Shown piece by piece: positions 1-64,000 of a stretch of DNA of 64,000 nt. The position numbers and the translations under genes are program-made. Origin of the DNA: a virus; the IMG/VR virus record IMGVR_UViG_3300042446_001529, positions 34,645-98,644 of that record. One strand, written 5' to 3'. The notes under the pieces are model-generated. The model saw only the letters and a list, made by a program, of their open reading frames with translations. It was not told the DNA's origin and did no database searches. Positions within the stretch are counted from its first letter, which is position 1. The number at the start of each line of letters is the position of its first letter.

Positions 1-728
1 GCAATAGCAGTAATTGGCTTGATGTATCCGAGACATTGAATTTAGCTGCCGGCAAAGCAATGTATATTGGCGGAACTAAGGTAATAGATGGCAATAGTTT
101 AGGTTCTGCTATCACAAGTATCCCAGGGGTTAGTTCTTTTGGTACACAGACTGTGGTCAACATCGGACCGGGCGTGCCTGCAGTTACTCAGATGAGACTG
201 GAAAATCACAGAATCAGCACTGTGAGTACAAATTTTGATATTGAATTAGAACCAGATGGCACAGGAAATGTTGCATTGATCGGGGCTCCAAGAATCACCG
301 GCATGCAAGATCCTGTGTCTGCTCAAGATGCTGCTACTAAAGAATATGCAGATAACAAAGTGGAATCAAGACCTGTGATTTTTACTATTGATTTATCTGA
401 TGGTAAATCCAATACGTATATTATTACAAATATATTGAATAATCTTGCTCCTGTGAGTGAGTATAGGCCAAGCACATATGCCAGAATTTTATGTAATTTG
501 ATAAGCAACAACGCTCAATCTTTAAGCATAAATTCATTGCCACCATCGATTTCCACAGCACCATTTTTAACCAATCTTGGTGGAGCCAGTAGCCAAGCAA
601 TTACAAACATCAGCTTCCCCACAGCTAACATAGCCGCAGCAAGTGTCTCGGTAACAAGAATTATCAAAGTATTTCAAATAATCGGAGGAGTGTGGATATG
701 GCAGTCAGATCTACCATTACCTCCATAA
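1..728 (+). CDS. Virion structural protein, 3' part (truncated by window edge)
   Basis: The reading frame is open from the left edge (first complete codon at position 3), so this is the C-terminal part, about 241 residues, of a longer protein. A TTG at 36 is in frame but has no ribosome-binding site and is probably internal. The visible part is rich in Gly, Thr, Asn, Ser and Val, with short beta-type repeats and a segment (SAQDAATKEYAD) typical of phage tail-fibre and baseplate-associated proteins. It is followed on the same strand by four more fibre-like genes. The family is not identifiable from this part; virion structural protein is inferred from composition and context. Confidence 0.6.
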   Translation, partial: NSSNWLDVSETLNLAAGKAMYIGGTKVIDGNSLGSAITSIPGVSSFGTQTVVNIGPGVPAVTQMRLENHRISTVSTNFDIELEPDGTGNVALIGAPRITGMQDPVSAQDAATKEYADNKVESRPVIFTIDLSDGKSNTYIITNILNNLAPVSEYRPSTYARILCNLISNNAQSLSINSLPPSISTAPFLTNLGGASSQAITNISFPTANIAAASVSVTRIIKVFQIIGGVWIWQSDLPLPP

Positions 729-747
729 TGAATCAGGAGTGGCATAA

Positions 748-2850
748 ATGGCCTATGTAATTAACAAGTTCAACAAGGAACAATTAGTGGTGCTGCAGGA
801 TGGCACCATTGATACTACCACAAGTCTGGGATTGGTTGGCAGAAACTATGTGGGCTATGGTGAAATACAGAATGAAAATTTTGTGTTTCTCTTGGAAAAT
901 TTTGCTAATACAGCTCCTCCATCGAGGCCTTTAACTGGACAGATATGGTTTAATACCACAGACTCTATAACCTATGCCTATGATGGCACACAGTGGAATC
1001 CCATAGGATCTGCTGTTGTAAGCGCCACAGTCCCTGTCAGCGCCAACCCGGGTTCTTTATGGTTTAAGACTCCGATTAATCAACTGTTTACATATACTGG
1101 TACAGCATGGAGATTGATAGGTCCAGAAGCTGTGGAAGGATTTGGATCTACTAAAGCAAGATCAGGAACCCTGGACGACAACACCGGTAATCCTCGCCCA
1201 GTGATATTCTTAGAAACCAATGGCGTGATATTTGCTATCTGCACTGCGACAGCTTTTACTATCAACACAAACGATCAAGTTACAGGATTCAGCGACAGTC
1301 TATTAGCGGGAATCAATCTTTCTAGCACGGCTAAGATCAATGGCAGCGTAACCGGCAATGCTGCCACAGCTGATCAGTTATCAACAGCTAGACTAATTAA
1401 CGGAGTGCCATTTACAGCCGCGTCAAATATCACAATCACAGCAAATACCACCAATGCATTGAAAAAAGGTGATTATATCCTAGGATCAGATTTCAATGGT
1501 TCGGTAGAAAGAACATGGAATGTGGATGCATCTCCTGCCAATCTCATAGGTAAGATAGTCGCTAGAAATTCACAAGGCGGATTTTCAGCAGGCACTATCA
1601 CAGCAGATCTAGTTGGCAACCTTACTGGAAATGTCACAGCAACCAGTGGAACCAGCACATTTAACATAGTTCAGGCCACCCAATTTATCGGCGCACAGTT
1701 GTCTGGAAATTCATCCACTGCTACACGATTAGCCACTTCTAGAACCATTAACGGCGTGGGATTTGATGGTTCTAATAATATCACAGTCACAGCTGATGCC
1801 GCAACCTTGACCGGAAGCAGTCTTAATAATTCTGTGACACTGAGTGGTTTGACACAGTTAGGAACATTGAGTTCTTTAAATGTCAGTGACACAGGAATAG
1901 TGTTAGGCAGTGGAAATCAACTGCGAGTGTTTGTTCATTCAACTGGTCCTACTATAAGATCTACTAGCGGAAAATTAAAATTTGATATGTTAGGAATAGG
2001 ACCTGAGTTATCATTTATAGGTGCTCCAGAATCATTATCTTTAGGCGGTCCCAACGATCCTGCAATTATTTCTGATAATCTATCAAATTTGGGTATTCCG
2101 AGTCATAAATTTAAAAATGTGTATGCAACATATTTTAAAGGTACCGATGCTGAAGTTACTAGCATAACGTCAGCAGATCCTAGTAATAATATAACTGCCA
2201 ACGGCAATTTAATTGTAACTGGAAATTTAACAGTTCAGGGAAATGTAACAGCAGTCAATTCCACAGAACTTACAATCGAAGACAAATTAATAACACTAGC
2301 CAGCGGAGCAGCTACAGCAGCTGAAGCTAGTGGTGCTGGTATATTCATTAACGGGTCTGGCGCTTCGGTTATGTATTCAAGCACAGGCAACAAATGGGTT
2401 TTAAACAGAGTTTTAGATACAGGTAGTAATGATATTTTCACTACTGGTTTGTTTAGGGGAACAGCAACAACTGCTCAGTATGCAGATCTAGCAGAAAATT
2501 ATGTAGCTGACAGAGAATACGAACCCGGCACAGTTTTAGAAATTGGCGGAGAATATGAAGTTACTCTAGCTCGACCAGAAACTAATAAAATTGCTGGTAT
2601 TGTTTCTACTGACCCCGCATATTTAATGAATTCTTCATGTGCAGGTAACCATGTAGTTGCTGTAGCATTACAAGGACGAGTTCCGTGTAAAGTTACAGGA
2701 AAAATTAATAAGGGTGATATATTAGTAAGCGCCGGTAACGGGTTCGCTAAATCAACTAATCAACCGCAGTTTGGTAATATAGTAGGTAAATCTTTAGAAA
2801 ATTTTAACGGAACTGACGGAATTATTGAAGTTTTAGTTGGAAGAAACTAA
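748..2850 (+). CDS. Tail-fibre-like virion protein, 700 aa (paralogue of the next gene)
   Basis: The ATG has an AGGAG eight bases upstream. Residues 1-75 form a conserved N-terminal domain (pattern DGTIDTTT, LVGxNYxGYGE, QNENF, TGQxWF) shared with the next gene, probably the attachment domain. The middle is Thr/Asn/Ala-rich with a repeat of about 25 residues containing INGVxF and NITxTA, seen twice near residues 210-235 and 325-350, as in trimeric phage fibres. The last 120 residues (YADLAENY, EPGTV, GRVPCKV, KGDxL) match the C-terminus of the next gene. I infer a tail-fibre or fibre-like structural protein; whether it binds a receptor cannot be told. Confidence 0.75.
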   Translation: MAYVINKFNKEQLVVLQDGTIDTTTSLGLVGRNYVGYGEIQNENFVFLLENFANTAPPSRPLTGQIWFNTTDSITYAYDGTQWNPIGSAVVSATVPVSANPGSLWFKTPINQLFTYTGTAWRLIGPEAVEGFGSTKARSGTLDDNTGNPRPVIFLETNGVIFAICTATAFTINTNDQVTGFSDSLLAGINLSSTAKINGSVTGNAATADQLSTARLINGVPFTAASNITITANTTNALKKGDYILGSDFNGSVERTWNVDASPANLIGKIVARNSQGGFSAGTITADLVGNLTGNVTATSGTSTFNIVQATQFIGAQLSGNSSTATRLATSRTINGVGFDGSNNITVTADAATLTGSSLNNSVTLSGLTQLGTLSSLNVSDTGIVLGSGNQLRVFVHSTGPTIRSTSGKLKFDMLGIGPELSFIGAPESLSLGGPNDPAIISDNLSNLGIPSHKFKNVYATYFKGTDAEVTSITSADPSNNITANGNLIVTGNLTVQGNVTAVNSTELTIEDKLITLASGAATAAEASGAGIFINGSGASVMYSSTGNKWVLNRVLDTGSNDIFTTGLFRGTATTAQYADLAENYVADREYEPGTVLEIGGEYEVTLARPETNKIAGIVSTDPAYLMNSSCAGNHVVAVALQGRVPCKVTGKINKGDILVSAGNGFAKSTNQPQFGNIVGKSLENFNGTDGIIEVLVGRN

Positions 2851-2863
2851 TAATATCTGAATA

Positions 2864-2871
2864 GATAAATA
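2864..2871 (+). promoter_or_regulatory. Putative T4-type late promoter (GATAAATA)
   Basis: GATAAATA lies between two structural genes, 27 nt before the ATG at 2899. It differs from the T4 late consensus TATAAATA only in the first base, and the same variant at similar spacing precedes other structural genes in this window. Late promoters of this kind use the phage sigma factor gp55; that gene is not in the window. Confidence 0.6.
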
Positions 2872-2898
2872 TAAAACATAGCAGAGGTTCTTAACAAC

Positions 2899-4701
2899 AT
2901 GGCATATGAAGTCAACAAATTTAACGGTGTGTTTTTAACGTCTGTAGCTGACGGCACTATCGACACCACCACTGATCTAAGGCTAGTGGGCAAAAATTAC
3001 GCAGGCTACGGCGAAGTGCAGAATGAAAATTTTGTTCATCTATTAGAAAATTTTGCTAATAACACAGCACCTCCAAAAGCTATTACCGGGCAAGTTTGGT
3101 TTGATACACAACTTAAAAAACTAAAGTTCTATGATGGTGCCAAGTTCAAAACAGCTGGCGGTGCTGAAGCCAGCGCATCAGCACCTAGTGGTTTGTCTGT
3201 AGGTGATTTTTGGTGGGACACATTAGCCAAACAGTTATATACCTATACCGGTAATGATTTCACTCTTATTGGACCTATAGCCAGTCCCGATTTAGGCACA
3301 TCAATTATCAGCCCGGCAGTGGTATATGGAACACTGACTACTGCAGAAGGCCCACATACTATACTTAAAGTCATAGCAGACAGCAAGACCATAGCTGTGA
3401 TCAGCAAGACTGCGTTTACTCTTGATAATAGTAAAAATGCCATAGATGATTTCACAGTGATTAAGAAAGGTATAACATTAGTAAAATCACAGACTGGTGT
3501 TTCTACGGATGATTTTACGTTTTGGGGCACTGCAAGCAATGCCACCAAGCTAGGCGGATTCACAGCTGACCAATATATCAAAACAGGTGAAAGCGCATTT
3601 ATTTCGGAAGTTGGTTTCAAAGATCCTGGCTTTCAAGTAGGCGACGGCAATGATCTTAGAGTTAGAGTTGAAAACGGCAGCGATGTAATTGTAGAAAATC
3701 GTTTAGGCAATGATATAACATTTAGGATCACAGTACAAGACGCTGTCGATGAGAGAGATATTGCAATTATAAAACGCACAGGAATAGAACCTGGTATCTC
3801 TAACGCATATGCTTTAGGATCGACTACCAAAAGGTGGAGTAATGTTTTCGCTACAGCATTCAATGGTGCCTTAACTGGAGCAGTGACGGGAAACACCACA
3901 GGTATACACAAAGGCAACGTATTGGCCAATGATGATACAGTGTTGATAGATGCTACAACAAAACAGATAGGATTTGCCGGAGCTAACATTGTTGGTACTC
4001 TTACTGGGTCGGTTACCGGGTCTGCGTCAACAGCAGTAAATGCTGGTAAACTAAACAATTTAGATCCCAGTGCTGTTATACCCGGATCAGCAATTTCAAC
4101 AGTAGCTGTACGAAACGCCAACGGTGATATATTAGCCAATCAATTTGTTGGTACTGCAGACCGCACCGATAGAACATTTATCGATAGAACCAATGCAATA
4201 TCTGATCCTACATGGGCAGATGGAACAGTCAGCACCCAATATAGAACCGCAAGAATTACAGCCACAGCTTACAGCATTGCGGCAAGAGATGTCAGCGGTA
4301 ACATCACTGCAAATATTTTCAATGGCACGGCCACAGCTGCTCGTTATGCAGACTTAGCTGAAAAATATCTTGCTGACAAAGAATACGAAGCAGGCACAGT
4401 GGTAATGATAGGCGGTGAAAAAGAAGTCACAGCTAGCGATGTCAATACTCGCGCTGTAGGAGTAGTTAGTGCAGATCCTGCTTTTATGATGAACAAAGAT
4501 CTTGAAGGTGGAATATACATTGCTCTCAAAGGCAGAGTTCCATGTAAGGCATACGGTTCAGTAGCAAAAGGTGATAGGCTGATAGCTGGCCCAGGCGGCA
4601 CAGCTATGGCAGCTCACGGTAATTATGCCAACGTGTTTGCAGTTGCTCTAGAATCAACCGGAACACGAACTGGCAACATCATTGAAGTATTGGTGCTGTA
4701 A
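2899..4701 (+). CDS. Tail-fibre-like virion protein, 600 aa (paralogue of preceding gene)
   Basis: It shares the N-terminal domain (DGTIDTTTDL, GYGEVQNENFVHLLENFAN, TGQVWFDT) and the C-terminal domain (YADLAEKYLADKEYEAGTV, GRVPCK, KGDRL, NIIEVLV) with the preceding 700-aa protein, while the middle has diverged. The central part is rich in Gly/Thr/Ala/Asn with SVTG- and LTG-type repeats, as in beta-structured fibre shafts. It has its own late promoter 27 nt upstream and its stop overlaps the next start (TAATG at 4699-4703). The pair looks like a local duplication that kept both ends and varied the middle. I infer a tail fibre or related virion protein. Confidence 0.75.
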   Translation: MAYEVNKFNGVFLTSVADGTIDTTTDLRLVGKNYAGYGEVQNENFVHLLENFANNTAPPKAITGQVWFDTQLKKLKFYDGAKFKTAGGAEASASAPSGLSVGDFWWDTLAKQLYTYTGNDFTLIGPIASPDLGTSIISPAVVYGTLTTAEGPHTILKVIADSKTIAVISKTAFTLDNSKNAIDDFTVIKKGITLVKSQTGVSTDDFTFWGTASNATKLGGFTADQYIKTGESAFISEVGFKDPGFQVGDGNDLRVRVENGSDVIVENRLGNDITFRITVQDAVDERDIAIIKRTGIEPGISNAYALGSTTKRWSNVFATAFNGALTGAVTGNTTGIHKGNVLANDDTVLIDATTKQIGFAGANIVGTLTGSVTGSASTAVNAGKLNNLDPSAVIPGSAISTVAVRNANGDILANQFVGTADRTDRTFIDRTNAISDPTWADGTVSTQYRTARITATAYSIAARDVSGNITANIFNGTATAARYADLAEKYLADKEYEAGTVVMIGGEKEVTASDVNTRAVGVVSADPAFMMNKDLEGGIYIALKGRVPCKAYGSVAKGDRLIAGPGGTAMAAHGNYANVFAVALESTGTRTGNIIEVLVL

Positions 4702-5603
4702 TGACTAGCGGAACATCAATATTTGCTTCGCAGTATGTGGCCATACAAGACAAAGCAGAGTCTTTGTTAGGCATTGGATCTACCACTAGGGGGTATGGTC
4801 AGACCGTGCAATCTTCAGATGTTTTCATTGGTAATGCTATAACCAAAGCACAATGGGATCTGTTGAGATTTGATATTATCAATATAAGACTGCACCAGGA
4901 TGGAGTAATTCCCTCGATAGTACAGGTCGCTGTCGGTGATGCAATTGGATTTGGACCAAGTTCTCCAAACACAAATTACGACATATTGTTAGAACAGGCC
5001 ATTACAAATAGATTCAATCTTGCCGACAACCAATCAGTAGTCACAGCTAAAGCCACACAGACATTCAGTTCTTCGTGGTCAACTCAAGCACAGACCACAT
5101 TGACTTGTAATTTTGCTGATGCTACCACAGCTAGGTATTTTTTCAACAGTGGAGGAAAAATTAGAATTACTTCGGCGTTGACAGCTGGCGCACCAACAGC
5201 ACAAGTTACAGCTTGGGTAAACTTTTTGAACAGTGTTGGAACACGAAGTTTTGGTGCCAATACGAATCCTACTGTCAATTATTACACATTGACTAATGTG
5301 TATCAGACATTTTATCAAGATTCTCTCAGTAGCCCGTATTCTGCAAACAATTATAGACTTGAAGCCAAGTCTGATGTAGCAAATAACTCCACAGGCACAG
5401 CCACTCAAGTCCAGATACGTATTACATTAACAGACACGTATACTGATCCCGGCCCAGAACCCAGTCCACCACCGGGGGATTCTGTAGTGGGCACGTTAAC
5501 AGTGAATGTGGCAGAAGTCAAAGCTTCTGGACTGTTACAGCCATCGGGCAATTTCACAATCACTAGTCCGACATATTCACTTTCAAGTATTGTAGCAGCA
5601 TAA
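4701..5603 (+). CDS. Virion protein with C-terminal Ig-like/beta region (paralogue of next gene)
   Basis: This 300-aa product starts one base inside the stop of the preceding fibre gene, implying translational coupling. Residues 1-75 (Q-x-K-AESLLGIGSTTRGYGQ, W-x-LRFDIINIRLHQDG) align with the start of the next protein. The middle has an FNSGGKIRI segment also present there. The C-terminus follows a Pro-rich linker (PGPEPSPPPGD) with a short beta-rich module (GTLTVNVAEVKASGLLQPSG). Composition and position point to a fibre-accessory or tip protein. No enzymatic motif is visible. Confidence 0.6.
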   Translation: MTSGTSIFASQYVAIQDKAESLLGIGSTTRGYGQTVQSSDVFIGNAITKAQWDLLRFDIINIRLHQDGVIPSIVQVAVGDAIGFGPSSPNTNYDILLEQAITNRFNLADNQSVVTAKATQTFSSSWSTQAQTTLTCNFADATTARYFFNSGGKIRITSALTAGAPTAQVTAWVNFLNSVGTRSFGANTNPTVNYYTLTNVYQTFYQDSLSSPYSANNYRLEAKSDVANNSTGTATQVQIRITLTDTYTDPGPEPSPPPGDSVVGTLTVNVAEVKASGLLQPSGNFTITSPTYSLSSIVAA

Positions 5604-5619
5604 TCTCTTAAATATTCTC

Positions 5620-6600
5620 ATGCCAGCTGTTAACAGTGTAATAGTCCAAGCAGACTACAATTCAATAAGAAACAAAATCATTGCTGTGTTAGGTTCCGGC
5701 AGTGGAAACTCTGGATACGGTCAACAAATCAGAATCCAATCTACGGCTGTAACAGAAGGCACTAAAGTCACTATCAACGAGTGGGCAAATCTGAGATATG
5801 ACATTATCAATGCCTACAAGCACATTAACGGATCTAACCCAGTTACCGCTGTGGTCGCAGACGGTAATACTATTCGATATTCCAGTTCATTTACTCCCGA
5901 TATCGGAACCCTCGACGTACCGCAAAAGCAATATGATGATTGGGCCGATAATATCACAGCTAATAGATTCACAATAGCCACTAGTGAATCGGGTACCACA
6001 GCAGTGACCACATCAAGCAGAACCGGAGCATGGGTTAGCCAGTGCGAATGCGTCATACAATTTTATTGGTCCAATGCCAATGATGCTAGATATTGGTTCA
6101 ACAGTGGCGGTAAAATTAGGATCAGTGCGAGCCGAACCGGTGGGGTGCTTGGCACGGCTCAAAATACTAGTTGGACTAGTCTTCTCAGTGCCGCAGGCAC
6201 ACAGAGTTTTGGAGGCGCAGCGCCTAACGCAAGTCTTGTAACTTCCCCTAACGACGGTACAAACTGGTATAGAACCACTAACTCTTTCCAGACATTTTAC
6301 ACAGCCACAGCCAGCAGTCCCTATGGTTCTAACAACTATCGTCTACAGGCTAGGTGTGTTGATGTGCCTTCAAACAGCGGAGGCACCGCGGCCAGCGGTG
6401 AAATACGAATATTGTTCACAGACGGATACACCGACTCGGGTGCAGGGGGTAGTCCTAACCCACCCCCAGGTGATGACATAGATGGAACACTTACAGTAAG
6501 TGTTTCTACACTGTTTGCTACAGGTATTATGGTGCCTAGCAGCGCAGTATTCACTGTGACTCAACCCACAGTTTCTATTGGTGCTGTCACTGGCTCGTAA
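5620..6600 (+). CDS. Virion protein with C-terminal Ig-like/beta region (paralogue of preceding gene)
   Basis: This 326-aa protein matches the preceding one in order and motifs: GYGQQI near residue 38, NLRYDIINAYKHING near 60-75, W-F-NSGGKIRI in the middle, a Pro linker (NPPPGDD) and a final beta module. The 16-nt gap before ATG has no Shine-Dalgarno; it contains CTTAAATATTCTC ending at the ATG, reminiscent of the late promoter placed just before the gene at 25275. Tail or fibre structural protein is inferred from the neighbours. The two genes are probably a tandem duplication. Confidence 0.6.
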   Translation: MPAVNSVIVQADYNSIRNKIIAVLGSGSGNSGYGQQIRIQSTAVTEGTKVTINEWANLRYDIINAYKHINGSNPVTAVVADGNTIRYSSSFTPDIGTLDVPQKQYDDWADNITANRFTIATSESGTTAVTTSSRTGAWVSQCECVIQFYWSNANDARYWFNSGGKIRISASRTGGVLGTAQNTSWTSLLSAAGTQSFGGAAPNASLVTSPNDGTNWYRTTNSFQTFYTATASSPYGSNNYRLQARCVDVPSNSGGTAASGEIRILFTDGYTDSGAGGSPNPPPGDDIDGTLTVSVSTLFATGIMVPSSAVFTVTQPTVSIGAVTGS

Positions 6601-6624
6601 TTTATTTCAGACCACATAATTCTC

Positions 6625-6632
6625 TATAAATA
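6625..6632 (+). promoter_or_regulatory. T4-type late promoter (TATAAATA)
   Basis: This exact T4 late consensus TATAAATA lies in the only intergenic gap before the 17-kb accessory block, 27 nt upstream of the ATG at 6660, with an AAGGAG ribosome-binding site in between. No other promoter-like sequence was noticed inside the block, where genes overlap or abut, so this element may drive all of it late in infection. Confidence 0.7.
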
Positions 6633-6659
6633 AACTACGCAGTTTATCAAGGAGAACTC

Positions 6660-7007
6660 ATGAACGAACAGTTGAAAGCTGTATTGGATTTCGCCAATTA
6701 TCAGCAGACTTTTTCAATCCACAAAAAAATTCTCAAAGAACGCACAGCTGCCAAACTGATGTATGGTTTCTCTGGCGGGCTGTTTGCCATTGATAGAAAT
6801 CTGTTGACATTTGTTGAAATGCTGTGTAGCAAAGGCAGAGTTTCTGGAACAGTGCTGTTGGACAGCAACGAAAATCCCATTTTGATAGAAAATCTAGAAG
6901 CTTTTCGTGATGAAATCTTCAGCAGATATTTCGAAGTCACCAATGAATACTTTCAAGAATTTGACAAGATCAAGAAATCTAGATCTGTAGAAAAACTTAT
7001 CGCATAA
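6660..7007 (+). CDS. Conserved-type phage protein of unknown function, 115 aa
   Basis: A good start (AAGGAGAACTC before ATG) and overlap with the next start (TAATG) show this is a real gene. It is mostly helical by composition, with mixed charge, no signal peptide and no membrane segment. Motif-like stretches are LMYGFSGGLFAIDRNL and a C-terminal charged helix (EFDKIKKSRSVEKLIA). It heads the accessory operon behind the late promoter. I do not recognise the family. Confidence 0.55.
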   Translation: MNEQLKAVLDFANYQQTFSIHKKILKERTAAKLMYGFSGGLFAIDRNLLTFVEMLCSKGRVSGTVLLDSNENPILIENLEAFRDEIFSRYFEVTNEYFQEFDKIKKSRSVEKLIA

Positions 7008-7867
7008 TGACCAATGGCATTTTAATTTTCGCACATAATAATCGTGAAGTAGATTACGGATTATTAGCAGTGATCAGTGGCGGGCTTGCAAAAAAACATC
7101 TTAATGTTCCAGTGTCATTGGTCACAGACCTTAGCACCAAGGAATGGTTGATCGAATCCCGCACATGGCAGCAGGTTGAAACAGTATTCGAACATGTTAT
7201 AATTGTTGATAAGCCTGTTACGGATAATCAACGTGGATTGCACGACGGTGTAATTAATAAAAAAATACCGTTTTGCAATACCAACAGACATTCTGTATGG
7301 GACCTTACACCCTATGATAGAACACTGCTGATAGACAGCGATTTTTTAATATTCAGTGATAATCTAAACAAATATTGGAATGTAGAAGCTGACGTTATGA
7401 TAGGAGATTCGATCAACGACATATATAGCGAAGATAGATTAGGATACCTTGATAGATACGTCTGTGAAACCAGCTGTAAAATGTATTGGGCAACCACAGT
7501 GATGTTCACGAAAAATCCACAGTCCAAACTGTTTTTTGATACGGTGAATTTAATCAAAGAAAATTACAAGCACTATGCTGATGTCTTTCGATTTGATCAT
7601 AGACAATATAGAAATGACATAGCGTTTAGTGTTGCCAAGCATATGCTAGATGGATTTGAAAACATGAACACACCAACGCTGCCGCCTGTGTTATCAGTGA
7701 TGGACAAAGACATACTCACAGCCGTCGACAAGGACAAATTGACATTCTTGATCGATCATCGATTGGATGCCACATATTGTGCAGCATCAGTGACTGGAGT
7801 TGATATACATGTGATGAATAAACAAAGTATATTGAGACATCAACAACAGTTAATGGAGTTGATATGA
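7007..7867 (+). CDS. Glycosyltransferase-like protein (GT-A type), 286 aa
   Basis: The N-terminus has a Rossmann-like start (GILIFAHNN-x-EVDYG), and residues 110-112 form a DSD motif in the context TLLIDSDFLIF, as in GT-A glycosyltransferases that bind a nucleotide-sugar through a divalent metal. The next gene has the same plan (FVAHNDDIDYLKC, then CLDADML), so the two are distant paralogues. The product is presumably cytoplasmic, transferring a sugar to a glycan or virion protein. The donor and acceptor cannot be read. Start and stop overlap both neighbours. Confidence 0.6.
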   Translation: MTNGILIFAHNNREVDYGLLAVISGGLAKKHLNVPVSLVTDLSTKEWLIESRTWQQVETVFEHVIIVDKPVTDNQRGLHDGVINKKIPFCNTNRHSVWDLTPYDRTLLIDSDFLIFSDNLNKYWNVEADVMIGDSINDIYSEDRLGYLDRYVCETSCKMYWATTVMFTKNPQSKLFFDTVNLIKENYKHYADVFRFDHRQYRNDIAFSVAKHMLDGFENMNTPTLPPVLSVMDKDILTAVDKDKLTFLIDHRLDATYCAASVTGVDIHVMNKQSILRHQQQLMELI

Positions 7868-8703
7868 ACTTTGGGTATCTGTTATTTGTAGCACACAATG
7901 ATGACATTGATTATCTCAAGTGCGCCTATGCTCTAGCTCTGAGTATAAAAACCACACAAAAACCAGGGTATGACAAGGTGGCATTGGTAATTGACAACAA
8001 AAAATCGCTTGAAAAATTATCAAGTCCGTGGGTGTTTGACACAGTGATAGAATGGGACCAAGAGAAATATTGGGATGGTAGATCGTGGATGGATCAACTG
8101 TCTCCGTTTGATCACACAGTATGCCTTGACGCTGACATGTTATTCCTACGAGATTACAGTCATTGGATTGATTATTTTATTGCTAACAGTGAATTATATG
8201 TGGCCAACCAAGTCTATACCTATAGGGGCGAAACAATCACAGATCGCACATATAGAAAAACCTTTGACAGAAACTGCCTGCCAGATTTATACTCTATGTG
8301 GACTTTTTTCTCTAAAGGATCTGTGCTATGCCAAGAATTTTTTGATTTAGGCCGACAGATTATAAAAAATCCCAATGAATTCACTAATCAGTTTCTAAAT
8401 GAACATAGACCCAAGGTCGTTGGCACAGATGAAGCATTCGCACTGGCTGCTAAAATACTAGATATAACTGATGACGTCGCATACGATTTACCATTTCCTC
8501 GAGTAGTGCATATGAAACCAATGCTGCAAAATTGGCCGTGGCCGGCTGACACTTGGAGCGATCATGTGGGATTTTATCTCAATGCAGATGCTAGACTAAA
8601 GATAGGAAATTTTCAACAGAATGATATTGTGCATTACGTAGAGAAAAATTTAATCACAGATGAGTGCATACATATCTTGGAGACCAAAGCATGGAAACTA
8701 TAG
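7864..8703 (+). CDS. Glycosyltransferase-like protein (GT-A type), 279 aa
   Basis: It begins with an ATGA overlap to the preceding gene. DAD at residues 89-91 (VCLDADMLFLRD) is a classical metal/nucleotide-sugar motif, and a downstream region with KVVGTDEAFALAAKI and PRVVHMKP resembles the acceptor-side half of GT-A enzymes that act on glycans. It is paralogous to the preceding gene in its first 120 residues. The role is inferred as sugar transfer in the accessory surface-modification pathway; the exact family is unassigned. Confidence 0.6.
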   Translation: MNFGYLLFVAHNDDIDYLKCAYALALSIKTTQKPGYDKVALVIDNKKSLEKLSSPWVFDTVIEWDQEKYWDGRSWMDQLSPFDHTVCLDADMLFLRDYSHWIDYFIANSELYVANQVYTYRGETITDRTYRKTFDRNCLPDLYSMWTFFSKGSVLCQEFFDLGRQIIKNPNEFTNQFLNEHRPKVVGTDEAFALAAKILDITDDVAYDLPFPRVVHMKPMLQNWPWPADTWSDHVGFYLNADARLKIGNFQQNDIVHYVEKNLITDECIHILETKAWKL

Positions 8704-9308
8704 AAGATTTTGATAAATGGCTGAAAGAATACAAGCCACCGATTATACAATATGTAGCGGTGTTTGATCCAAATACGGGTCGAGTTATCAGCGTAGGACC
8801 AGATCATGCTTTTGCAGATCAAAAACATACAGTGCAGATATCACAAGAAATTGCTGAATCTATAATCACAGCTGAAACACAGATACACAACTGTCAAATA
8901 AATGTAGAGTCAGGACAGTTAGAGATAGCTGAAAAAAAGACACTAAACAAATTAGATGATGTATTGCATAGAATTCCTGACATCAAATATTTGGAAGAAT
9001 TTAAATCGGACATACATCTAACATACAGTTCGAAAAGCAAATATTTGAAAATTCAACTGTCTACAGAATACGGTGGAACTAAAAAACACAAAGGCAGCAT
9101 CGGAACAAGACAATTTATTTGGGATGGTTCTACCGATATGGATTTTTTAATCACCGATTACAACGATCCCAACTTGATTTTTCAGATGTTTTCTGTTAAA
9201 CTAAATGAACTAGTTGGGCATAATGTAACAATTAAAAACATTGAATATGATAGATTCAGTGTGTATACAAGACGCCTATTTAAGAATTATGTGATCGAAT
9301 ATAAATGA
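8691..9308 (+). CDS. Unknown protein, 205 aa
   Basis: ATG at 8691 is preferred over an upstream GTG at 8664 because GGAG sits eight bases before it. The gene overlaps the preceding stop by 13 bases and the next start by ATGA. The protein mixes a helical first half (ETIEDFDKWLKEYKPP) with a beta-rich second half (YLKIQLSTEYGG, RQFIWDGSTDMDFLITDYND). A short VFDPNTGRVISVGP near the start is typical of phage structural or fibre-associated proteins. No catalytic motif is evident. The function is unknown; its position between glycosyltransferase genes suggests a role in the same pathway or as its target. Confidence 0.55.
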   Translation: METIEDFDKWLKEYKPPIIQYVAVFDPNTGRVISVGPDHAFADQKHTVQISQEIAESIITAETQIHNCQINVESGQLEIAEKKTLNKLDDVLHRIPDIKYLEEFKSDIHLTYSSKSKYLKIQLSTEYGGTKKHKGSIGTRQFIWDGSTDMDFLITDYNDPNLIFQMFSVKLNELVGHNVTIKNIEYDRFSVYTRRLFKNYVIEYK

Positions 9309-10222
9309 AAGTAATCGAGTTTGATGTAGTTTTTTTAAGTTACGATGAGCCTAATGCAGATCTGCATTATGCTGATTTGTGTAACAAAGTTCCGTGGGCT
9401 AAACGCATTCACGGAGTCAAAGGATCTGACCATGCCCATAAAGCCGCAGCAGAAGCCAGTGAAACAGATTGGTTTATCACAGTTGATGCTGACAACATTG
9501 TAGATCCTAGATTTTTTAACATCGACCTTGACATGAGTGATCCCAAGATACAGGTCTATGGTTGGTGTGGTCGTAATGCAATTAACGGTCTTCGATATGG
9601 CAATGGTGGATTAAAAATCTGGCGTAAGGATTTTGTCTTGAACATGAAGACACATGAAAATTCCAACAGTGATCGCGGCCAAGTAGATTTTTGTTGGGAA
9701 GATGGATATAGAAATTTTCCATTAACGTTCAGTGAAAGTGTTATTACAGGATCATCATTTCAAGCATGGAGAGCAGGATTTCGAGAAGGTGTTAAAATGA
9801 CCTTGCTTGACGGCGTTAAAGTTCCTCCGATGGAAATTAAAGAACGCATATGGTGGCATAATATTCACAGACTGCGCATGTGGTCAACTGTGGGTGCTCA
9901 CGAAGAAAATGGAATCTATGCAGTCTATGGTGCTAGACTAGGAACATGGATGGCCAACTGCACTGAATGGAATTATGTTGATGTTCGAGATTTTGAAATA
10001 CTCAGAGATATATGGAATCAATATGGAAAACCTTATCAAGAAGTAAACGGTGACGGATTAATAGATGAGATTAAAAATTTAGGCGATAAAATAAAAATGA
10101 GTCTGGGATTAGATTGGCCTTTTCTTGATGCACAGCAGAGCAAATTTACTTTAGATTTGTATAATGAAACCATGAATCTCAACGACACTTATTTTAAGAT
10201 GCCGGTGCCTACGAATGTATGA
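9305..10222 (+). CDS. Glycosyltransferase-like protein (GT-A fold), 305 aa
   Basis: The start FDVVFLSYDEPNADLHY, followed by WAKRIHGVKGSDHAHKAAAE and TVDADN (DAD at residues 61-63), is the layout of small GT-A domains, with substrate entry, helix and metal-binding DxD. NAINGLRYGNGGLK and WRAGFREGVKMTL follow. The same string of motifs recurs in the C-terminal 225 residues of the next gene, so the pair share an ancestor. Predicted to be cytosolic. It overlaps the preceding gene by ATGA and the next start by 8 nt. Confidence 0.6.
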   Translation: MKVIEFDVVFLSYDEPNADLHYADLCNKVPWAKRIHGVKGSDHAHKAAAEASETDWFITVDADNIVDPRFFNIDLDMSDPKIQVYGWCGRNAINGLRYGNGGLKIWRKDFVLNMKTHENSNSDRGQVDFCWEDGYRNFPLTFSESVITGSSFQAWRAGFREGVKMTLLDGVKVPPMEIKERIWWHNIHRLRMWSTVGAHEENGIYAVYGARLGTWMANCTEWNYVDVRDFEILRDIWNQYGKPYQEVNGDGLIDEIKNLGDKIKMSLGLDWPFLDAQQSKFTLDLYNETMNLNDTYFKMPVPTNV

Positions 10223-12518
10223 TATTTTTTATGTTTCAGCAAGCAACGGAAATGACAAAGACTGGTCAACAATAAAGTCTAGGTATCCACTTGCTCAAAA
10301 ATTAACAAACATAAAATCTTACGAAGAAATTCAATCTAAATCCTTTACAAAAATGTTCTGGGTTATCTGGGACGATATAAATCTTACAGAATTTAATTTA
10401 TTAGATTATAAAGCCACTAAGTGGGATGACATGTATGTTCACGTTTTTAAAAACGGAGAACACTATGATGGTATTTGTTTGTTTCCTAAATCGTTGACGA
10501 TTTCTCAGCGTGAATTTCATCATAGATTTTTTACAGCTAAAAAAGAAATTGATATTGTTGCTAGTATTCCAAAACAATATAAAACATACAGTCCTAATAC
10601 ATTCAACGAATACCAACACATAACCGACGACATGTTTTGGCTAGTATGGCCAGAAGTTACTGTAACTGACAAATCAATTTTTGACATATATTTTAGTCAT
10701 CATAATAGTTATGACCGCAGAGAAAATCATGTATTTAAAAATCTCTGCAATAGTGTTGAATCTTATCTCAGCGGAGTAATCCTTTGCAGCAAATATAAAC
10801 CTTTATCAAATCGAGAGTTTGATAAACAGTATGCTGTAGATAAAAAAGAGCACAACAAAGTTGTCAGCAAATATCAATACCCAGTTTATAAAATTAATTC
10901 TTATGCTGATTATTTAGAGATTATTGACAATGAAAAACAACAAATGTTTTGGTGTCAGTGGCCTAGTATAGAAATTATTGACGATACAATATTTGATTTT
11001 TATCTTGATCCTAACAATGGTGCATTAGATTATGATAGGCAAGAAAATCATGTATTTAAAAATTTATGCAATGATAAAGAATCATATCTAAGCGGAGTTG
11101 TTTTATTTTCTAAATCTAAAATTATTTCTAAGAAAGAATTTGATAGAAAATATTTAATTGACAAAAAAGAACATACCCGCATAGTTAGTAGGTATAGATA
11201 TAATCGATACAATATTTCCAGTTACGAAGAATATAAACAAATTATAGAAACAGAAACTCAACCTTTATTCTGGGGTATATGGCCCGAAATAAACATTATA
11301 GATGAAACAATTTTTGATTTATATTTTGATCCCAACGATGGAAAGTATGATCATGATAGAAAAGAAAATCACGTGTTTAAAAATCTATGCAATGACAAAG
11401 AAACATATTTGTGCGGGCTAGTTTTATTCTCAAAAGAAAAAGTTATTTCGCAAAAAGAATTTAACCGTAGATATTTAATAGACAAAAAAGAACATACAAC
11501 TGTTGTTAGTCGGTATAGATATAATAGATATGTTCTTTCGTCATACGACAACTACACAGACATTTTAAAAAATGAAACACAGCCGATGTTTTGGGGGATA
11601 TGGCCTGAGATAGATATTGTAGATGAATCTGTATTTGATCTATATTTTGATCCTAATGATGGAAAATATGATCATGATAGAAAAGAAAATCATACATTTA
11701 AGCATCTGTTTAACGGTAAAGAAATTCATACCAACGGACTAGTATTATTGTCTAAAGATAAAATTATAGGACAACGAGAATTTAAACATAGATTTTTAAT
11801 TGAGAAAAAAGAACATGATCGACTAGTATCTAAACATCGTTTATATGATGTTGTTTTTATTTCTTATAACGAGCCCAACGCTGACGAGAACTATAAAAAA
11901 TTAATAGATATGTGTCCTAGGGCCAAACGAGTGCGTGGCGTGAAAGGAATTCACAATGCACATATTAAAGCAGCAAGTATATGTGATACTGATATGATAT
12001 GGATAGTCGATGGCGATGCAATAATTGAAGACAGTTTTAGTTTTGATACAGTGATGTCAAGCTATGATATAGATTGTGTTCATGTGTGGCAAAGTAAAAA
12101 TCCTATTAACAATTTAGAATACGGTAACGGTGGTGTTAAATTATTACCAAGACACCTAACATTGAATATGAATGTTAATACTTCGGATATGACAACAAGT
12201 ATATCTGACAAGTTTAAAGCCATGAATACTGTGTCTAATATTAACTCTTTCAATACTGATGAGTTTGCAACATGGAGATCGGCCTTTAGAGAATGTTGTA
12301 AACTAGCTAGTCGTATTATTGAAAGGCAGTACGAAGAAGAAACTAAACTACGATTGGACATATGGTGTTCAGCTGGTGTTGAACAACCGTTTGGGGCATA
12401 TGCAATTGCCGGGGCACAGGCGGGTAGACATTACGGCGAAACTAATAAAAATAATCCAGACGCTCTTAATAAAATCAATGACTTTGAATGGTTACAGGAA
12501 CAGTTTAGTGGAATATAA
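10215..12518 (+). CDS. Fusion of five tandem repeats of about 105 aa with a C-terminal glycosyltransferase-like domain, 767 aa
   Basis: Residues 33-541 are five head-to-tail repeats, each containing an MFWxxWP motif (near residues 47, 140, 244, 351 and 458), FDxYFDPN, RENHVFKNLCN, and ending with REF-x-x-x-x-x-ID-KKEH-x-x-VS. Repeats 4 and 5 share an identical 16-residue stretch (FDPNDGKYDHDRKENH), so their expansion is recent. Residues 542-767 match the preceding protein: DVVFISYNEPNADENY, RVRGVKGIHNAHIKAA, WIVDGDA (DxD-like near 599-601), LEYGNGGVK and WRSAFRECCK. I infer a glycosyltransferase-type enzyme with a repeated N-terminal recognition or scaffold module. The repeat family is not one I recognise. 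Confidence 0.65.
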   Translation: MYDIFYVSASNGNDKDWSTIKSRYPLAQKLTNIKSYEEIQSKSFTKMFWVIWDDINLTEFNLLDYKATKWDDMYVHVFKNGEHYDGICLFPKSLTISQREFHHRFFTAKKEIDIVASIPKQYKTYSPNTFNEYQHITDDMFWLVWPEVTVTDKSIFDIYFSHHNSYDRRENHVFKNLCNSVESYLSGVILCSKYKPLSNREFDKQYAVDKKEHNKVVSKYQYPVYKINSYADYLEIIDNEKQQMFWCQWPSIEIIDDTIFDFYLDPNNGALDYDRQENHVFKNLCNDKESYLSGVVLFSKSKIISKKEFDRKYLIDKKEHTRIVSRYRYNRYNISSYEEYKQIIETETQPLFWGIWPEINIIDETIFDLYFDPNDGKYDHDRKENHVFKNLCNDKETYLCGLVLFSKEKVISQKEFNRRYLIDKKEHTTVVSRYRYNRYVLSSYDNYTDILKNETQPMFWGIWPEIDIVDESVFDLYFDPNDGKYDHDRKENHTFKHLFNGKEIHTNGLVLLSKDKIIGQREFKHRFLIEKKEHDRLVSKHRLYDVVFISYNEPNADENYKKLIDMCPRAKRVRGVKGIHNAHIKAASICDTDMIWIVDGDAIIEDSFSFDTVMSSYDIDCVHVWQSKNPINNLEYGNGGVKLLPRHLTLNMNVNTSDMTTSISDKFKAMNTVSNINSFNTDEFATWRSAFRECCKLASRIIERQYEEETKLRLDIWCSAGVEQPFGAYAIAGAQAGRHYGETNKNNPDALNKINDFEWLQEQFSGI
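10311..11837 (+). repeat. Five in-frame tandem repeats of about 280-320 bp
   Basis: This is the DNA span of residues 33-541 of the 767-aa protein. Units start roughly at residues 33, 126, 225, 332 and 439. Similarity rises toward the 3' end: the last two units share long nearly identical DNA stretches (around 11335-11390 and 11650-11705), while the first is most diverged and one loop shorter. This gradient suggests stepwise duplication at the 3' end of the array. Confidence 0.8.
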
Positions 12519-13941
12519 TCGTAATATAAAAGGCAATGAACTTAAAGAGATTAATGGTAGATATGAATCTCGTTATCTTGCCGACGCTGAATATGTGTAT
12601 AAAGAACTAAACAAGGTTAGTCCTAGTTTCTGTCTTGCCAAATGGTATAACGTTAGTATACATATTCCCACAGGAAAGACTCATAGTTGTTATCATCCTA
12701 GAGCACATCAAATTCCATTAGATGAAATAGTGATCGATGTAAGTGCGTTGCATAATACCAAGTATAAAAAAGAACAACGTAAATTAATGCTAGAAGGGAC
12801 TCGTCCTAAAGAATGTGAATTTTGTTGGCAAATCGAAGACAGTGGCAATCAACTCAGCGATCGCGCATATCGCAGTAAGGACGTTTACGAAGACGGACTA
12901 ATTGAGGAAGCCAAGGCATTGGGATTTGAAGGTGATGCAATACCTCGATATGTTGAAGTAAACTTCAATCAGGCCTGCAATTTTAAATGCAGCTATTGTA
13001 GTCCGCACCTAAGCACAGCATGGCAACAGGATATAGAACAAAGCGGTGCTATCACTTTATCTGATCGCTGGCACAATGACATTACATGGGTAAAAAAACT
13101 CAATATCGACAACGGTCCTGACAATCCTTATCTAAAAGCCTTTTGGAAATGGATGCCTGTAGTTTATCCAAAGCTACAAACGTTCCGTATGACTGGTGGC
13201 GAACCGTTGATGGATAAAAATACTTTTAAAATGTTTGATTATGTATACGAGCACCCACATCCTGCCTTAAACCTGTCTATAACGTCAAATTGCTGCCCGC
13301 CTGGAAATCAGTGGAATAAGTTCATGATATCATTGAAGAAAATCACTGAAAAAAATGCAATTGACCACTTTATGTTGTTTTGCAGTTTAGACTCGTGGGG
13401 CAAACAGGCTGAATATATACGTAACGGCATGAACTTTGACATGCTATACACCAATGTAACTGATTATCTCCAAAACAGCGATAAACATAGTTTGACATTT
13501 ATTATCACTTTTAATGCGTTGTCGTACACACGATTTTACGAATACATGGAAAATATATTAAAATTACGCAAACAATTTAACAGTGGTCGTCAGTTGGTTT
13601 GGTTTGATGTGCCTCAGTTAATTGATCCCGATTTTTTGAATCCTAAATTATTACCTGATTTAGTTTCTGAGTTAGAACGCACAATTGAGTTTATGAAATA
13701 TAATCCAGAAACCAAATGGAACGAGTTTAAAGGATTTAGCGACTTTGAAATTAGCAAAGTACAGAGATTGATCGATTGGATTAAATCAGACACTGGATTT
13801 AACAGTGAATTAGCTAAAGAGAATTTTTATTTATTTTTTAGCCAGCAAGACAAGCGTCAAGACACAAATTTTTTAAATACATTTCCAGAGTTAGAAACTT
13901 TCTGGAAAGAATGCGAGGCAAAATGCAAGAAAACAGAGTAA
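12508..13941 (+). CDS. Radical SAM protein with N-terminal auxiliary-cluster domain, 477 aa (tandem copy 1)
   Basis: The chosen start is GTG at 12508, with AGGAA seven bases upstream and an 11-bp overlap with the preceding gene; this N-terminus lines up with the next paralogue. The radical-SAM [4Fe-4S] motif is C157-x3-C161-x2-C164 (CNFKCSYC), followed by TGGEPLM, the SAM-binding GGE motif. Before it, four cysteines (C42, C61 in HSCYHPR, C103 and C106 in ECEFC) form a twitch/SPASM-like set placed at the N-terminus instead of the usual C-terminus. The chemistry and substrate are unknown. Similar twitch-type radical SAM proteins occur in surface-polysaccharide clusters, which fits the glycosyltransferase neighbours. 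Confidence 0.8.
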   Translation: MEYNRNIKGNELKEINGRYESRYLADAEYVYKELNKVSPSFCLAKWYNVSIHIPTGKTHSCYHPRAHQIPLDEIVIDVSALHNTKYKKEQRKLMLEGTRPKECEFCWQIEDSGNQLSDRAYRSKDVYEDGLIEEAKALGFEGDAIPRYVEVNFNQACNFKCSYCSPHLSTAWQQDIEQSGAITLSDRWHNDITWVKKLNIDNGPDNPYLKAFWKWMPVVYPKLQTFRMTGGEPLMDKNTFKMFDYVYEHPHPALNLSITSNCCPPGNQWNKFMISLKKITEKNAIDHFMLFCSLDSWGKQAEYIRNGMNFDMLYTNVTDYLQNSDKHSLTFIITFNALSYTRFYEYMENILKLRKQFNSGRQLVWFDVPQLIDPDFLNPKLLPDLVSELERTIEFMKYNPETKWNEFKGFSDFEISKVQRLIDWIKSDTGFNSELAKENFYLFFSQQDKRQDTNFLNTFPELETFWKECEAKCKKTE

Positions 13942-15278
13942 CGTTTATTAAAAACGTAAGAGATAGATTAAACAAAGTTGGTTCGGGATTCTGTGCAATG
14001 AAGTGGTTGCACCAAACTCTGTATCTACACACCGGTGATAATCATAGTTGCTATCATCCACGCCCGCATCATATTGGCTTAGATGAAATTGCAGCAGATC
14101 CTAGTGCGTTACACAATACAAGATGGAAAAAAGAACAGCGTAAAACTATGTTAGAAGGAGGTCGCCCTAACGAATGCCAATATTGTTGGAATATTGAAGA
14201 TCTACCAGGCGAGCATATCAGTGACAGAATGATACATAGTTCAAGTGATTTTAGCGAACCGCTGATTGAAAAACTAGCAGAGCTTCCCTGGGATGCACCA
14301 GTTAATCCTCGTTACCTAGAAGTTAGTTTTGGTAATGGCTGTAATTATCGTTGCGGTTATTGCTGCCCACAAGCAAGCACCATGTGGACAGAAGAAATCA
14401 AGAAGCATGGTAATTACGATCTAACCTATAATCAGTATGGCATTGAGTTTATGACCAACGGAACATACTATGGTCCTAAAGACGAAAATCCCTACATTGA
14501 AGCATTCTGGAAATGGTGGCCCAGTCTGCGTAAAGATCTACACACACTCCGCATCACAGGCGGTGAACCTCTAATGAATCCAGGTGCAATGCAGTTTTTT
14601 GATCTGTTAGAAGACGAACCAGCCCCTCACTTAGAAATTACATTAAACAGTAATCTAGGTGTAACATTCGATCGTGTTGACAGACTTATTCAAAGAGTAA
14701 CTAGTCTGGTTCGTCAAAAGAAAATTCGTAAGTTTAGTTTCTTTACCAGCATTGATAGTTGGGGCGAGCAAGCAGAGTATATGCGTACAGGACTTAAATG
14801 TGATCACTGGGAACGCAACATGATAGAAGTAATCAAAGCAGGTGCTACTGTAAACTTAATGTGTACATATAATGTTCTTTGTGTAACTAACTTTCAACAA
14901 CTATTAGAAAAGGTGATTGAATGGCGTGAGAAGTTTGGATTTGAATCAGTCTCCTTTGATACCCCTTACTTAAAAGAACCACCACACTGGATGATTAATA
15001 TTCTTACAGACGATTTCATAAAACATCAAGAACGTCAACTACAATTTATTGTAGATAATAAAAAATGGTTTACAGATGTTGAATATGAAAAAATGCTTCG
15101 TGTTACAGATTATATGAAGGAAAAAACAATTCCTGCAGAAAAAATTCGTGCTGGTCGCAGAGACTTTTACAGCTTCTTTTCAGAAAACGACAAGCGGTTA
15201 AATACTAACTTATTAAAGACCTTTCCAGAATATAAAGATTTTTACGAATTGTGCAAAACAGTTTACAATGAATATTAA
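13911..15278 (+). CDS. Radical SAM protein with N-terminal auxiliary-cluster domain, 455 aa (tandem copy 2)
   Basis: A close paralogue of the preceding gene: same N-terminal cysteines (C28, C47 in HSCYHPR, C89 and C92 in ECQYC), same radical-SAM cluster C144-x3-C148-x2-C151 (CNYRCGYC), ITGGEPLM, and the same ending (DKRLNTN, TFPEYKDF). It overlaps the preceding coding region by 31 bp; an in-frame ATG at 13923 is an alternative start and neither has a perfectly spaced ribosome-binding site. The 5'-deoxyadenosyl radical enzyme assignment is firm; the substrate is unknown. The duplicate may act on a related substrate or form a heteromer. Confidence 0.8.
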   Translation: MRGKMQENRVTFIKNVRDRLNKVGSGFCAMKWLHQTLYLHTGDNHSCYHPRPHHIGLDEIAADPSALHNTRWKKEQRKTMLEGGRPNECQYCWNIEDLPGEHISDRMIHSSSDFSEPLIEKLAELPWDAPVNPRYLEVSFGNGCNYRCGYCCPQASTMWTEEIKKHGNYDLTYNQYGIEFMTNGTYYGPKDENPYIEAFWKWWPSLRKDLHTLRITGGEPLMNPGAMQFFDLLEDEPAPHLEITLNSNLGVTFDRVDRLIQRVTSLVRQKKIRKFSFFTSIDSWGEQAEYMRTGLKCDHWERNMIEVIKAGATVNLMCTYNVLCVTNFQQLLEKVIEWREKFGFESVSFDTPYLKEPPHWMINILTDDFIKHQERQLQFIVDNKKWFTDVEYEKMLRVTDYMKEKTIPAEKIRAGRRDFYSFFSENDKRLNTNLLKTFPEYKDFYELCKTVYNEY

Positions 15279-16017
15279 AAAACATCTTGGAATTTTTGGA
15301 GATAGCTTTGCAAGTAAAGACCTATCTCCTCTACCCATATCTGGAGAGCCATGGGCGAAAACTCTTTCTGATTTATTAAATATTGATTCTACTTTATACG
15401 CACTACATGGAACAAGTATCTGGTGGAGTTTTAATAATTTTATAAAACATTACAAAGACTACTCACACATAGTATTTGTATATAGTCAGCACAATCGGTG
15501 GCATAGTCTCCAAAAAGAATACGAAACAATGCACCATATTACTGTAAATAAATTATTCGTTCCTAATATAGCCAAAGAAAAACGTGATGTTGCAAAAATT
15601 CTTTTAGATACATACCCCATCGTAAACTCGGAAGAGTTTGATCTTTTTGTATATCAAAAAATATTTAATGATGTGAATCAACTATGTCGCGATAATAACA
15701 TAAAATTGATAAATTTCATGCCGTTTGATAACGGTACGTTGATTAATTATGAAAGCAGAGCAGGATTTTGCATATATAATGCTATTGACCTAATCCAATT
15801 TGAACAACAACAATTAACACCTGTAGAACAAGAACAATTTATAAAAATGATATACTCAGGCGATATGCGATATTGCCACATGAATTGGAAAAATAATAAA
15901 TTAGTTGCCGATCGCATGTATGAAAATTTAAATAATACATCGACTATGATAGATATCCTTAAAGATAAAAATGTTTCAAACGACCCAAACTGTATTAGAG
16001 AACTATTAAAATTATGA
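15268..16017 (+). CDS. SGNH/GDSL-like hydrolase, 249 aa
   Basis: The N-terminus LGIFGDSFAS carries the GDS block of SGNH hydrolases (nucleophile Ser near residue 13). VFVYSQHNRW near residue 72 could be the block with the oxyanion Asn, and CHMNWKNNKLVADRM near the C-terminus could supply the catalytic His. Family members remove or add acyl groups on glycans and lipids. A second SGNH-like gene lies 4 kb downstream, again next to a radical-SAM gene. It overlaps the preceding gene by 11 bp and the next by ATGA. Function in glycan O-acyl trimming is inferred. Confidence 0.55.
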   Translation: MNIKKHLGIFGDSFASKDLSPLPISGEPWAKTLSDLLNIDSTLYALHGTSIWWSFNNFIKHYKDYSHIVFVYSQHNRWHSLQKEYETMHHITVNKLFVPNIAKEKRDVAKILLDTYPIVNSEEFDLFVYQKIFNDVNQLCRDNNIKLINFMPFDNGTLINYESRAGFCIYNAIDLIQFEQQQLTPVEQEQFIKMIYSGDMRYCHMNWKNNKLVADRMYENLNNTSTMIDILKDKNVSNDPNCIRELLKL

Positions 16018-17231
16018 TAAACGAACAAAATAAAACTACCTGGTGTGTAAACGCTGACCACGCAATGAGTGGAAATAATACTGGTACAACAAAAATTTGT
16101 TGCATGTATCGAGATCAAGATCTAAAACATTCATTAGGTGCTGAACCTATTGCAATTAATTTTAATCAGAAAGCATTTCAGGAAGTGAGAGATACATTGG
16201 GTTCCGGAAAGAGACACGATAAGTGCAGTTGGTGTTTCGAAGAAGAAGACGCTGGTCGTAAAAGTAAGCGTCAGCGCGATAACGACAAATACGTTGACTG
16301 GTTACGTAAAGGAAATGCACCCTTTAAAGGTCTTGCCAAAGTTGAATTAAACTTGGGCAATACCTGCAATTTAAAATGCAGAACCTGCGGAAGTCATTCT
16401 AGTAGTACTTGGATGGAAGAGGACTACGATGTTTATGAAAACCAGAGATATTCTACATATAAATTATTTGCTCAAAGTATGAAAAAGTATCATCAGCACT
16501 ACGATGACGAAAGTCCGTTTTGGGATGATCTAGAAAATAACTTAGCAACGATTAAACAGTTCGACTTCTATGGCGGTGAGCCTTTCATGAGTAAAAAAAT
16601 GTGGCGTATCTTAGAAGTTGCTGTTGAAAAAGGATATGCTAAAGATATCGAAGTACACTATGCTACCAACGGCACACAGTGGCCTGCTGAAAAAGTTGAA
16701 ATATTCAAACATTTTAGACACGTACATTTATCATTCAGTGTCGACGGTATAGGAGAACAATTCGAATACATGCGTTATCCTGCTAAATGGAGCGAAGTAA
16801 AAGAAAATATGAAAAAGGCAGTAGAACTTAGTAATAGAACAGGTAACATCTATCTAGGTTGGTGTATTACTTTGAGTACAATAAACATTACAGGATTGCC
16901 AGCAATATTAAAAGAACACAATACAAATTTTAAAGAATTTGGACCCTATCTTAATTTAGTACACGGACCAATACAATATAACTTAACTCAACTGCCAACG
17001 GACGTAAAATCCTATGTTGTTGATATACTCAAGTCAATTCCTAAAGAAGATGTTGATGGGTATATGTATGAGTATCATATTCCAGGAATTATTAATTTTA
17101 TTATTAACGGCACTGCTAAATCAGAAAATTGGGAAAAGTTTAATCGACATGTAAAAGCACACGATGAATATCGAGGACAAAATTTTGCAACAGTATATCC
17201 AGAATATGCAAAGACAATAAACTATGAATAA
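16014..17231 (+). CDS. Radical SAM protein with N-terminal auxiliary-cluster domain, 405 aa
   Basis: The radical-SAM motif is C118-x3-C122-x2-C125 (CNLKCRTC), with YGGEPFM as the GGE motif. N-terminal cysteines C11, C29-C30 (ICCMYRD) and C71-x2-C74 (CSWC) follow the same spacing pattern as the other twitch-type proteins here. It also has a conserved IDLSFSVDG-like strand (HLSFSVDGIGEQFEYMRYP), typical of SPASM/twitch radical SAM enzymes. It overlaps both neighbours. It probably modifies a small molecule, sugar or peptide; the substrate is unknown. Confidence 0.8.
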   Translation: MINEQNKTTWCVNADHAMSGNNTGTTKICCMYRDQDLKHSLGAEPIAINFNQKAFQEVRDTLGSGKRHDKCSWCFEEEDAGRKSKRQRDNDKYVDWLRKGNAPFKGLAKVELNLGNTCNLKCRTCGSHSSSTWMEEDYDVYENQRYSTYKLFAQSMKKYHQHYDDESPFWDDLENNLATIKQFDFYGGEPFMSKKMWRILEVAVEKGYAKDIEVHYATNGTQWPAEKVEIFKHFRHVHLSFSVDGIGEQFEYMRYPAKWSEVKENMKKAVELSNRTGNIYLGWCITLSTINITGLPAILKEHNTNFKEFGPYLNLVHGPIQYNLTQLPTDVKSYVVDILKSIPKEDVDGYMYEYHIPGIINFIINGTAKSENWEKFNRHVKAHDEYRGQNFATVYPEYAKTINYE

Positions 17232-18486
17232 TAACTTTTTTAATTTTGATCAACTAGATCAATTACACATCGAGCTGTCTAATGCGTGTAATGCTGCGTG
17301 TCCAATGTGTACTCGATTTCATGTTAACAGTCCACTTACTCGTCCAGATTTAGAAATAGATCAAATTACTATTGAAAAATTTAAACAATATTTTCCACCA
17401 GAAGTTGTTAACAAGTGTGAAGTAATTTTGTTTTGCGGTGTTCACGGTGACCCCGGCATGGCAAAAGATCTATACGAGATTTGCGAATACATAGATCAAG
17501 TAAGTCCAACAACTGTCATTCGTATGAATACGAACGGTGGAATGCGTAAACCAGAATTCTGGGCTAAGATGGGAACTTTGTTTTCAAAGAAACTAAGAGA
17601 TCACTGGTCATGGCAAATTACATTTAGTATCGACGGACTAGCAGACACAAACCACTTGTACAGAAGAAACGTAGAGTGGGATAAGCTCATAGCAAATGCA
17701 AAAGCATTCATAGATGCAGGTGGTCGTGCAGAATGGGACTACTTGATTTTTAAACATAACGAACATCAAATCGACGAAGCTAAACAACTTTCTAAAGACA
17801 TGGGATTTCATGCATTTGTTCCTAAGAAAGCATTGGGCGTTGATAACGGTACAAGTTTAGTACGCATGAGTGCAATGACTCGCGAGGGTGAATTTGATTA
17901 TTGGATCGATGCTCCTGTAGACCCAAAGAATAGAAATTTGGAAAATCCTCAAGGACAAGTACAAGATCAATTTTGGAAATTTAGTATAGATGATTACAAA
18001 CGTCTTAAAGAAAATAAACTAACACACAACAATCATCCTGAACGTGTTGCCAACGTATATGACATGCTACGTTCAGAAGATAATTCTATATTAGATAGTG
18101 CTAGCATCAAGTGTAAAGCCGAAACTAGAAATGGTGGTAGAGAAATATTTGTTGATCAAAAGGGTCGTGTTATCCCTTGTTGTTACATGGGCACACACTT
18201 AAACGGCGTACATTCAGATAGCCAAAGCCTGCAACTGCATTACGAGATTGAAAAGTACGGCTGGGATCACTTCGACCTTAACAAACATAGCCTTCAAGAA
18301 ATCATGGAAGGTCATCACCTGGATCGGGTGTTTACGGACTCATGGACCAAGTCTAGCTGTGCCGAAGGCAAAATGGCATATTGTGCTAACATATGCGGAA
18401 CCTTTAGTCGAGTAGATAGAATTTATACACACGAAAAGATGGACGACAAATCTAGAAATTGGCGGGAAATAAAGGTATCTAAATGA
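17224..18486 (+). CDS. Radical SAM protein with C-terminal SPASM-like domain, 420 aa
   Basis: The radical-SAM motif C22-x3-C26-x2-C29 (CNAACPMC) lies right at the N-terminus, followed by FCGVHGDPGMA, a variant of the GGE loop. The C-terminal third has Cys groups (SIKCKAETRNGGREIFVD, VIPCCYMG, CAEGKMAYCANICG) that fit a SPASM domain holding auxiliary Fe-S clusters. This is the canonical order, unlike the four neighbours with N-terminal cysteines. SPASM enzymes act on peptides, sugars and other substrates. It starts 8 bp inside the preceding gene. Confidence 0.8.
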   Translation: MNNNFFNFDQLDQLHIELSNACNAACPMCTRFHVNSPLTRPDLEIDQITIEKFKQYFPPEVVNKCEVILFCGVHGDPGMAKDLYEICEYIDQVSPTTVIRMNTNGGMRKPEFWAKMGTLFSKKLRDHWSWQITFSIDGLADTNHLYRRNVEWDKLIANAKAFIDAGGRAEWDYLIFKHNEHQIDEAKQLSKDMGFHAFVPKKALGVDNGTSLVRMSAMTREGEFDYWIDAPVDPKNRNLENPQGQVQDQFWKFSIDDYKRLKENKLTHNNHPERVANVYDMLRSEDNSILDSASIKCKAETRNGGREIFVDQKGRVIPCCYMGTHLNGVHSDSQSLQLHYEIEKYGWDHFDLNKHSLQEIMEGHHLDRVFTDSWTKSSCAEGKMAYCANICGTFSRVDRIYTHEKMDDKSRNWREIKVSK

Positions 18487-19616
18487 ACAAAGAAACATTT
18501 TGTTCTTTGCCGTTCACTGAGATTTTCTTAGGACCGGATGGCCACGTCAAGACTTGTTGTTCGGCATCTAATTCTATAGGATCGTTACATACAAACACAA
18601 TTGACGAACTAATCAACGGAAAGGTTGCAACCGATATTCGACAGCATATTCTTGATGGTAAATGGCATGAGTCTTGCAGACAATGTAAACAACAAGAATC
18701 TCAAAATGCTAGATCAGAAAGAGACAGTGATTTGGAAAGATTTCAAACTGACTACGGACCTGTTGATAATTCTTTTTTTAAATTGAGAAGATTAGATCTA
18801 CGCTGGAGTAACACTTGTAATTTATCTTGTACTTATTGTTATGAATATTTTAGTTCTAAGTGGGCAACGTTGAAGGGTTTAAAAATTAATACAATCAAAG
18901 ATGAAAACGAAAATAGTTTATTTCTCATGATTGAAAAAAACATAGACTCTATAGAAAATATCTTAATGTTAGGCGGCGAACCGTTATTACAAAAACAAAA
19001 TCTACGATTAGTTAATACTATAACAGATGATAGAAGTTTTTACATCTTATCCAATCTAGCAATACCATTAGAATCTAACTCAATTGCACAAACATTAATA
19101 AATGAACGAACTACAAAATGGGGAGTTAGTTTTGAAACAGTTGGCAACAGATACGAGTATGTAAGACGAGGAGCATCTTGGGATCTATTTGCAAAAAATA
19201 TAAATTACATACAAGAAAAAACATCCAATAATATAGATGCACATAGTTTATATTCGATATATTCTGCATTTAATCTTGTTGAATTTTATGAGTTTATACA
19301 GGAAAATAAAATTAAAAATGTATTTTGGAATTTATTAGAGTCGTCGGGAGAAAATTCTACAGCTAGTGTTCTTAAATTATCTCCTGAATTAAAGCAACGT
19401 GCAATCGACGAAATCACTCAATGTGAAAAATTATTTCCAGATGCTCCCGGATTAGAGTGGTTATTGACTTTTAAGAAAAATCTCACATTAAAAACAAAAT
19501 CAACAAATAAAAGTTTTGTAGAAGAAATATATTCATTAGAAACTACCTATTTAAAAAATGAAACTTTAAAATTTGAAAAATTGTGGCCTACTGAATGGGA
19601 GTTATTAAACAAATGA
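18483..19616 (+). CDS. Radical SAM protein with N-terminal auxiliary-cluster (twitch) domain, 377 aa
   Basis: It begins FCSLPFTEIFLGPDGHVKTCC (C7, C25, C26), then C65-x2-C68 (CRQC), then the radical-SAM C112-x3-C116-x2-C119 (CNLSCTYC) and LGGEPLL. The opening pattern, Cys-LPF followed by GxxxxCC, is the signature of twitch-domain radical SAM proteins found in marine phages and bacterial surface clusters. ATGA overlap upstream; its TGA overlaps the next ATG. Substrate unknown. Codon use is more AT-rich than in the fibre genes. Confidence 0.8.
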   Translation: MNKETFCSLPFTEIFLGPDGHVKTCCSASNSIGSLHTNTIDELINGKVATDIRQHILDGKWHESCRQCKQQESQNARSERDSDLERFQTDYGPVDNSFFKLRRLDLRWSNTCNLSCTYCYEYFSSKWATLKGLKINTIKDENENSLFLMIEKNIDSIENILMLGGEPLLQKQNLRLVNTITDDRSFYILSNLAIPLESNSIAQTLINERTTKWGVSFETVGNRYEYVRRGASWDLFAKNINYIQEKTSNNIDAHSLYSIYSAFNLVEFYEFIQENKIKNVFWNLLESSGENSTASVLKLSPELKQRAIDEITQCEKLFPDAPGLEWLLTFKKNLTLKTKSTNKSFVEEIYSLETTYLKNETLKFEKLWPTEWELLNK

Positions 19617-20338
19617 AACTATGGGCATACGGTGATAGTTTTGTAGCAGGTGATCAGGATATTCCTGATCGGATCGACGCTATACTAGAAAACATGGAAT
19701 ATAATAGATATAATGTTAGTTTTGCATCAGTACTAGCAAAAAAACTTAATGTAACTTTAACAAATCGAGCAATTAGTGGGTGTAGTAATTTTGTTCAATT
19801 AGATCAGTTATGGTTAGATTGCACTAACATGTCTTCTGATGATCTAATATTGTTTGGCATTACTACACCTCTGCGTGATAGATTTATGATACCTCATCTA
19901 GCTCCTGAATTTTTAAGAAAAACTCGTGGACCGGGATTAATAAATCGATCATTATTACACGACCACCCTGACACTAGGATTTGCACAATTGACACATTCT
20001 ATACATTTTCTGTATTAGAAAAACTAGAAAAAATGTATAATCTTAATATAGTTAAATTTAATTTGTTTCATGACCCATTACAAGATGCATCAGAAGAAGA
20101 TATAAAAAAATTTAATTTCAACAACTATATTGGGCTTGCCACGCCGGGAAACACCCTACTCGATATATTAACTGACAATTGGGGCAACGGTGTTCCAAGG
20201 ATTTCTGATCACAGCAAGTGGAAGCCCCCAGTTGAATACAAACATTTATTCACTCAAAATTCTCATCCCAATATCGAAGGCCACAAAAAAATAGCTGTAT
20301 GGTTGGAAAATGAATTAAAAAAAATGCAGGCTATTTAA
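19613..20338 (+). CDS. SGNH/GDSL-like hydrolase, 241 aa
   Basis: ATG at 19613 overlaps the preceding stop (ATGA) and puts KLWAYGDSFVAG at the N-terminus, the GDS block with the Ser nucleophile near residue 9. The C-terminal NSHPNIEGHKKIAVW supplies the catalytic His block of SGNH enzymes. The middle contains ISGCSNFVQLDQLW, a likely Gly/Asn oxyanion region. It is probably an esterase or acyltransferase-like enzyme acting on a glycan, inferred from neighbours. It is distinct in sequence from the earlier SGNH gene at 15268. Confidence 0.65.
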   Translation: MKLWAYGDSFVAGDQDIPDRIDAILENMEYNRYNVSFASVLAKKLNVTLTNRAISGCSNFVQLDQLWLDCTNMSSDDLILFGITTPLRDRFMIPHLAPEFLRKTRGPGLINRSLLHDHPDTRICTIDTFYTFSVLEKLEKMYNLNIVKFNLFHDPLQDASEEDIKKFNFNNYIGLATPGNTLLDILTDNWGNGVPRISDHSKWKPPVEYKHLFTQNSHPNIEGHKKIAVWLENELKKMQAI

Positions 20339-20339
20339 A

Positions 20340-21116
20340 ATGGAATTTACATTAGATCGAAATTGGCGTAAAGGGTTGGGAACAGAGTTAATAGTCTTAT
20401 GTACCTTACTAGACTATAAAGTTTCACAGCTTAATATTAATAAAAGTTTAAATAACACCAATTTTGAAAAATATAAAAAAATTTTTAATATCTCAGACGA
20501 TATATTACGAATACATCAAACAACTGATTTACAAAATGAAATAGAACCTAGCGATATTTTTAAAATCTATAGTCCCTATTACAAACTATCAAATAATAAA
20601 CAAAACAAAAGATTTATCGGTATTGCCGCTTATCAAGATAGTCAAGCATTTGAAAATCCAGGACTAGTATACCCTGAATCAAAATACTATCCTATACAAA
20701 AATATTCAGAATTATACAAACTTTTAAAATTATTTGGTTGGGAAGTAATTACATTAGATAGTAAAGATGTTTCTGTAGAAGAAAAAGTTAATCTAATATC
20801 AAATTATTGTGAATGTGTTATTGGATACGAAGGTGGTATTGCTCATTTGTGTCATATGCTAGATGTACCTTACATAATGTTTCCTTGGAAAACTTCATTT
20901 GACGCCAAATTGCTTCACTTAGATAAAAAAACTTTTTTCTTAGATTCATTTGATCGAATACTATCTTGGACCAAGGAAGATCTAGATAAATGTATTAATG
21001 ACTTACACAGCGGAATAACTAACAATGAGTTAGTAAATAACAAACAATTAATAACAAAAAGACTAATTGGCCATTCAGTGTCTAACGAAGAAAAAAAATT
21101 TCTATCATCTAAATGA
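20340..21116 (+). CDS. GT-B glycosyltransferase-like protein (heptosyltransferase-like C-terminal half), 258 aa
   Basis: The C-terminal half shows the pattern CVIGYEGGIAHLCHMLDVPYIMFPWK, which matches the donor-binding loop of GT9-type (ADP-heptose:LPS heptosyltransferase-like) enzymes, preceded by a KYYPIQKYSELYKLLKLFGW helix. The N-terminal half (LDRNWRKGLGTELI) is short, so the acceptor domain is reduced compared with the usual 320-350 aa. Cytosolic. The role in sugar transfer is inferred. It is followed by a methyltransferase with an ATGA overlap. Confidence 0.5.
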   Translation: MEFTLDRNWRKGLGTELIVLCTLLDYKVSQLNINKSLNNTNFEKYKKIFNISDDILRIHQTTDLQNEIEPSDIFKIYSPYYKLSNNKQNKRFIGIAAYQDSQAFENPGLVYPESKYYPIQKYSELYKLLKLFGWEVITLDSKDVSVEEKVNLISNYCECVIGYEGGIAHLCHMLDVPYIMFPWKTSFDAKLLHLDKKTFFLDSFDRILSWTKEDLDKCINDLHSGITNNELVNNKQLITKRLIGHSVSNEEKKFLSSK

Positions 21117-21784
21117 ATAAAATAAATTTTACATACAACAACATACGTGAAGAATTAAAACAATGTTTCTTAGAAAAACCATTTAGTTGTACTTATGGGT
21201 GGATTATTAATTGGATTAATTTAGAAATTTCTAAATTGCCGCAAGGATCTTTGATTTTAGAAATGGGTACGTTTGTTGGAGGATCTACTTGTTTATTAGC
21301 GAAAGATAATCAACACGTGATTATACATACAATTGATTTAAATAAATTCGAAGAAAATAACCATATGTTAGAATCAATGAGGAGTTCACATAATCTACCT
21401 CTACTAACATCCTTAGATTTATTAGAAATTCAAAAAATGCATATTGAAGATTTTCCAAATATTATACCTCATACAGGAGATAGTAAATCTTTAGATCTTA
21501 AAGATCTTTCAGTGGTGTTTATTGATGCTGGACACAGTGAAGATGAGGTTACTGCAGATTTAAACTATGCATGGGATCGATTATTAGACGGCGGCTGCAT
21601 ATTTGGCGACGATATTAATTCTCCTATGGTTTATAATGCTTTTACAAAATTTGCAAGAACAAAAGATGTAGAATTAACCTTATACAGTAAATGTGCTAGG
21701 ATTCGAAAAACTGATAAAATAAGTCCAGATATTAGATTTTTTGATTTTGAACTTTCTAGTGATATATTAATTGCAAAATTTTAA
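21113..21784 (+). CDS. Class I SAM-dependent methyltransferase, 223 aa
   Basis: Motif I is LILEMGTFVGGSTCLLA (residues about 45-60), with the acidic strand-2 residue in IHTIDLNKF and motif IV as VVFIDAGHSEDEV, then LLDGGCIFGDDIN. This is the layout of the Methyltransf_24 / cephalosporin-hydroxylase-like group, often sugar or small-molecule O-methyltransferases. It overlaps both neighbours (ATGA upstream, one-base overlap downstream). It probably decorates the same product as the glycosyltransferases; the acceptor is unknown. Confidence 0.75.
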   Translation: MNKINFTYNNIREELKQCFLEKPFSCTYGWIINWINLEISKLPQGSLILEMGTFVGGSTCLLAKDNQHVIIHTIDLNKFEENNHMLESMRSSHNLPLLTSLDLLEIQKMHIEDFPNIIPHTGDSKSLDLKDLSVVFIDAGHSEDEVTADLNYAWDRLLDGGCIFGDDINSPMVYNAFTKFARTKDVELTLYSKCARIRKTDKISPDIRFFDFELSSDILIAKF

Positions 21785-23826
21785 TGAAAAAAAATATTCC
21801 AATAGTCAAAGCAACACTACACAAACCTGTAGATTTAGATGATAAACATTTAAAAATAATGGAAGCTATACTTCCTTATGCTAGATCTACACCTCAGAAA
21901 AATCTCACAGAAGTAGTTATTAATAATGTTACTAGAAAATCTAAAGTAAGATTTTTCTTATTGCCTGAATGGGCCATTAATTTTCCACCTTACAATCTAG
22001 CAAGATTGATATCGGTTGCCAAAGAAGCAGGATACAGTGCTGACGGAGTTGATTTAAACATCAAAGCATACAAAGATAAATCTAATTGGGATATCGACTT
22101 TAATCCTTGGCACGGCAGCAAAGAGTGGAGATGGATGGGAGAGTCATATCATCAGCACCTGCACAAATATATGCAGCCATTGATGGAAAAATATATAAAA
22201 CAAATTGAAACAGACAGGGTGGATATTGTTGGATTCAGTTTATATTACTGCAATCAAGAACCAACGGATTGGATGGCATCTGAAATTAAACGAAGATATC
22301 CGCATGTTAAAATTATGGTAGGCGGCCCGCAGTGCCACGCATTTCCTCCTGGACCAGATAAACCGTATTATGATTATGTTGTATCTGGAGAAGGCGAAGA
22401 AATGCTGCTTAAAGTTTTAGATGAAATAGAGACAGATAACGCATCGTCTTTACAGGTAACTATAGCACAACAAGAAGGACAGAGATTAGATCTAGATCGA
22501 TTACCTTGGGCAGATTACAGTCATTTTGAGTTGTCAGAATATCAAATGCCCAACGGAGTTAACGCTGAATTTAGTAGAGGATGTACTGCCAAGTGTGTGT
22601 TTTGCAGTGAAACACATTTTTGGAAATACAGAGGACGATCGGCTAAAAACACCTTAAATGAAATTGTTCATTTGTACAACAACTACGGAATAGATTTTGT
22701 TTGGTTCCTTGACAGCCTAGTGAATGGTAACATAAATGAATTAAGAGCATTTTGTAAAGGAGTCATTGCCAGCGGAATTAAAATTAATTGGACTGGATAT
22801 GCTCGTTGTAATGAAAAGATGGACTTTAAATATTATCAAGACCTTGCAGGATCTGGATGTAAGATGTTGAGTTACGGAATAGAATCTGGGTCTAACAAAG
22901 TTCTTAAAGACATGGATAAACGTGTTACTGTTGATGAAATAGAACAAAACCTGTATCACGGGTCATTGGTCGGAGTAGAAGCTCATACTAATTGGATCAT
23001 AGGATTTCCTACAGAAGAGATGCAACACTTTTACGAGTCTTTGAATCTAATATGGCGTAATCGTTCTTACATAGAAGTAATTGCGTGTGGACACGGATTC
23101 ACAGAGCCGCCCGATACAATTTTATCTCAAAACTCTGAAAAATACGGAATGATAAAAGCCTATTATATGAATAATTGGATCACACATGATTTTAGAAATT
23201 CAAAAGTTCATCGAGCAATAAGATTAGTTACATTTAATATCTTTTTAGAACATACTCCAAAAGCTGGATTGGTTAATAAACTAACAGGCGGTAATTTTGC
23301 TAATTTTAGCACAGACAAATATCACAAAATTAAATTTCACAAGAATAGGGTATTAAACTCTATAGAATATGAAAATTTTGATTTTAATATAATTAACCCT
23401 AATATTAATCCGTTGGCCGATAGCGTAGTAAATGAAATATGGCCTTTGTTACGATTGCTATGGAGAGCACGTGGAGGATACGAAATTGACGTAGCAATTA
23501 CTCCAGACGATATTAATAACGAGTTTGGAACTAGACTAGGGTGTAATTTAACAGCCATTTACAATTTTAAAATAACAGCCTCAGGAGAATGGTTGGCCGA
23601 TTTTAAATTTAATTTTAAACAAGATACCGATGCTTGGAAATATCAGGATTATTCTAGAGAAACTTCTATGTCGGCTAAACGTGCTAGAACATTAGCAGTG
23701 CCAGGGAGTAATGGTGAAAGTGATTGGACTACAGCAAAGTATGACGTGCATTTAAAACTAATTGAAGAATTAAAAGACACAGATTTCAGTTTTAATTACC
23801 ACTACCAAGATTCTGGTAAATGGTAA
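21784..23826 (+). CDS. B12-binding-domain radical SAM protein, 680 aa
   Basis: Residues about 55-215 form a cobalamin-binding Rossmann domain (NLARLISVAKEAGYSADGVD, DIVGFSLYY, IMVGGPQCHAFP, VVSGEGEE), apparently without the DxHxxG lower-ligand motif. The radical-SAM core follows, with C267-x3-C271-x2-C274 (CTAKCVFC), FLDSLVNG, GIESGSNKVL and WIIGFPTE. The last 180 residues are a variable domain of unknown role. This class includes methyltransferases acting on unactivated carbon and ring-forming enzymes. It is the last gene of the plus-strand operon; its stop directly abuts that of the convergent gene. Confidence 0.85.
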   Translation: MKKNIPIVKATLHKPVDLDDKHLKIMEAILPYARSTPQKNLTEVVINNVTRKSKVRFFLLPEWAINFPPYNLARLISVAKEAGYSADGVDLNIKAYKDKSNWDIDFNPWHGSKEWRWMGESYHQHLHKYMQPLMEKYIKQIETDRVDIVGFSLYYCNQEPTDWMASEIKRRYPHVKIMVGGPQCHAFPPGPDKPYYDYVVSGEGEEMLLKVLDEIETDNASSLQVTIAQQEGQRLDLDRLPWADYSHFELSEYQMPNGVNAEFSRGCTAKCVFCSETHFWKYRGRSAKNTLNEIVHLYNNYGIDFVWFLDSLVNGNINELRAFCKGVIASGIKINWTGYARCNEKMDFKYYQDLAGSGCKMLSYGIESGSNKVLKDMDKRVTVDEIEQNLYHGSLVGVEAHTNWIIGFPTEEMQHFYESLNLIWRNRSYIEVIACGHGFTEPPDTILSQNSEKYGMIKAYYMNNWITHDFRNSKVHRAIRLVTFNIFLEHTPKAGLVNKLTGGNFANFSTDKYHKIKFHKNRVLNSIEYENFDFNIINPNINPLADSVVNEIWPLLRLLWRARGGYEIDVAITPDDINNEFGTRLGCNLTAIYNFKITASGEWLADFKFNFKQDTDAWKYQDYSRETSMSAKRARTLAVPGSNGESDWTTAKYDVHLKLIEELKDTDFSFNYHYQDSGKW

Positions 23827-24132
23827 TTAAAATAGTTTGTTTGTTTCGCTAGCAATATCGTTTTTCAAACGAGATATATCAACTTTAAAATCGATCTTTT
23901 TGATTTCATCCTTGTATTCTTGGAGTGTGTTAAGCAATACGTCAGCAATGCTTTCGGAAGTTTGTTTGGTCAATTCGCTTTTCACATCGATTTCCCATAC
24001 TCTGCCATCTATAAAATCCAGTCGTACTGAATCCAGATACGCCACAGGCATGGTATTCATATAAAGATCTTCAAAAACCTCCGGCCATTCTTTCACAAGA
24101 TGGCGTGGAGGTTTGAACAAAGGATTAGGCAT
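23827..24132 (-). CDS. Conserved-type phage protein of unknown function, 101 aa
   Basis: ATG at 24132 overlaps the upstream stop by eight bases and has AGAAG upstream; a longer reading of 155 aa would overlap the previous gene by 170 bp and is rejected. The protein starts PNPLFKPPRHLVKEWPEVFEDL, then a beta segment (VAYLDSVRLDFIDGRVWEIDV), then a charged helix to the C-terminus. No enzymatic motif. It is the last gene of the minus-strand group. Function unknown. Confidence 0.6.
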   Translation of the reverse strand: MPNPLFKPPRHLVKEWPEVFEDLYMNTMPVAYLDSVRLDFIDGRVWEIDVKSELTKQTSESIADVLLNTLQEYKDEIKKIDFKVDISRLKNDIASETNKLF

Positions 24133-24766
24133 CAGCAGTTTCTTCTGCCTTTTTAACCTTCTTGACTGTGGGATCAAGATCTTCTGCTTCTTTACGTAAT
24201 CTTGCTGCTTCTTTATACATGGCATCAGCTTGACTGCGATAGCTCTTGGCAATATCTTTATCAGATAATGCTTCGTTTGATGCAGCTTGAGCACGTAATG
24301 GTGCAGGAATGTCTGAATCTACTGCAGGAGCGATATCATTTACTGAAGCTACATCGGCTTTAGCGGACGGAGCACCTGCTACAAATGTGCATAGATCATC
24401 TACGGTGCAGTTCTTCTGTTCTGCTATCAGTGTGTTAAGATTAGCTAACAGCACAGTATCGTTGGTAGTAGGAGTCATCATCACAGCATCAGTGGCTACT
24501 TTTACTAGTCTGTTATCAGCCTGCATGGCCCGCAGCATAGGTCTGCCGTCTGGGAATGGGCGTATGTGCATGATTTCGCCAAACTCAAATGCGTCCTGCG
24601 CTTGATCAGTTTCTATCAAAGTCATAATTGAATCATGATACTGATCTGGCAGTTGCGCTACCGGTAATACTAGAGCCATATTTGACTCTCCTGGCAGAGT
24701 TCTAAACACCACTATGACTTTAGCACCTGTGTTTTGAATTCTGCCTATGTGTTTTAAGCTTCTCAT
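24125..24766 (-). CDS. Conserved-type phage protein with charged C-terminal coiled coil, 213 aa
   Basis: The N-terminal 130 residues are a compact domain (MRSLKHIGRIQNTGAKVIVV, FRTLPGESNMALVLPVAQLP, FEFGEIMHIRPFPDGRPML), reminiscent of uncharacterised proteins conserved in T4-like marine phages. The C-terminus is Ala/Lys/Glu-rich (ADAMYKEAARLRKEAEDLD), a likely coiled coil. It abuts the next upstream gene without spacer. Function unknown; probably a virion or assembly role. Confidence 0.6.
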   Translation of the reverse strand: MRSLKHIGRIQNTGAKVIVVFRTLPGESNMALVLPVAQLPDQYHDSIMTLIETDQAQDAFEFGEIMHIRPFPDGRPMLRAMQADNRLVKVATDAVMMTPTTNDTVLLANLNTLIAEQKNCTVDDLCTFVAGAPSAKADVASVNDIAPAVDSDIPAPLRAQAASNEALSDKDIAKSYRSQADAMYKEAARLRKEAEDLDPTVKKVKKAEETADA

Positions 24767-25006
24767 TTAGGCTTCCTTTTTAGATACAGCTTCAAGGAAG
24801 GCATTTAGTTTGTTGAAACTTTTACCAACTGCTTCCAATTCTGCTGCTTTGAACGCTCCTCTACTTGTTGCAACTTCGATGATATTTTTTACGGCTAACA
24901 GATCGCTGATATTTAAATCAGGACCTTGTGCTGCAGGTGCTTCTGTTGCCGCAGGCGCTGCTTGGGCTGGTGTCTCTACGACTTGATCTTTAACTTCTTC
25001 TGACAT
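24767..25006 (-). CDS. Small Ala-rich phage protein, 79 aa
   Basis: ATG at 25006 has a strong AAGGAG seven bases upstream and overlaps the previous stop by one base (TAATG), which rules out the longer 87-aa reading. A disordered Glu/Pro/Ala N-terminus is followed by a helical domain (LNISDLLAVKNIIEVATSRG, FKAAELEAVGKSFNKLNAFL). Small proteins of this type are common in T4-like marine phages. Function unknown. Confidence 0.65.
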   Translation of the reverse strand: MSEEVKDQVVETPAQAAPAATEAPAAQGPDLNISDLLAVKNIIEVATSRGAFKAAELEAVGKSFNKLNAFLEAVSKKEA

Positions 25007-25275
25007 TAGTTTCTCCTTAGATGTGGGCATGCAAGCATGAAATAGGTTAATTCTTTTTGATCTTCAAAACCTACGAAATGCGAAGATCTTAAATTTCCAC
25101 TCTGGTCTAGAGCAGGTTTTTTGCAGATATAATATCTGCCCTTGAGTTTGACTTTGATCCAATCTTCGATGCCTTCAAATATTTCAGATTCTGAAATATT
25201 CAATTCAGTGAAATGTGGGGCCACAGTCTTCAGCTTGCGCTGTTGCAGTACGTCCATTGGATTAAGGTCAAACAT
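25006..25275 (-). CDS. Conserved-type phage protein of unknown function, 89 aa
   Basis: It starts MFDLNPMDVLQQRKLKTVAP; the ATG has no Shine-Dalgarno, but a perfect late promoter TATAAATA ends eight bases upstream, so the transcript may be essentially leaderless. The rest is a small alpha/beta domain (IFEGIEDWIKVKLKGRYYIC, VGFEDQKELTYFMLACPHLR) with two cysteines and no recognised motif. It overlaps the next gene by one base. Function unknown. Confidence 0.6.
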   Translation of the reverse strand: MFDLNPMDVLQQRKLKTVAPHFTELNISESEIFEGIEDWIKVKLKGRYYICKKPALDQSGNLRSSHFVGFEDQKELTYFMLACPHLRRN

Positions 25276-25283
25276 AGTGAAAA

Positions 25284-25291
25284 TATTTATA
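25284..25291 (-). promoter_or_regulatory. T4-type late promoter (TATAAATA) immediately before a start codon
   Basis: The minus strand reads TATAAATATTTTCACT then ATG (25275). The consensus is exact, but only eight bases separate it from the start, against 26-27 nt at most other late promoters here. With T4-like initiation the 5' leader would be only a few bases. Confidence 0.6.
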
Positions 25292-25299
25292 CAGGGGGA

Positions 25300-25698
25300 T
25301 TATTCGGGGGTGGATTCTTGGCTAAGTCTTTTGCTCATGGCTCTATTGTGCCCTAGCTTTCTAACATCACCACTGAGTAGATATAGTTCAAAAGCAGCTT
25401 TTTCCTTCATTACTATGATGTGTTTTTTATTGACGAAGAAAGGTGAATCGATATAGTTGTCTAACCAAAGCAGTACCTGTGGAGTAAATGCAAATTCTTT
25501 GGGGAATTCTATCTTGTAGGTTTTAATTTTGGCATGTTTCTCAATGAATTCGAGAGCCTGTTCGGTTAGTCTTAAACCGCCTTGATCTTTTTTTCGAAAA
25601 CTCCACCACCATACAGCTTTGTAGTCTTTGATGTTTTTTTCATTAACGGGTAATTCTGCTGCCTGCAAGAACGCCTTAGTGTAGGCATCTTTGTTCAT
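25300..25698 (-). CDS. Unknown phage protein, 132 aa
   Basis: The start at 25698 (MNKDAYTKAFLQAAELP) is one base from the preceding stop; the longer 146-aa reading would overlap it. Trp-rich AVWWWSFRKKDQGGLRLTEQ and a C-terminal NKKHIIVMKEKAAFELYLLS suggest a small DNA- or protein-binding alpha/beta fold, with an excess of basic residues. No family recognised. Probably co-transcribed with the 94-aa gene from the late promoter at 26012. Confidence 0.6.
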   Translation of the reverse strand: MNKDAYTKAFLQAAELPVNEKNIKDYKAVWWWSFRKKDQGGLRLTEQALEFIEKHAKIKTYKIEFPKEFAFTPQVLLWLDNYIDSPFFVNKKHIIVMKEKAAFELYLLSGDVRKLGHNRAMSKRLSQESTPE

Positions 25699-25699
25699 G

Positions 25700-25984
25700 T
25701 CATTTAATCTCTTCACCTGCAGTGAGTTTATATACAGCAAAGTCTTTGGTCTTGAATAATCGATTTAATTTTTTTGCCAAATTATGTGCGTGACCTGGAT
25801 TTGAAAAAGAAACTTTTTTATATTTGGGTCCAGGATAACTAGCAATTAAACTACCGCTCTTGAGATTGAAAGGCTGGCCGTTGTAGAACACAGCCCAGAT
25901 AGCTTCTGAATCGAGAATTTGCTCAACCTTGTAGGTTTCTTTGTTAGCATATTCTAAAAGAATTTTAGGTTTGGGTCTACTCAT
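25700..25984 (-). CDS. Unknown phage protein, 94 aa
   Basis: A basic protein (KPKILLEYANKETYKVEQIL, then YNGQPFNLKSGSLIASYPGP, then a C-terminal AHNLAKKLNRLFKTKDFAVY helix). It has a late promoter 27 nt upstream and its ribosome-binding site (AGGA) lies in the loop of a perfect 7-bp hairpin. Function unknown. Confidence 0.6.
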   Translation of the reverse strand: MSRPKPKILLEYANKETYKVEQILDSEAIWAVFYNGQPFNLKSGSLIASYPGPKYKKVSFSNPGHAHNLAKKLNRLFKTKDFAVYKLTAGEEIK

Positions 25985-26010
25985 ATACGTGTTCCTAATT
26001 AACCACGTAT
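25985..26010 (-). promoter_or_regulatory. Inverted repeat enclosing the ribosome-binding site
   Basis: ATACGTG (25985-25991) and CACGTAT (26004-26010) form a perfect 7-bp stem with a 12-nt loop holding the AGGA ribosome-binding site of the gene at 25984. The stem ends directly at the ATG. In the mRNA it would present the Shine-Dalgarno in a loop, which may tune initiation, or be a protein-binding operator. Confidence 0.45.
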
Positions 26011-26011
26011 A

Positions 26012-26019
26012 TATTTATA
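26012..26019 (-). promoter_or_regulatory. T4-type late promoter (TATAAATA)
   Basis: An exact TATAAATA on the minus strand, 27 nt upstream of the ATG at 25984, in the 40-bp gap between two genes. Same spacing as the elements at 2864 and 6625. Confidence 0.65.
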
Positions 26020-26024
26020 TCTTT

Positions 26025-26273
26025 TTAGAACTTGCCGCCGTCGAATTTTACGTCTATTTGAGTGGTTGATTCTTTGATTGCTGCTAGCATTTGATGTATT
26101 TCGCCCACAGTCTTGCTTAGTTTAGCAGACATGAGTGCTAGTTCTGTGGTCAGATCACGTGCTTCTTGTAAACTAATGCGTATTTCTTTTTGTTGACTGC
26201 GTTCAGCTACTTGAATTCTCTGCAACAGTTTCTGTATAGTGGGCAGTGTATCTGGTAGATTATTTTGCGACAT
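26025..26273 (-). CDS. Small helical phage protein, 82 aa
   Basis: Almost entirely helical with heptad-like spacing (TIQKLLQRIQVAERSQQKEI, DLTTELALMSAKLSKTVGEI), so probably a coiled-coil or oligomerising protein. It overlaps the upstream gene by 14 bp. No motif. Function unknown. Confidence 0.6.
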   Translation of the reverse strand: MSQNNLPDTLPTIQKLLQRIQVAERSQQKEIRISLQEARDLTTELALMSAKLSKTVGEIHQMLAAIKESTTQIDVKFDGGKF

Positions 26274-26736
26274 TAGCCAACACCTGTTTCATTTCTAATT
26301 CTGTTTTGAACGGACCTTTATATGGATATCGTTCCAGCGTGATTTTTTTTGGACAAAAACTTTTGACCCATCCTTTGTCAAATTTTATACAGTAGTAACC
26401 TGCACAGTATAAACTCTTGGAATCGCTGCTCTTAGTGAATAGCGGCAGCTTCTTACGAATATCAAACATGGCATTGTGAGGTTCGGCACTGGTGGCGTAT
26501 CCATGAACCTCATTAGGTAGAGCTGTGTCGGCTTCCTTGACAATTTTTACTGTGAAAAACTTTTTACCAAACTGACGAGTTAGACTGTCTTTGGTTTCGT
26601 AAATTGTTACCCCTGTCTCATTGCTCATAAAAAATCTATTGTCGTCGTCTTTTCTTAGAGTGGCAATCTTTTCACCGTTCTCCTCTACGATCCAAAATTT
26701 ATTTGCTATGATAGGTTTAGCATGTATGTCTGTCAT
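26260..26736 (-). CDS. Conserved-type phage protein of unknown function, 158 aa
   Basis: The protein starts ADIxxKP-like (TDIHAKPIIANKFWIVEENG) and consists of beta-rich segments (KIATLRKDDDNRFFMSNETG, KFFTVKIVKEAD) with a C-terminal half carrying three cysteines (LYCAGYYCIKFDKGW, SFCPKKITLERYPYKGPFKT). It overlaps the exonuclease gene by ATGA, so it is probably expressed with it. No enzymatic motif seen. Confidence 0.6.
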   Translation of the reverse strand: MTDIHAKPIIANKFWIVEENGEKIATLRKDDDNRFFMSNETGVTIYETKDSLTRQFGKKFFTVKIVKEADTALPNEVHGYATSAEPHNAMFDIRKKLPLFTKSSDSKSLYCAGYYCIKFDKGWVKSFCPKKITLERYPYKGPFKTELEMKQVLANVAK

Positions 26737-27719
26737 TGTGTATATCTCGCATTAAGTGGTTCTGCATAACTCTGTGCCTGATCAGCAATCTTTTTCAAAT
26801 CCCATAGATTACAGAACTTGATTAATCTTATACCAACTTGACTCACGTTCTTTTGTTCAGCAGTGGCAGTGGCAATAGTGTTTACAATTATCTCTTTGAT
26901 GTCGTCGGGTTGGTGACTTAGATCGATCAGTCGACGATTGCGTTCATAATCTTCTAACACACGATGTTCTTCACCGTTGTGATCAGACCACCTCTGAAGC
27001 ATGAGATTGTTCCACGCATATCCTTTGCTGTTACGATCTTCGAACGCTTCACTAAGACCCACTTTTTTGCTTGTGCCTTTAGTACGCACACCTGGATACG
27101 CCGAGAAGACATTATCACTGGTATCACCACGCATGCATTTTTCAAACAACAACCATTCTGGATTAGGTGCTGCTTTTGGCTCTTGTGTTTTTTTGTCAAT
27201 GATGGGCTTGCCTTTGTCATCAAAAATTCCTTTGTCAGTGATAACATGTTCCATAACACCATTGTATTGTGTGACATTGGGTGCAATCAATTGAACGAAG
27301 TCTGTGTCTGTGCTGATGATCACATGTTTGTCATTTGGATGTGTTTGTATCCAACCAGCAATTAAATCATCTGCTTCTAATTGTGAATTTTGTAAAACAG
27401 TGCAGTTAGTTTTTTCTGCGATAAAGTCTTTGAACGTGTCAAATGCTTCCCAGAAGATTTTGTCTTCTTCTTGTTCTTTTTCTGTGTGTGCGGCACGAGC
27501 ATCTGAACGATTACGCTTGTAAGGAGCATAGTAGTCCTTGCGCCACGATCTACCCTCTAAACAGAAGATAACATGACTACCTTCGAACTGCTGCCATGCT
27601 TTGCGAATACTGTTTAATGTGATGTGAAATGCCATGCCTAGTTTGATATCAGCGTCACCGTTGATAACGTGACGAGCACGAAAGAATGTGTTTGCTGTAT
27701 CAACTAAGATATAATTCAT
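26733..27719 (-). CDS. rnh: RNase H / 5'-3' exonuclease (T4 Rnh-like, PIN/FEN family)
   Basis: 328 aa, close to T4 RNase H (305 aa). Motifs in order: D7 in YILVDTANTFFRAR, the basic arch YYAPYKRNRSDARAAH, EADDLIAGW near residues 117-125, and STDTDFVQLI near 138-147, which together give the acidic two-metal site of FEN/5'-exonucleases. In T4 this enzyme removes RNA primers from lagging-strand fragments. Overlaps both neighbours by ATGA. The replication genes gp43-45 lie about 10 kb away on the same strand. The assignment rests on motif order rather than a database search. Confidence 0.85.
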   Translation of the reverse strand: MNYILVDTANTFFRARHVINGDADIKLGMAFHITLNSIRKAWQQFEGSHVIFCLEGRSWRKDYYAPYKRNRSDARAAHTEKEQEEDKIFWEAFDTFKDFIAEKTNCTVLQNSQLEADDLIAGWIQTHPNDKHVIISTDTDFVQLIAPNVTQYNGVMEHVITDKGIFDDKGKPIIDKKTQEPKAAPNPEWLLFEKCMRGDTSDNVFSAYPGVRTKGTSKKVGLSEAFEDRNSKGYAWNNLMLQRWSDHNGEEHRVLEDYERNRRLIDLSHQPDDIKEIIVNTIATATAEQKNVSQVGIRLIKFCNLWDLKKIADQAQSYAEPLNARYTQ

Positions 27720-28156
27720 AGATTATCTTTCTTCACTGTTTTAATATCAATTACGCCTGTGTTTACAGGACCGCCGAAATCGCCATCGACTACTACATTG
27801 GCACACAGTTCACGGAACCAACGATCTATAATTTCTTCGTCTTTGTCTCCGTCCTCACCATATCCCTCTTGCTTTAATTTTAACACAAAAAGGTCGTTCC
27901 AGTCAAGCTCAAAAAAGCCATTACGAACATTATCTTTGTTGACATGTGTTTCGATTACGCCTACCCACGGTTCTTTTTTACGTGTTGCACGTTCTTTTGG
28001 AGATAATTTGGCCTGTGCCTCTGCTTCTGTAGCACGTTCGGCAGCTTCAGTGGCTGCTTTGGCTGTTTCAGAGGCTTGTGCTGCAATGCCTATTGATCGT
28101 TCTGCTTCTGCTCTGATCTTGTCAATACCAAATAATTTTTCAATCCATTTATTCAT
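27716..28156 (-). CDS. Unknown phage protein with Ala/Glu coiled coil, 146 aa
   Basis: Several starts are possible (GTG 28168, ATG 28159, ATG 28156); GGGGA spacing favours 28156. Residues 1-70 are a basic/amphipathic start (MNKWIEKLFGIDKIRAEAER) followed by an Ala/Glu repeat (ASETAKAATEAAERATEAEA), a likely coiled coil; residues 75-146 are a small domain (EPWVGVIETHVNKDNVRNGF, FELDWNDLFVLKL). It lies between QueE and RNase H. Function unknown. Confidence 0.6.
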   Translation of the reverse strand: MNKWIEKLFGIDKIRAEAERSIGIAAQASETAKAATEAAERATEAEAQAKLSPKERATRKKEPWVGVIETHVNKDNVRNGFFELDWNDLFVLKLKQEGYGEDGDKDEEIIDRWFRELCANVVVDGDFGGPVNTGVIDIKTVKKDNL

Positions 28157-29010
28157 CATGTTCCCCACTCATTTTTAAATAGCGGCACTTGCAGTCTATC
28201 ACTGTAACGTAGTCCCATCTTCATTGCTAATTCTGCCACCCGGCGATTATTTAGTGTATATACACTTTCAACTCCGCCCACAGGCATGAGATAACAATGT
28301 CCGGTAAATCCTTCTGCACGATATATATCTAAAGTTTCTAAGGCTTCTTCGGCATCTTCTTCTGTGGCTATTACAAATTTAAGATAGGTATAACCAGCTT
28401 CTTGATATTCACAAACAACGTCCGGCTTTATCGCTTCGTGTCTTTCCTCTCCGGAACAGCTGAGCTTGGCACTGACTGAAAATGTAACTTCTCTAGAAGC
28501 GAATGGAGGATTCTGACCCCACTCTTGTAGGAATGTTTTAAATTCTGGAGTGAGTTTTTGAGTGCCGTTGGTTTCAAACGTAATTTCTTTAAGTTTGATC
28601 ATACTAGGATGGTTAAGTAATTCTGGATAAGCACGTTGCCAACCCAACAAAGGCTCACCGCCTGTAATAACTAGATGTTCAGCCTGCCACTGATTAAAAG
28701 GTAAGATTTCCATTATACGCTCAGCGATAGCATCACTAGTAAGCATAGGACTAAGATCCTTAAACCTTGGATCCCAGCTTGCATAGCTATCACAGCCAGT
28801 ACTGACAAGTGGTAGTTCTTCATATGTTTTAAATTTATCTACGATTTGTGCAATAGAATCAACTTCGGTACTTAGTTTATCTTTAGGCATACCAAAGCCC
28901 GCACATTTAAAGTTGCAGCCAAATGTGCGTAAGAAAACAGAAGGCACACCCATATAGCGTCCTTCACCCTGAATGCTGTAAAACAGCTCTGCAATTTTAA
29001 TTTTACTCAT
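28156..29010 (-). CDS. queE: 7-carboxy-7-deazaguanine synthase QueE (radical SAM), phage-type
   Basis: QueE converts 6-carboxytetrahydropterin to 7-carboxy-7-deazaguanine (CDG) on the way to preQ0/queuosine-type bases. Visible: FYSIQGEGRYMGVPSVFLR (family start), GCNFKC at residues 31-36, VITGGEPLLGW (SAM-binding GGEP), TFETNGTQ, and SVSAKLSCSGE. The canonical third cluster Cys of C-x3-C-x2-C is missing (CNFKCAGF); C73 in VSTGCDSYASWD may complete the cluster. 284 aa is longer than the typical 210-250. FolE, QueD and DpdA lie downstream on the same strand, so the product most likely goes into DNA. Confidence 0.85.
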   Translation of the reverse strand: MSKIKIAELFYSIQGEGRYMGVPSVFLRTFGCNFKCAGFGMPKDKLSTEVDSIAQIVDKFKTYEELPLVSTGCDSYASWDPRFKDLSPMLTSDAIAERIMEILPFNQWQAEHLVITGGEPLLGWQRAYPELLNHPSMIKLKEITFETNGTQKLTPEFKTFLQEWGQNPPFASREVTFSVSAKLSCSGEERHEAIKPDVVCEYQEAGYTYLKFVIATEEDAEEALETLDIYRAEGFTGHCYLMPVGGVESVYTLNNRRVAELAMKMGLRYSDRLQVPLFKNEWGT

Positions 29011-29016
29011 AGTTTA

Positions 29017-29181
29017 TTATACACTCTTTTTCTGTAATTGCCAAGAGCCATTGCCCTGATCTATCCATTCTAATGTGTCGCCTTCGCCCCAACCTTGCAG
29101 ATCCAACACTTCCTGTGGTATTGGCATAATGAGATCACCGGTATCAGGATCTTCTTCTAATACAACTGTCCAATTTTTCAA
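29017..29181 (-). CDS. Small AbrB/MazE-like protein, 54 aa
   Basis: A TTG start at 29181 with AGGAG six bases upstream. The product (KNWTVVLEEDPDTGDLIMPI, PQEVLDLQGWGEGDTLEWID, then NGSWQLQKK) matches the swapped-hairpin AbrB/SpoVT/MazE pattern: a beta strand, (I/L)P-x-E-(V/L)L, GW-x-x-GD-x-L-x-W. Such proteins bind DNA or act as antitoxins; I see no toxin partner. The stop is 7 bp before the QueE start. Confidence 0.7.
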   Translation of the reverse strand: MKNWTVVLEEDPDTGDLIMPIPQEVLDLQGWGEGDTLEWIDQGNGSWQLQKKSV

Positions 29182-29194
29182 TGTTAACTCCTGA

Positions 29195-29392
29195 TCAAAT
29201 AGTATTGTCGTTCTTATTTTTCCAATCCAAATATCTACGTTTACGACATTCTTCTTTAACGTCAGTTGGAATATCTGGATGCCATTCTGCCATGCCGCAG
29301 TCGTAGACTCGATATTCTGGCATTTCTACTTGAGAAAGAAAGAGAATCCAAAGGACGCAGGCAACAACAAACCCAATGAAATATTTCTTCAT
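29195..29392 (-). CDS. Small single-pass membrane protein, 65 aa
   Basis: An N-terminal hydrophobic helix (residues 4-20, YFIGFVVACVLWILFLS) is followed by a hydrophilic domain with two cysteines (YDCGMAEWHPDIPTDVKEEC). It is probably an inner-membrane-anchored protein facing the periplasm. It overlaps the 68-aa gene by ATGA. Function unknown. Confidence 0.6.
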   Translation of the reverse strand: MKKYFIGFVVACVLWILFLSQVEMPEYRVYDCGMAEWHPDIPTDVKEECRKRRYLDWKNKNDNTI

Positions 29393-29595
29393 ACTCTATC
29401 GCTTAACAATATTTTACACAGCATTGCATCGTGTTCGTTATAAAATTTAAATGTCATTTGATCTGTTTCTGGATGGCTGGTATATCGATCGCCTGGAAGG
29501 CCAAAGTGTTCCAACACCATGACACAGGTTTCATTCCACCAAAATCCAGTTTGTTCTTTTTTCCAAGGAACTAAAATTGTTTTTAGATCAGACAC
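29389..29595 (-). CDS. Unknown phage protein, 68 aa
   Basis: A short protein (KTILVPWKKEQTGFWWNETC, VMVLEHFGLPGDRYTSHPET) ending in a helix (FYNEHDAMLCKILLSDRV). No recognised family. The ATGA overlap with the membrane protein downstream supports real translation. Confidence 0.55.
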   Translation of the reverse strand: MSDLKTILVPWKKEQTGFWWNETCVMVLEHFGLPGDRYTSHPETDQMTFKFYNEHDAMLCKILLSDRV

Positions 29596-29605
29596 AATAT
29601 TTCAC

Positions 29606-29983
29606 TCATTTTTTATAATTACCTTTTTCTGGAATGACATGTCTGACACCGCCTGTAGGGTCTTCCATGTCGCCTTTACGTCGGGGAATCAAATGAACAT
29701 GTGGATACGGCACAGTTTGTCCAGCAGCTTCGCCCCAATTAAGGCCAATATTGAATCCATCCCACTCACCTGCTTTGACTTTTTCCTGCCCTACTCTTAG
29801 AGCATCAGCGAAACAATCTTCAATCACTCCCACAGCTGAATATTTAGGCACAAACAACAAGTGACCTTCTGTTACAGGATACTTGTCTTTAAAAACAACC
29901 ACATGAAAGTCATCTTGTAAAACATCGTTCCATGGTGCCTGCCCTGCATCACGTGCATCGTCTAACGAATAATGTAAGTTCAT
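29606..29983 (-). CDS. HIT-family protein (histidine-triad hydrolase-like), 125 aa
   Basis: The C-terminal YPHVHLIPRRKGDMEDPTGG matches the HIT motif (His-hydrophobic-His-hydrophobic), and KYPVTEGHLLFVPKY is the upstream substrate-positioning strand; VVVFKDKYPV also fits. HIT proteins hydrolyse or transfer nucleoside phosphates such as AMP-lysine or dinucleoside polyphosphates. Only two of the usual three triad histidines are evident, and the first position is Tyr-Pro. It overlaps the upstream gene by ATGA. Likely cytosolic nucleotide metabolism. Confidence 0.75.
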   Translation of the reverse strand: MNLHYSLDDARDAGQAPWNDVLQDDFHVVVFKDKYPVTEGHLLFVPKYSAVGVIEDCFADALRVGQEKVKAGEWDGFNIGLNWGEAAGQTVPYPHVHLIPRRKGDMEDPTGGVRHVIPEKGNYKK

Positions 29984-30207
29984 CGTTTATACTCCTGTTT
30001 TTCTCTAGGAAGATCATCTTCGCGTACAACAAACTCACGGCCGCCTAGACTGCCTGCAAATGCTTTAGTACGTTCCATGTAAGCTAATCGTAGTTTAAGA
30101 GTTTGAAATGCAACATCTAAAAATACTTTAGGCTTGTAACCTAGAACATGCATGTCAAAATCTTTACCTGCGTCGGTGCAATGAACTTTAATTTTAGAAT
30201 CAATCAT
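29980..30207 (-). CDS. Unknown phage protein, 75 aa
   Basis: ATG at 30207 overlaps the previous stop (ATGA). The protein has a beta start (SKIKVHCTDAGKDFDMHVLG) and a helical middle (VFLDVAFQTLKLRLAYMERT). Function unknown; its position between HIT and phosphoribosyltransferase genes suggests a link to nucleotide metabolism, without direct evidence. Confidence 0.55.
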   Translation of the reverse strand: MIDSKIKVHCTDAGKDFDMHVLGYKPKVFLDVAFQTLKLRLAYMERTKAFAGSLGGREFVVREDDLPREKQEYKR

Positions 30208-30743
30208 TTGGTCCACCAATCTTCCCAAGGAAAATCAATCCATACATTGTTTTCTGCCTTGTTGACTTCCATGCCAACGAAATCCATCTTAACATTGCAT
30301 TTGCTGGCGAGATTATCTACTAACACAGCGAATTTAACATTGTTATTCCACACTTCTTCCCAGGCCGGATCATCTGGGAAGCAACCACTTGGCCAATCTT
30401 TCATAATCCAGTTAAGTGTAGTACCTTGATCGTTGATATCATCTACAATTAAAATGTTTTTAAAAGCGGTATCTTTATCAGCTGCACGATCCTTAGACAA
30501 CGGACCTAGCGCATCTTCAGCCATCCATAAATTGCTCTCCGGACCAATCTCGCTATCTCGTAGACTTACATTGAGAGTATGTAACGGAATATTAAAATAT
30601 TGACTGATCATAACAGCAGGAATCAATCCCCCTCGAGTAATACCTACGATATAATCGGGCCTCCATGTTCCTGTAGCAAGTTCTCTACAAATCTTGCCGA
30701 CTAGTCCTGTTACTTCATGCTGGTTGATTTTGAGTTTGTTCAT
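30204..30743 (-). CDS. Purine phosphoribosyltransferase-like protein (xanthine/hypoxanthine type), 179 aa
   Basis: The PRPP-binding signature ILIVDDINDQGTT (residues about 98-110), the N-terminal YIVGITRGGLIPAV and a C-terminal WIDFPWEDWW are the pattern of XPRT/HGPRT-type enzymes, which join PRPP and a purine base to make a nucleotide. In a phage with a 7-deazaguanine pathway it could recycle bases or supply GMP. AAGGA five bases before the ATG lies inside the preceding gene (29-bp overlap). Substrate specificity is inferred only. Confidence 0.75.
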   Translation of the reverse strand: MNKLKINQHEVTGLVGKICRELATGTWRPDYIVGITRGGLIPAVMISQYFNIPLHTLNVSLRDSEIGPESNLWMAEDALGPLSKDRAADKDTAFKNILIVDDINDQGTTLNWIMKDWPSGCFPDDPAWEEVWNNNVKFAVLVDNLASKCNVKMDFVGMEVNKAENNVWIDFPWEDWWTK

Positions 30744-31182
30744 TTCTATCCTTGAGATATTGTTCGTGTTGTATCCATTTGTTGTTGACTAAAAATCCCC
30801 ATTCACGCTTATGTGGACCTGGCATAAACAATGTCCAGGCAGTTACACCAGGTTTAAGTTCGATGCGATGATAGCTATTAGAACTACAGGTGCGAAAGTG
30901 ACCAGGTCCCCGCCAATGCTTGGTCTCTCCAATCATTTGGCCATTTTCGAAATCAGGAGTATATTCATAGTATCCACCTTTTAGTATTAGTGTAGCATAG
31001 GGCCACGGATGATCATGAACATCGTCAGGATCACCTTTGAGGAATTTATGTAAAAATACATTAAATGGAAAACGATTTCTTTCTTTCAAGAATAGATAAT
31101 ACCGTTCGAGATACGGTTCGTTATTAACACGATCATAAATGATACGCTTACGGCCCAGTCGTTCAAGCAGTTTCAAAAACAT
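30715..31182 (-). CDS. Cupin-like phage protein, 155 aa
   Basis: The motif DDVHDHPWPYATLILKGGYY plus a later SYHRIELKPG-x-x-AWTLFM matches the two cupin motifs (metal-binding His residues in a beta barrel). The start is basic (FLKLLERLGRKRIIYDR). Cupins include sugar isomerases, dioxygenases and binding proteins. The enzyme type is not assigned. Confidence 0.65.
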   Translation of the reverse strand: MFLKLLERLGRKRIIYDRVNNEPYLERYYLFLKERNRFPFNVFLHKFLKGDPDDVHDHPWPYATLILKGGYYEYTPDFENGQMIGETKHWRGPGHFRTCSSNSYHRIELKPGVTAWTLFMPGPHKREWGFLVNNKWIQHEQYLKDRNEQTQNQPA

Positions 31183-31588
31183 TATTAACTTCTTCCTTGA
31201 GATATCTTATTAATTCTTTATCCGTGGGCAATACACTATAATTGTTCTTGTAAAAGATTTCATAGCTGTCGCTGCCGTATTTCCCAATGCCATATAACAT
31301 TGTAGCATCATTTCCGTCCCAAGTCAAGTAGTCTTGACTCATTCTAAGCAAGCGGGTATATCGGACATTAACCATCCCGAGTGGTTGGATAATGCTTTTG
31401 ACAAAGTCTTCGTCTGCTTGTAGCAATGCCAGTGCTGTAGGAAACCAATATAGAAATTCTGGCAGAGTGGTCTTCACGGCTTTGCGGCCAGTTTGATTCA
31501 ACATGATCACCCCAACAAAATGCTGCCAAGCATCATCCACTTGTTGTTGGACCATTAGATCATCGCGCAAGGGTTTAATAAATGTCAT
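31163..31588 (-). CDS. MBD4-like HhH-GPD DNA glycosylase, 141 aa
   Basis: The sequence follows the MBD4/endonuclease-III-type glycosylase domain: FVGVIMLNQTGRKAVKTTLP (first helix pair), FPTALALLQADEDFVKSIIQ, PLGMVNVRYTRLLRMSQDYL, then the helix-hairpin-helix and catalytic Asp in LYGIGKYGSDSYEIF (D107). Such enzymes remove T or U mispaired with G. At 141 aa it is just the catalytic domain, with no Fe-S cluster cysteines. Presumably it repairs deaminated bases in phage DNA or acts on modified or host DNA. It overlaps the cupin-like gene by 20 bp. Confidence 0.7.
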   Translation of the reverse strand: MTFIKPLRDDLMVQQQVDDAWQHFVGVIMLNQTGRKAVKTTLPEFLYWFPTALALLQADEDFVKSIIQPLGMVNVRYTRLLRMSQDYLTWDGNDATMLYGIGKYGSDSYEIFYKNNYSVLPTDKELIRYLKEEVNNVFETA

Positions 31589-31659
31589 TGTCTACGAATC
31601 CAGACCCAAATTACTATGCCTATAATAACACCAACAATCATACCTAGAGAAAATAACAT
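31585..31659 (-). CDS. Single-helix membrane microprotein, 24 aa
   Basis: A 25-codon frame with GAGGAAG seven to eight bases upstream; its ATG overlaps the preceding stop (TAATG) and its TGA overlaps the next ATG, so it is coupled on both sides. Nearly the whole product is one transmembrane helix (about residues 5-20, Ile/Val/Gly-rich) ending Arg-Arg-Gln, giving an N-out or cytoplasmic-basic topology. Function unknown. Confidence 0.6.
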   Translation of the reverse strand: MLFSLGMIVGVIIGIVIWVWIRRQ

Positions 31660-31877
31660 TATTCTACTTCCTCACCGAACCAGTCATCTACCTGACGTTC
31701 AGCTTCTTCTTGTGTGAGAGCATGAACAAAAATTCTAGCAGGTTTTCCCACAGTGTGCTGAATATTAAATTTTATCACACCAGCGGGGATAAGATTCCAA
31801 TCTCGTTCTACAACAAACTCTTGTAGATTTTTTGCACGAAAGATTAGATTGTCTGTGATGTCTTTTGCAGTATTCAT
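31659..31877 (-). CDS. Unknown phage protein, 72 aa
   Basis: A small alpha/beta protein ([20 protein letters not shown], then KPARIFVHALTQEEAERQVD, ending DDWFGEEVE). ATGA overlap with the upstream CDGSH-like gene. No recognised family. Confidence 0.55.
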   Translation of the reverse strand: MNTAKDITDNLIFRAKNLQEFVVERDWNLIPAGVIKFNIQHTVGKPARIFVHALTQEEAERQVDDWFGEEVE

Positions 31878-32068
31878 TGCTGACCTCGAATTATATTCTT
31901 GTTCTCTGCTTCATTATCACTGCGCAGTTGATCTTCCATCCACAACATTTTTTGATGTGCATACATTTCTTCTGAAAGTCCATGCCATCCACAACATTTT
32001 CCAGTTGGACTACGGCCGCAGCCGCACTTGCCAAATTCTTCTGTATTTTCTTTGACTCGTATTTGCAT
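31874..32068 (-). CDS. CDGSH-like iron-sulfur protein, 64 aa (variant motif)
   Basis: [16 protein letters not shown] at residues 15-30 fits C-x-C-x2-S-x3-x-C-x-G-x-H, the 2Fe-2S-binding CDGSH motif, but the usual Asp after the third Cys is Cys. The three cysteines and the His that bind the cluster are all present. A charged helix follows ([20 protein letters not shown]). CDGSH proteins transfer electrons or clusters. Whether a cluster binds needs experiment. Confidence 0.6.
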
Positions 32069-32069
32069 A

Positions 32070-32576
32070 TTATTCCTCGGGATTAGGGTTATCTATACTC
32101 CACGGCCATGAAGTTCTCGGATCGGGCCTGGGTCTAAGTTTAACATTCTCTTCAATAACATCGCCTGTTATTTCATCACATAGACTAACTTGATATGGTG
32201 CAATAATGTGAACAGCACAGTCTTCTTCTGACCAATCGTGTTCACCGTCATAGAGCCAACCAGCCCCACCTTCGTAGTATGCTTCTCGAATTGCATCTTG
32301 TTCGTCTTCATCGATATCGTCACTAAATTCAATTTCGATATTAATACTGTCGTCGAACTCACAACCCCAACCGCAATCAGTTCGAGCATAGGCAACAGGA
32401 TCACCTAACCAAGGAAGGTTGCAATCTAAATCACCTTCCACAAAGCCTTGCCCCCAGCGGTAGGTTTCATCTATGTTAAACCAACTGATGCTATCATCGG
32501 AGTTCTTACGATACATTTCTACATGGTAGACAATGCTTTTCTTTTCCAGTGGTTTAATTAGATATACTTGACTCAT
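32070..32576 (-). CDS. Acidic phage protein of unknown function, 168 aa
   Basis: Strongly acidic ([36 protein letters not shown]) with several Trp and Cys residues and a Pro-rich tail ([20 protein letters not shown]). Strong negative charge could mimic DNA, but this is only an idea. It lies directly downstream of FolE. No family recognised. Confidence 0.55.
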
Positions 32577-32584
32577 GATATTCC

Positions 32585-33331
32585 TTATCGTGGTGAAAAT
32601 TCTTGCTGCATTTTAATATTGTCAAAGAATTCTTTTTTAGTACCTGGGTCATCTTTGAATGCACCCTTGAGTACAGTGGTCTGTGTTAGACTCGAATGCG
32701 CCATAATGCCACGATTCTCACAGCAACCGTGAGTGGCTTGTATGTATACTCCGATGTTTTCACTATCTGTAGCTCGACTTATTTCTCTTGCAATATCGTT
32801 GCAGAGTTCTTCCTGGAGAGTGCCACGCCTAGCGCACCACTGAGCAATACGAGTATACTTGCTAAGGCCAATAAGTTTGTTGGCAGCAATGATACCAATA
32901 TAAGCCACCCCAGATACAGGCTGATGATGATGAGAGCACATACTACGCAATTCACTTCTAACAACTAACATGCCTTCATATCTATCCTCACTATCATTTG
33001 GAAACGCTGTTGCATCTGGAGCAGGTTCGTATCTACCTGACATGATTTCATTAAAATACATTTTAGCAAGTCTACGTGCTGTGCCTTGACTGTTGGGATC
33101 ATTTTCACGATCAATAAGCAAACTGTCTAGCACTTGTTCAAATGCAGGAGTTGCTTCGTCGATTAGTTTTTCTAAGTCACCGTCATGCAGATAATCACTG
33201 ATGTTGTCACCGGCCCAGAAACGCTTGCCTTCACGTTTCATCTTAAAACGAATGTGATCACCTAGATATGCTTCCGAATATCCACCATCGCCTGCCATTG
33301 CGTCCAGGCCTGTTTCTTTTTTATCTATCAA
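32585..33331 (-). CDS. folE: GTP cyclohydrolase I FolE
   Basis: FolE turns GTP into 7,8-dihydroneopterin triphosphate, the first step toward 7-deazaguanine. Motifs: VVRSELRSMCSHHHQPVSGV (Zn-binding Cys and catalytic His), YIGIIAANKLIGLSKYTRIA, QERL-like GTLQEELCNDIA, and ATHGCCENRGI (second Zn Cys). TTG start with GGAG seven bases upstream. 248 aa includes an N-terminal extension over the usual ~190-220. Context with QueD, QueE and DpdA indicates the product serves DNA-base modification rather than folate. Confidence 0.9.
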   Translation of the reverse strand: MIDKKETGLDAMAGDGGYSEAYLGDHIRFKMKREGKRFWAGDNISDYLHDGDLEKLIDEATPAFEQVLDSLLIDRENDPNSQGTARRLAKMYFNEIMSGRYEPAPDATAFPNDSEDRYEGMLVVRSELRSMCSHHHQPVSGVAYIGIIAANKLIGLSKYTRIAQWCARRGTLQEELCNDIAREISRATDSENIGVYIQATHGCCENRGIMAHSSLTQTTVLKGAFKDDPGTKKEFFDNIKMQQEFSPR

Positions 33332-33372
33332 TTAAATTCTCCGAGTTTATGTCGTGGATGACATTTATAATA

Positions 33373-34449
33373 TTATTTTAACATCTCTAATAGTGTATTA
33401 CAACTAAAAAAGTTTTCTTGTAGTATAGCTACCTGTTTATTTAGGCTAGGCAGTCGAGTTTCATAATTATCCATATGCTGGATTATTTCTCTACAAATAT
33501 CTGGACGATATACAGTATATGCATCGTAGCTCTCAGTCCATTTGCTAGGATACTTAAATGTATCTAAAGCCATTTCACTGTAGCTGAGTCTATCAGGCAC
33601 CATAGGAATGGCACCTACAATAGCACCTTCATACCAGCTGATGCCTAGGGTTTCTTGCAGGTTTGCACTAAACACCAATTTGGCTTCCCCTAGCAAATTA
33701 TGATATTCGTTTTTTGTTAGTTGTTGATCTTGACAGACGACAAACTCATATTGCGGTAAGTGTTCTTTCAAGTCACGAAAGATTTCAACCTGTTTCTCGG
33801 GAGCAATACGATGCGGGAATAAGATAAGATCACGCTTGGGCATATTCTTATACATGTTCAACGTATCTTCCATATACTCCATGGGCCATCCTGTGCGAAC
33901 AATCTTGCCTAATTCTTTAAAGCCTTCAATCGACTGTGGCATAGAAAGATGTAGCAAGTTCTTGCAGAACAAATCGACATGAAAGTCTGTGGCAAAGTAA
34001 TTGTGATCAAATGATTCGAAGAAACTCTTCTCAGCAAATCTAACCCAAGGCTTATCTCCCACAAGACGTCCTAGGAAGTCTTGAGGATCATAACTGCCAG
34101 CATGCCATAAGCCGTGTGTAACCACTGGAATACCCAGCAACTCACTCATGTACTTTAAGTTTATGATACCAGGATGCCAAGCATCAGTAAAGATAAAGTG
34201 ATCGCCGGGATGAACGGATCCGTTACAAAATAAACGACCCATCTGCTCAACTTGACTAGCCTTGTATATATTAGTGCCGCCAAAGTTGAGAAATGCTCCA
34301 GGAGTGGTAGCACTAGGAATGTCCGTAGGACCTGATATAATGTTGACATGGTGCCCTGCTTTTTTAAGGATTGCCGGCACGTGAGTTTTCCACTGACCCG
34401 TGTATCTAGTCTCTACTGCTTCAAGATCAATGAGAAAAACTCGTGCCAT
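33373..34449 (-). CDS. GT-B fold glycosyltransferase (family 1/4-like), 358 aa
   Basis: Two Rossmann-like halves are visible: an N-terminal ARVFLIDLEAVETRYTGQW and GDHFIFTDAWHPGIINLKYM, and a C-terminal donor half with DLILFPHRIAPEKQVEIFRD and ANLQETLGISWYEGAIVGAI-PMVPD, the EGxxxGxxP signature of GT4-type enzymes. Located between FolE and QueD on the same strand, so it could glycosylate the deazaguanine-modified DNA or be an independent enzyme; neither is shown. Conserved relatives occur in T4-like marine phages. Confidence 0.65.
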   Translation of the reverse strand: MARVFLIDLEAVETRYTGQWKTHVPAILKKAGHHVNIISGPTDIPSATTPGAFLNFGGTNIYKASQVEQMGRLFCNGSVHPGDHFIFTDAWHPGIINLKYMSELLGIPVVTHGLWHAGSYDPQDFLGRLVGDKPWVRFAEKSFFESFDHNYFATDFHVDLFCKNLLHLSMPQSIEGFKELGKIVRTGWPMEYMEDTLNMYKNMPKRDLILFPHRIAPEKQVEIFRDLKEHLPQYEFVVCQDQQLTKNEYHNLLGEAKLVFSANLQETLGISWYEGAIVGAIPMVPDRLSYSEMALDTFKYPSKWTESYDAYTVYRPDICREIIQHMDNYETRLPSLNKQVAILQENFFSCNTLLEMLK

Positions 34450-34452
34450 TAA

Positions 34453-34677
34453 TTAACCTCTTTTTTGAAAGTGTGGTCTGTTGCCTTGATATGGACGTCT
34501 TGGCCGTTTGCTGGCAAGATAGGATCCATAGTTTTGACTATCTCTGCGATAGAGATCTGCAGGATTAAAATCGCAGAGTTGGAATCTGCACCAATCGTGG
34601 TAGGCCTCGAGGTCCTCCCACACCTTTACAACGTCAGGACGATTTTCAAAGTACCTGTAGTCCTTGTAGTTTTTCAT
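34453..34677 (-). CDS. Unknown phage protein, 74 aa
   Basis: An aromatic/basic protein (KNYKDYRYFENRPDVVKVWE, then DLYRRDSQNYGSYLASKRPR) ending in an Arg/Gln/His-rich tail, suggesting nucleic-acid binding. It lies 11 bp downstream of QueD. No recognised family. Confidence 0.55.
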   Translation of the reverse strand: MKNYKDYRYFENRPDVVKVWEDLEAYHDWCRFQLCDFNPADLYRRDSQNYGSYLASKRPRRPYQGNRPHFQKRG

Positions 34678-34688
34678 CGATGTTCCTT

Positions 34689-35078
34689 TTAGTATTTGAT
34701 GAATGAACCATTTTCTCCGTCTTCGGAGACCTCAATCCAAATCTCACGACCTGGATACTTTTTGCTAATGACGTCATATAAGTCGCCTGACATCATTTCA
34801 CAACTCTTATAATCTAAACTTAGTGTAGCATCTTTGTAGAGATTTAGCAACCATCGTTTAAACTGAATAAACTCAATATCACGATCGTCGTGTGTAACGC
34901 CAATCCAAACTTTGAAGTGAAAGATGTGACGATGCGGATAACCTAGAAAACTTACATCATATTCATCACCTGTAGCAAGTGCTGGGTCTGTAAGTGCAGC
35001 TGGATATTTGTGCATACCTTCTTTCTGAAAGGTAACCCAAATCATTTTGTTAGGTCTAACGTCTTGCCGAATGTTCAT
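34689..35078 (-). CDS. queD: 6-carboxytetrahydropterin synthase QueD (phage type)
   Basis: QueD makes 6-carboxy-5,6,7,8-tetrahydropterin from the FolE product. FLGYPHRHIFHFKVWIGVTH gives the Zn-binding His pair, and HKYPAA the first histidine; RDIEFIQFKRWL, LDYKSCEMMSGDLYDVI and a C-terminal WIEVSEDGENGSF (catalytic Glu region) complete the family pattern. 129 aa is the normal size. One-gene spacing from FolE and DpdA marks a pathway cluster. ATGA overlap with the gene upstream. Confidence 0.85.
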   Translation of the reverse strand: MNIRQDVRPNKMIWVTFQKEGMHKYPAALTDPALATGDEYDVSFLGYPHRHIFHFKVWIGVTHDDRDIEFIQFKRWLLNLYKDATLSLDYKSCEMMSGDLYDVISKKYPGREIWIEVSEDGENGSFIKY

Positions 35079-35449
35079 CTTAGTTGTTCCATGGTTATAA
35101 TTTTAGATAATTCTTCACCGAGATCTTTATCTTCAGTGACCACATGTAGACTGTGTCGATTCTCATCGTTCTTTCGGTCATACTTAGTAGTTTCAATGAT
35201 AGTACCGCCACTAGCGCCATAGACATTTAGTCGAAAACCTTGTGATGCAATGTTTAGGCCTTCGCTGTCAACTGAAATAAGCTGATTACTGTAATCTTCT
35301 TCGTCGTTCATTAGCCAGTTGCGAATTTTTTGTTTAAATGTTAATTTCATAGGTTTCTTTTCTACTACACTTCTTGCACGATTAATTTTATTAGCACCGC
35401 GGATTCTTGGAACCTTTGTCACCGATGCTACTGCGTAGCCACCACTCAT
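35075..35449 (-). CDS. Unknown phage protein, 124 aa
   Basis: The ATG at 35449 overlaps the preceding stop (ATGA); a second ATG at 35350 (KLTFKQKIRNWLM) is an alternative start with no better ribosome-binding site. The core is a beta-rich domain (GLNIASQGFRLNVYGASGGT, IIETTKYDRKNDENRHSLHV) and ends LSKIITMEQLR. Proteins of this type accompany replication genes in T4-like marine phages. Function unknown. Confidence 0.55.
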   Translation of the reverse strand: MSGGYAVASVTKVPRIRGANKINRARSVVEKKPMKLTFKQKIRNWLMNDEEDYSNQLISVDSEGLNIASQGFRLNVYGASGGTIIETTKYDRKNDENRHSLHVVTEDKDLGEELSKIITMEQLR

Positions 35450-35979
35450 TTGATAATCTCATCTTTACCATATTGATCCCAACTAGTAAACTTATTTCTA
35501 TCTAGTAGGTCATGGAGGTTATGGCACCACACTCCGTGATTAGTTGCTTTAAAGTCTTTGTCATCAATTTTCAGCGTAGCGTTATAGCCTAGTTGATTAA
35601 TATAAGGTAATTTTACACTAATCTGCGGAATAAATCTACGCTTTTCGGTAAGACCACTTTCAAGCAATCCTTCCGTTTCACGAACATCAAAGTCTAAGGT
35701 ACACCAAAATTCGTCCTCTGCATCTAAGCAGACATAGATCATATCTTCCCAAGGACGCCATGTTTCTGTATCGTTAACACCATTAGTCTTAAAACTTTGA
35801 TTAGCACCAAAGTAAATATGTTTGCACCTGTTGTTACGAGCCAATTCCATAATAATATATGGATCATGCACACCTACAACAAACAGTGTTTTCATTCCGT
35901 AGGCAGGAGTATGTTCAATCTCTACGCCGGTGAAGAAGGTAATGCTATCAGCAACACCCGAATCGTAATTTCTTTTCAT
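35446..35979 (-). CDS. Unknown protein in the deazaguanine-modification cluster, 177 aa
   Basis: It starts VADSITFFTGVEIEHTPAYG, with an alpha/beta core (TLFVVGVHDPYIIMELARNN, IYFGANQSFKTNGVNDT) and a beta-rich second half containing three Cys/His positions (FWCTLDFDVRET, NHGVWCHNLHDLLDRN). It lies between QueD/unknown and DpdA with overlapping stops and starts. No family recognised; its place suggests a step or partner in making or inserting the modified base, for example the step replacing the missing QueC, but this is only inference from position. Confidence 0.5.
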   Translation of the reverse strand: MKRNYDSGVADSITFFTGVEIEHTPAYGMKTLFVVGVHDPYIIMELARNNRCKHIYFGANQSFKTNGVNDTETWRPWEDMIYVCLDAEDEFWCTLDFDVRETEGLLESGLTEKRRFIPQISVKLPYINQLGYNATLKIDDKDFKATNHGVWCHNLHDLLDRNKFTSWDQYGKDEIIK

Positions 35980-36122
35980 TTTTTAAATAAATTTTGAATT
36001 GATCGGATTAGATTAAGAAATCGAAAATGATAGTTGGTTAAGAATGGAGTTCGATGCGGACAACGACCTTGTTGCCAATCACAGTTAACTGTGATTTCTT
36101 GCCTGCATGTGTCGCATTTCAT
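35976..36122 (-). CDS. Small zinc-finger-like protein, 48 aa
   Basis: Its ATG overlaps the stop of the YdcH-like gene (ATGA) and its TGA overlaps the next ATG, so it is coupled on both sides. Cysteines at 3, 6, 14 and 21 (CDTC, NCDWQQGRC) form a plausible Cys4 zinc-ribbon; a basic hydrophobic helix (LNLIRSIQNLFKK) ends the protein. Function unknown, perhaps nucleic-acid binding. Confidence 0.6.
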   Translation of the reverse strand: MKCDTCRQEITVNCDWQQGRCPHRTPFLTNYHFRFLNLIRSIQNLFKK

Positions 36123-36346
36123 AGTTCTAGTCCATTTCTTCTTGCTTCTTGTTCTGCCTGCGCTTCTTGCATCACTGCTTCGTGCTTGTGTTTAAGTATA
36201 ACAATATCATCCTTTAAACGCAACCTTTGTTTCTTCAATTCTTCTATTTTTAGGTCATCAAAGATACCAGTTTTTTCCATACTGTCTATCTGTTTGTCCA
36301 AAGCACGGTGAGCTTCTTCTAGATGCTTGATTCTATTTTGATACAT
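36119..36346 (-). CDS. YdcH/DUF465-like helical protein, 75 aa
   Basis: YQNRIKHLEEAHRALDKQID, then DLKIEELKKQRLRLKDDIVI, is the two-helix coiled-coil pattern of the YdcH (DUF465) family. The role of this family is unknown; small size and charge suggest a scaffold or regulator. It lies directly downstream of DpdA with a 9-bp gap. Confidence 0.7.
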   Translation of the reverse strand: MYQNRIKHLEEAHRALDKQIDSMEKTGIFDDLKIEELKKQRLRLKDDIVILKHKHEAVMQEAQAEQEARRNGLEL

Positions 36347-36355
36347 ATCAACTCC

Positions 36356-37966
36356 TTATTCTACAACCAAACTGTTTAATTCGTCATCGTCTGGATTGGC
36401 AAAATCAATTTCGCCTGCTTTCTTACCATCATCGAAATCAAATAAGTTACCAAATGTGTTAGCAGCAGGACCGCCTTGTAAACGTGAACCTTCTAGTGAT
36501 TTCAAGAACTGCGCACCAGTTTCAATCATATCAAACGCTTCTGCTTTGGTTTTGGTATTGAATAGTTCTTCAACAAATGTACCGAAGTAAAGAATTTTAT
36601 TTGGAACCCAATCGCTGAATTCAATTTCTTTCTTGCCTTCAATGCTCTTCATACGCCAGTCTGGAGTAAACCTAGCACATTCAATATCCATTAACTGTTG
36701 AGCACGTTGCACCGCTTTGATATGACATTCGACATTATGCCCCATCATTAGTGCGTAACTGAAACTATCCCAACTAGTCTTGTTCGGAATCTTACCTAGC
36801 TTGTTAAGTCTCGGAACTTCGTGATAGTGTTCTGGATTCAAGTGATTAAACTTAACATCTCCGAGTTCGGCATCTGTCTTGCGAACACCGTAATTGTAAT
36901 ATGCAATATCGCCCATGGTCAAACGACTTGCAAACTCACTTTCAAACGGAAACGGAATATCAAATCGTCCTGAAAGTGCTTTGTTATCAGGAGCCTTGTC
37001 CATGATCACTGACCAACGCTTGTTGGTATGTTGTGCATTTGTGTAAACTAATCCGTGAGCAGTAGCAATGAACGGGCTTGCACAGTCAAAACTGATTGTG
37101 AGTTCTGGATTGATATGCTTACGGATCTGCCGTTGAATTTGAGTTAGATAGCATGACCAATCTAATTGTGCTGTGCCCAAGAAGTGAATCCAGTTCTTTC
37201 CGTCTAGCATGCCTTCATCACGCATGGTCATTAGACGTTTGAGTGTGATATCCATCTTACACATATTAGCACCACCAAATGCCCAACCTTCTGCTTCTTT
37301 TCCTGCAAATGGTCCTTTAGGGTCGCTAAACTCTACAACACCACGATACCACTTTTCCGCAGTATCCCAGTCACCACCTTGTAGCACGTTAAGCCACTTG
37401 GTGGCTCCTAGGCGATTATCTAGAAAATACTTGTTATTATAACGAGTCTTTTCTAAACAGTCTTCGAAAGTTTTCAATCCAGTCTTAGGACTGTGAATAT
37501 GATCACAGGCCCATGTAGGCACGTCTAACATCATTGACCAATCAGCAGTTGCTTCTAGCCATTCAAGAATCTTTTGACGTGTCTTGGTAGCTTCTGCACC
37601 TTCAAAGTTCAACCAATCAAACTTGAGAACACCTTTACCGATCTGATAACCACCGGAGTCGCCTAAAATCATTGTTTGTCCGCGATCACGCTGTTGTATC
37701 ATTGATTCCTGATCTTGTGCTTTAATAACATCAAGTTGGGCGTGTCCTGCTGAATACAGAGCATACTTATAGGTAAAGTATCCTTGATCTGGATTAAGAA
37801 AGTTCATTCCTTCAATTCCTTGATCAAAGCCTGCAGGAATACGATCCTTTGGTACAAACTCTTCTAGTCGCTGTTTTGCAACATAGGTAGAATAAAAAGA
37901 ACTAATTGCCGGCAGATATACTGCATAGTCCTTTTGTAATGGTGTTAGATTAACTGGTGGTTTCAT
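36356..37966 (-). CDS. dpdA: DpdA-type DNA transglycosylase (TGT-like), 536 aa
   Basis: DpdA is the tRNA-guanine-transglycosylase relative that exchanges guanine in DNA for a 7-deazaguanine base. Residues 100-112 read ILGDSGGYQIGKG, the TGT substrate-binding loop with catalytic-type Asp103; SMMLDVPTWACD (D148) supplies the second conserved Asp; NVLQGGDWDTAEKWY, GWAFGGANMCKMD and WIHFLGTAQLDWSCYLTQIQ follow in TGT order. The ATG directly follows the clamp gene's TAA, so it is likely co-transcribed with gp45. The phage should thereby protect its DNA from restriction. It is longer than classical TGT (~380 aa), as usual for phage DpdA. Confidence 0.85.
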   Translation of the reverse strand: MKPPVNLTPLQKDYAVYLPAISSFYSTYVAKQRLEEFVPKDRIPAGFDQGIEGMNFLNPDQGYFTYKYALYSAGHAQLDVIKAQDQESMIQQRDRGQTMILGDSGGYQIGKGVLKFDWLNFEGAEATKTRQKILEWLEATADWSMMLDVPTWACDHIHSPKTGLKTFEDCLEKTRYNNKYFLDNRLGATKWLNVLQGGDWDTAEKWYRGVVEFSDPKGPFAGKEAEGWAFGGANMCKMDITLKRLMTMRDEGMLDGKNWIHFLGTAQLDWSCYLTQIQRQIRKHINPELTISFDCASPFIATAHGLVYTNAQHTNKRWSVIMDKAPDNKALSGRFDIPFPFESEFASRLTMGDIAYYNYGVRKTDAELGDVKFNHLNPEHYHEVPRLNKLGKIPNKTSWDSFSYALMMGHNVECHIKAVQRAQQLMDIECARFTPDWRMKSIEGKKEIEFSDWVPNKILYFGTFVEELFNTKTKAEAFDMIETGAQFLKSLEGSRLQGGPAANTFGNLFDFDDGKKAGEIDFANPDDDELNSLVVE

Positions 37967-38704
37967 TTAAGCAGCCTGTGCTGGGATAATATATTTGTAA
38001 GTTGCTAGTCCGCTATCGAGAGTGATCTGGATAGCACCTTCATTGCTCAAACTCATCTTTGTGGTGTTGGTGTCTGCAATCTTAAGTATGCTCAAGATTG
38101 GTAATACAGGCCAAGTCCAACCGCGATCTAGTTTACCTGCAACGTTCTGAGCAAACACAAACTCACCACCGTGTGTTGATGCATCGCCGAATGTAAATTT
38201 AAGATTACCACCTTCTGTTTTAGCAAGGAATGTAGGATGCTCTGAGTTAGCACCTGCTTGAAAGTTGAAACGAATCACAGAAGTCACTGACGGTTCAATT
38301 TCAACATCCCACTTGACACCACGGAACTTCACAGTTTTCATCTTTTCGTTAATGATTTCTTGATTCATAAAGCGATAGTCGTTCTTGAAGTCGCCGTCTT
38401 TGTTTTCAAAGTGCAGGCCCACTGGCAAAGTTTCACCATTGCGTTCTGCTGTGGTAATACTGATCTTTGCACCTTCTTTGTATTCTGCACCTTCCAACAG
38501 ATATTTCAACTTGTTCAGTTGCGGCATACCAAACACACCGATCATATCTGGATATGGATTAGCAGTTTCTGCCTCCATGATCACTGAACGGTCATCTGCC
38601 ATTGAGTTAACAGTTGTGCCTTTATCTGTGCCTGTGACCTTAACTGTGGTCAAGAAGCCTAGATTCTGCGTATGGCTAACGATGTCTTGTAGTATATCTT
38701 TCAT
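37967..38704 (-). CDS. 45: DNA polymerase processivity clamp gp45
   Basis: 245 aa, the same size class as T4 gp45 (228). The sliding clamp encircles DNA and tethers the polymerase; in T4 it is also the mobile activator of late transcription. LSNEGAIQITLDSGLATYKY at the C-terminus and ADDRSVIMEAETANPYPDMI near residue 40 match clamp folds, and the gene sits directly beside the polymerase. A good sigma70-type promoter (38728-38756) precedes it. Confidence 0.85.
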   Translation of the reverse strand: MKDILQDIVSHTQNLGFLTTVKVTGTDKGTTVNSMADDRSVIMEAETANPYPDMIGVFGMPQLNKLKYLLEGAEYKEGAKISITTAERNGETLPVGLHFENKDGDFKNDYRFMNQEIINEKMKTVKFRGVKWDVEIEPSVTSVIRFNFQAGANSEHPTFLAKTEGGNLKFTFGDASTHGGEFVFAQNVAGKLDRGWTWPVLPILSILKIADTNTTKMSLSNEGAIQITLDSGLATYKYIIPAQAA

Positions 38705-38727
38705 TAAGAATTCTCCTGTATATTAAG

Positions 38728-38756
38728 ATTATATTTAGATCTTGAGTAAAAAGCAA
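38728..38756 (-). promoter_or_regulatory. Sigma70-type promoter for gp45
   Basis: On the minus strand TTGCTT, 17-bp spacer, TATAAT (perfect -10 at 38728-38733), then an AGGAG ribosome-binding site before the ATG at 38704. The -35 is only a partial match (TTG). It would drive the clamp, DpdA and probably the queuosine-type genes early in infection. Confidence 0.6.
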
Positions 38757-38764
38757 CCTAGAAA

Positions 38765-41434
38765 TCACTCAAAATCGAATAGTTTTGCGAATGTATTGTC
38801 CGACCTTGTTGAACTGATGTCCCATTCCAAAACACCAATAAGGTTTCCTAACTTCTCATCTATCACAGTGGTTTCCATCTCTGCATCATTGAAAGGCAGA
38901 TCCTTGAACCACTGCGGCAATCTCAGTTCATCCACAGGATAGGCCACGGAAGTATGCCCCATAGGATTGTCTTTGATCTTACATACAATTACTTTCATGC
39001 CATCTACTATCTGCATGGAGTATTTGTCATCCATCATACGCCTGAGAGTGTTCCAATTCAACGAAGCTCTAACATGCCCGGGCATATTGGTCTTGCCTGC
39101 TTTCTTTTCTTTGGCAGCGTATTCTGTGATATTGTTAGCTCGTTTAGGCGAGCCCTTTTCCCAACCCGGTCGAGTTTTAAATTCTGTGCGGAAATCAGTG
39201 ATATATTGCAGTATCTCTTCTTTGGTCACACCGGTTAGAGTTTTAGTCAGCACCTCACTCAAGAAGTCTTGTATAACAACCGGGGTATCTGAACGCTTGA
39301 GGTCAAGGCCCATGGCTTTGATCTTGCCTGGTTTGCCTTCTGTGTCTGCTCGTTTGCCTTCTTTGTCGTAGTAGAGCACTGCATATCGCTTCTTGGTAAT
39401 GAACAGTCCTTTGCTTGCAACAATCTCGCGACCTGCTTTGATGACCTCGGCTCTGGTTCGAGGAACATGAAATGCGTCCTGCATGAATTTGACAAATGTG
39501 CCATTGACTGTATCTCCTATAGTATCATAAAGTTCGACCACTGATTCTCTGTTCCAGGGAATCAGACCTTTCTCAATGTCTTTTTTCAGGGTAGCATACG
39601 CTGAAAAATAACAAGAGTCTGTGTCACCGTAGATTACTGCTCGACCAATATGGTCATACTCTCCAGTGATAATTTCGTTTACTTTTGATGCCATGTGTTT
39701 GGCAATTTGCCGGCCGGTCAGTGTAGTTGACTGTCCGATTCGGTTATCAAAGAATCTACAGCCTGGATTTAAAATCGCACCATAGAGACTGTTCAACAGA
39801 ATCTTCTTGACCAACTGTCGTTTGTCCCAGTATTCTTCTTCAATCTTGTTGCCAGCTTGGATACATTCTTTGAGCTTGGCCTGCATTTCTTTACGTTCTT
39901 TATACCAACGAGCCAGCAGTCCTGATATCACTCCTTCAGTTTCATATGTGAATATAGTGCCGTTAGCTGAGATCATCCAGGGTTGGTTGCTGTCAAATAT
40001 AAGATCATAGGCCTGAGCCGCACTTAGCGTATCCGAACCACCACCTTCCCAATCAACAGTGACTTCACGACCTACTTCTCTGTTCATCACGGCAGAATAT
40101 TCAAGACTACCAAATATACCTTCCCATGCTGATGCAAATGACTTGCCCTTGGACATTTCTGCTGCAATAAAATCCTTGGTTCCATCCTGTCTCAACTGAC
40201 CCACGATGGTTTCAGGACCCATATTCAAAGCCCGAATAGCACTAGGATAGAGACTGTTAATGTCAAGAGAGCCAATCCACTCATGTATACCTTTCTTAGG
40301 ATATGCAACGTAAGCCCCAGCAGCCTGCGTGTCTCCGTGCTCTTCCATCTTTTTGCGATTAGGAACTATCATACCTCTGCGGTGAGCTTCGTTGATGATA
40401 GCTTGTTCAGTCACAGCCACCGCACCCATAGTAGTTGCTAACAGCACTGTGTTTTCGTGTGCAATAGTATTAGCTAAGTCGATGAATTTCAGTTTCTTAT
40501 CTAGATCATCTAGCAGTTTACAATCGTTGATGTTGTATTCGACGAATGTTTTAAAGTCATTGTTGTATAGTTGATCAAGTGTACCTTCATACTGAGTCTT
40601 TCTCTGACCTAGTTCATATTCGGCAATGGCATCTAATCGATAGGTGTGACGTTCTTCATAGGTATACTTGCGATAAAGTTCAAGACTGTCTATATGCACA
40701 CGACCAATGAAGTCATATGTAGTGGCAGTTTTACCGAACTTTTCATATTCGCGTTTCTTAGGCAAACAGTTCCATAGACAAAATCGTTTGGTATCCTCTT
40801 TGCTGAGAACCTTGGTGACACGATTAACTGTGTATGGAATATCGAACCCTTCTGAATTCCACCCACTTAGAACATCTGCATCTTGTATAAGATCCAAGAA
40901 TGTGTTTAACATGTCTGCTTCGTTGTCAAACAGCATGGTGTTGGGGAATTCTTCAACCTGCTTGGTAGCTTCAGCCATGCTGAGTGTTTTAGGAGGTATG
41001 GCTAGGCATACCATGGTCTCCATCCATTGTAGATACACAGCGATAGCAGTGATGGGCATGAATGCATCATCTGGTGAAGCATAGCCCCGTTCAGGATCAA
41101 AGTCTACCTCAATGTCGAAAAATGCTACATTTAGTTTAGGAGCATCTTGATTGAGATAATGATCTTCTAGACATCTATAGATAGGATTGATGTCTGACTC
41201 GTGGAGTTTCTTGTTTGAATGTATGGCAAGTTCTTTGCGATGTTCTTTGACATTCTTTGAACTTACACGGCTAAGAGGTTCACCCTTGATGGATTGGAAC
41301 TTGCCTTTGGGGTCGTTGTAATAGAATATATGTTTGGCAGCATAGTCTTTGAAATGTCTCTGCCCTTTGTCGTCACGCTCAACGACACGTATCATGTCAT
41401 CGTCGCGATCGTAGTATGCGTCCACGAAACTCAT
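38765..41434 (-). CDS. 43: DNA polymerase, B family, gp43-like
   Basis: 889 aa (T4 gp43 is 898). Exonuclease motif FFDIEVDFDPE with D107/E109; motif A SLDINSLYPSAIR (D391); motif B KKILLNSLYGAIL near 544-554; motif C IYGDTDSCYF (602-607). The last residues FAKLFDFE resemble the T4 C-terminal clamp-binding peptide, so polymerase, clamp and loader can form one holoenzyme. All catalytic residues I can identify are present. AGGAG six bases before the ATG. A 73-bp gap upstream contains no gene. Confidence 0.93.
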   Translation of the reverse strand: MSFVDAYYDRDDDMIRVVERDDKGQRHFKDYAAKHIFYYNDPKGKFQSIKGEPLSRVSSKNVKEHRKELAIHSNKKLHESDINPIYRCLEDHYLNQDAPKLNVAFFDIEVDFDPERGYASPDDAFMPITAIAVYLQWMETMVCLAIPPKTLSMAEATKQVEEFPNTMLFDNEADMLNTFLDLIQDADVLSGWNSEGFDIPYTVNRVTKVLSKEDTKRFCLWNCLPKKREYEKFGKTATTYDFIGRVHIDSLELYRKYTYEERHTYRLDAIAEYELGQRKTQYEGTLDQLYNNDFKTFVEYNINDCKLLDDLDKKLKFIDLANTIAHENTVLLATTMGAVAVTEQAIINEAHRRGMIVPNRKKMEEHGDTQAAGAYVAYPKKGIHEWIGSLDINSLYPSAIRALNMGPETIVGQLRQDGTKDFIAAEMSKGKSFASAWEGIFGSLEYSAVMNREVGREVTVDWEGGGSDTLSAAQAYDLIFDSNQPWMISANGTIFTYETEGVISGLLARWYKERKEMQAKLKECIQAGNKIEEEYWDKRQLVKKILLNSLYGAILNPGCRFFDNRIGQSTTLTGRQIAKHMASKVNEIITGEYDHIGRAVIYGDTDSCYFSAYATLKKDIEKGLIPWNRESVVELYDTIGDTVNGTFVKFMQDAFHVPRTRAEVIKAGREIVASKGLFITKKRYAVLYYDKEGKRADTEGKPGKIKAMGLDLKRSDTPVVIQDFLSEVLTKTLTGVTKEEILQYITDFRTEFKTRPGWEKGSPKRANNITEYAAKEKKAGKTNMPGHVRASLNWNTLRRMMDDKYSMQIVDGMKVIVCKIKDNPMGHTSVAYPVDELRLPQWFKDLPFNDAEMETTVIDEKLGNLIGVLEWDISSTRSDNTFAKLFDFE

Positions 41435-41507
41435 TTTTTCTCCTATGCAATTTTAGGCTTGCAAATACCAATGTGCGGTTTATGGCCCGCCTACCTTCTT
41501 ACTTTAT

Positions 41508-41798
41508 TTAATTAATTAGCATTCTTGCTAGGCCGAATGTGTCAATTGCGGTTAGCAAGATGTAGTTAGCCAACATGCCAAACGATTTCCGAGTATAAGC
41601 AGCCCAAGCATACATGGCACAGCCAGCGATCCAAATAGGATACAAAACAAGTAAAGGCGGATTGGGAACTGTAAGCGCCATAGTGATTGAGCAGCCGATA
41701 CTAACAGCCCAAGCAAGCAGCTCAATAACGAAACGGAAGCGATTGCTTTGCCAGTCATCTCTGATCCAATCAAAAGTTGGTTTTAATAATTCATTCAT
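41508..41798 (-). CDS. Membrane protein with about three helices, 96 aa
   Basis: Hydrophobic segments at about residues 23-43, 50-68 and 73-93 (VIELLAWAVSIGCSITMALT, LLVLYPIWIAGCAMYAWAAY, MLANYILLTAIDTFGLARML). It starts one ATGA overlap after the DsbA-like gene and is conserved-type in marine T4-like phages. Function unknown; location suggests an early membrane-associated role. Confidence 0.6.
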   Translation of the reverse strand: MNELLKPTFDWIRDDWQSNRFRFVIELLAWAVSIGCSITMALTVPNPPLLVLYPIWIAGCAMYAWAAYTRKSFGMLANYILLTAIDTFGLARMLIN

Positions 41799-42055
41799 TC
41801 AGGAAGTTTTTTAGTAACACCGAGAATCATTTCAATCTCGCTCCACTCTGCTTCATGGTCTTTCCAATTGTCTTTGTGTGCGATGCGTATGGCTTTGTTG
41901 ATCCAACTGGGTTTGATTTGTAATTCTTCTGCGACAGCTTTAACAGTTTCTTTAAGACCTTCGTTGAGATCTTCTACTTCACGAAGCACATTAGATCCTT
42001 CGTTGATTAATCTTTCGAGTTTGGCTTTTTCTTCCGGTCCATACATTTTTGACAT
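41795..42055 (-). CDS. dsbA: DsbA-like double-stranded-DNA-binding protein, 86 aa
   Basis: T4 DsbA (89 aa) binds DNA near late promoters. This protein has a similar length, high charge and helical content (PEEKAKLERLINEGSNVLRE, VAEELQIKPSWINKAIRIAH, WSEIEMILGVTKKL) and shares the LNKAI/HKD-type ending with relatives in marine phages. It has its own sigma70-type promoter and an AGGAG ribosome-binding site. Homology is judged by eye, so the assignment is moderate. Confidence 0.6.
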   Translation of the reverse strand: MSKMYGPEEKAKLERLINEGSNVLREVEDLNEGLKETVKAVAEELQIKPSWINKAIRIAHKDNWKDHEAEWSEIEMILGVTKKLPE

Positions 42056-42075
42056 TTGTTCTCTCCTATACGACT

Positions 42076-42104
42076 ATTATATAGTCAAAGAAAAAGCCGG
42101 TCAA
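42076..42104 (-). promoter_or_regulatory. Sigma70-type promoter overlapping a terminator
   Basis: On the minus strand TTGACC (42099-42104), exactly 17 bp, TATAAT (42076-42081). The -35 lies partly in the terminator hairpin's loop and arm and the spacer is the hairpin's 3' arm plus its T-run. It would start transcription near 42069, 14 nt before the DsbA-like ATG, with AGGAG in the leader. Confidence 0.75.
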
Positions 42105-42119
42105 CTAATTGCCGGCTTT
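42093..42119 (-). terminator. Intrinsic terminator of the 459-aa gene
   Basis: AAAGCCGG and CCGGCTTT form a perfect 8-bp stem with an 11-nt loop; on the minus strand it is followed by TTTTTCTTT. It lies 23 nt past the stop of the gene ending at 42143. Confidence 0.8.
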
Positions 42120-42142
42120 ATGTTACCAAACGGTAAATCTAT

Positions 42143-43522
42143 TTAACTAGAACCGTCTCGGTCCATTCCAATTTGAGACAAGAACATAATACCTAGTACT
42201 CCTGGAATAATTAACCAAGCCGGGCCACCGAATATTCCTGCGATTGTTGCGGCTGCGCCTCCTAGTATTCCTGTTAAACTTGAAAGTTTTTCACCTAGTG
42301 TAGCACTCGGTGCCCAAGCATCAATGCCACCTAATGTTCCTCGGCCACTCTTTGGATCTTTTTTCTTTTGACCGAAGAAGTCACCTACTGGACCTTCTTC
42401 GATAGATTCTGCAGCAGTTTCAGGTTTAGCACCCAGTGCTTTGGCCACTGCTTTGATATTTGCTAATGTGAAATCACTTTTATCTGCACGGTCTTTACCT
42501 AACACTTGTTTAGCAACATCTGCCATTTTATCTTTTTCTTGATCTGAAAGCTTTGGTGCCAGTTTAGACATTAGCAGGCTTTTGACTTTGTCCATCGTGC
42601 CTTCATCTAAACGTGAGCGATTTTCAACTATTTTTTTTCTCGACTCGCTCAATACATCATACATTTCAAATACGCCACCGTTGCGTTCATAGACCAGTCC
42701 TGCGTATAGATCAGCTTTCATGCCTTCGCCTAGTTTGCTCTGAGCCACACGTTCGGCCCAGGTAAACAATGCTTTGTCTACAGGATCGATCTGTTGTTGG
42801 CCACCACTTTCTTGAACTAGTTGGACCATCTGTTTGAAAGATAATTTTGTTTCTACACTTTCTTTAACAGTTTTCTTCTTGCCTTTTGGCATCATTGCGC
42901 TTTCAGTTTTAGATGCAATGGCTTTTTGTAGTCCTGGGGGAAGTTTTTTCTGCTTGTCTGAAAGGCCTTTTTTATCTGCGGGCTTGTCGTTACCTTTTTC
43001 ACCAGCAGCTTTTTTCATTGGCTCTTTCTTGTCGCCGTCTTTGTCAATGTCTAGGAAGTCTGGCTTGGCACCTTCTGCCATCTTTTCTTTCTTGGCCATT
43101 TTCTTTTTCTTGTCAGCAGCTTCTTCTTTCTTGGCTTCGACCATCTTCATGAACTTGCTTTTAAATTCTGGTTCTACACTTTCTTTCTTGGCTTTCTTCT
43201 TTGGCTTGTCATCTTCGTCATCGGCTTCTTTTTCTTCACTACCGCCATAGGCCTTGCTGCTCTTGTGAACAATGCCTGTTTTTGTTTTTTCAACAGTGCC
43301 AGTAGCGATGTTTTTCTTATCGCCTACTTTCATGTCGCTCTCTTCTTTGACATCTTCTTCAGCTTTCTTTTTAGCTTCAGCAACGTAAGTAGTGCGGCCG
43401 CTTAGAACACGCAGTTGTGCGTCTTCGTTTAGTTGCACAGATTTTGGCAGCTCTGGTGCTTTTGGAGTATCGATCTTACCGTCGATACTTTCTATTTTGC
43501 TGATTAACGATTTGAAGTCCAT
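42143..43522 (-). CDS. Lys/Glu-rich probable internal virion protein with C-terminal hydrophobic segment, 459 aa
   Basis: ATG at 43522 has AGGA eight bases upstream; a GTG at 43528 would be too close to it. Residues 1-230 are Lys/Ala/Glu-rich and low-complexity (KKKAKKESVEP, DKKKKMAKKEKMAE), with many short SVE/VAE motifs. The middle (DPVDKALFTWAERVAQSKLG, LVYERNGGVFEMYDVLSESR) is folded. The last 50 residues contain a Gly/Ala/Ile hydrophobic stretch (ILGGAAATIAGIFGG, IIPGVLGIMFLSQIG). I infer an internal head or structural protein from composition, late promoter and neighbours. Confidence 0.6.
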   Translation of the reverse strand: MDFKSLISKIESIDGKIDTPKAPELPKSVQLNEDAQLRVLSGRTTYVAEAKKKAEEDVKEESDMKVGDKKNIATGTVEKTKTGIVHKSSKAYGGSEEKEADDEDDKPKKKAKKESVEPEFKSKFMKMVEAKKEEAADKKKKMAKKEKMAEGAKPDFLDIDKDGDKKEPMKKAAGEKGNDKPADKKGLSDKQKKLPPGLQKAIASKTESAMMPKGKKKTVKESVETKLSFKQMVQLVQESGGQQQIDPVDKALFTWAERVAQSKLGEGMKADLYAGLVYERNGGVFEMYDVLSESRKKIVENRSRLDEGTMDKVKSLLMSKLAPKLSDQEKDKMADVAKQVLGKDRADKSDFTLANIKAVAKALGAKPETAAESIEEGPVGDFFGQKKKDPKSGRGTLGGIDAWAPSATLGEKLSSLTGILGGAAATIAGIFGGPAWLIIPGVLGIMFLSQIGMDRDGSS

Positions 43523-43548
43523 GTTCACATTCCTAAAAGTGTATTATA

Positions 43549-43556
43549 TATTTATC
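43549..43556 (-). promoter_or_regulatory. Putative T4-type late promoter (GATAAATA)
   Basis: GATAAATA on the minus strand, 26 nt before the ATG at 43522, overlapping the stop codon of the upstream 61-aa gene. A TATAAT just downstream could also work as an early -10. Confidence 0.6.
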
Positions 43557-43737
43557 TTTTTACTAAAGACCCACCAGTTAACAGATTAGTTCCTTTGAGA
43601 TCTAATGCGTTTTTTGCGGTTCCGTCTTTGTTTTTTGCCGTTTTTCCGGGTTTATTTTTGTATACAGCACCTATAGCTACGTTACCAGCACTGGTAGCGC
43701 CTGCTGTTGCTGATTCTACAATTTCACGTATTTTCAT
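43552..43737 (-). CDS. Small Lys/Gly-rich protein with capsid-targeting-like N-terminus, 61 aa
   Basis: It starts KIREIVESATAGATSAGN, where IVE followed by Ser-Ala resembles a prohead-protease site in a T4-type capsid-targeting peptide. The rest is Lys/Asn/Gly-rich (YKNKPGKTAKNKDGTAKNAL) and probably disordered. The ATG lies five bases after AATAAATA, a near match to the late promoter. Function unknown, probably packaged. Confidence 0.55.
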   Translation of the reverse strand: MKIREIVESATAGATSAGNVAIGAVYKNKPGKTAKNKDGTAKNALDLKGTNLLTGGSLVKR

Positions 43738-43741
43738 ACTA

Positions 43742-44062
43742 TTATTTATTCTTCTTGGCACGGCCTGCTTTCATGTTAGCTAACCAGTGCGCTAGTTGTC
43801 CTTTGCGCCCGCCTTGTTTTGCAGTTTTACGCAATGAACTTACACTAGCTTTGGTATTGATACCGTGACGTTTACTATCGCCTTTGTCTTGTGGATTCTT
43901 TCCATCAGCAAAGTTTTCACCCACGCCACCACCGTCTCCAGCACCACCGTCGCCACTGTAGCCAGCATAGTATCCGTAACCACCGTAAGGACCCGGGCCG
44001 TAAGCAGCCCAACGCGGTCTACGTTTCTTTTTTCTTTCAACTATAAATTCACTTGCTCTCAT
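43742..44062 (-). CDS. Gly/Tyr-rich basic protein with capsid-targeting-like N-terminus, 106 aa
   Basis: The N-terminus MRASEFIVE is very close to the T4 internal-protein targeting peptide (MKTYQEFI-x-E), followed directly by a basic stretch RKKKRRPRW. The middle is a Gly/Tyr/Pro repeat (YGPGPYGGYGYYAGYSGDGG). The end (SLRKTAKQGGRKGQLAHWLA) is basic. ATGA overlap with the 25-aa gene upstream. I infer a small packaged DNA-associated protein. Confidence 0.6.
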   Translation of the reverse strand: MRASEFIVERKKKRRPRWAAYGPGPYGGYGYYAGYSGDGGAGDGGGVGENFADGKNPQDKGDSKRHGINTKASVSSLRKTAKQGGRKGQLAHWLANMKAGRAKKNK

Positions 44063-44136
44063 ACTGGGCTATAAGGATTCTTTGGAGTGTCGTATCCGTC
44101 ATCTTCTGGATACACTGGATAATTGTTTGGGTTCAT
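44059..44136 (-). CDS. Proline/Asp-rich microprotein, 25 aa
   Basis: A 26-codon frame whose ATG overlaps the TGA of the Fe-S carrier gene and whose TGA overlaps the ATG of the 106-aa gene. The product is Pro/Tyr/Asp-rich ([20 protein letters not shown]). Double coupling is good evidence of translation; function unknown. Confidence 0.5.
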
Positions 44137-44459
44137 ACTGAAAAACTTGATCCACACCCGCAGGTAGATTGTGCATTGGGATTACTAATAACAAACTGAC
44201 TGCCCATGGCTTCTTCTTTGTAATCAATAACAGCACCTTGTAGATATTGCATACTCATTGCATCAACAAACACGTTGTATTGTTCGTTGATAGGAAATTC
44301 AAAGTCGTCTTCGTTCTTTGTTTCGTCAAAGGTAAAGCCATAACTGAAGCCACTGCAACCGCCACCTTGCACAAAGGTGCGCAATGCCAGCTTGGGATTA
44401 TTTTCTTCTAGCAGCAAATCCATAATCTTTGATTTCGCTGATTGTGTTATTTCAACCAT
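44133..44459 (-). CDS. A-type iron-sulfur carrier (IscA/ErpA/HesB family), 108 aa
   Basis: The three cluster-binding cysteines are in [11 protein letters not shown] and STCGCGSSF, with D-x-x-SMQYL-x-GAVIDY and [11 protein letters not shown] between, exactly the HesB/IscA layout. ATG at 44459, with GGA eight bases upstream, is preferred to the TTG at 44471. Such carriers deliver [2Fe-2S]/[4Fe-4S] clusters to enzymes. With at least seven radical-SAM enzymes in this genome, the phage has a clear need for Fe-S supply. Confidence 0.88.
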
Positions 44460-44667
44460 TTTGTTTTCCAATAGGCTTTTCGCCTGTTAAGTAAGGCAAA
44501 CTAAACCATAGCTTGAACCATTCTTCGGTGCCTGGTCTAATATCATGTTTTTTCATAAGTTCACCTTTTTCATTGCCAGTTATACTTATGTTGCTGCCAG
44601 CATATGGTTGATATCCTTGATATTCTGTGATACCAGCTAGTTTTTTCAGTTCATCTAGTTCTGACAT
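44452..44667 (-). CDS. Unknown phage protein, 71 aa
   Basis: ATG at 44667 has GGAG nine bases upstream; the longer reading overlaps the next gene by 83 bp and is dropped. It starts [20 protein letters not shown], with LAGITE resembling a protease site as in other proteins of this cluster. A later segment [20 protein letters not shown] is folded-like. Function unknown. Confidence 0.55.
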
Positions 44668-45019
44668 TTTTAGCTGCTCCTTTGCGATTGGCATTGGGGT
44701 CTTCACGACGTTTGCGAGCAGCAGCAGTGGCACGACCTTTCTTGCCTAGTGCGTGTGCTTTGGACTGAGGTAGACACTTGGGCTTGCCTTCTTTCTCACT
44801 ATCTCTAGCACAGTCGCCACGTATCTTGCCATCTGGACCAAAGCGGACCCATTTGTCTTTGAACCACTTACGCAGATTTTCATCTACGGGTTCTATGTCT
44901 TCTGATTTTTTACGACCTTGGCAGTAAGCTTGTTGACTAAACCCTTTGGGGTTAGAACAGTTTATGGACTTTTTATATTTTTTAGTCCACTTCTCAGTGA
45001 CAAACTCATATGCTCTCAC
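44651..45019 (-). CDS. Basic Cys-containing protein with capsid-targeting-like N-terminus, 122 aa
   Basis: The N-terminus MRAYEFVTEKWTKKYKKS shows the EF(V/I)xE targeting pattern. Two Cys pairs follow (INCSNPKGFSQQAYCQGRKK and GDCARDSEKEGKPKCLPQSK), then a basic tail (GKKGRATAAARKRREDPNAN). Lys/Arg content suggests DNA contact inside the head. Similar proteins occur in clusters of T4-like marine phages. No enzymatic motif. Confidence 0.6.
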   Translation of the reverse strand: MRAYEFVTEKWTKKYKKSINCSNPKGFSQQAYCQGRKKSEDIEPVDENLRKWFKDKWVRFGPDGKIRGDCARDSEKEGKPKCLPQSKAHALGKKGRATAAARKRREDPNANRKGAAKNVRTR

Positions 45020-45396
45020 TTCTTCTTGCCCTTGCCATAATTAGCAGCACCTGCTTTGCGACACTGTACCAATCGTCCTGACGCATAGGCACTGGGCCAA
45101 ACCTTGGACGAAGCTTTGATCTTGTGATAGCAGGCATCTTTCTTGCCTTCTTCAAGTTGGTCTTCTGAGACCATGTCTCCGTGACATATAGGGCATACAC
45201 CTGCTTCTATGTAGTCTTGAAGACTTTTACCTTCCGCTACATCTTGCTCCATAGGAATCAAATCTTTCTTATGTTTAGTGTCGCCCTGTTTCTCTGCCCG
45301 CTTTTTATCTTTGTGAGCGCCAGCACCTGCGCTTTTAGAATTTTTAGCAACAAAGTTTCTAGGCCGGCTAGCTGGTATAATGTCTTTGGCTCTCAT
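45016..45396 (-). CDS. Zinc-finger-like basic protein, 126 aa
   Basis: It starts MRAKDIIPASRPRNFVAKNS. A Cys motif CPICHGDM (residues 69-76) could bind zinc with downstream CYHK and QCRK. The end (KVWPSAYASGRLVQCRKAGA) is a short motif found repeatedly in phage proteins of this type. It overlaps its neighbours by ATGA. Probably a packaged or structural accessory protein. Confidence 0.55.
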   Translation of the reverse strand: MRAKDIIPASRPRNFVAKNSKSAGAGAHKDKKRAEKQGDTKHKKDLIPMEQDVAEGKSLQDYIEAGVCPICHGDMVSEDQLEEGKKDACYHKIKASSKVWPSAYASGRLVQCRKAGAANYGKGKKK

Positions 45397-46535
45397 ACTG
45401 TAATACCTCTTGATCTGATGCCACCTTTACGTTTTACTTTACCTAATTCTTCGAGAGCGTGACGTATTTGTTCCATGTTCATTTTCAATTCTTCAAACTG
45501 ACGTGCCATCAGTTGCCACTCACCTGGACTAGCATTTTCTGCGCGAGCAGCAAGATCCTTTAACTGGCCAGCAGCACGTAGCATACGATATTTTAATTTA
45601 GCAGGATTTGCTTTGTCGTGACTGTGAATCATTGGATCCATTGGATCTGCTGGGTCCATTTCAATAGGAGATTCTTTAACTTCTTCTTTCTTTTTAGGAT
45701 ATCCGTGTTTGATATCTAATGTATAGCCCTGCAGTCCTTGTTTATCTAAAACTCCGCTGATAAATTTTTCTGCTTCTCTAGCATTATCGAATCTATCACC
45801 TAAATTATATTTTCGAACCTCGCCGTCAATCATTACATAAGCAATGGTAATTGGCTTTGTTGGTTCTTCTGCTTGGGCAGGACTTAAAAGATTCGCAGCA
45901 GCCAGTGCCGCTGCCGCTGCTTGACTTTTCCAACCTTCCTCTATACCTTCGTTGATGCCCATGCCTTTACGCACCGCAGCAAACAAAGGCTTGGCAAGTT
46001 CGCCTGCTCCTGTGGCTTCTTGGAACCCTTCGAAGTCGTTGTTGGCAGCAGCTGCTCTTGCACCGCTGGCACTGACTCCTGCCACTCCTTCAGCGCCGTC
46101 TTCACGGTCTCCGCTGCTGGCAAAATCGATGACATCAAATTTATAAAATCCGTGCGCTTTGCCTTCAACACCGTTGTATTGTGTGAGAAGATTTTTCATA
46201 TCTTCTAGGCGATCCGATCCTGCTACGAATGTTACCGCGGAGTAGCCCTGATCGTGTAGATAGCTAGCCACTTTACCAATGGTGTTTAGTGCTGCATTCT
46301 CTACTACATTGCTGGCATACTGGGGAAACATTTCCTTGATAAACTTTATCTTAGTGCTGTAGTCTAGTGGATTTTTCTTTTTATCTTGACTTTGACTGAC
46401 AAAAACTTTCATTTCTCCGCCCTGGCTTTTCATGGTATCTAATACCTGTTTGTGACCAATGGTAGGCGGATTCATTCTGCCAAAGCAGAATGTAACATGT
46501 TTGGTTTCAGCTTCAAACAGTTGTCGTAACAGCAT
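45393..46535 (-). CDS. Nucleotidyltransferase (cytidylyl/adenylyltransferase fold) with capsid-targeting-like N-terminus, 380 aa
   Basis: Residues 1-10 (MLLRQLFEAE) look like a short targeting peptide ending LFE. The catalytic domain begins FCFGRMNPPTIGHKQVLDTM: TIGH at 25-28 is the HxGH-type nucleotide-binding motif with Thr for the first His. VAGSDRLEDMK near 104 and SASGAR at 155-160 (the ISSTxxR-like motif) complete the fold seen in NMN adenylyltransferases and cytidylyltransferases. The last 210 residues are a separate Ala-rich and Lys-rich region of unknown function. A possibly virion-packaged enzyme; substrate unassigned. Confidence 0.65.
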   Translation of the reverse strand: MLLRQLFEAETKHVTFCFGRMNPPTIGHKQVLDTMKSQGGEMKVFVSQSQDKKKNPLDYSTKIKFIKEMFPQYASNVVENAALNTIGKVASYLHDQGYSAVTFVAGSDRLEDMKNLLTQYNGVEGKAHGFYKFDVIDFASSGDREDGAEGVAGVSASGARAAAANNDFEGFQEATGAGELAKPLFAAVRKGMGINEGIEEGWKSQAAAAALAAANLLSPAQAEEPTKPITIAYVMIDGEVRKYNLGDRFDNAREAEKFISGVLDKQGLQGYTLDIKHGYPKKKEEVKESPIEMDPADPMDPMIHSHDKANPAKLKYRMLRAAGQLKDLAARAENASPGEWQLMARQFEELKMNMEQIRHALEELGKVKRKGGIRSRGITV

Positions 46536-46870
46536 TAGTCGTAGTCGCCTTTTTCTATGTATTTTTCTTGTTCGCCGGCAATACGTTTAGCCAAATCTAT
46601 AATTTTATCTTTAGGGAATTTCTTATCTGTATCATCGATATCGTATTTGTCACAATAATGACCCATGCACTTTTCTAATGGTCGGATGTAGACTTTGAAC
46701 ACATTGGGATTGCCTCTGTGCTCACGATGACGTTTCACCGCAGGGAAAAAATACTGGTCCAGCATTTTTGAATCGTTGTCGATGAAAAATTTTAAATCAT
46801 CCAACCAATCGATTTCTTGTTGTTCGTCTTTGGGTGCGCCAATGGCACTGAACATTTCTTTTAATAACAT
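46535..46870 (-). CDS. Unknown phage protein, 111 aa
   Basis: ATG at 46870 overlaps the previous stop (TAATG) with GGAG six bases upstream, so the longer 116-aa reading is dropped. The sequence is helical and acidic (KEMFSAIGAPKDEQQEIDWL, DLKFFIDNDSKMLDQYFFPA, then EKCMGHYCDKYDIDDTDKKF). The initial MLLKEMF is similar to MLLRQLF of the nucleotidyltransferase. Function unknown. Confidence 0.55.
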   Translation of the reverse strand: MLLKEMFSAIGAPKDEQQEIDWLDDLKFFIDNDSKMLDQYFFPAVKRHREHRGNPNVFKVYIRPLEKCMGHYCDKYDIDDTDKKFPKDKIIDLAKRIAGEQEKYIEKGDYD

Positions 46871-47967
46871 TACCAGCTCCGGCAAGACCAGTATCTAGCT
46901 TTATGACGAGGTCCTGGATTAGCACAATTATGACGAGCACGGAATGATTTTCTACGTGCAGGATTGGATTTTTTGATACGCATTTTCTTGTCACCGAAGT
47001 TTACTTTGACAATGTTACCATTAGGCTTGCGAACATATACTTTGGATTTCTTGACATCGCCTGCCATCTTTTTACCCAAGGGCACTTCACGTCCTTGGTA
47101 TTTGGCTTCATCGACATCACCTTCCGCCACACCTTCTTCGTAGTTCTGGGCTTTCATGTAATCGCGAGCTGTATCAATGTAGTCCACAGCTTTAGTGATC
47201 TTGCTTTGCACCCATTCTGGAAGATTGTCGTCTGCTCGTAGGATACTGTATAGTTCTTCAGCAGCATCGTCTATGGTGCGCAAATCATCTTTGGCCATGT
47301 CGCCTTCGCGATCATATTCACCGTAATTTACGGGGTCTTTTGGATTCTCAGGACCGTGATCTTCTTTCTTAACTTTACCCTTATGTGCTTTACTCAACCT
47401 ATCCTTAAGAGCACCTAATTCTTCTTGACTGGCACCGTCACGGCCTGCGGCCGCCGCGGCTTTCATATATTCTTCACCGTGTTTCTTAACTCCAGTAAAA
47501 TATTGAAGACCGCTTTCACCTATTTTCTTACAGTCATTGGCACCAACTCTGCGATAGCCTTTCCAACAGGCACGGCCGCCTGTGCCTTTATCTTTGTCTT
47601 CTACAAGTTCACCTTCAAAGAATTGTAAGCCTTCATTAGTCAGCATCTCTAGTGCGGTGTCATCTAATTCGATTACAATGCCATCTTCTAGAATATCTAC
47701 AATAGTAGTGGCAATCTCATGATCTTCTGAAAAGCTGATACCAAACTCGTCACCTACTTCAAATGATTCTGCAAATCCTTTAGATTTGGCCTCTTTTTCG
47801 AGATCTGTTTTTCTTTGTGTAATTGCACTGCTGATTTCTGGATCGGTGCTAGCCACAGGATCTTTTTCAAGATCTGCCAGGGCTTTGCGTTTGGCCTGAA
47901 GATCTTCAGGATTTTTTAATGCTGTTTCGCTTACTATAGCGTCTAATTTAGATAACAGGTCTCTCAT
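46870..47967 (-). CDS. Probable internal head/structural protein, 365 aa
   Basis: It starts MRDLLSKLDAIVSETALKNP, a hydrophobic amphipathic start with IVSE as a possible prohead-protease site. The middle is Lys/Asp/Glu-rich; near residues 100-175 an acidic domain (VIELDDTALEMLTNEG) leads to ACWKGYRRVGANDCKKIGES. The last 60 residues (VYVRKPNGNIVKVNFGDKKM, NPARRKSFRARHNCANPGPR, KARYWSCRSW) are a basic Cys motif found at the end of several phage structural proteins. A late promoter lies 26 nt upstream. I infer a virion or head-core protein. Confidence 0.6.
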   Translation of the reverse strand: MRDLLSKLDAIVSETALKNPEDLQAKRKALADLEKDPVASTDPEISSAITQRKTDLEKEAKSKGFAESFEVGDEFGISFSEDHEIATTIVDILEDGIVIELDDTALEMLTNEGLQFFEGELVEDKDKGTGGRACWKGYRRVGANDCKKIGESGLQYFTGVKKHGEEYMKAAAAAGRDGASQEELGALKDRLSKAHKGKVKKEDHGPENPKDPVNYGEYDREGDMAKDDLRTIDDAAEELYSILRADDNLPEWVQSKITKAVDYIDTARDYMKAQNYEEGVAEGDVDEAKYQGREVPLGKKMAGDVKKSKVYVRKPNGNIVKVNFGDKKMRIKKSNPARRKSFRARHNCANPGPRHKARYWSCRSW

Positions 47968-47993
47968 AGTATTCCTCTCGAGGTCATACTATA

Positions 47994-48001
47994 TTTATCG
48001 T
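47994..48001 (-). promoter_or_regulatory. Putative T4-type late promoter (GATAAATA)
   Basis: GATAAATA on the minus strand 26 nt before the ATG at 47967, in a 44-bp gap, with an AGGA-type site between. Same spacing as at 43549. Confidence 0.65.
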
Positions 48002-48011
48002 CTCAAACAGT

Positions 48012-48377
48012 TTAGTGATTATACCGAACTTCGGTGATTATGCCCTGTTCCAGCTGATACGCCACACGTATGAACACAAATTTACCAGTGAATGTGCAGG
48101 CAGCGTTAGTAGTAACAGGTGTGCTATCTATAGCAGTTAACACAGTGTCTGAACTATCGAGAACTACATCAACCCAGTCGTTGACACCGGGATTTAGGTC
48201 TAGAGTGGCCTGTATTTTAATGCTGCCCTTGAAATTATTCAGCTCAAAAGTCATAGTATGCACACCGTTACCGTTTTTGTAATAGCCTGCACCTATGTGT
48301 TTTTCGCCGTATTGCCACGTAGAGGGCTGACTATCGTCGGTGATGTTTGATAATAATACTATAGTTTCTCTGCTCAT
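48012..48377 (-). CDS. Probable virion decoration/structural protein, 121 aa
   Basis: ATG at 48377 (SRETIVLLSNITDDSQPSTW). Beta-rich throughout (TMTFELNNFKGSIKIQATLD, CTFTGKFVFIRVAYQLEQGI), like small beta-sandwich structural proteins. There is no Shine-Dalgarno; GATAAATA ends only four bases before the ATG, implying a leaderless late transcript. Function unknown. Confidence 0.55.
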   Translation of the reverse strand: MSRETIVLLSNITDDSQPSTWQYGEKHIGAGYYKNGNGVHTMTFELNNFKGSIKIQATLDLNPGVNDWVDVVLDSSDTVLTAIDSTPVTTNAACTFTGKFVFIRVAYQLEQGIITEVRYNH

Positions 48378-48380
48378 CAA

Positions 48381-49064
48381 CTATTTATCGCATACTATAA
48401 AGTTATATACTCTGCCCACAACGTCAGCACCACGCAGTTTCATCATTAGCAGTGTGGATTCATCTTCAACTAATACATATCTACGGTCCCAATTCCAATC
48501 TGTGGTCAAGAACCAACGTTCGATCGCAGGAGTGCAGGTTATTCTAGGGGCTTGTGATTTCAGCCAGGCTAGATATTTCTGTTTGCCTTCACGATCTTTG
48601 GCCATTTTATGCGGCATGAGATACACGCGATAGCGATATCTGTCCTTGGGCAGTTTACTCACTGTGATACAGTTCTGTGAATTATTCAACACATCGAGAT
48701 TGTTGATGTTGGGTTCAAATCTATGCACCAAGTAATCTTGGCTAGCTAGGCTGAGTTTTTCGTAGAACTCGGCATCGTTGGTATAAACATCTAGTCTATT
48801 CCTTTCAACTCTTGTTGCGTATGCATCTTCGTCGTAGGAATTCAAAAAGTCACAGATGCTGCTTAATATTTCTTTATTAGCCGTGGCCCTACGCCAATTA
48901 TCATAATGATAACCGCTGTCACTGTTGGAATTTTCTAACCAGTCCTTGATATTTGAAATAGGTTGTGTGCGAAATATCACACAACCGTCTATTTGCAGGC
49001 TGATTTTGTATAACCATTTGTTATAAAACTTACGACTGGTCGATTTGGTTTTCAGTTGTAGCAT
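48381..49064 (-). CDS. Unknown phage protein, 227 aa
   Basis: The likely start is ATG at 49064 (LQLKTKSTSRKFYNKWLYKI); a TTG at 49094 would add 10 residues and neither has a good ribosome-binding site. The gene overlaps the ClpA stop by 35 bp. An N-terminal domain (IRRATANKEILSSICDFL-like) precedes a second (RYRVYLMPHKMAKDREGKQK, APRITCTPAIERWFLTTDWN, YVLVEDESTLLMMKLRG). Beta/alpha composition, no catalytic motif. The last codons contain the late promoter of the next gene. Confidence 0.5.
   Translation of the reverse strand: MLQLKTKSTSRKFYNKWLYKISLQIDGCVIFRTQPISNIKDWLENSNSDSGYHYDNWRRATANKEILSSICDFLNSYDEDAYATRVERNRLDVYTNDAEFYEKLSLASQDYLVHRFEPNINNLDVLNNSQNCITVSKLPKDRYRYRVYLMPHKMAKDREGKQKYLAWLKSQAPRITCTPAIERWFLTTDWNWDRRYVLVEDESTLLMMKLRGADVVGRVYNFIVCDK
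48382..48389 (-). promoter_or_regulatory. Putative late promoter (GATAAATA) in the end of the upstream gene
   Basis: GATAAATA followed by GTTG then ATG (48377) on the minus strand; it overlaps the last two codons and the stop (GAT AAA TAG) of the 227-aa gene. The distance to the ATG is four bases. Confidence 0.5.
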
Positions 49065-51387
49065 CTTGTTCTTGTGTATTTGCTGCTTCAGCAATTCGTT
49101 GCGCCCTAAGAGCTTTTCTTTCTTCCTTGGTCAACGGTTTTGGTATCTCAACCACTGTGAAATCTAATTTGTCATCGATGATATCCACGGTAACTCTTCC
49201 GCCATTTACTAGATCACCGAATAACACTCTGCGACTTAGTGGGCTCTTGATCTCGTTGTCTATGATCCGTGCCAATGGTCTTGCCCCCATCTTTTTGTCG
49301 TAGCCTCGATCTGCTAGCCAACGTGTGGCCTTGGCGTTAACCACGATCTCAATGCCTTTGTCTTTGAGTTGACTGTTGAGATCAGCCACAAACTTCTTGA
49401 CGATCTGGATCACAGTGTCGCCACTGAGCTTAGAGAACTTGATCACAGCATCTAGTCTATTGCGGAATTCTGGGCTGAAATGTTTCTTAATAGCTTTGTC
49501 ATCTTCGCCATCGCGTTCTAGTTCGCCAAACCCGATGGTGTTGAGTTCATTGTCTGCTGCGCCGAGATTTGATGTCATGATCAATATTGTGTTACGACCA
49601 TCAGCTACTTTGCCATTGGATCCTGTGATAAAACCGTTGTCCATGAATGCCAACAGAATGTTCATGACATCTGGATGAGCTTTTTCAACTTCGTCTAACA
49701 GTAAGATGGCATTAGGTGTTTCTTGTAGTTTAGTGATCAACATACCAGCATTATCTTCGTAACCAACATAACCCGGAGGAGCACCGATCAATCTTGCCAC
49801 TGAATGCTTTTCCTGATACTCGCCCATGTCAAATCGTATCAACTGCATGCCCATTTTATCTGATAATTGTTTAGCAGTTTCGGTTTTGCCGCAGCCTGTG
49901 GGTCCTAAGAATAGGAATGACCCAATAGGCTTGTTAGGTGCCTTCATGCCAGCCTGACTCACAAAGATTTTATCTAACAATGTATCTACAGCATTATCTT
50001 GTCCGTAGACCACACCCTTCATCTGAGTGTCTAACTCTGAAAGATTTTTGCTTTCTTTTTGCGCCACGGTTTCTAATGGCATGTTAATCATCTTACTGAG
50101 TTCGTAGGTGACCTGTTCGATGTCTACAATCTGTGTAACACCTTCCATGCCCTCATCATCTTTGAGCTTATATCTAGCACAGGCACAGTCAATAATATCA
50201 ATAGCCTTGTCAGGCAGTTTTTTATCACTCATATATTTGACACTGAGCTTAACTGCTTGTTCGATGGCTGCATCGGATATTTTTACATTGTGATGTTGCT
50301 CGTAGTATTTCTTTAGACCTTTAAGGATCTTCACAGCCATTTCTGGTGTAGGCTCTTCAACGGTCACACGTTGGAATCGACGCATCAGCGCACGATCGCC
50401 TTCGAAGTGCTTGCGATATTCTTCCCATGTGGTAGATGCTATCAGCTTGAGAACACCTTTGGTAAGTATGGGTTTCAACATATTGGCCATGTCGTTTGAA
50501 CTGCCATTTGCAGCACCCGCACCGTTCATCATGTGTGCTTCGTCGATGAACAAGATGATCTTGCCTTTTTTCTCTAGTGCAGCCAACACCGCTTTAACTC
50601 GTTCTTCGAAATCACCACGATACTTTGATCCTGCTAGGAGAGCACTGATGTCCAAAGTATAGACTTGATGGTCCTTGATAAATTTAGGAACCTTGCCTTC
50701 GTGAATCTTACGAGCAATGCCCTCAGCAATAGCAGTTTTACCCACTCCGGGATCACCTACCATTAACACGTTGGCCTTGTTTCGACGTGCCAATACCAAT
50801 TGTATTTTTTCTATTTCGTCATCACGGCCTATTACAGGATCAAGTTTTCGCTGTTTGGCCTTGAGACTGAGATTGGTACAAAACTGATTCAATATTCGAT
50901 CTATTTGATTTGAGTTCACTATTCTTGTTTCAACTTCGGCGTCTTCGGTAACCTGCACATTTTCTTGGAAATACTTTACAAACTTTTCTTTAGTCACCCC
51001 GGCCTTGGTAAGAAAGTAGTAACCGAAACTGTTTTTCTCTGACAGCACACTGATAATGATATCTGATATCTCCATGCGCTGTCTACCGCTAAACAACACC
51101 TGTGTAAAGCAACGATTCAACACACGTTCTACGCTGTTGGTCTTTTTAGGTTTTGCGTTGGCATTAGTAGTTTTAATATCATTGAGATTGTTTTTTAAGT
51201 AGTGTTCTATATTTGTTTTAACAAATTTAGCATCAGCACCAAAACTTTCTAATAGTTTATAAGAATCCTCATCATCCATGATGCCATAGATAATATGTTC
51301 AATGGTTATGTACTCGTGACTCAAAGTCTTGGCCATCTCTATAGATTTTTCAAAAATTTCTTGTAGGCTCTTACTGGGTTCAATCAT
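49030..51387 (-). CDS. clpA: ClpA-like AAA+ unfoldase, 785 aa
   Basis: An N-terminal Clp repeat domain (residues 1-140), AAA1 with Walker A GDPGVGKT (211-218), AAA2 with Walker A GPTGCGKT (495-502) and DEVEKAHPDVMN Walker B, plus a C-terminal sensor-2 region GYDKKMGARPLARIID. Between the domains, TIGFGELE at 617-624 matches the IGF/IGL loop that docks on ClpP, so it may recruit host ClpP to chosen substrates. 785 aa is normal ClpA length (E. coli 758). It is in an operon with DnaJ (one-base overlap), driven by the 52.2-kb promoter. The tail (TKEERKALRAQRIAEAANTQ) is an extra. Confidence 0.93.
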   Translation of the reverse strand: MIEPSKSLQEIFEKSIEMAKTLSHEYITIEHIIYGIMDDEDSYKLLESFGADAKFVKTNIEHYLKNNLNDIKTTNANAKPKKTNSVERVLNRCFTQVLFSGRQRMEISDIIISVLSEKNSFGYYFLTKAGVTKEKFVKYFQENVQVTEDAEVETRIVNSNQIDRILNQFCTNLSLKAKQRKLDPVIGRDDEIEKIQLVLARRNKANVLMVGDPGVGKTAIAEGIARKIHEGKVPKFIKDHQVYTLDISALLAGSKYRGDFEERVKAVLAALEKKGKIILFIDEAHMMNGAGAANGSSNDMANMLKPILTKGVLKLIASTTWEEYRKHFEGDRALMRRFQRVTVEEPTPEMAVKILKGLKKYYEQHHNVKISDAAIEQAVKLSVKYMSDKKLPDKAIDIIDCACARYKLKDDEGMEGVTQIVDIEQVTYELSKMINMPLETVAQKESKNLSELDTQMKGVVYGQDNAVDTLLDKIFVSQAGMKAPNKPIGSFLFLGPTGCGKTETAKQLSDKMGMQLIRFDMGEYQEKHSVARLIGAPPGYVGYEDNAGMLITKLQETPNAILLLDEVEKAHPDVMNILLAFMDNGFITGSNGKVADGRNTILIMTSNLGAADNELNTIGFGELERDGEDDKAIKKHFSPEFRNRLDAVIKFSKLSGDTVIQIVKKFVADLNSQLKDKGIEIVVNAKATRWLADRGYDKKMGARPLARIIDNEIKSPLSRRVLFGDLVNGGRVTVDIIDDKLDFTVVEIPKPLTKEERKALRAQRIAEAANTQEQDATTENQIDQS

Positions 51388-52223
51388 TACATATTTCCTT
51401 GTTTGATCTGTTTTATTAGGTCGATTTGCTCGGGTTGTAGAATTTTTGGGATTGATACTTTAATTTTTATCAATAAGTTACCTCGCTGCCTTGTGCGCAT
51501 ATTGGGCAAACCTTCACCTCTGCAACTCATTACTGTATCCGGTTGTGTACCGGGTGGCAAGTTCATTGATAATGTTTTACGATCTAGTGTTTGTATTTCT
51601 ATACTGGCTCCCAGCAATGCATCCCATACACTTACTTCTCGTTCTACAATCAACGATGTGCCTTCTCGTCGGTATATGGAGTGTTCACGCACTATGACAT
51701 TAACCAATAAATCTCCTGGTTTGAGACTGGGTATTGAATCATCGCCCATGCCTTCGTATCTAATTTGTTGTCCATGCTCTATGCCCGGAGGAATCTGAAT
51801 GTTGATCATCTTATTCTTACCAGGGATTGAAACTTCAGCGGTAAAGTCTTTGCCGTTAAGCACATCTTCTAAGGTAATTTCTACATTGATGTTCAAGGAT
51901 CTATTTCTGCGTTGAGGCTGGCGACCAAATCCGCCAAAGCCAAAGTTACCGAAAATGTCATGCATATTACCAGTGTCGAAATGAAACTCAAACGGATTTT
52001 GACCTCTACCCATGCCCGGCTGTGCATTAGGATCACCGCCAAGGTCTATGATTTGTTTTTTCTGGGGGTCGCTAAGAAATTCGTAAGCCTGTGATATTTC
52101 TTTGAACTTCTTTTCATCACCGCCTCGATCTGGGTGATATTTCATGGCCATGCTTCGGTATGCCTTTTTTATTTCGGCATCACTGGCGTTTCGTTTTAGT
52201 CCTAGGGTAGCGTAGTAATCCAT
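51387..52223 (-). CDS. dnaJ: DnaJ-type Hsp40 co-chaperone (CbpA-like, no zinc finger), 278 aa
   Basis: J-domain residues 1-65 with YYATLGLKRNASDAEIKKAY and the HPD motif (YHPDRGGDEKKFKE), a Gly/Phe-rich linker (NFGFGGFGRQPQRRN), then the two C-terminal client-binding beta domains (VEITLEDVLNGKDFTAEVSI; LNLPPGTQ-like SMNLPPGTQPDTVMSCRGEG). The four CxxCxGxG zinc repeats are absent, which makes it a type II (CbpA-like) co-chaperone. It would stimulate host DnaK. It starts directly at the transcript's predicted first base with no ribosome-binding site. Confidence 0.93.
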   Translation of the reverse strand: MDYYATLGLKRNASDAEIKKAYRSMAMKYHPDRGGDEKKFKEISQAYEFLSDPQKKQIIDLGGDPNAQPGMGRGQNPFEFHFDTGNMHDIFGNFGFGGFGRQPQRRNRSLNINVEITLEDVLNGKDFTAEVSIPGKNKMINIQIPPGIEHGQQIRYEGMGDDSIPSLKPGDLLVNVIVREHSIYRREGTSLIVEREVSVWDALLGASIEIQTLDRKTLSMNLPPGTQPDTVMSCRGEGLPNMRTRQRGNLLIKIKVSIPKILQPEQIDLIKQIKQGNM

Positions 52224-52229
52224 GTTTAT

Positions 52230-52258
52230 ATTATATGATAAAAAAAGGACTGTGTCAA
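52230..52258 (-). promoter_or_regulatory. Consensus sigma70-type promoter of the dnaJ-clpA operon
   Basis: TTGACA (52253-52258), exactly 17 bp, TATAAT (52230-52235) on the minus strand: both hexamers are perfect. The -35 is inside the loop of the preceding terminator. The sequence after the -10 is ATAAAC then ATG (52223), so transcription should begin at or next to the start codon. Confidence 0.85.
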
Positions 52259-52269
52259 GCAGTCCTTTT
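52243..52269 (-). terminator. Intrinsic terminator of the 74-aa gene
   Basis: AAAAGGACTG (52243-52252) and CAGTCCTTTT (52260-52269) make a perfect 10-bp stem with a 7-nt loop, followed on the minus strand by a run of T. It lies just past the stop at 52294. Confidence 0.85.
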
Positions 52270-52293
52270 ATTTAATTAGAAATTTACTGAGCT

Positions 52294-52518
52294 TTATTTT
52301 TTCTTTTCAGGAACTGCTGTGCCTTCATGTTTTTCACGTATTTTGACTTCTTTGCAGTTTTGTTTTGGTTTGTTGGTCTTAGGATCTATTACAGGCTTAC
52401 CATCTTTGCCCTGTTGATCCACACAGACTTTTTTAGTTTTTGGTTTGGTATCATCGGCTGCATATATAGGGAATGACATCGCTAATGCAAGTCCTGCTAC
52501 AAAAATAATGTTCTTCAT
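52294..52518 (-). CDS. Small secreted/periplasmic protein, 74 aa
   Basis: A signal peptide (KNIIFVAGLALAMSFPIYA, cleavage after AYA-like IYA at about residue 20) is followed by a Lys-rich hydrophilic chain with two cysteines (KVCVDQQGKDGKPVIDPKTN, NCKEVKIREKH). It lies between lysis-type genes and the dnaJ operon. Function unknown; a periplasmic phage protein, possibly for exclusion or lysis timing. Confidence 0.65.
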   Translation of the reverse strand: MKNIIFVAGLALAMSFPIYAADDTKPKTKKVCVDQQGKDGKPVIDPKTNKPKQNCKEVKIREKHEGTAVPEKKK

Positions 52519-52519
52519 A

Positions 52520-52642
52520 TTAGTCTCCTTTTTTAGCTATCATAGCTTGAATTTTTTCTTGAATAATCTTTGCCCAAAATGGCTGTGGAAAATTCCATCC
52601 TACAAATGCTCCTACTGCTATCCATAGTAATGTATCTAACAT
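52520..52642 (-). CDS. Small membrane protein, 40 aa
   Basis: An ATG start at 52642 with AGGAG seven bases upstream, and the stop directly before the AAGGAG of the next gene. One hydrophobic helix (residues 4-20, TLLWIAVGAFVGWNF), followed by an amphipathic basic stretch (WAKIIQEKIQAMIAKKGD). Single-spanning membrane protein in the lysis-type cluster. Function unknown. Confidence 0.65.
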   Translation of the reverse strand: MLDTLLWIAVGAFVGWNFPQPFWAKIIQEKIQAMIAKKGD

Positions 52643-52654
52643 ATCCTGCTCCTT

Positions 52655-53197
52655 TTAAATTTCCGGTTGCTCTGGCTGTGCAGGCATTGGTTTGCCACTG
52701 CTAGAAACGCCTACTGATGGTTTAGCCGCTGGCGTTCCGAATCCTGGACTGCCACCAAAGCTGCTCGGTGCTGGAGTAGTAGATGTGCTTCCAAAGCTGC
52801 CTCCGAAACTGCCACTTGATGCTGGAGCACTGAAGCTTCCTGCCTGTGCACCAAATCCTGGTTGAGGTGCGCCATATGTTGTTGTGACGCTCTGTGCCAC
52901 TGGTTGCATGCCGCCATTGTTTGCTCCATTTAGTTTTTCTTGTGTGCGACCAAATGCCGCAATACCTAAAACAGCACCCATTGCGATGTGAAACAAACCA
53001 GCACCTTGTAGTGTTAATGGATTCCATTGAGTGATTGGAGTATGAGTTGCTGTTTGTAACAAACTCCATAGTACTGGGAATAAGATCATGTCAAACATAC
53101 ATACCAACATATACATCCAACCCATCATTGGACGCCACTTGCTGTTCATCCAATCTTCTTTCTTTTGTTCGCTTTCGCTTTTCACTGCTTCTGACAT
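52655..53197 (-). CDS. Putative holin-like membrane protein with long Gly/Ser/Pro tail, 180 aa
   Basis: Residues 18-85 hold at least two membrane segments with the motif WRPMMGWMYMLVCMFDMILF and NPLTLQGAGLFHIAMGAVLG, resembling the 3TM holins of gene-transfer agents (WRP-x-x-GW, PLTL-x-x-GLFH-x-AMGAVLG). The last 90 residues are a disordered Gly/Ser/Pro/Phe repeat (SSGSFGGSFGSTSTTPAPSS). A holin opens the inner membrane to let endolysin through. Location among spanin and endolysin genes supports it, though homology is judged by eye. Confidence 0.65.
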   Translation of the reverse strand: MSEAVKSESEQKKEDWMNSKWRPMMGWMYMLVCMFDMILFPVLWSLLQTATHTPITQWNPLTLQGAGLFHIAMGAVLGIAAFGRTQEKLNGANNGGMQPVAQSVTTTYGAPQPGFGAQAGSFSAPASSGSFGGSFGSTSTTPAPSSFGGSPGFGTPAAKPSVGVSSSGKPMPAQPEQPEI

Positions 53198-53223
53198 AGT
53201 TCGCTCCTATTTGTCTTTACTAT

Positions 53224-53787
53224 TTAAAACCAAAGGTATAAACCGTTTAGGCTTAATAATATTCCAAATCCTGCTACAGCAAAGCTGCCCCAGAACATGG
53301 CCATACTAACTGCAAGAATACTTGCTGATAACACAACGATTGCTAATTGATATGCTGTTGATGCATAACCGATCCATGGACTAGACTTTTTAGCCTCTTC
53401 ACGTGCTGCTTCCATGGCACGAGCCTTTTCGGCAATTTCTTTCTTGTCAGCATCCATGCGTTCTTTTTCAGCCATGAACTCTGCTTTGATCTTTGGATCG
53501 GCTGTTGTCTTAGCCGCAATTTCGTAGCTAACACCGCGACCTGCTTTGGCTTGATACTGTGCCCAAGTATTGTTAGCACCTAGTGTATTATTTAATACTG
53601 TGCTGGACAGCTTGCCACCATACCATGCGTTAACTGCTAGTAACAAGGCAAATACAGAAATAACCATACCTGCTTTGTCTTTTAATTTTGCTTCACGCTC
53701 TGAACGTGAGCCAACTGGTGGCTTTGGTGCGTCTGGATCTTTTGGTTGTTTGTTAACTAAATTTAATACTGAATCTATCAATGCCAT
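53224..53787 (-). CDS. DUF4337-like membrane protein, 187 aa
   Basis: A hydrophobic segment at about 40-55, a region NTLGANNTWAQYQAKAGRGV, a charged coiled coil (ADPKIKAEFMAEKERMDADKK) and two C-terminal helices (STAYQLAIVVLSASILAVSM, AGFGILLSLNGLYLWF), giving the DUF4337 layout: TM, W-x-x-YQAK, coil, TM-TM. The role in phages is unknown; probably membrane-associated lysis or particle function. Confidence 0.7.
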   Translation of the reverse strand: MALIDSVLNLVNKQPKDPDAPKPPVGSRSEREAKLKDKAGMVISVFALLLAVNAWYGGKLSSTVLNNTLGANNTWAQYQAKAGRGVSYEIAAKTTADPKIKAEFMAEKERMDADKKEIAEKARAMEAAREEAKKSSPWIGYASTAYQLAIVVLSASILAVSMAMFWGSFAVAGFGILLSLNGLYLWF

Positions 53788-53811
53788 TTTTCGCTCCTAC
53801 TTAATGTCCTA

Positions 53812-54438
53812 TTATTTAACTGATTCGAAGATTTTCTTCTGTTCTCGATACCATTCCTGCCACATTCTCAATTTTTCTGCATTTTCGTGGCAGGCACCGT
53901 AGTTTTCAACGACTCTGTCGAGGAGCCGACTGGCTTCAATTCCGCTGGGGGTTCCATCAGTTGCGGCGGCACGTTCGGGAACTTCATTACGACTGGCGCT
54001 GTCGTGCAAGCTGACAGTAGACTTAGGCAAAGTACACTGAGCATCCAATTGCTTACCCGCAACTTCTTTGATAATTTCTCTGTTGACATAGACATTTTCC
54101 TTGACTACTTTAATTTTTTCTACAATTTTAGTTTCTATTACTGTGTTTACTTGCTGACTCTTTTCTTCAGCGGCTTTTACTTTTGCTTCTAATTCTTTAA
54201 CACGTTCGCGCCAAGCCATTTCTGTTCCATGGCTTCCGAACAAATAACTACCTGCTACCAGTAATACAACTCCAACTAGTTCTGCAGGTAGTTTGTATTG
54301 AGATATTAGAGGAATCCATGTAACCAACTTGCTGGCCACATACAATCCAACTCCAACAGCAATCAATAGGTAAGTGATCCAGAGAAAAAAACTATCTGGA
54401 ATCAGCGCCAGCACCCATTGAATCTGCCACACGATCAA
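53812..54438 (-). CDS. Rz: Rz-like inner-membrane spanin, 208 aa
   Basis: It begins with two membrane segments (DSFFLWITYLLIAVGVGLYV, ELVGVVLLVAGSYLFG), followed by a long charged coiled coil (RVKELEAKVKAAEEKSQQVN, KIVEKIKVVKENVYVNREII). That is a long i-spanin layout; classical Rz has one TM at the N-terminus. An out-of-frame lipoprotein (Rz1-like) lies entirely within it, which makes the assignment strong. It starts 4 bp inside the endolysin's stop (ATGA). Spanins fuse inner and outer membranes after the endolysin acts. Confidence 0.75.
   Translation of the reverse strand: MIVWQIQWVLALIPDSFFLWITYLLIAVGVGLYVASKLVTWIPLISQYKLPAELVGVVLLVAGSYLFGSHGTEMAWRERVKELEAKVKAAEEKSQQVNTVIETKIVEKIKVVKENVYVNREIIKEVAGKQLDAQCTLPKSTVSLHDSASRNEVPERAAATDGTPSGIEASRLLDRVVENYGACHENAEKLRMWQEWYREQKKIFESVK
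53868..54095 (-). CDS. Rz1: Rz1-like outer-membrane lipoprotein spanin embedded in Rz, 75 aa
   Basis: A signal sequence MLSVLCLSLLSAC with a lipobox LLSAC (Cys30 of the longest reading), then a Pro-rich short mature chain (KFPNVPPQLMEPPAELKPVG), exactly the Rz1 hallmarks. It lies in a different frame fully inside the Rz-like gene. Starts at residue 1, 3 or 18 are possible. The o-spanin is anchored in the outer membrane and pairs with Rz. Confidence 0.8.
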   Translation of the reverse strand: MSMSTEKLSKKLRVSNWMLSVLCLSLLSACTTAPVVMKFPNVPPQLMEPPAELKPVGSSTESLKTTVPATKMQKN

Positions 54439-55064
54439 TGTGCTCCGAATATATGCAGAGCGTGTTCGTAGTGTTTGATTCTATCCTCAAGACCAATAGT
54501 GCCACCGTTGATACGCTTGGTCAATGTGAGAATATCACCCTTATCTGCCCATTGGTTGAGATTGTTTTGATCCCAGAAGAAGCATGCGCTTTGTACAGCA
54601 CCTTCAAATGTCTGAAGATATTCTGATGCTTCTTCTACAGGTACCTCAATACTGGCCGCAAAGAATGTATAGTTGTCTTTGCCAGTGAGCTGTATCAGCC
54701 CACGACCGCAGTATTTGAATCCGTCGCCACTTGCTTCGTCTCCGTTACCCATGCGATTAGCATATACTCTGTTGGCAATTTTTTCGGGCTTGTTAGCGTA
54801 TGCGGCTGCAATAGCATCATCTGGAAAGTATTTGGGAAACACTTTTCTAAGACTGGCTGCTTTGTAGTTTAAATTTTCTTTGAGGAACACAAATCCACCG
54901 CTTTCGTGAGCGCATTGTGCTAGGAAAGCTGCCACACGCTGTGGAGTATTGATATCATATTCTGGAAGTATGGCATTTAGTGCATCATACCAGTTCTGTA
55001 GATACGGATTCTTTGGCAGCATTTCTTTCAGCTGCTCTTTGGTAAAATCAAATGTAAAGCTCAT
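54435..55064 (-). CDS. GH19 chitinase-like endolysin, 209 aa
   Basis: FLAQCAHESGGFVFLKENLN supplies catalytic Glu54; EASGDGFKYCGRGLIQLTGK is the conserved GH19 second block with substrate-binding loop; GGTIGLEDR near the end matches the family's C-terminal region. GH19 endolysins cleave the peptidoglycan glycan backbone. No signal peptide or membrane domain, so export relies on the holin. It is followed by Rz/Rz1. Confidence 0.9.
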   Translation of the reverse strand: MSFTFDFTKEQLKEMLPKNPYLQNWYDALNAILPEYDINTPQRVAAFLAQCAHESGGFVFLKENLNYKAASLRKVFPKYFPDDAIAAAYANKPEKIANRVYANRMGNGDEASGDGFKYCGRGLIQLTGKDNYTFFAASIEVPVEEASEYLQTFEGAVQSACFFWDQNNLNQWADKGDILTLTKRINGGTIGLEDRIKHYEHALHIFGAH

Positions 55065-55066
55065 TA

Positions 55067-55819
55067 TCAGATCCTTTTTAATAACATTGAACGTTCGCCG
55101 TTGTTGAACACGAATGTGTCACCTACTTTGTTTATAGTGTAGTCTCCTAACACCTTTGTAAGCCAAAATGCTTCGCTGGTAGCTGCTTGGTCTACACTGT
55201 ATCCATCTGTGATGCCTTCTAAGATAGATTCTGTGTTGCCGTCTTTGACAATTTCTAATCGCACTTGAGAACCAAACGGTTTAATTATAGTTATCACGTT
55301 GCCGTCGAGATTCAGATCGTCCATCAATGTCTTTGAAAAGAATCTTTTTACATCTTCGGTGCGATTTTTATTTATAAAATCTCGATATTCATTGACACTT
55401 GAGGGAATCTTATCCTTGAGATTGCCTGTGCTGGCTTCATGCACATGATTTTGTTTATAGTATTTAAATTTAAATTCATCTAATCCAGTAAGTCTTTTCA
55501 CACCATAGGTTAGTTCCTGAATGTGTTCTGCTAGTTTAGGTGTCCTGCCAATTTCTACAAATACAGAATATTCGCCGTTGTTGTCCTCGCCACTACTGAC
55601 ATCTGCATCTAGCACGAAATTGTAGCCCTTTTCGATAAACTCCATGAGATCCTTGGCAGGAGATCGATCTTTGACTTTGAAGCTGACTACGCAGACATCT
55701 TGATCCTCGCCCATTTTTGATCTAAAGGCATCTACTTCAAATACATCGTGGACCATCTCTTTCAGGTCTGTGGGTCTCAGCCCTTCGTTAAGCTGCTGGT
55801 TGTTCTGCTGGTTGTGCAT
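55067..55819 (-). CDS. Unknown conserved-type phage protein, 250 aa
   Basis: ATG at 55819 has AGGA eight bases upstream; the longer reading overlaps the previous gene too far. A disordered Asn/Gln N-terminus is followed by a folded region (KEMVHDVFEVDAFRSKMGED, VSFKVKDRSPAKDLMEFIEK, VLDADVSSGEDNNGEYSVFV) and a C-terminal beta domain (NVITIIKPFGSQVRLEIVKD). No enzymatic motif. Both this and the next gene lie on a late-type transcript. Function unknown. Confidence 0.6.
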   Translation of the reverse strand: MHNQQNNQQLNEGLRPTDLKEMVHDVFEVDAFRSKMGEDQDVCVVSFKVKDRSPAKDLMEFIEKGYNFVLDADVSSGEDNNGEYSVFVEIGRTPKLAEHIQELTYGVKRLTGLDEFKFKYYKQNHVHEASTGNLKDKIPSSVNEYRDFINKNRTEDVKRFFSKTLMDDLNLDGNVITIIKPFGSQVRLEIVKDGNTESILEGITDGYSVDQAATSEAFWLTKVLGDYTINKVGDTFVFNNGERSMLLKRI

Positions 55820-56327
55820 TTGCCATATCCTGTGCTTGTTGTTCTGCTGGATCGATCGAAGCATTGATGCTGTTGGCATTTACGATGTCTTCAATCTTAT
55901 TCTTATCAAGTTCTGTGTAGCCTCGGTTGATATCACTCATGAGTTTCTTGGGCATGCTAATCTTTATCATCCATATGTCTTTGTGATCGATTTTGCCTTT
56001 GCGTGTGCCTGGCCTAATATCATCCGGAGTTTTGATCTTCCGCACTGTCGCAATCTTGCTTTCTGCTACTTGCACTCTACACCCGTATTCTAACAGACGT
56101 TTTCCGCCTGCGGGTTCAGGTAGCTGATCGTGTGGCCACATAAATGTGCATTCCACATAATATCTGCTTTCTCTCGGACCTTCTACAATTTCTCCGTCGA
56201 TCCAGTTATCGAACACGTATACATCTAATTCATCTAGTACACGCTCGAAGTCTTTGAGCAGTTGTAGGCTGTTGTTAGACCCGTAGATCTGTTCAATATT
56301 GCTGATTATGTCTTTGATATCTGCCAT
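55788..56327 (-). CDS. Unknown conserved-type phage protein, 179 aa
   Basis: ATG at 56327 has GGGAG five bases upstream. It begins ADIKDIISNIEQIYGSNNSL, QLLKDFERVLDELDVYVFDN, then a beta-rich middle (YYVECTFMWPHDQLPEPAGG) and a KGKIDHKDIWMIKISMPKKL segment, ending in Ala/Gln/Pro. It overlaps the next gene by 32 bp. A late promoter lies 14 nt upstream. Function unknown. Confidence 0.6.
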   Translation of the reverse strand: MADIKDIISNIEQIYGSNNSLQLLKDFERVLDELDVYVFDNWIDGEIVEGPRESRYYVECTFMWPHDQLPEPAGGKRLLEYGCRVQVAESKIATVRKIKTPDDIRPGTRKGKIDHKDIWMIKISMPKKLMSDINRGYTELDKNKIEDIVNANSINASIDPAEQQAQDMANAQPAEQPAA

Positions 56328-56341
56328 AGTATCTCCCGTTG

Positions 56342-56349
56342 TATTTATC
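56342..56349 (-). promoter_or_regulatory. Putative T4-type late promoter (GATAAATA)
   Basis: GATAAATA on the minus strand in the divergent gap between the 179-aa gene and phoH, 14 nt before the ATG at 56327 with GGGAG between. Confidence 0.6.
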
Positions 56350-56402
56350 GTCAAAATACAAACATAACATATAACTTTTAGATCCGGGAGTTAAATACAC
56401 AT

Positions 56403-56446
56403 GTGTTCGGTCACGGACACTACGGTTTGAGGTCCGTGCCTAACAC
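56403..56446 (+). promoter_or_regulatory. Long hairpin in the phoH leader
   Basis: Arms GTGTT/AACAC, GG/CC and CACGGAC/GTCCGTG (56412-56418 with 56432-56438) nest into one hairpin of 14 pairs with one mismatch and one bulged T, and a 13-nt loop (ACTACGGTTTGAG). It ends four bases before AGGAGGG (56451-56457), the ribosome-binding site of phoH. A 10-bp palindrome ACACATGTGT lies at 56397-56406. This may be a cis-regulatory RNA or operator. Confidence 0.5.
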
Positions 56447-56467
56447 TTACAGGAGGGCTAACCTTAT

Positions 56468-57208
56468 ATGAAGCGAAAAAGAGCGCAAGTTCAGCAAAAC
56501 GAGCAATATGATCCACGATTTAACACAAACGTAATAAATATTGATCATAGGTTAAATGAAAAACGCAGAAGAGTACAGATTTATCCCAAGAGTCTAAGCC
56601 AAGAGACTTATCTACTTAAACTAAACGATCCCAACAAAATGATTGTATTCGCTATTGGTCCAGCCGGTACGGGTAAAACCATGCTGGCGGTTCAGTGGGC
56701 CATAGATCAACTCAAATATGGATCTGCAGATAAAATCATAGTTACTCGACCTGCTGTGAGTGTTGATGAAGAACACGGATTCTTGCCCGGGGACCTAAAC
56801 GAAAAAATGGCACCTTGGACCAAGCCAATATTTGATGTAATCGCAGAAAATTTCAATGCCAGAGAAATAGAAAATTTTATCAAAGAGGGGGTGATAGAAA
56901 CCAGTCCTTTGGCCTACATGCGAGGTAGAACTTTTAAAAATGCGGTAGTTGTAGCTGACGAGATGCAGAATGCAACGCCTAGTCAGATGAAGATGTTGCT
57001 GACGAGATTAGGACAGAACAGCAAGATGGTAGTTACAGGAGACCTACAACAAGCTGATCGTCCTAGCAACAACGGCCTACTAGAATTTTTAGGATTGTAT
57101 AATAATTTCCAAGGCCACAGATATGTGGATCTAGTAAAATTTGATGTGCAGGATGTTGAACGTCACGAAGCTGTTAAGGAGATATTAGCAATCTACGGCG
57201 ACGATTAA
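56468..57208 (+). CDS. phoH: PhoH-like ATPase, 246 aa
   Basis: Walker A GPAGTGKT (residues 64-71), Walker B AVVVADEMQN (near 160), ITRPAV-like IIVTRPAVSVDEEHGFLPGD, TGDLQQAD (sensor/motif III). PhoH proteins are P-loop ATPases, related to helicases, widespread in marine phages; the precise role is unresolved (RNA or phosphate stress have been proposed). It is the only plus-strand gene right of 23.8 kb, with AGGAGGG ten bases before the ATG and a hairpin leader. It converges with the next gene, overlapping by 4 bp. Confidence 0.92.
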   Translation: MKRKRAQVQQNEQYDPRFNTNVINIDHRLNEKRRRVQIYPKSLSQETYLLKLNDPNKMIVFAIGPAGTGKTMLAVQWAIDQLKYGSADKIIVTRPAVSVDEEHGFLPGDLNEKMAPWTKPIFDVIAENFNAREIENFIKEGVIETSPLAYMRGRTFKNAVVVADEMQNATPSQMKMLLTRLGQNSKMVVTGDLQQADRPSNNGLLEFLGLYNNFQGHRYVDLVKFDVQDVERHEAVKEILAIYGDD

Positions 57209-57447
57209 TCTTTAGGGAGGTAGGGGGTCAAGCGATCCCCTAACATTCTTTTATAAAACTCGATCATGTCATCATATCCTGCATCAGGATTGAGCCCGTT
57301 TTTGATCACAGTTTTCTTTTCAAAGTCTAGTATAACCTTGGAAGTCTGGATATCTGTGGTTCTGTAGTGCCTTTTGAATTCAGTGACTTCGTCGTATTTG
57401 CCATCAGGCTTCTTGATGTATTTCACTATCATGTATCTATTATCCAT
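57205..57447 (-). CDS. Unknown phage protein, 80 aa
   Basis: A small alpha/beta protein (DNRYMIVKYIKKPDGKYDEV, TEFKRHYRTTDIQTSKVILD) ending FYKRMLGDRLTPYLPKD. Its stop shares four bases with the convergent phoH stop. It overlaps the DUF2452-like gene by 8 bp. No recognised family. Confidence 0.6.
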   Translation of the reverse strand: MDNRYMIVKYIKKPDGKYDEVTEFKRHYRTTDIQTSKVILDFEKKTVIKNGLNPDAGYDDMIEFYKRMLGDRLTPYLPKD

Positions 57448-57934
57448 TTACGCTATTTCCTTCTTGATCTATTTCCATCCAGGTATGATCGCCCATGTAT
57501 TTTACTCGAGCCTGATATTCATAGTCTTCTGGAGCACTACTGGACCAGTCGTTGGGACCATGTTGTGTTAGCAATGTATATTGCTTTCTCTTGTCCCATG
57601 CTAGCCAATAGATATTACCCATCACCGGTTGAAACTGATACACCGCGGCATGAACGGCATCTGTGATATCTAATCTACGCTTGATAGCCTGCGCCTGTTT
57701 TTCTAACACATTAACCAATTCCACAATTCGATCGTATTCCTGCTGTGCATACATCCTAGCATGATTGATCATTAGATCTTTCTGTTTGGTTACCGGAACT
57801 AACTCGAATTTAACTCCTCCGGCTTCCGTGGGATACTCTGATACGTTTCTATTGAAGAAAGGCACCATTGTTCCACCTATATCGGCATCAAAACTATTTC
57901 TGCCTTTGGCAAGATTAGATTTTTTATCCGCCAT
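57440..57934 (-). CDS. DUF2452-like phage protein, 164 aa
   Basis: INHARMYAQQEYDRIVELVN and VLEKQAQAIKRRLDITDAVH are the core of the DUF2452 family (ARMYAQQ, KQAxAIKRR), followed by FQPVMGNIYWLAWDKRKQYT. DUF2452 proteins are small and cytosolic with unknown role. It overlaps the clamp-loader stop by 11 bp, so it is probably expressed with it. Confidence 0.7.
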   Translation of the reverse strand: MADKKSNLAKGRNSFDADIGGTMVPFFNRNVSEYPTEAGGVKFELVPVTKQKDLMINHARMYAQQEYDRIVELVNVLEKQAQAIKRRLDITDAVHAAVYQFQPVMGNIYWLAWDKRKQYTLLTQHGPNDWSSSAPEDYEYQARVKYMGDHTWMEIDQEGNSVNG

Positions 57935-58847
57935 TAATCTTTGATAATTTTACCAGAGTAGATGCTAAATTAATTTCTGGATCGATGATCAATGTGTGAT
58001 CTACCAGAGCCTGCTTAATGACATGCAAAGCCTTGTCCTGATGTTCTTCTGATCCAAAAATATCTAAATGGTTGTATAGCCACACATATACTTCTTGCAT
58101 CTCTTCAGCACGTAGTTTACCGCACAACATCTTACGTGCTTCTTGGATCTTTCCTGCTCTGAACAACTCGACCATATCAAACTTCCACTCTGCAGATCCT
58201 ACATCTTCCTTAGTAGCACTGTGCAGTTTGGCATCGTTGGTATTTTGTTGCAATAAATTTAGACATTTACGCAGATCAGGGTATGTGGTAGACACATACA
58301 TATCTAGGGTGTCTAAATCAAATTCAACGTTTTCTTCAACCAACACAGTGGCAGCTCTAGCGGTAAACTCTGTTTGATCAAGTTTTGAGAAATGCCATTG
58401 TTGGCAACGACTGTGCAATGCTGGCACAATCATATTAGGATTATTACAGGTTAAAATAAAGCGAGCATAATTGCTGTATTCTTCTATGATGCCTTTTAAC
58501 GAATCCTGCGCCTGCGGACTAAGACGATCTGCTTCGTCTAACAGCACCACCTTAAAGGCACCCCAAGCGATACTGCTGATAAATGGCACTATCTTGTTGC
58601 GTATGAAATCAATACCTGTTTCTCTACTGGCGTTTACTTCTAGCACATCAGCATCGAGAATTTCGATTTCGTTGACCAGAATCTTAGCCATGGTGGTTTT
58701 ACCAATGCCTGGAGGCCCGCTTAACAGTAGATGAGGAATGCTTTTTTCAGCCACCCATGTTTCGACCTGTTTACGTTGTGCAGAGTCACGCCATACATAC
58801 CCTTCCATCTTTTTAGGACGATACTTCTCAACCCATAGTTCTTTCAT
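57924..58847 (-). CDS. 44: Clamp loader subunit gp44
   Basis: 307 aa (T4 gp44 319). Walker A SGPPGIGKTTMAK, Walker B VVLLDEADRLS, and the arginine-finger SRC motif HSRCQQWHF, then the lid and collar domains. Gp44 is the ATPase that loads gp45 on primer-template DNA. I see no gp62 partner in the window. It overlaps its neighbours on both sides by a few bases. Confidence 0.92.
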   Translation of the reverse strand: MKELWVEKYRPKKMEGYVWRDSAQRKQVETWVAEKSIPHLLLSGPPGIGKTTMAKILVNEIEILDADVLEVNASRETGIDFIRNKIVPFISSIAWGAFKVVLLDEADRLSPQAQDSLKGIIEEYSNYARFILTCNNPNMIVPALHSRCQQWHFSKLDQTEFTARAATVLVEENVEFDLDTLDMYVSTTYPDLRKCLNLLQQNTNDAKLHSATKEDVGSAEWKFDMVELFRAGKIQEARKMLCGKLRAEEMQEVYVWLYNHLDIFGSEEHQDKALHVIKQALVDHTLIIDPEINLASTLVKLSKINGG

Positions 58848-59035
58848 TCTTTTGCCTTGTTAATAATGTCTTGTGTAATTATACTATTTTCTGCATCATA
58901 CAGCGAGAGGTTATGCAATCGATCTGCGCATGATCGAATGTCGTCGCTTAACTGGCCTCGACCAATTTCTCTTTCTACTGTGCGAGCAATGTCGTGTAAT
59001 GCAATCACCGCATCAACTAATTCAATATTCCTCAT
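58844..59035 (-). CDS. Unknown phage protein, 63 aa
   Basis: ATG at 59035 overlaps the preceding stop (ATGA) with GAGG eight bases upstream. Helical (NIELVDAVIALHDIARTVER, then GQLSDDIRSCADRLHNLSLY). Its TGA overlaps the gp44 ATG (ATGA). No recognised family. Confidence 0.6.
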   Translation of the reverse strand: MRNIELVDAVIALHDIARTVEREIGRGQLSDDIRSCADRLHNLSLYDAENSIITQDIINKAKE

Positions 59036-59199
59036 ACCAATTCCTCTACCACACCGAGTATCTCTGCTGAAATAATAAGAGCGCCTGCCCAATACAAATT
59101 ACCAGCAATTAATACTGCACCAGCAATAATTCGTAATCCGCTTTTTACAAGACTAACATAAAAATGTCCTTTGCTGGTATCTTTAGGTTGGATTTCCAT
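59032..59199 (-). CDS. Small membrane protein, 55 aa
   Basis: ATG at 59199 with AAGGA seven bases upstream, stop overlapping the next ATG. Two hydrophobic segments (residues about 22-33, LRIIAGAVLIAG, and 35-53, LYWAGALIISAEILGVVEEL). The start lies inside the end of the cytidylyltransferase gene (17-bp overlap). Function unknown. Confidence 0.6.
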   Translation of the reverse strand: MEIQPKDTSKGHFYVSLVKSGLRIIAGAVLIAGNLYWAGALIISAEILGVVEELV

Positions 59200-59629
59200 C
59201 TTTTAGTCCTTTATTAATTTCTGCTGCAATAACACGTTGTCTAAGTTCGCTAGTTGAGAAATTGTGTTCACGTTTGTTAAAATAAAATTCAATGCCTCGA
59301 TCGTCACATTCCCATCGACCTGTAAAATCTTTTTCTGCGTATTCCTGTCCTAATATTCTAACATTAATAGGATAAGAAAGCAAGATATTTACAAGATCGG
59401 CTTCCGTTTCGTAGACAAGTATCTCGTCAATATACTTACAGGCTTTCAGTTGTTCGTAGCGTTCAAATACACTTTGAATAGGTTTATTTTTTTCAGTAGG
59501 ACGATCAATGGTGGGATCTGTTTGCAACCCCACAATCAAATGATCGCATTGTGTCTTTGCTTCCTTGAGCATCATGATATGCCCAGCATGAAACAGGTCA
59601 AAGGTTGAGCAGGTAAAGCCTACTGTCAT
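59183..59629 (-). CDS. Cytidylyltransferase-like protein (TagD/HldE type), 148 aa
   Basis: An N-terminal HxGH-type motif in GFTCSTFDLFHAGHIMMLKE (FHAGH), VGLQTDPTIDRPTEK, and a C-terminal STSELRQRV (ISTTxxR motif) define a small cytidylyltransferase that joins CTP or ATP to a phosphorylated alcohol or sugar. 148 aa is the TagD length. Possible roles are activating glycerol-phosphate or a sugar for the glycan pathway. ATGA overlap with the upstream MazG-like gene. Confidence 0.8.
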   Translation of the reverse strand: MTVGFTCSTFDLFHAGHIMMLKEAKTQCDHLIVGLQTDPTIDRPTEKNKPIQSVFERYEQLKACKYIDEILVYETEADLVNILLSYPINVRILGQEYAEKDFTGRWECDDRGIEFYFNKREHNFSTSELRQRVIAAEINKGLKDGNPT

Positions 59630-59997
59630 TTTCTACTCAAAAACTCTTTGAGATTTGGTGGAGTCCAACCATCGGGCTTGAGAACTTTGCCATCTTCACG
59701 TTTAATTACTTTACCTGTCTTTTTATCAATTTTAGCAAAGTTGGTACGCATAACTTCTTTCCAGGCACCTTCTGCATCTGCACCCATTGAGTGAATAGCA
59801 CCGATAGTTACAACTAAGATGTCAATTAGCGCATCTAGAGATTCTACTTTGTCGTTATTATCTATTGCTACAGCAAGTTCTCTAGTTTCTTCCTCAATGA
59901 GTTTTAGATACATATTGAACTGATCTTGATTGAGGGATTCAACCGTTTGGTCGCAGGCCCGCATGAATTTTTCTTGATCACGAAATGGATTGGTCAT
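59626..59997 (-). CDS. mazG: MazG-like nucleotide pyrophosphohydrolase, 123 aa
   Basis: LKLIEEETRELAVAIDNNDK with DALIDILVVTIGAIHSMGAD matches the EExxE...D motif of MazG/PRA-PH-type NTP pyrophosphohydrolases, and RTNFAKIDKKTGKVIKREDG, KVLKPDGWTPPNL match phage MazG-like endings. The enzyme hydrolyses (d)NTPs or phosphoribosyl nucleotides, often proposed to adjust host nucleotide pools or ppGpp. Start and stop overlap neighbours. Confidence 0.8.
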   Translation of the reverse strand: MTNPFRDQEKFMRACDQTVESLNQDQFNMYLKLIEEETRELAVAIDNNDKVESLDALIDILVVTIGAIHSMGADAEGAWKEVMRTNFAKIDKKTGKVIKREDGKVLKPDGWTPPNLKEFLSRK

Positions 59998-60006
59998 TGT
60001 ATCTCC

Positions 60007-60246
60007 TTAAGACTTTAATATCTTAATGATACATTTTTTTTCCTGTTCCTGCAACCACTCTTTTTCCAAATCTCCGAAGTCTGGAGAATCTGCCAAGGCA
60101 ATATCTACCAGGACCTTGATCTGATACAGATCTTGTTTGGCGTAAAAGGCAGTGAAATGATCATTGTACGGATCTCGGCATTCTCTAACCAAGGCACGTA
60201 GTTGATTTGAGATATCAGCGATATCCGAACTTTTACGTAATTCCAT
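60007..60246 (-). CDS. Unknown phage protein, 79 aa
   Basis: Helical charged protein (ELRKSSDIADISNQLRALVR, then FYAKQDLYQIKVLVDIALAD) ending LQEQEKKCIIKILKS. Its ATG overlaps the stop of the gp31-like gene (TAATG). No recognised family. Confidence 0.55.
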   Translation of the reverse strand: MELRKSSDIADISNQLRALVRECRDPYNDHFTAFYAKQDLYQIKVLVDIALADSPDFGDLEKEWLQEQEKKCIIKILKS

Positions 60247-60665
60247 TAGTTAATTCTTGACATGTTTCCAGGTAGGAAGTCTTGTGGATCGATATTCATG
60301 CTTGATCCGTTTGAAAATTCCTGACCGATGTAGAAATCATTTGGTCTTTCGTCAGCAACTGCAATAACAGCTGTGGTTTCTACTTTTTGAAATTCTTTAT
60401 CACCGTTGCCGTCGTTGATTTTAATCTTACGAGTCCAACGACCGTGTTCAATAAGAACCCACTGACCGATCTTGACATCGAGGTCACATTTATCACCGAC
60501 TTTATAAACTTCAGCCCAACGAGGTTTAACACCGTGTGCTTTACCATCGTCACTTTGAATAACGATGCCGCCGGCAGTTTTCATTTCGCCCATGTCCATG
60601 TTAATAACAAGAAGGTCCTTTGGCAGAGGACGAACCTGCATGTGTCGTGCTTCGAGATTGAACAT
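60246..60665 (-). CDS. 31: gp31-like GroES-type co-chaperonin, 139 aa
   Basis: RPLPKDLLVINMDMGEMKTA, then GGIVIQSDDGKAHGVKPRWA, EVYKVG and KIGQWVLIEHGRWTRKI follow the GroES fold, with the SDDGKAHGVK segment in place of the mobile loop. The C-terminal extension (residues ~95-139) is extra. T4 gp31 replaces host GroES to fold the capsid protein with GroEL. AAGG sits six bases before the ATG. Confidence 0.75.
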   Translation of the reverse strand: MFNLEARHMQVRPLPKDLLVINMDMGEMKTAGGIVIQSDDGKAHGVKPRWAEVYKVGDKCDLDVKIGQWVLIEHGRWTRKIKINDGNGDKEFQKVETTAVIAVADERPNDFYIGQEFSNGSSMNIDPQDFLPGNMSRIN

Positions 60666-60673
60666 AGTTTACC

Positions 60674-60904
60674 TTATTTCTTGTTGCTGCGAGCAGCCAC
60701 TTCTTCATGTAATGCGTTGGGATTTTGTGCATAATAGTCTGCCAGCACTTGTTCGCGTGTGCGTATCACTCTGCCACCTTCGCCAATTTCGTCACCTCGA
60801 GCGTTGACTTTCATGTTGCCCACAGCCGGAGTTTTTTCAAATCTCAAGCTCATCTTTTCCATGTCAATTTCTTTGCCTCTCATTGAGGTATAAGTTCTTC
60901 CCAT
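60674..60904 (-). CDS. Conserved-type phage protein, 76 aa
   Basis: ATG at 60904 with GGAG six bases upstream is preferred to the longer 92-aa reading. GRTYTSMRGKEIDMEKMSLR, then TPAVGNMKVNARGDEIGEGG, RVIRTREQVLADYY is a short pattern (MRGxxxD, VGNxxxNARGDxxGxGG, TREQ) found in T4-like marine phages. Function unknown, likely structural or DNA-associated. Confidence 0.65.
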   Translation of the reverse strand: MGRTYTSMRGKEIDMEKMSLRFEKTPAVGNMKVNARGDEIGEGGRVIRTREQVLADYYAQNPNALHEEVAARSNKK

Positions 60905-60905
60905 T

Positions 60906-61367
60906 TTATTCTCCTTTAAAGAATTCGTTAATTGGTAGCTTGTATTTAACACTGTCTATTTTGTGTACGCCAATTATGAATAGCACATAACTGGCTACAG
61001 AACTGCCTCTTCCTACTCCCCATACAATATTATTGCTTCTGAGAGTATCTACCACATATTTCATTGCTCGCAACACAGGAATCAAATTATGATTTCTATA
61101 TAATTCGATCTCTTGTAATAATCTATCATAGTTTTGTTCTGGACAGTGATCCACCAAAAATGCTTCTATGTCCATGCATTGATATTCTTTGGGTATAAAC
61201 CATTCAGTGCAGTCTATGTCAGTGGGGGGAATTGGATAGTTCAAATGCTCTTGATGCAATCTATTCACATACTGTGAAAGATCATCAGAAGTTTGGCAAT
61301 GTTCCAGTATGTCCGGCCCATGCTGCATCACACCCTGTATGAGTTGTTGAGTAGTATTAGTCCACAT
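60906..61367 (-). CDS. DnaE-like fragment (part of DNA polymerase III alpha palm), 153 aa
   Basis: Residues 95-153 (LIPVLRAMKYVVDTLRSNNI, VWGVGRGSSVASYVLFIIGV, HKIDSVKYKLPINEFFKGE) align with the DnaE segment around the GRGS nucleotide-binding motif (119-123) and stop just before the Asp-x-Asp that binds metal. The first 90 residues do not match. In a phage with its own B-family polymerase it cannot be an active DNA polymerase by itself. Coding appears intact and overlaps its upstream neighbour, so it may be a repurposed domain rather than a decaying pseudogene. Confidence 0.6.
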   Translation of the reverse strand: MWTNTTQQLIQGVMQHGPDILEHCQTSDDLSQYVNRLHQEHLNYPIPPTDIDCTEWFIPKEYQCMDIEAFLVDHCPEQNYDRLLQEIELYRNHNLIPVLRAMKYVVDTLRSNNIVWGVGRGSSVASYVLFIIGVHKIDSVKYKLPINEFFKGE

Positions 61368-61587
61368 TGATCAATTGACCTAAATCACCATCTGCCTGTT
61401 TCAATTTCTGAGCATGCCTCTTTGCGAGTTCTTCTCTATATATTGTAACAAAAGTAGATAGCTGTGTCAAGAGATCTCTACTGCCCATTCTTGCAGCAGC
61501 GTGATATTTTTTATTCAATTCGATGAGACGATTTTCAATGTCTTGATCTTTATACTCTGACAAATCGCCGCTCAGTGGATGAAACAT
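61357..61587 (-). CDS. Unknown phage protein, 76 aa
   Basis: ATG at 61587 overlaps the preceding stop (TAATG). Helical protein (FHPLSGDLSEYKDQDIENRL, IELNKKYHAAARMGSRDLLT, then LGQLINVD). A similar short pattern (MFHP, ENRL/ENKI, INVD) is found near structural genes of T4-like marine phages. Function unknown. Confidence 0.6.
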   Translation of the reverse strand: MFHPLSGDLSEYKDQDIENRLIELNKKYHAAARMGSRDLLTQLSTFVTIYREELAKRHAQKLKQADGDLGQLINVD

Positions 61588-62168
61588 TAGCTGTATAATC
61601 CTAAATAATTCATCCAAATTACAGTAGCACTGTGTTGCCAAACTTCGATGATCACTGGGTTTGTAGCAGATGTGACTGTAACTGATACAGGAAAACCTGG
61701 TGATTTTTTAATCACAGTGCCGCCTGAAGTAATAAATGTAATTGTTCTAGCAGTACCATCTCCGTAGAGTTCTAGAGTGGCTTTACCGATCTGTCCGAGT
61801 CCTGTGACATCCACTGCTCCGGTAGGAAATTCAGAGAATGACAAACTGGTGTTTGCTCCGAACTTTACTATGTGATACATGGCCTGTTTAAAACTGATGT
61901 CTTGTGTGCCTGCCACTATTGGAGAACCATAGTCCTTTTTACGCAGATAAGCATCTTGTAGTGTTACAGATCCTACTACATTATACAAGAAATCGTTGTC
62001 TTCGTCTATCCGGGCTGCATTATCCTGCAGATCTGTAATCTCAGTCTTGGCAGCAGAGAAGTTGGTTTTGATAGTATCAAAGTTATCTCTAAACACCTGA
62101 GTGTCGTTGTCCTGGCCAGCTACAGGAAAGTTTTCATTTATTGCTGCGAAATTGATAAGGCTTGTCAA
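61587..62168 (-). CDS. Virion structural protein, 193 aa
   Basis: It starts TSLINFAAINENFPVAGQDN and DTQVFRDNFDTIKTNFSAAK, followed by a beta-rich C-terminal half (GKATLELYGDGTARTITFIT) typical of phage neck, tail or baseplate-associated proteins. A possible late promoter (GATAAATA) lies 33 nt upstream inside the end of the next gene. No enzymatic motif. Confidence 0.6.
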   Translation of the reverse strand: MTSLINFAAINENFPVAGQDNDTQVFRDNFDTIKTNFSAAKTEITDLQDNAARIDEDNDFLYNVVGSVTLQDAYLRKKDYGSPIVAGTQDISFKQAMYHIVKFGANTSLSFSEFPTGAVDVTGLGQIGKATLELYGDGTARTITFITSGGTVIKKSPGFPVSVTVTSATNPVIIEVWQHSATVIWMNYLGLYS

Positions 62169-64000
62169 GGTAATTTTTCTCCACGTTGCGGGAATGCAAG
62201 GTATTTATCCTCTATTTCTCCGTCTATAATATCTATTATATAGCGATCTGCTACAAAGTCAATGGTTTTAAAATCAAAGCCACTGGCTTTGATTCTGGCC
62301 ACTATATTTTCAGCCGGGCTGGCTGCTGCATCATTATCCGATCCTGGTTTGCAATAACACAGGGGTAAGGCTGATACATATCCTGTCTCAAAAGATGCTT
62401 GGTCTTGTGTGCTGCGCATCCATAAGGGCAAAAATTCTCGATCTCTGTCCCCTATTGCGCTGATGCGTGATCTCATGTTTTTAATAGAATTAGGAAACAC
62501 TCGCTGATGATCACTGTCGCTGACCAAGGGAATGTCGCTGTCTATTTTGATACTGTCATAGCTGATCAATACCTTGCTGTTAATGTTATTGGGTAGATTC
62601 ACTGTTTGGCTGATGCTGCGACCGTTTTTTTCTAGGTCGTCTATGATTTCTACATAGATGACTTCATAGATGGTCTCTTGTGTTACAGGATCTTTGGCTT
62701 TGGCAGTTTTAAGACTACCAAATTTCAATCTCTTGTGATAATGATTGCGACTCATGGCCTGCACAAATTTCACAGCTGTAACACTTTCTATACCTGCATA
62801 TATCAAAACTCGAAGATCTGTCTGCACACTGAAATTAACGTCACCATATCGATAGATGTCTGTGGGGCGGAATATTGTTGCATCGGTGATGAAATTAAAC
62901 CATGCTAATCTTTTGGGTTTTGATTGTAGGGCTTTGACATAGAGATTGGCAAAAGTTTTATTGTTTGCAACCAACACAGATAAATTAAATGTGCGATTTA
63001 ATGTGGCAAAATTCACACTGTCTCTGGCTCGCACAGTAAATGTAAACTTGAGATCATATGTTGTGGTAGAATTGTCGAATATCGAGGAATAATCTCTACT
63101 GAGTGTGGAACTGTCTTCAGCGGGTGACAGATTGTCTGTGCGTTCGAAAAATCTTGTTAGTCCCGGACCAGCGTCATCTGCAAACTGTTTGATCTTGCCT
63201 TGTATTGCACCTGTAGGCAAAAATTGCAGTCCAGCAGGTAGATTGCCTGACACAAATTCATAGCTGATTCTTCCGCCGTAGAGTAGACTTGTTGCTTGAA
63301 TGAATTTGTCAGAAGCAATGTTTGGTTTAATTGTTCCAAGATCGCTGTCAGTGATCCATTCTACTGCGCTGTCAATTTCTCCGATCACTGTGACAGTGAA
63401 AGTTTTTTCAGTCTTGGAAGTGCTGGCTCGCCAGTATTCTTCATCAGTGGGTAGTCTGTTAACATGAACTTTCACACTGATATATGTTACTCCAACGAAT
63501 TCCACAGCATCGTTGATTATGTAAGTAGTGGAGTTATTCCATGTGCCTTTATAAACATAATTTGTGTATGCCAGATCTGCTGGATAATTCACAGCACGGA
63601 CAGTGAATTGATAATTTTTCGAGATTCTAGCCTGATATGGCACAGAACCTGCTATATCGCCTGTGGTAGTATCTAGTTCCATGCCAGGAGGCAGTTGGCT
63701 CTGTGAACCGTCGGGATTGACGGGCAACAGAAAGTATGCGATGGTGCCGGATAAAGTGGGAGGATCGTAGACATCCAAGAATATGGTCACATAGTTATTG
63801 GCACGGAATCGGCCTAGATCACTGTCAGTGATCCAAATTGGCACACGAGCACTGCTGGCATCTGCCTGAAATATATTGGTGTCAACCTGCACTATTGAGT
63901 TATCGGCCTGTAGGAACTCTTCAGTGACCACATAGATTTTAAACAGTCTAGTTTCTGTATACACTCCGTCAGTGACAGCCACTATGAAATTGTAGATCCT
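62165..64000 (-). CDS. Large virion structural protein with Ig-like repeats, C-terminal part (truncated by window edge)
   Basis: The frame is open to the right edge (six further codons beyond a GTG at 63982), so this is the 3' part of a longer gene, at least 611 residues. Two or more putative He_PIG-type Ig-like modules show PPGMELDTTTGDIAGSVP and PAGLQFLPTGAIQGKIKQ (LPxGLxxxxTGxIxG). Beta-rich regions alternate with T/N-rich linkers (NNSTTYIINDAVEFVGVTYI). Large marine T4-like virion and baseplate-fibre proteins look like this. The final 30 residues (IIDIIDGEIEDKYLAFPQRG) contain the late promoter of the next gene. Exact role unassigned. Confidence 0.65.
   Translation of the reverse strand, partial: RIYNFIVAVTDGVYTETRLFKIYVVTEEFLQADNSIVQVDTNIFQADASSARVPIWITDSDLGRFRANNYVTIFLDVYDPPTLSGTIAYFLLPVNPDGSQSQLPPGMELDTTTGDIAGSVPYQARISKNYQFTVRAVNYPADLAYTNYVYKGTWNNSTTYIINDAVEFVGVTYISVKVHVNRLPTDEEYWRASTSKTEKTFTVTVIGEIDSAVEWITDSDLGTIKPNIASDKFIQATSLLYGGRISYEFVSGNLPAGLQFLPTGAIQGKIKQFADDAGPGLTRFFERTDNLSPAEDSSTLSRDYSSIFDNSTTTYDLKFTFTVRARDSVNFATLNRTFNLSVLVANNKTFANLYVKALQSKPKRLAWFNFITDATIFRPTDIYRYGDVNFSVQTDLRVLIYAGIESVTAVKFVQAMSRNHYHKRLKFGSLKTAKAKDPVTQETIYEVIYVEIIDDLEKNGRSISQTVNLPNNINSKVLISYDSIKIDSDIPLVSDSDHQRVFPNSIKNMRSRISAIGDRDREFLPLWMRSTQDQASFETGYVSALPLCYCKPGSDNDAAASPAENIVARIKASGFDFKTIDFVADRYIIDIIDGEIEDKYLAFPQRGEKLP
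62202..62209 (-). promoter_or_regulatory. Putative T4-type late promoter (GATAAATA) inside the upstream gene
   Basis: The minus strand reads GATAAATA within codons for Glu-Asp-Lys-Tyr near the end of the large virion protein, 33 nt before the ATG at 62168. Because it is in coding sequence and could be chance, confidence is lower than for intergenic copies. Confidence 0.4.

Follow-up and report, generated by a model that had tools for sequence, protein, structure and literature searches.

Composite Promoter-Terminator Elements in T4-Related Phages

T4-like phages are known to carry composite promoter-terminator modules, called PeSLs. Those of RB49 and phi1 were reportedly described by Arbiol et al. 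in 2010 (GBE 2:140), and composite conserved promoter-terminator motifs of the KVP40/nt-1 type are said to have been reported by Comeau, Arbiol, and Krisch in 2014 (GBE 6:1611). Our scan of KVP40 (NC_005083) found seven near-identical elements on the plus strand (21142, 59694, 85854, 97795, 100189, 121372, and 150222), built as AAAGGGTTGAC-N4-GTCARCCCTTT; their 5' arm holds the -35, and a -10-like TATTAT or a variant of it comes after this sequence. We infer that these seven are the published PeSLs. The scan of T4 gave one weak nested match only. For RB49 (NC_005066), a strict nested search yielded no convincing case, and a listing of all its hairpins showed the tandem type. At four sites on the minus strand of RB49 (115005–115033, 117381–117409, 121708–121736, and 134521–134549), inverted repeats were observed that fill most of the TTGAC-TATAAT spacer; these repeats (e.g., GGGGATCGGGAGATCCCC) have no T-run and represent a different promoter-with-stem design.

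The DNA analyzed here (the window) is a stretch of 64,000 nucleotides, bases 34645–98644 of a 98,644-base virus record, and all positions are given within it. An earlier note on this sequence had described an 8-bp terminator stem that overlaps TTGACC and is followed by a TATAAT -10 box, and this arrangement was confirmed on the minus strand at 42119–42076, before a dsbA-like gene. The order along that strand is AAAGCCGG (42119–42112), CAATTAGTTGA, CCGGCTTT (42100–42093), TTCTTTGACTA, and TATAAT (42081–42076). The 5' arm AAAGCCGG (42112–42119) pairs with the 3' arm CCGGCTTT (42093–42100), with compensatory changes among relatives, and the stem has 8 bp, or 11 bp if one bulge is counted. The -35 hexamer TTGACC (42099–42104), located by a promoter-match scan, occupies part of the hairpin loop and of the 3' arm, its last two bases being shared with that arm, and the U-tract TTTTTCTTT (42087–42095) falls within the promoter spacer. 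The spacer does have the 17 bp originally claimed, but it is not simply the 3' arm plus the T-run, since the arm shares its first two bases with the -35; it consists of the rest of the arm (GGCTTT), the T-run, and 8 further bases before the -10 (42076–42081). Promoter geometry places the predicted transcription start at 42069, the seventh base past the -10.

The RNA hairpin had a predicted folding energy of -13.0 kcal/mol (z -4.4), and in this fold CAA pairs with the TTG of the -35 as an extra inner helix, leaving the A of the -35 bulged. The stem is rich in G+C and directly followed by the U-tract, as is characteristic of intrinsic terminators, while TTGACA/TATAAT-like hexamers conserved at a spacing of 16–18 are characteristic of sigma70-type promoters. 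With 11 of 12 hexamer matches, the promoter ranked second within 34–54 kb, the first being that of the dnaJ composite described below. The element was absent from the list of our terminator scan because that scan had a loop limit of 8, and an Rfam search gave no match for it. The stop codon of the upstream gene lies at 42143–42145 and the ATG of dsbA at 42055. Since the predicted RNA start (~42069) is 3' of the hairpin, the promoter's own transcript would not contain the hairpin; it would occur only in transcripts coming from upstream, and the promoter would be seen only by polymerase bound to the DNA.

Several further motifs were considered around this element. The sequence TTACCGTTTGGTAA is found just 5' of the hairpin (42120–42136, minus strand) and recurs, whole or half, in most relatives, where its half-forms (GGTAAA / TTAACCAA) occur before the dsbA hairpin in either orientation; TTACCGTTTGGTAA or its half is a possible candidate for a protein site. 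The palindrome GACTATATAATAGTC over the -10 was rejected as a second operator, as it is lost in many relatives. The spacer sequence GGCTTTT also resembles TGCTTTA, the T4 MotA-type middle box (PMC1524935); this candidate was discarded because the spacing is off by about 1 and the box is absent from the dnaJ composite.

Like the dsbA composite, the KVP40 elements carry the -35 inside a terminator-like hairpin. However, the KVP40 elements place the -35 in the 5' arm and use the loop plus the 3' arm as spacer, whereas the dsbA composite has its -35 in the loop and 3' arm and forms the spacer from the 3' arm and the U-tract. Moreover, KVP40 has seven dispersed, near-identical copies, while this virus has two that are unrelated and fixed in their loci. 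Like the dsbA composite, the PeSLs of RB49 and phi1 are short intergenic modules that join a terminator to a sigma70-like promoter in T4-like phages, but those of RB49 are tandem, the -35 beginning 13–17 nt past the stem (at 32 in one case). A nested composite of the same register, with the -35 in the loop, was found in Pseudomonas phage PA5oct (MK797984) at 186478 (AAAAGGGCACTTGACAAGTGCCCTTTTTTTGCCATATAAT), where it follows a structural-protein gene; it differs in its genes and in its spacer of 18, and PA5oct's own dsbA promoter has no hairpin. In Staphylococcus phage 515A1, RNA-seq mapped a terminator directly followed by an early promoter (t97/p98; PMC7698491). This is likewise a terminator-promoter junction between units of different timing, but the two signals are adjacent, base sharing is not reported, and late transcription passes the terminator (PMC7698491).

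The dsbA composite thus shares with PeSLs the joining of a promoter and a stem-loop terminator within a short element of a T4-related phage, the relationship to T4 being indicated by DsbA, a gp43-like polymerase, and a weak gp55-like match in a relative. By analogy, it would work like a PeSL. Nevertheless, dispersed related copies were not found, there being two unrelated composites in the 98.6 kb and also in the 280 kb of a relative, and neither was an exchange of neighboring genes, for the upstream family is constant and an extra downstream gene is present in few relatives. For these two reasons, we did not file it as a PeSL. Nesting as such is already known from KVP40 and PA5oct. What is new is a deeply conserved element whose -35 sits in the loop or 3' arm, together with its fixed position at two loci and the evidence that both signals are selected.

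Conservation and Compensatory Changes of the dsbA Composite

In the 98,644-base record, ten promoter-like sites reached 11 or more of the 12 matches, and in two of them the -35 lies inside a terminator hairpin. In contrast, 60 dinucleotide-preserving shuffles contained no nested composite at this threshold (mean 0.1 at 9 of 12 matches or more), which rules out a chance origin. The exact pattern TTGAC-N18-TATAAT occurred three times, versus none in the reversed control. No nested composites other than those at the dsbA and dnaJ sites were detected in the 98.6-kb record, and a 281-kb relative contained the same two composites and only one weaker extra match. A search for DNA similarity to deposited phages found none.

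The DsbA protein search of viral contigs gave 477 relatives, of which 80 were fetched and 78 had enough upstream DNA. The earlier note had proposed looking for the same architecture in related viruses, and the composite was indeed present before dsbA in all 78. A set of 108 distinct upstreams, many of them from close relatives, was then formed from these loci and those of a pattern scan; the pattern-scan loci were preselected for the motif, a bias that the 78 loci found by protein do not share, and the contigs are metagenomic fragments with mechanically called gene starts. The spacer was 17 in all 108 upstreams, lengths of 15–19 having been allowed, and the -35 was always TTGAC[CT] (TTGACT in 80, TTGACC in 28). 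The stem matched at 7/7 in 100 upstreams and at 6/7 in 8. At least five T directly followed GGC in all but one of the 108, and a U-tract of 5–7 right after the stem, kept on one side, characterized practically all dsbA copies. The arm-to-arm distance, on the other hand, took four lengths, with a loop of 6–9 nt before TTGAC.

The sixth base of the -35 hexamer pairs with the 5' arm, and among the 108 distinct genes in the dsbA tree this pair was A-U in 79 and G-C in 29, without a single mismatch. Parsimony on the tree gave 13 changes on each side; independent pairs always changed together, and three of these co-changes sit on well-supported branches. For the whole dsbA set, 11 both-side changes were counted versus a shuffled mean of 3.4 (0/500 shuffles). 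One relative (L032) has a further compensated pair, GGCC with GGCC, versus GGCC with GGCT in its neighbors. Around the fixed TTGAC, the inner pairing was solved as GTC-GAC (53), as CAA-TTG with a bulged A (29), or as GTT-GAC (25). The stem bases GCC/GGC were invariant in the aligned dsbA set, unlike those of the dnaJ stem, which is more constraint than a mere terminator needs. A loop of free length combined with a fixed spacer is the mark of an RNA hairpin superimposed on a DNA promoter, and it speaks against a rigid protein operator. Therefore, considering the fixed spacer, the compensatory stem, and the variable loop together, selection acts on the promoter as well as on the RNA hairpin. Judged from these patterns, the overlap of stop and start signals appears to be a real, selected switch point.

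The dnaJ Composite and Promoters without a Hairpin

The second nested composite (AAAAGGACTG-CTTGACA-CAGTCCTTTT-TTTATCA-TATAAT; 52230–52269, minus strand) has a promoter with 12 of 12 matches, whose -35 forms the terminator loop. It is predicted to drive the start of a dnaJ-like gene (51387–52223, minus strand; Pfam DnaJ and DnaJ_C), after which comes a clp-like gene (49030–51387, minus strand; Pfam AAA_2 and ClpB_D2-small). The repeat sequences of the dsbA and dnaJ composites are unrelated. Relatives of dnaJ, mostly with 61–100% protein identity, kept TTGAC in the loop and the -10 after the T-run, and their stems appeared in several variants (GGACTG..CAGTCC, GGACTAC..GTAGTCC, AGGCTGC..GCAGCCT, and AGGCCGC..GCGGCCT). 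Both-side changes affected 5 of 10 pairs, and 19 cells were counted versus 3.9 in shuffles (0/500). Two relatives, L271 and L305, have kept the dnaJ hairpin and lost the promoter; therefore, the hairpin serves a function independent of the promoter.

In relatives with a retained promoter (L249–L301), the ATG of dnaJ was observed 5–9 nt past TATAAT, the distance being 6 in the window (52223–52230, minus strand). No ribosome-binding site was found at the dnaJ start in these relatives, and a conserved leaderless dnaJ mRNA is predicted. Directly 5' of the hairpin, TTAAATA or GTAAATA was present (~52270–52276 of the window, minus strand; L249–L305) and was kept even where the sigma70 promoter is missing; it possibly represents a late promoter, with RNA that would begin in the hairpin.

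Before dsbA, the distant jumbo phages PA5oct, Phosso, and Atu_ph07 carry hairpin-free TTGACT-17/18-TATAAT-like sites, and in each of the four deposited phages examined dsbA was located a short way upstream of the DNA polymerase gene. When the DsbA of Phosso was used as a more distant query, one contig only was returned, with no promoter match. Considering the relatives with the hairpin alone and the jumbo phages with the promoter alone, the two signals can exist apart at these loci. As distant jumbo phages lack it, the hairpin is not a general requirement for dsbA expression, and its fusion with the promoter in this clade is either an addition to a common plan or a retention from it.

Genes on Both Sides of the dsbA Composite

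The unit that would end at the terminator contains a gene of 461 aa (42143–43528, minus strand). This upstream gene was co-directional in 109 of 110 loci, ending shortly 5' of the stem, and belonged to one family in 111 of 113. The motif GATAAATA[CT] preceded it in 51 of 81 relatives, and GATAAATA was seen 10 times before genes of the 281-kb relative, versus 0.7 expected. GATAAATA resembles the T4 late promoter TATAAATA (PMC1524935), and the late-type motif GATAAATAT, 28 nt before the start of the 461-aa gene, is likewise a TATAAATA-like octamer shortly before a gene. A weak match to a gp55-like late sigma was obtained in all five genomes tested, including the 281-kb relative. The motif in 51 of 81 loci suggests that the upstream gene is of the late class. 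Farther upstream, in 43552–47967 (minus strand), several neighboring proteins share short N-termini reminiscent of T4 capsid-targeting sequences.

The downstream unit begins with the dsbA-like gene (41795–42055, minus strand; PF11126 Phage_DsbA, 29.0 bits, cut-off 25), before which AGGAG is found (42067–42063, minus strand). It continues with orf96 (41508–41798, minus strand), which overlaps the dsbA stop and for which no family was found, and with a family B DNA polymerase of the T4 gp43 type (38765–41434, minus strand; phrog_262, E 3e-198). In the pattern scan of viral contigs, the gene after the composite was either dsbA or an inserted gene; the latter, of ~150 aa (MTDPI.KY...), stands between the composite and dsbA in L054, L056, L060, L061, and L150. 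The simplest reading of this gene context is a late-to-replication boundary. The claim of the earlier note that the element ends one operon and starts the next is well supported by its conservation, compensatory stem changes, and invariant spacing, and is also backed by the late-promoter motif upstream and the replication genes downstream.

A Probable Compact Transcription Boundary

The dsbA composite is probably a compact transcription boundary whose bases serve both an intrinsic terminator and a sigma70-type promoter. Actual termination, actual initiation, and their timing are what we infer from the sequence. A polymerase coming from the late unit (the 461-aa gene with its GATAAATA promoter) would transcribe the hairpin and U-tract, and the late RNA would be released at ~42088, short of dsbA. 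Independently, a polymerase with a host-type sigma would start at ~42069 and transcribe the dsbA, orf96, and DNA polymerase genes. That this promoter is active early is suggested by its sigma70-type hexamers and by the replication genes that follow. The overlap is feasible because the 3' arm and U-tract of a terminator have about the length of a 17-bp promoter spacer, which leaves room for the -35 in the loop or 3' arm and for the -10 just past the T-run. Since RNA release is predicted at a point between the two hexamers, steric exclusion is to be expected; a polymerase that terminates there would cover the promoter, and some mutual exclusion would be unavoidable.

This geometry also leads to the question of coupling, which the earlier note had suggested might come about by hairpin folding in passing transcripts or by polymerase pausing. 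In a coupled element, the terminating polymerase would stay and restart at the promoter, or block it during a pause; late transcription of the upstream unit would then raise or lower the expression of dsbA and the polymerase. We consider such a coupled element unlikely. With the release point between the two hexamers, termination and initiation are not sterically independent, and Escherichia coli polymerase usually stays on the DNA after termination and reinitiates nearby, downstream reinitiation after intrinsic termination reaching 37–55% in vitro (PMC6978380, PMC6978322, PMC11347151). However, no sequence feature demands coupling, the late polymerase would carry a phage sigma and not sigma70 and would need a sigma exchange, and a tandem layout as in RB49 would serve recycling equally. 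That the element reloads polymerase, late polymerases terminating on the promoter and restarting after sigma exchange, seems unlikely to us as well; if it were true, late transcription would feed back on the expression of DNA polymerase and chaperones, and the strict 17-bp overlap would have been selected for coupling and not for compactness alone.

Other readings question the hairpin itself. It could serve as a 3'-end stabilizer or processing site of the upstream mRNA instead of a terminator; such a structure would likewise be selected for pairing, and the hairpin does lie a few bases past the upstream stop codon, but the U-tract of 5–7 after the stem defines an intrinsic terminator and is unneeded for stabilization, making this role improbable. 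Even less probable is a DNA operator for a dimeric repressor. The inverted repeat covers the -35, a classical operator place, and its GCC/GGC bases are invariant; yet a rigid dimer would poorly tolerate four arm-to-arm lengths, the compensatory A-U/G-C changes and the use of three ways to pair (one of them CAA-TTG with the A bulged) speak against it, the T-tract is kept on one side, and the repeat of the dnaJ composite is of unrelated sequence. Finally, a mobile PeSL cassette, moving genes by recombination between its copies, would agree with a sigma70 promoter-terminator composite in a T4-related phage and with the ~150-aa gene inserted before dsbA in five relatives. But the two copies per genome have unrelated sequences, the gene downstream is dsbA or the inserted gene throughout the pattern scan of viral contigs, and the upstream gene is of one family in 111 of 113 loci. 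The cassette was therefore rejected as the main reading and is highly improbable.

Read as a compact boundary, the dsbA composite would be a place where the same enzyme reads two signals within shared bases, one as RNA and one as DNA, and this overlap has been kept across many jumbo-phage contigs at two loci. It also provides a search rule, namely a -35 in the loop or 3' arm and a -10 shortly past the T-run, for sites that terminator scans with a short loop limit miss. The composite is a good test object both for the separation of late from early-type units without spending sequence and for the reuse of a polymerase that would terminate atop a promoter.
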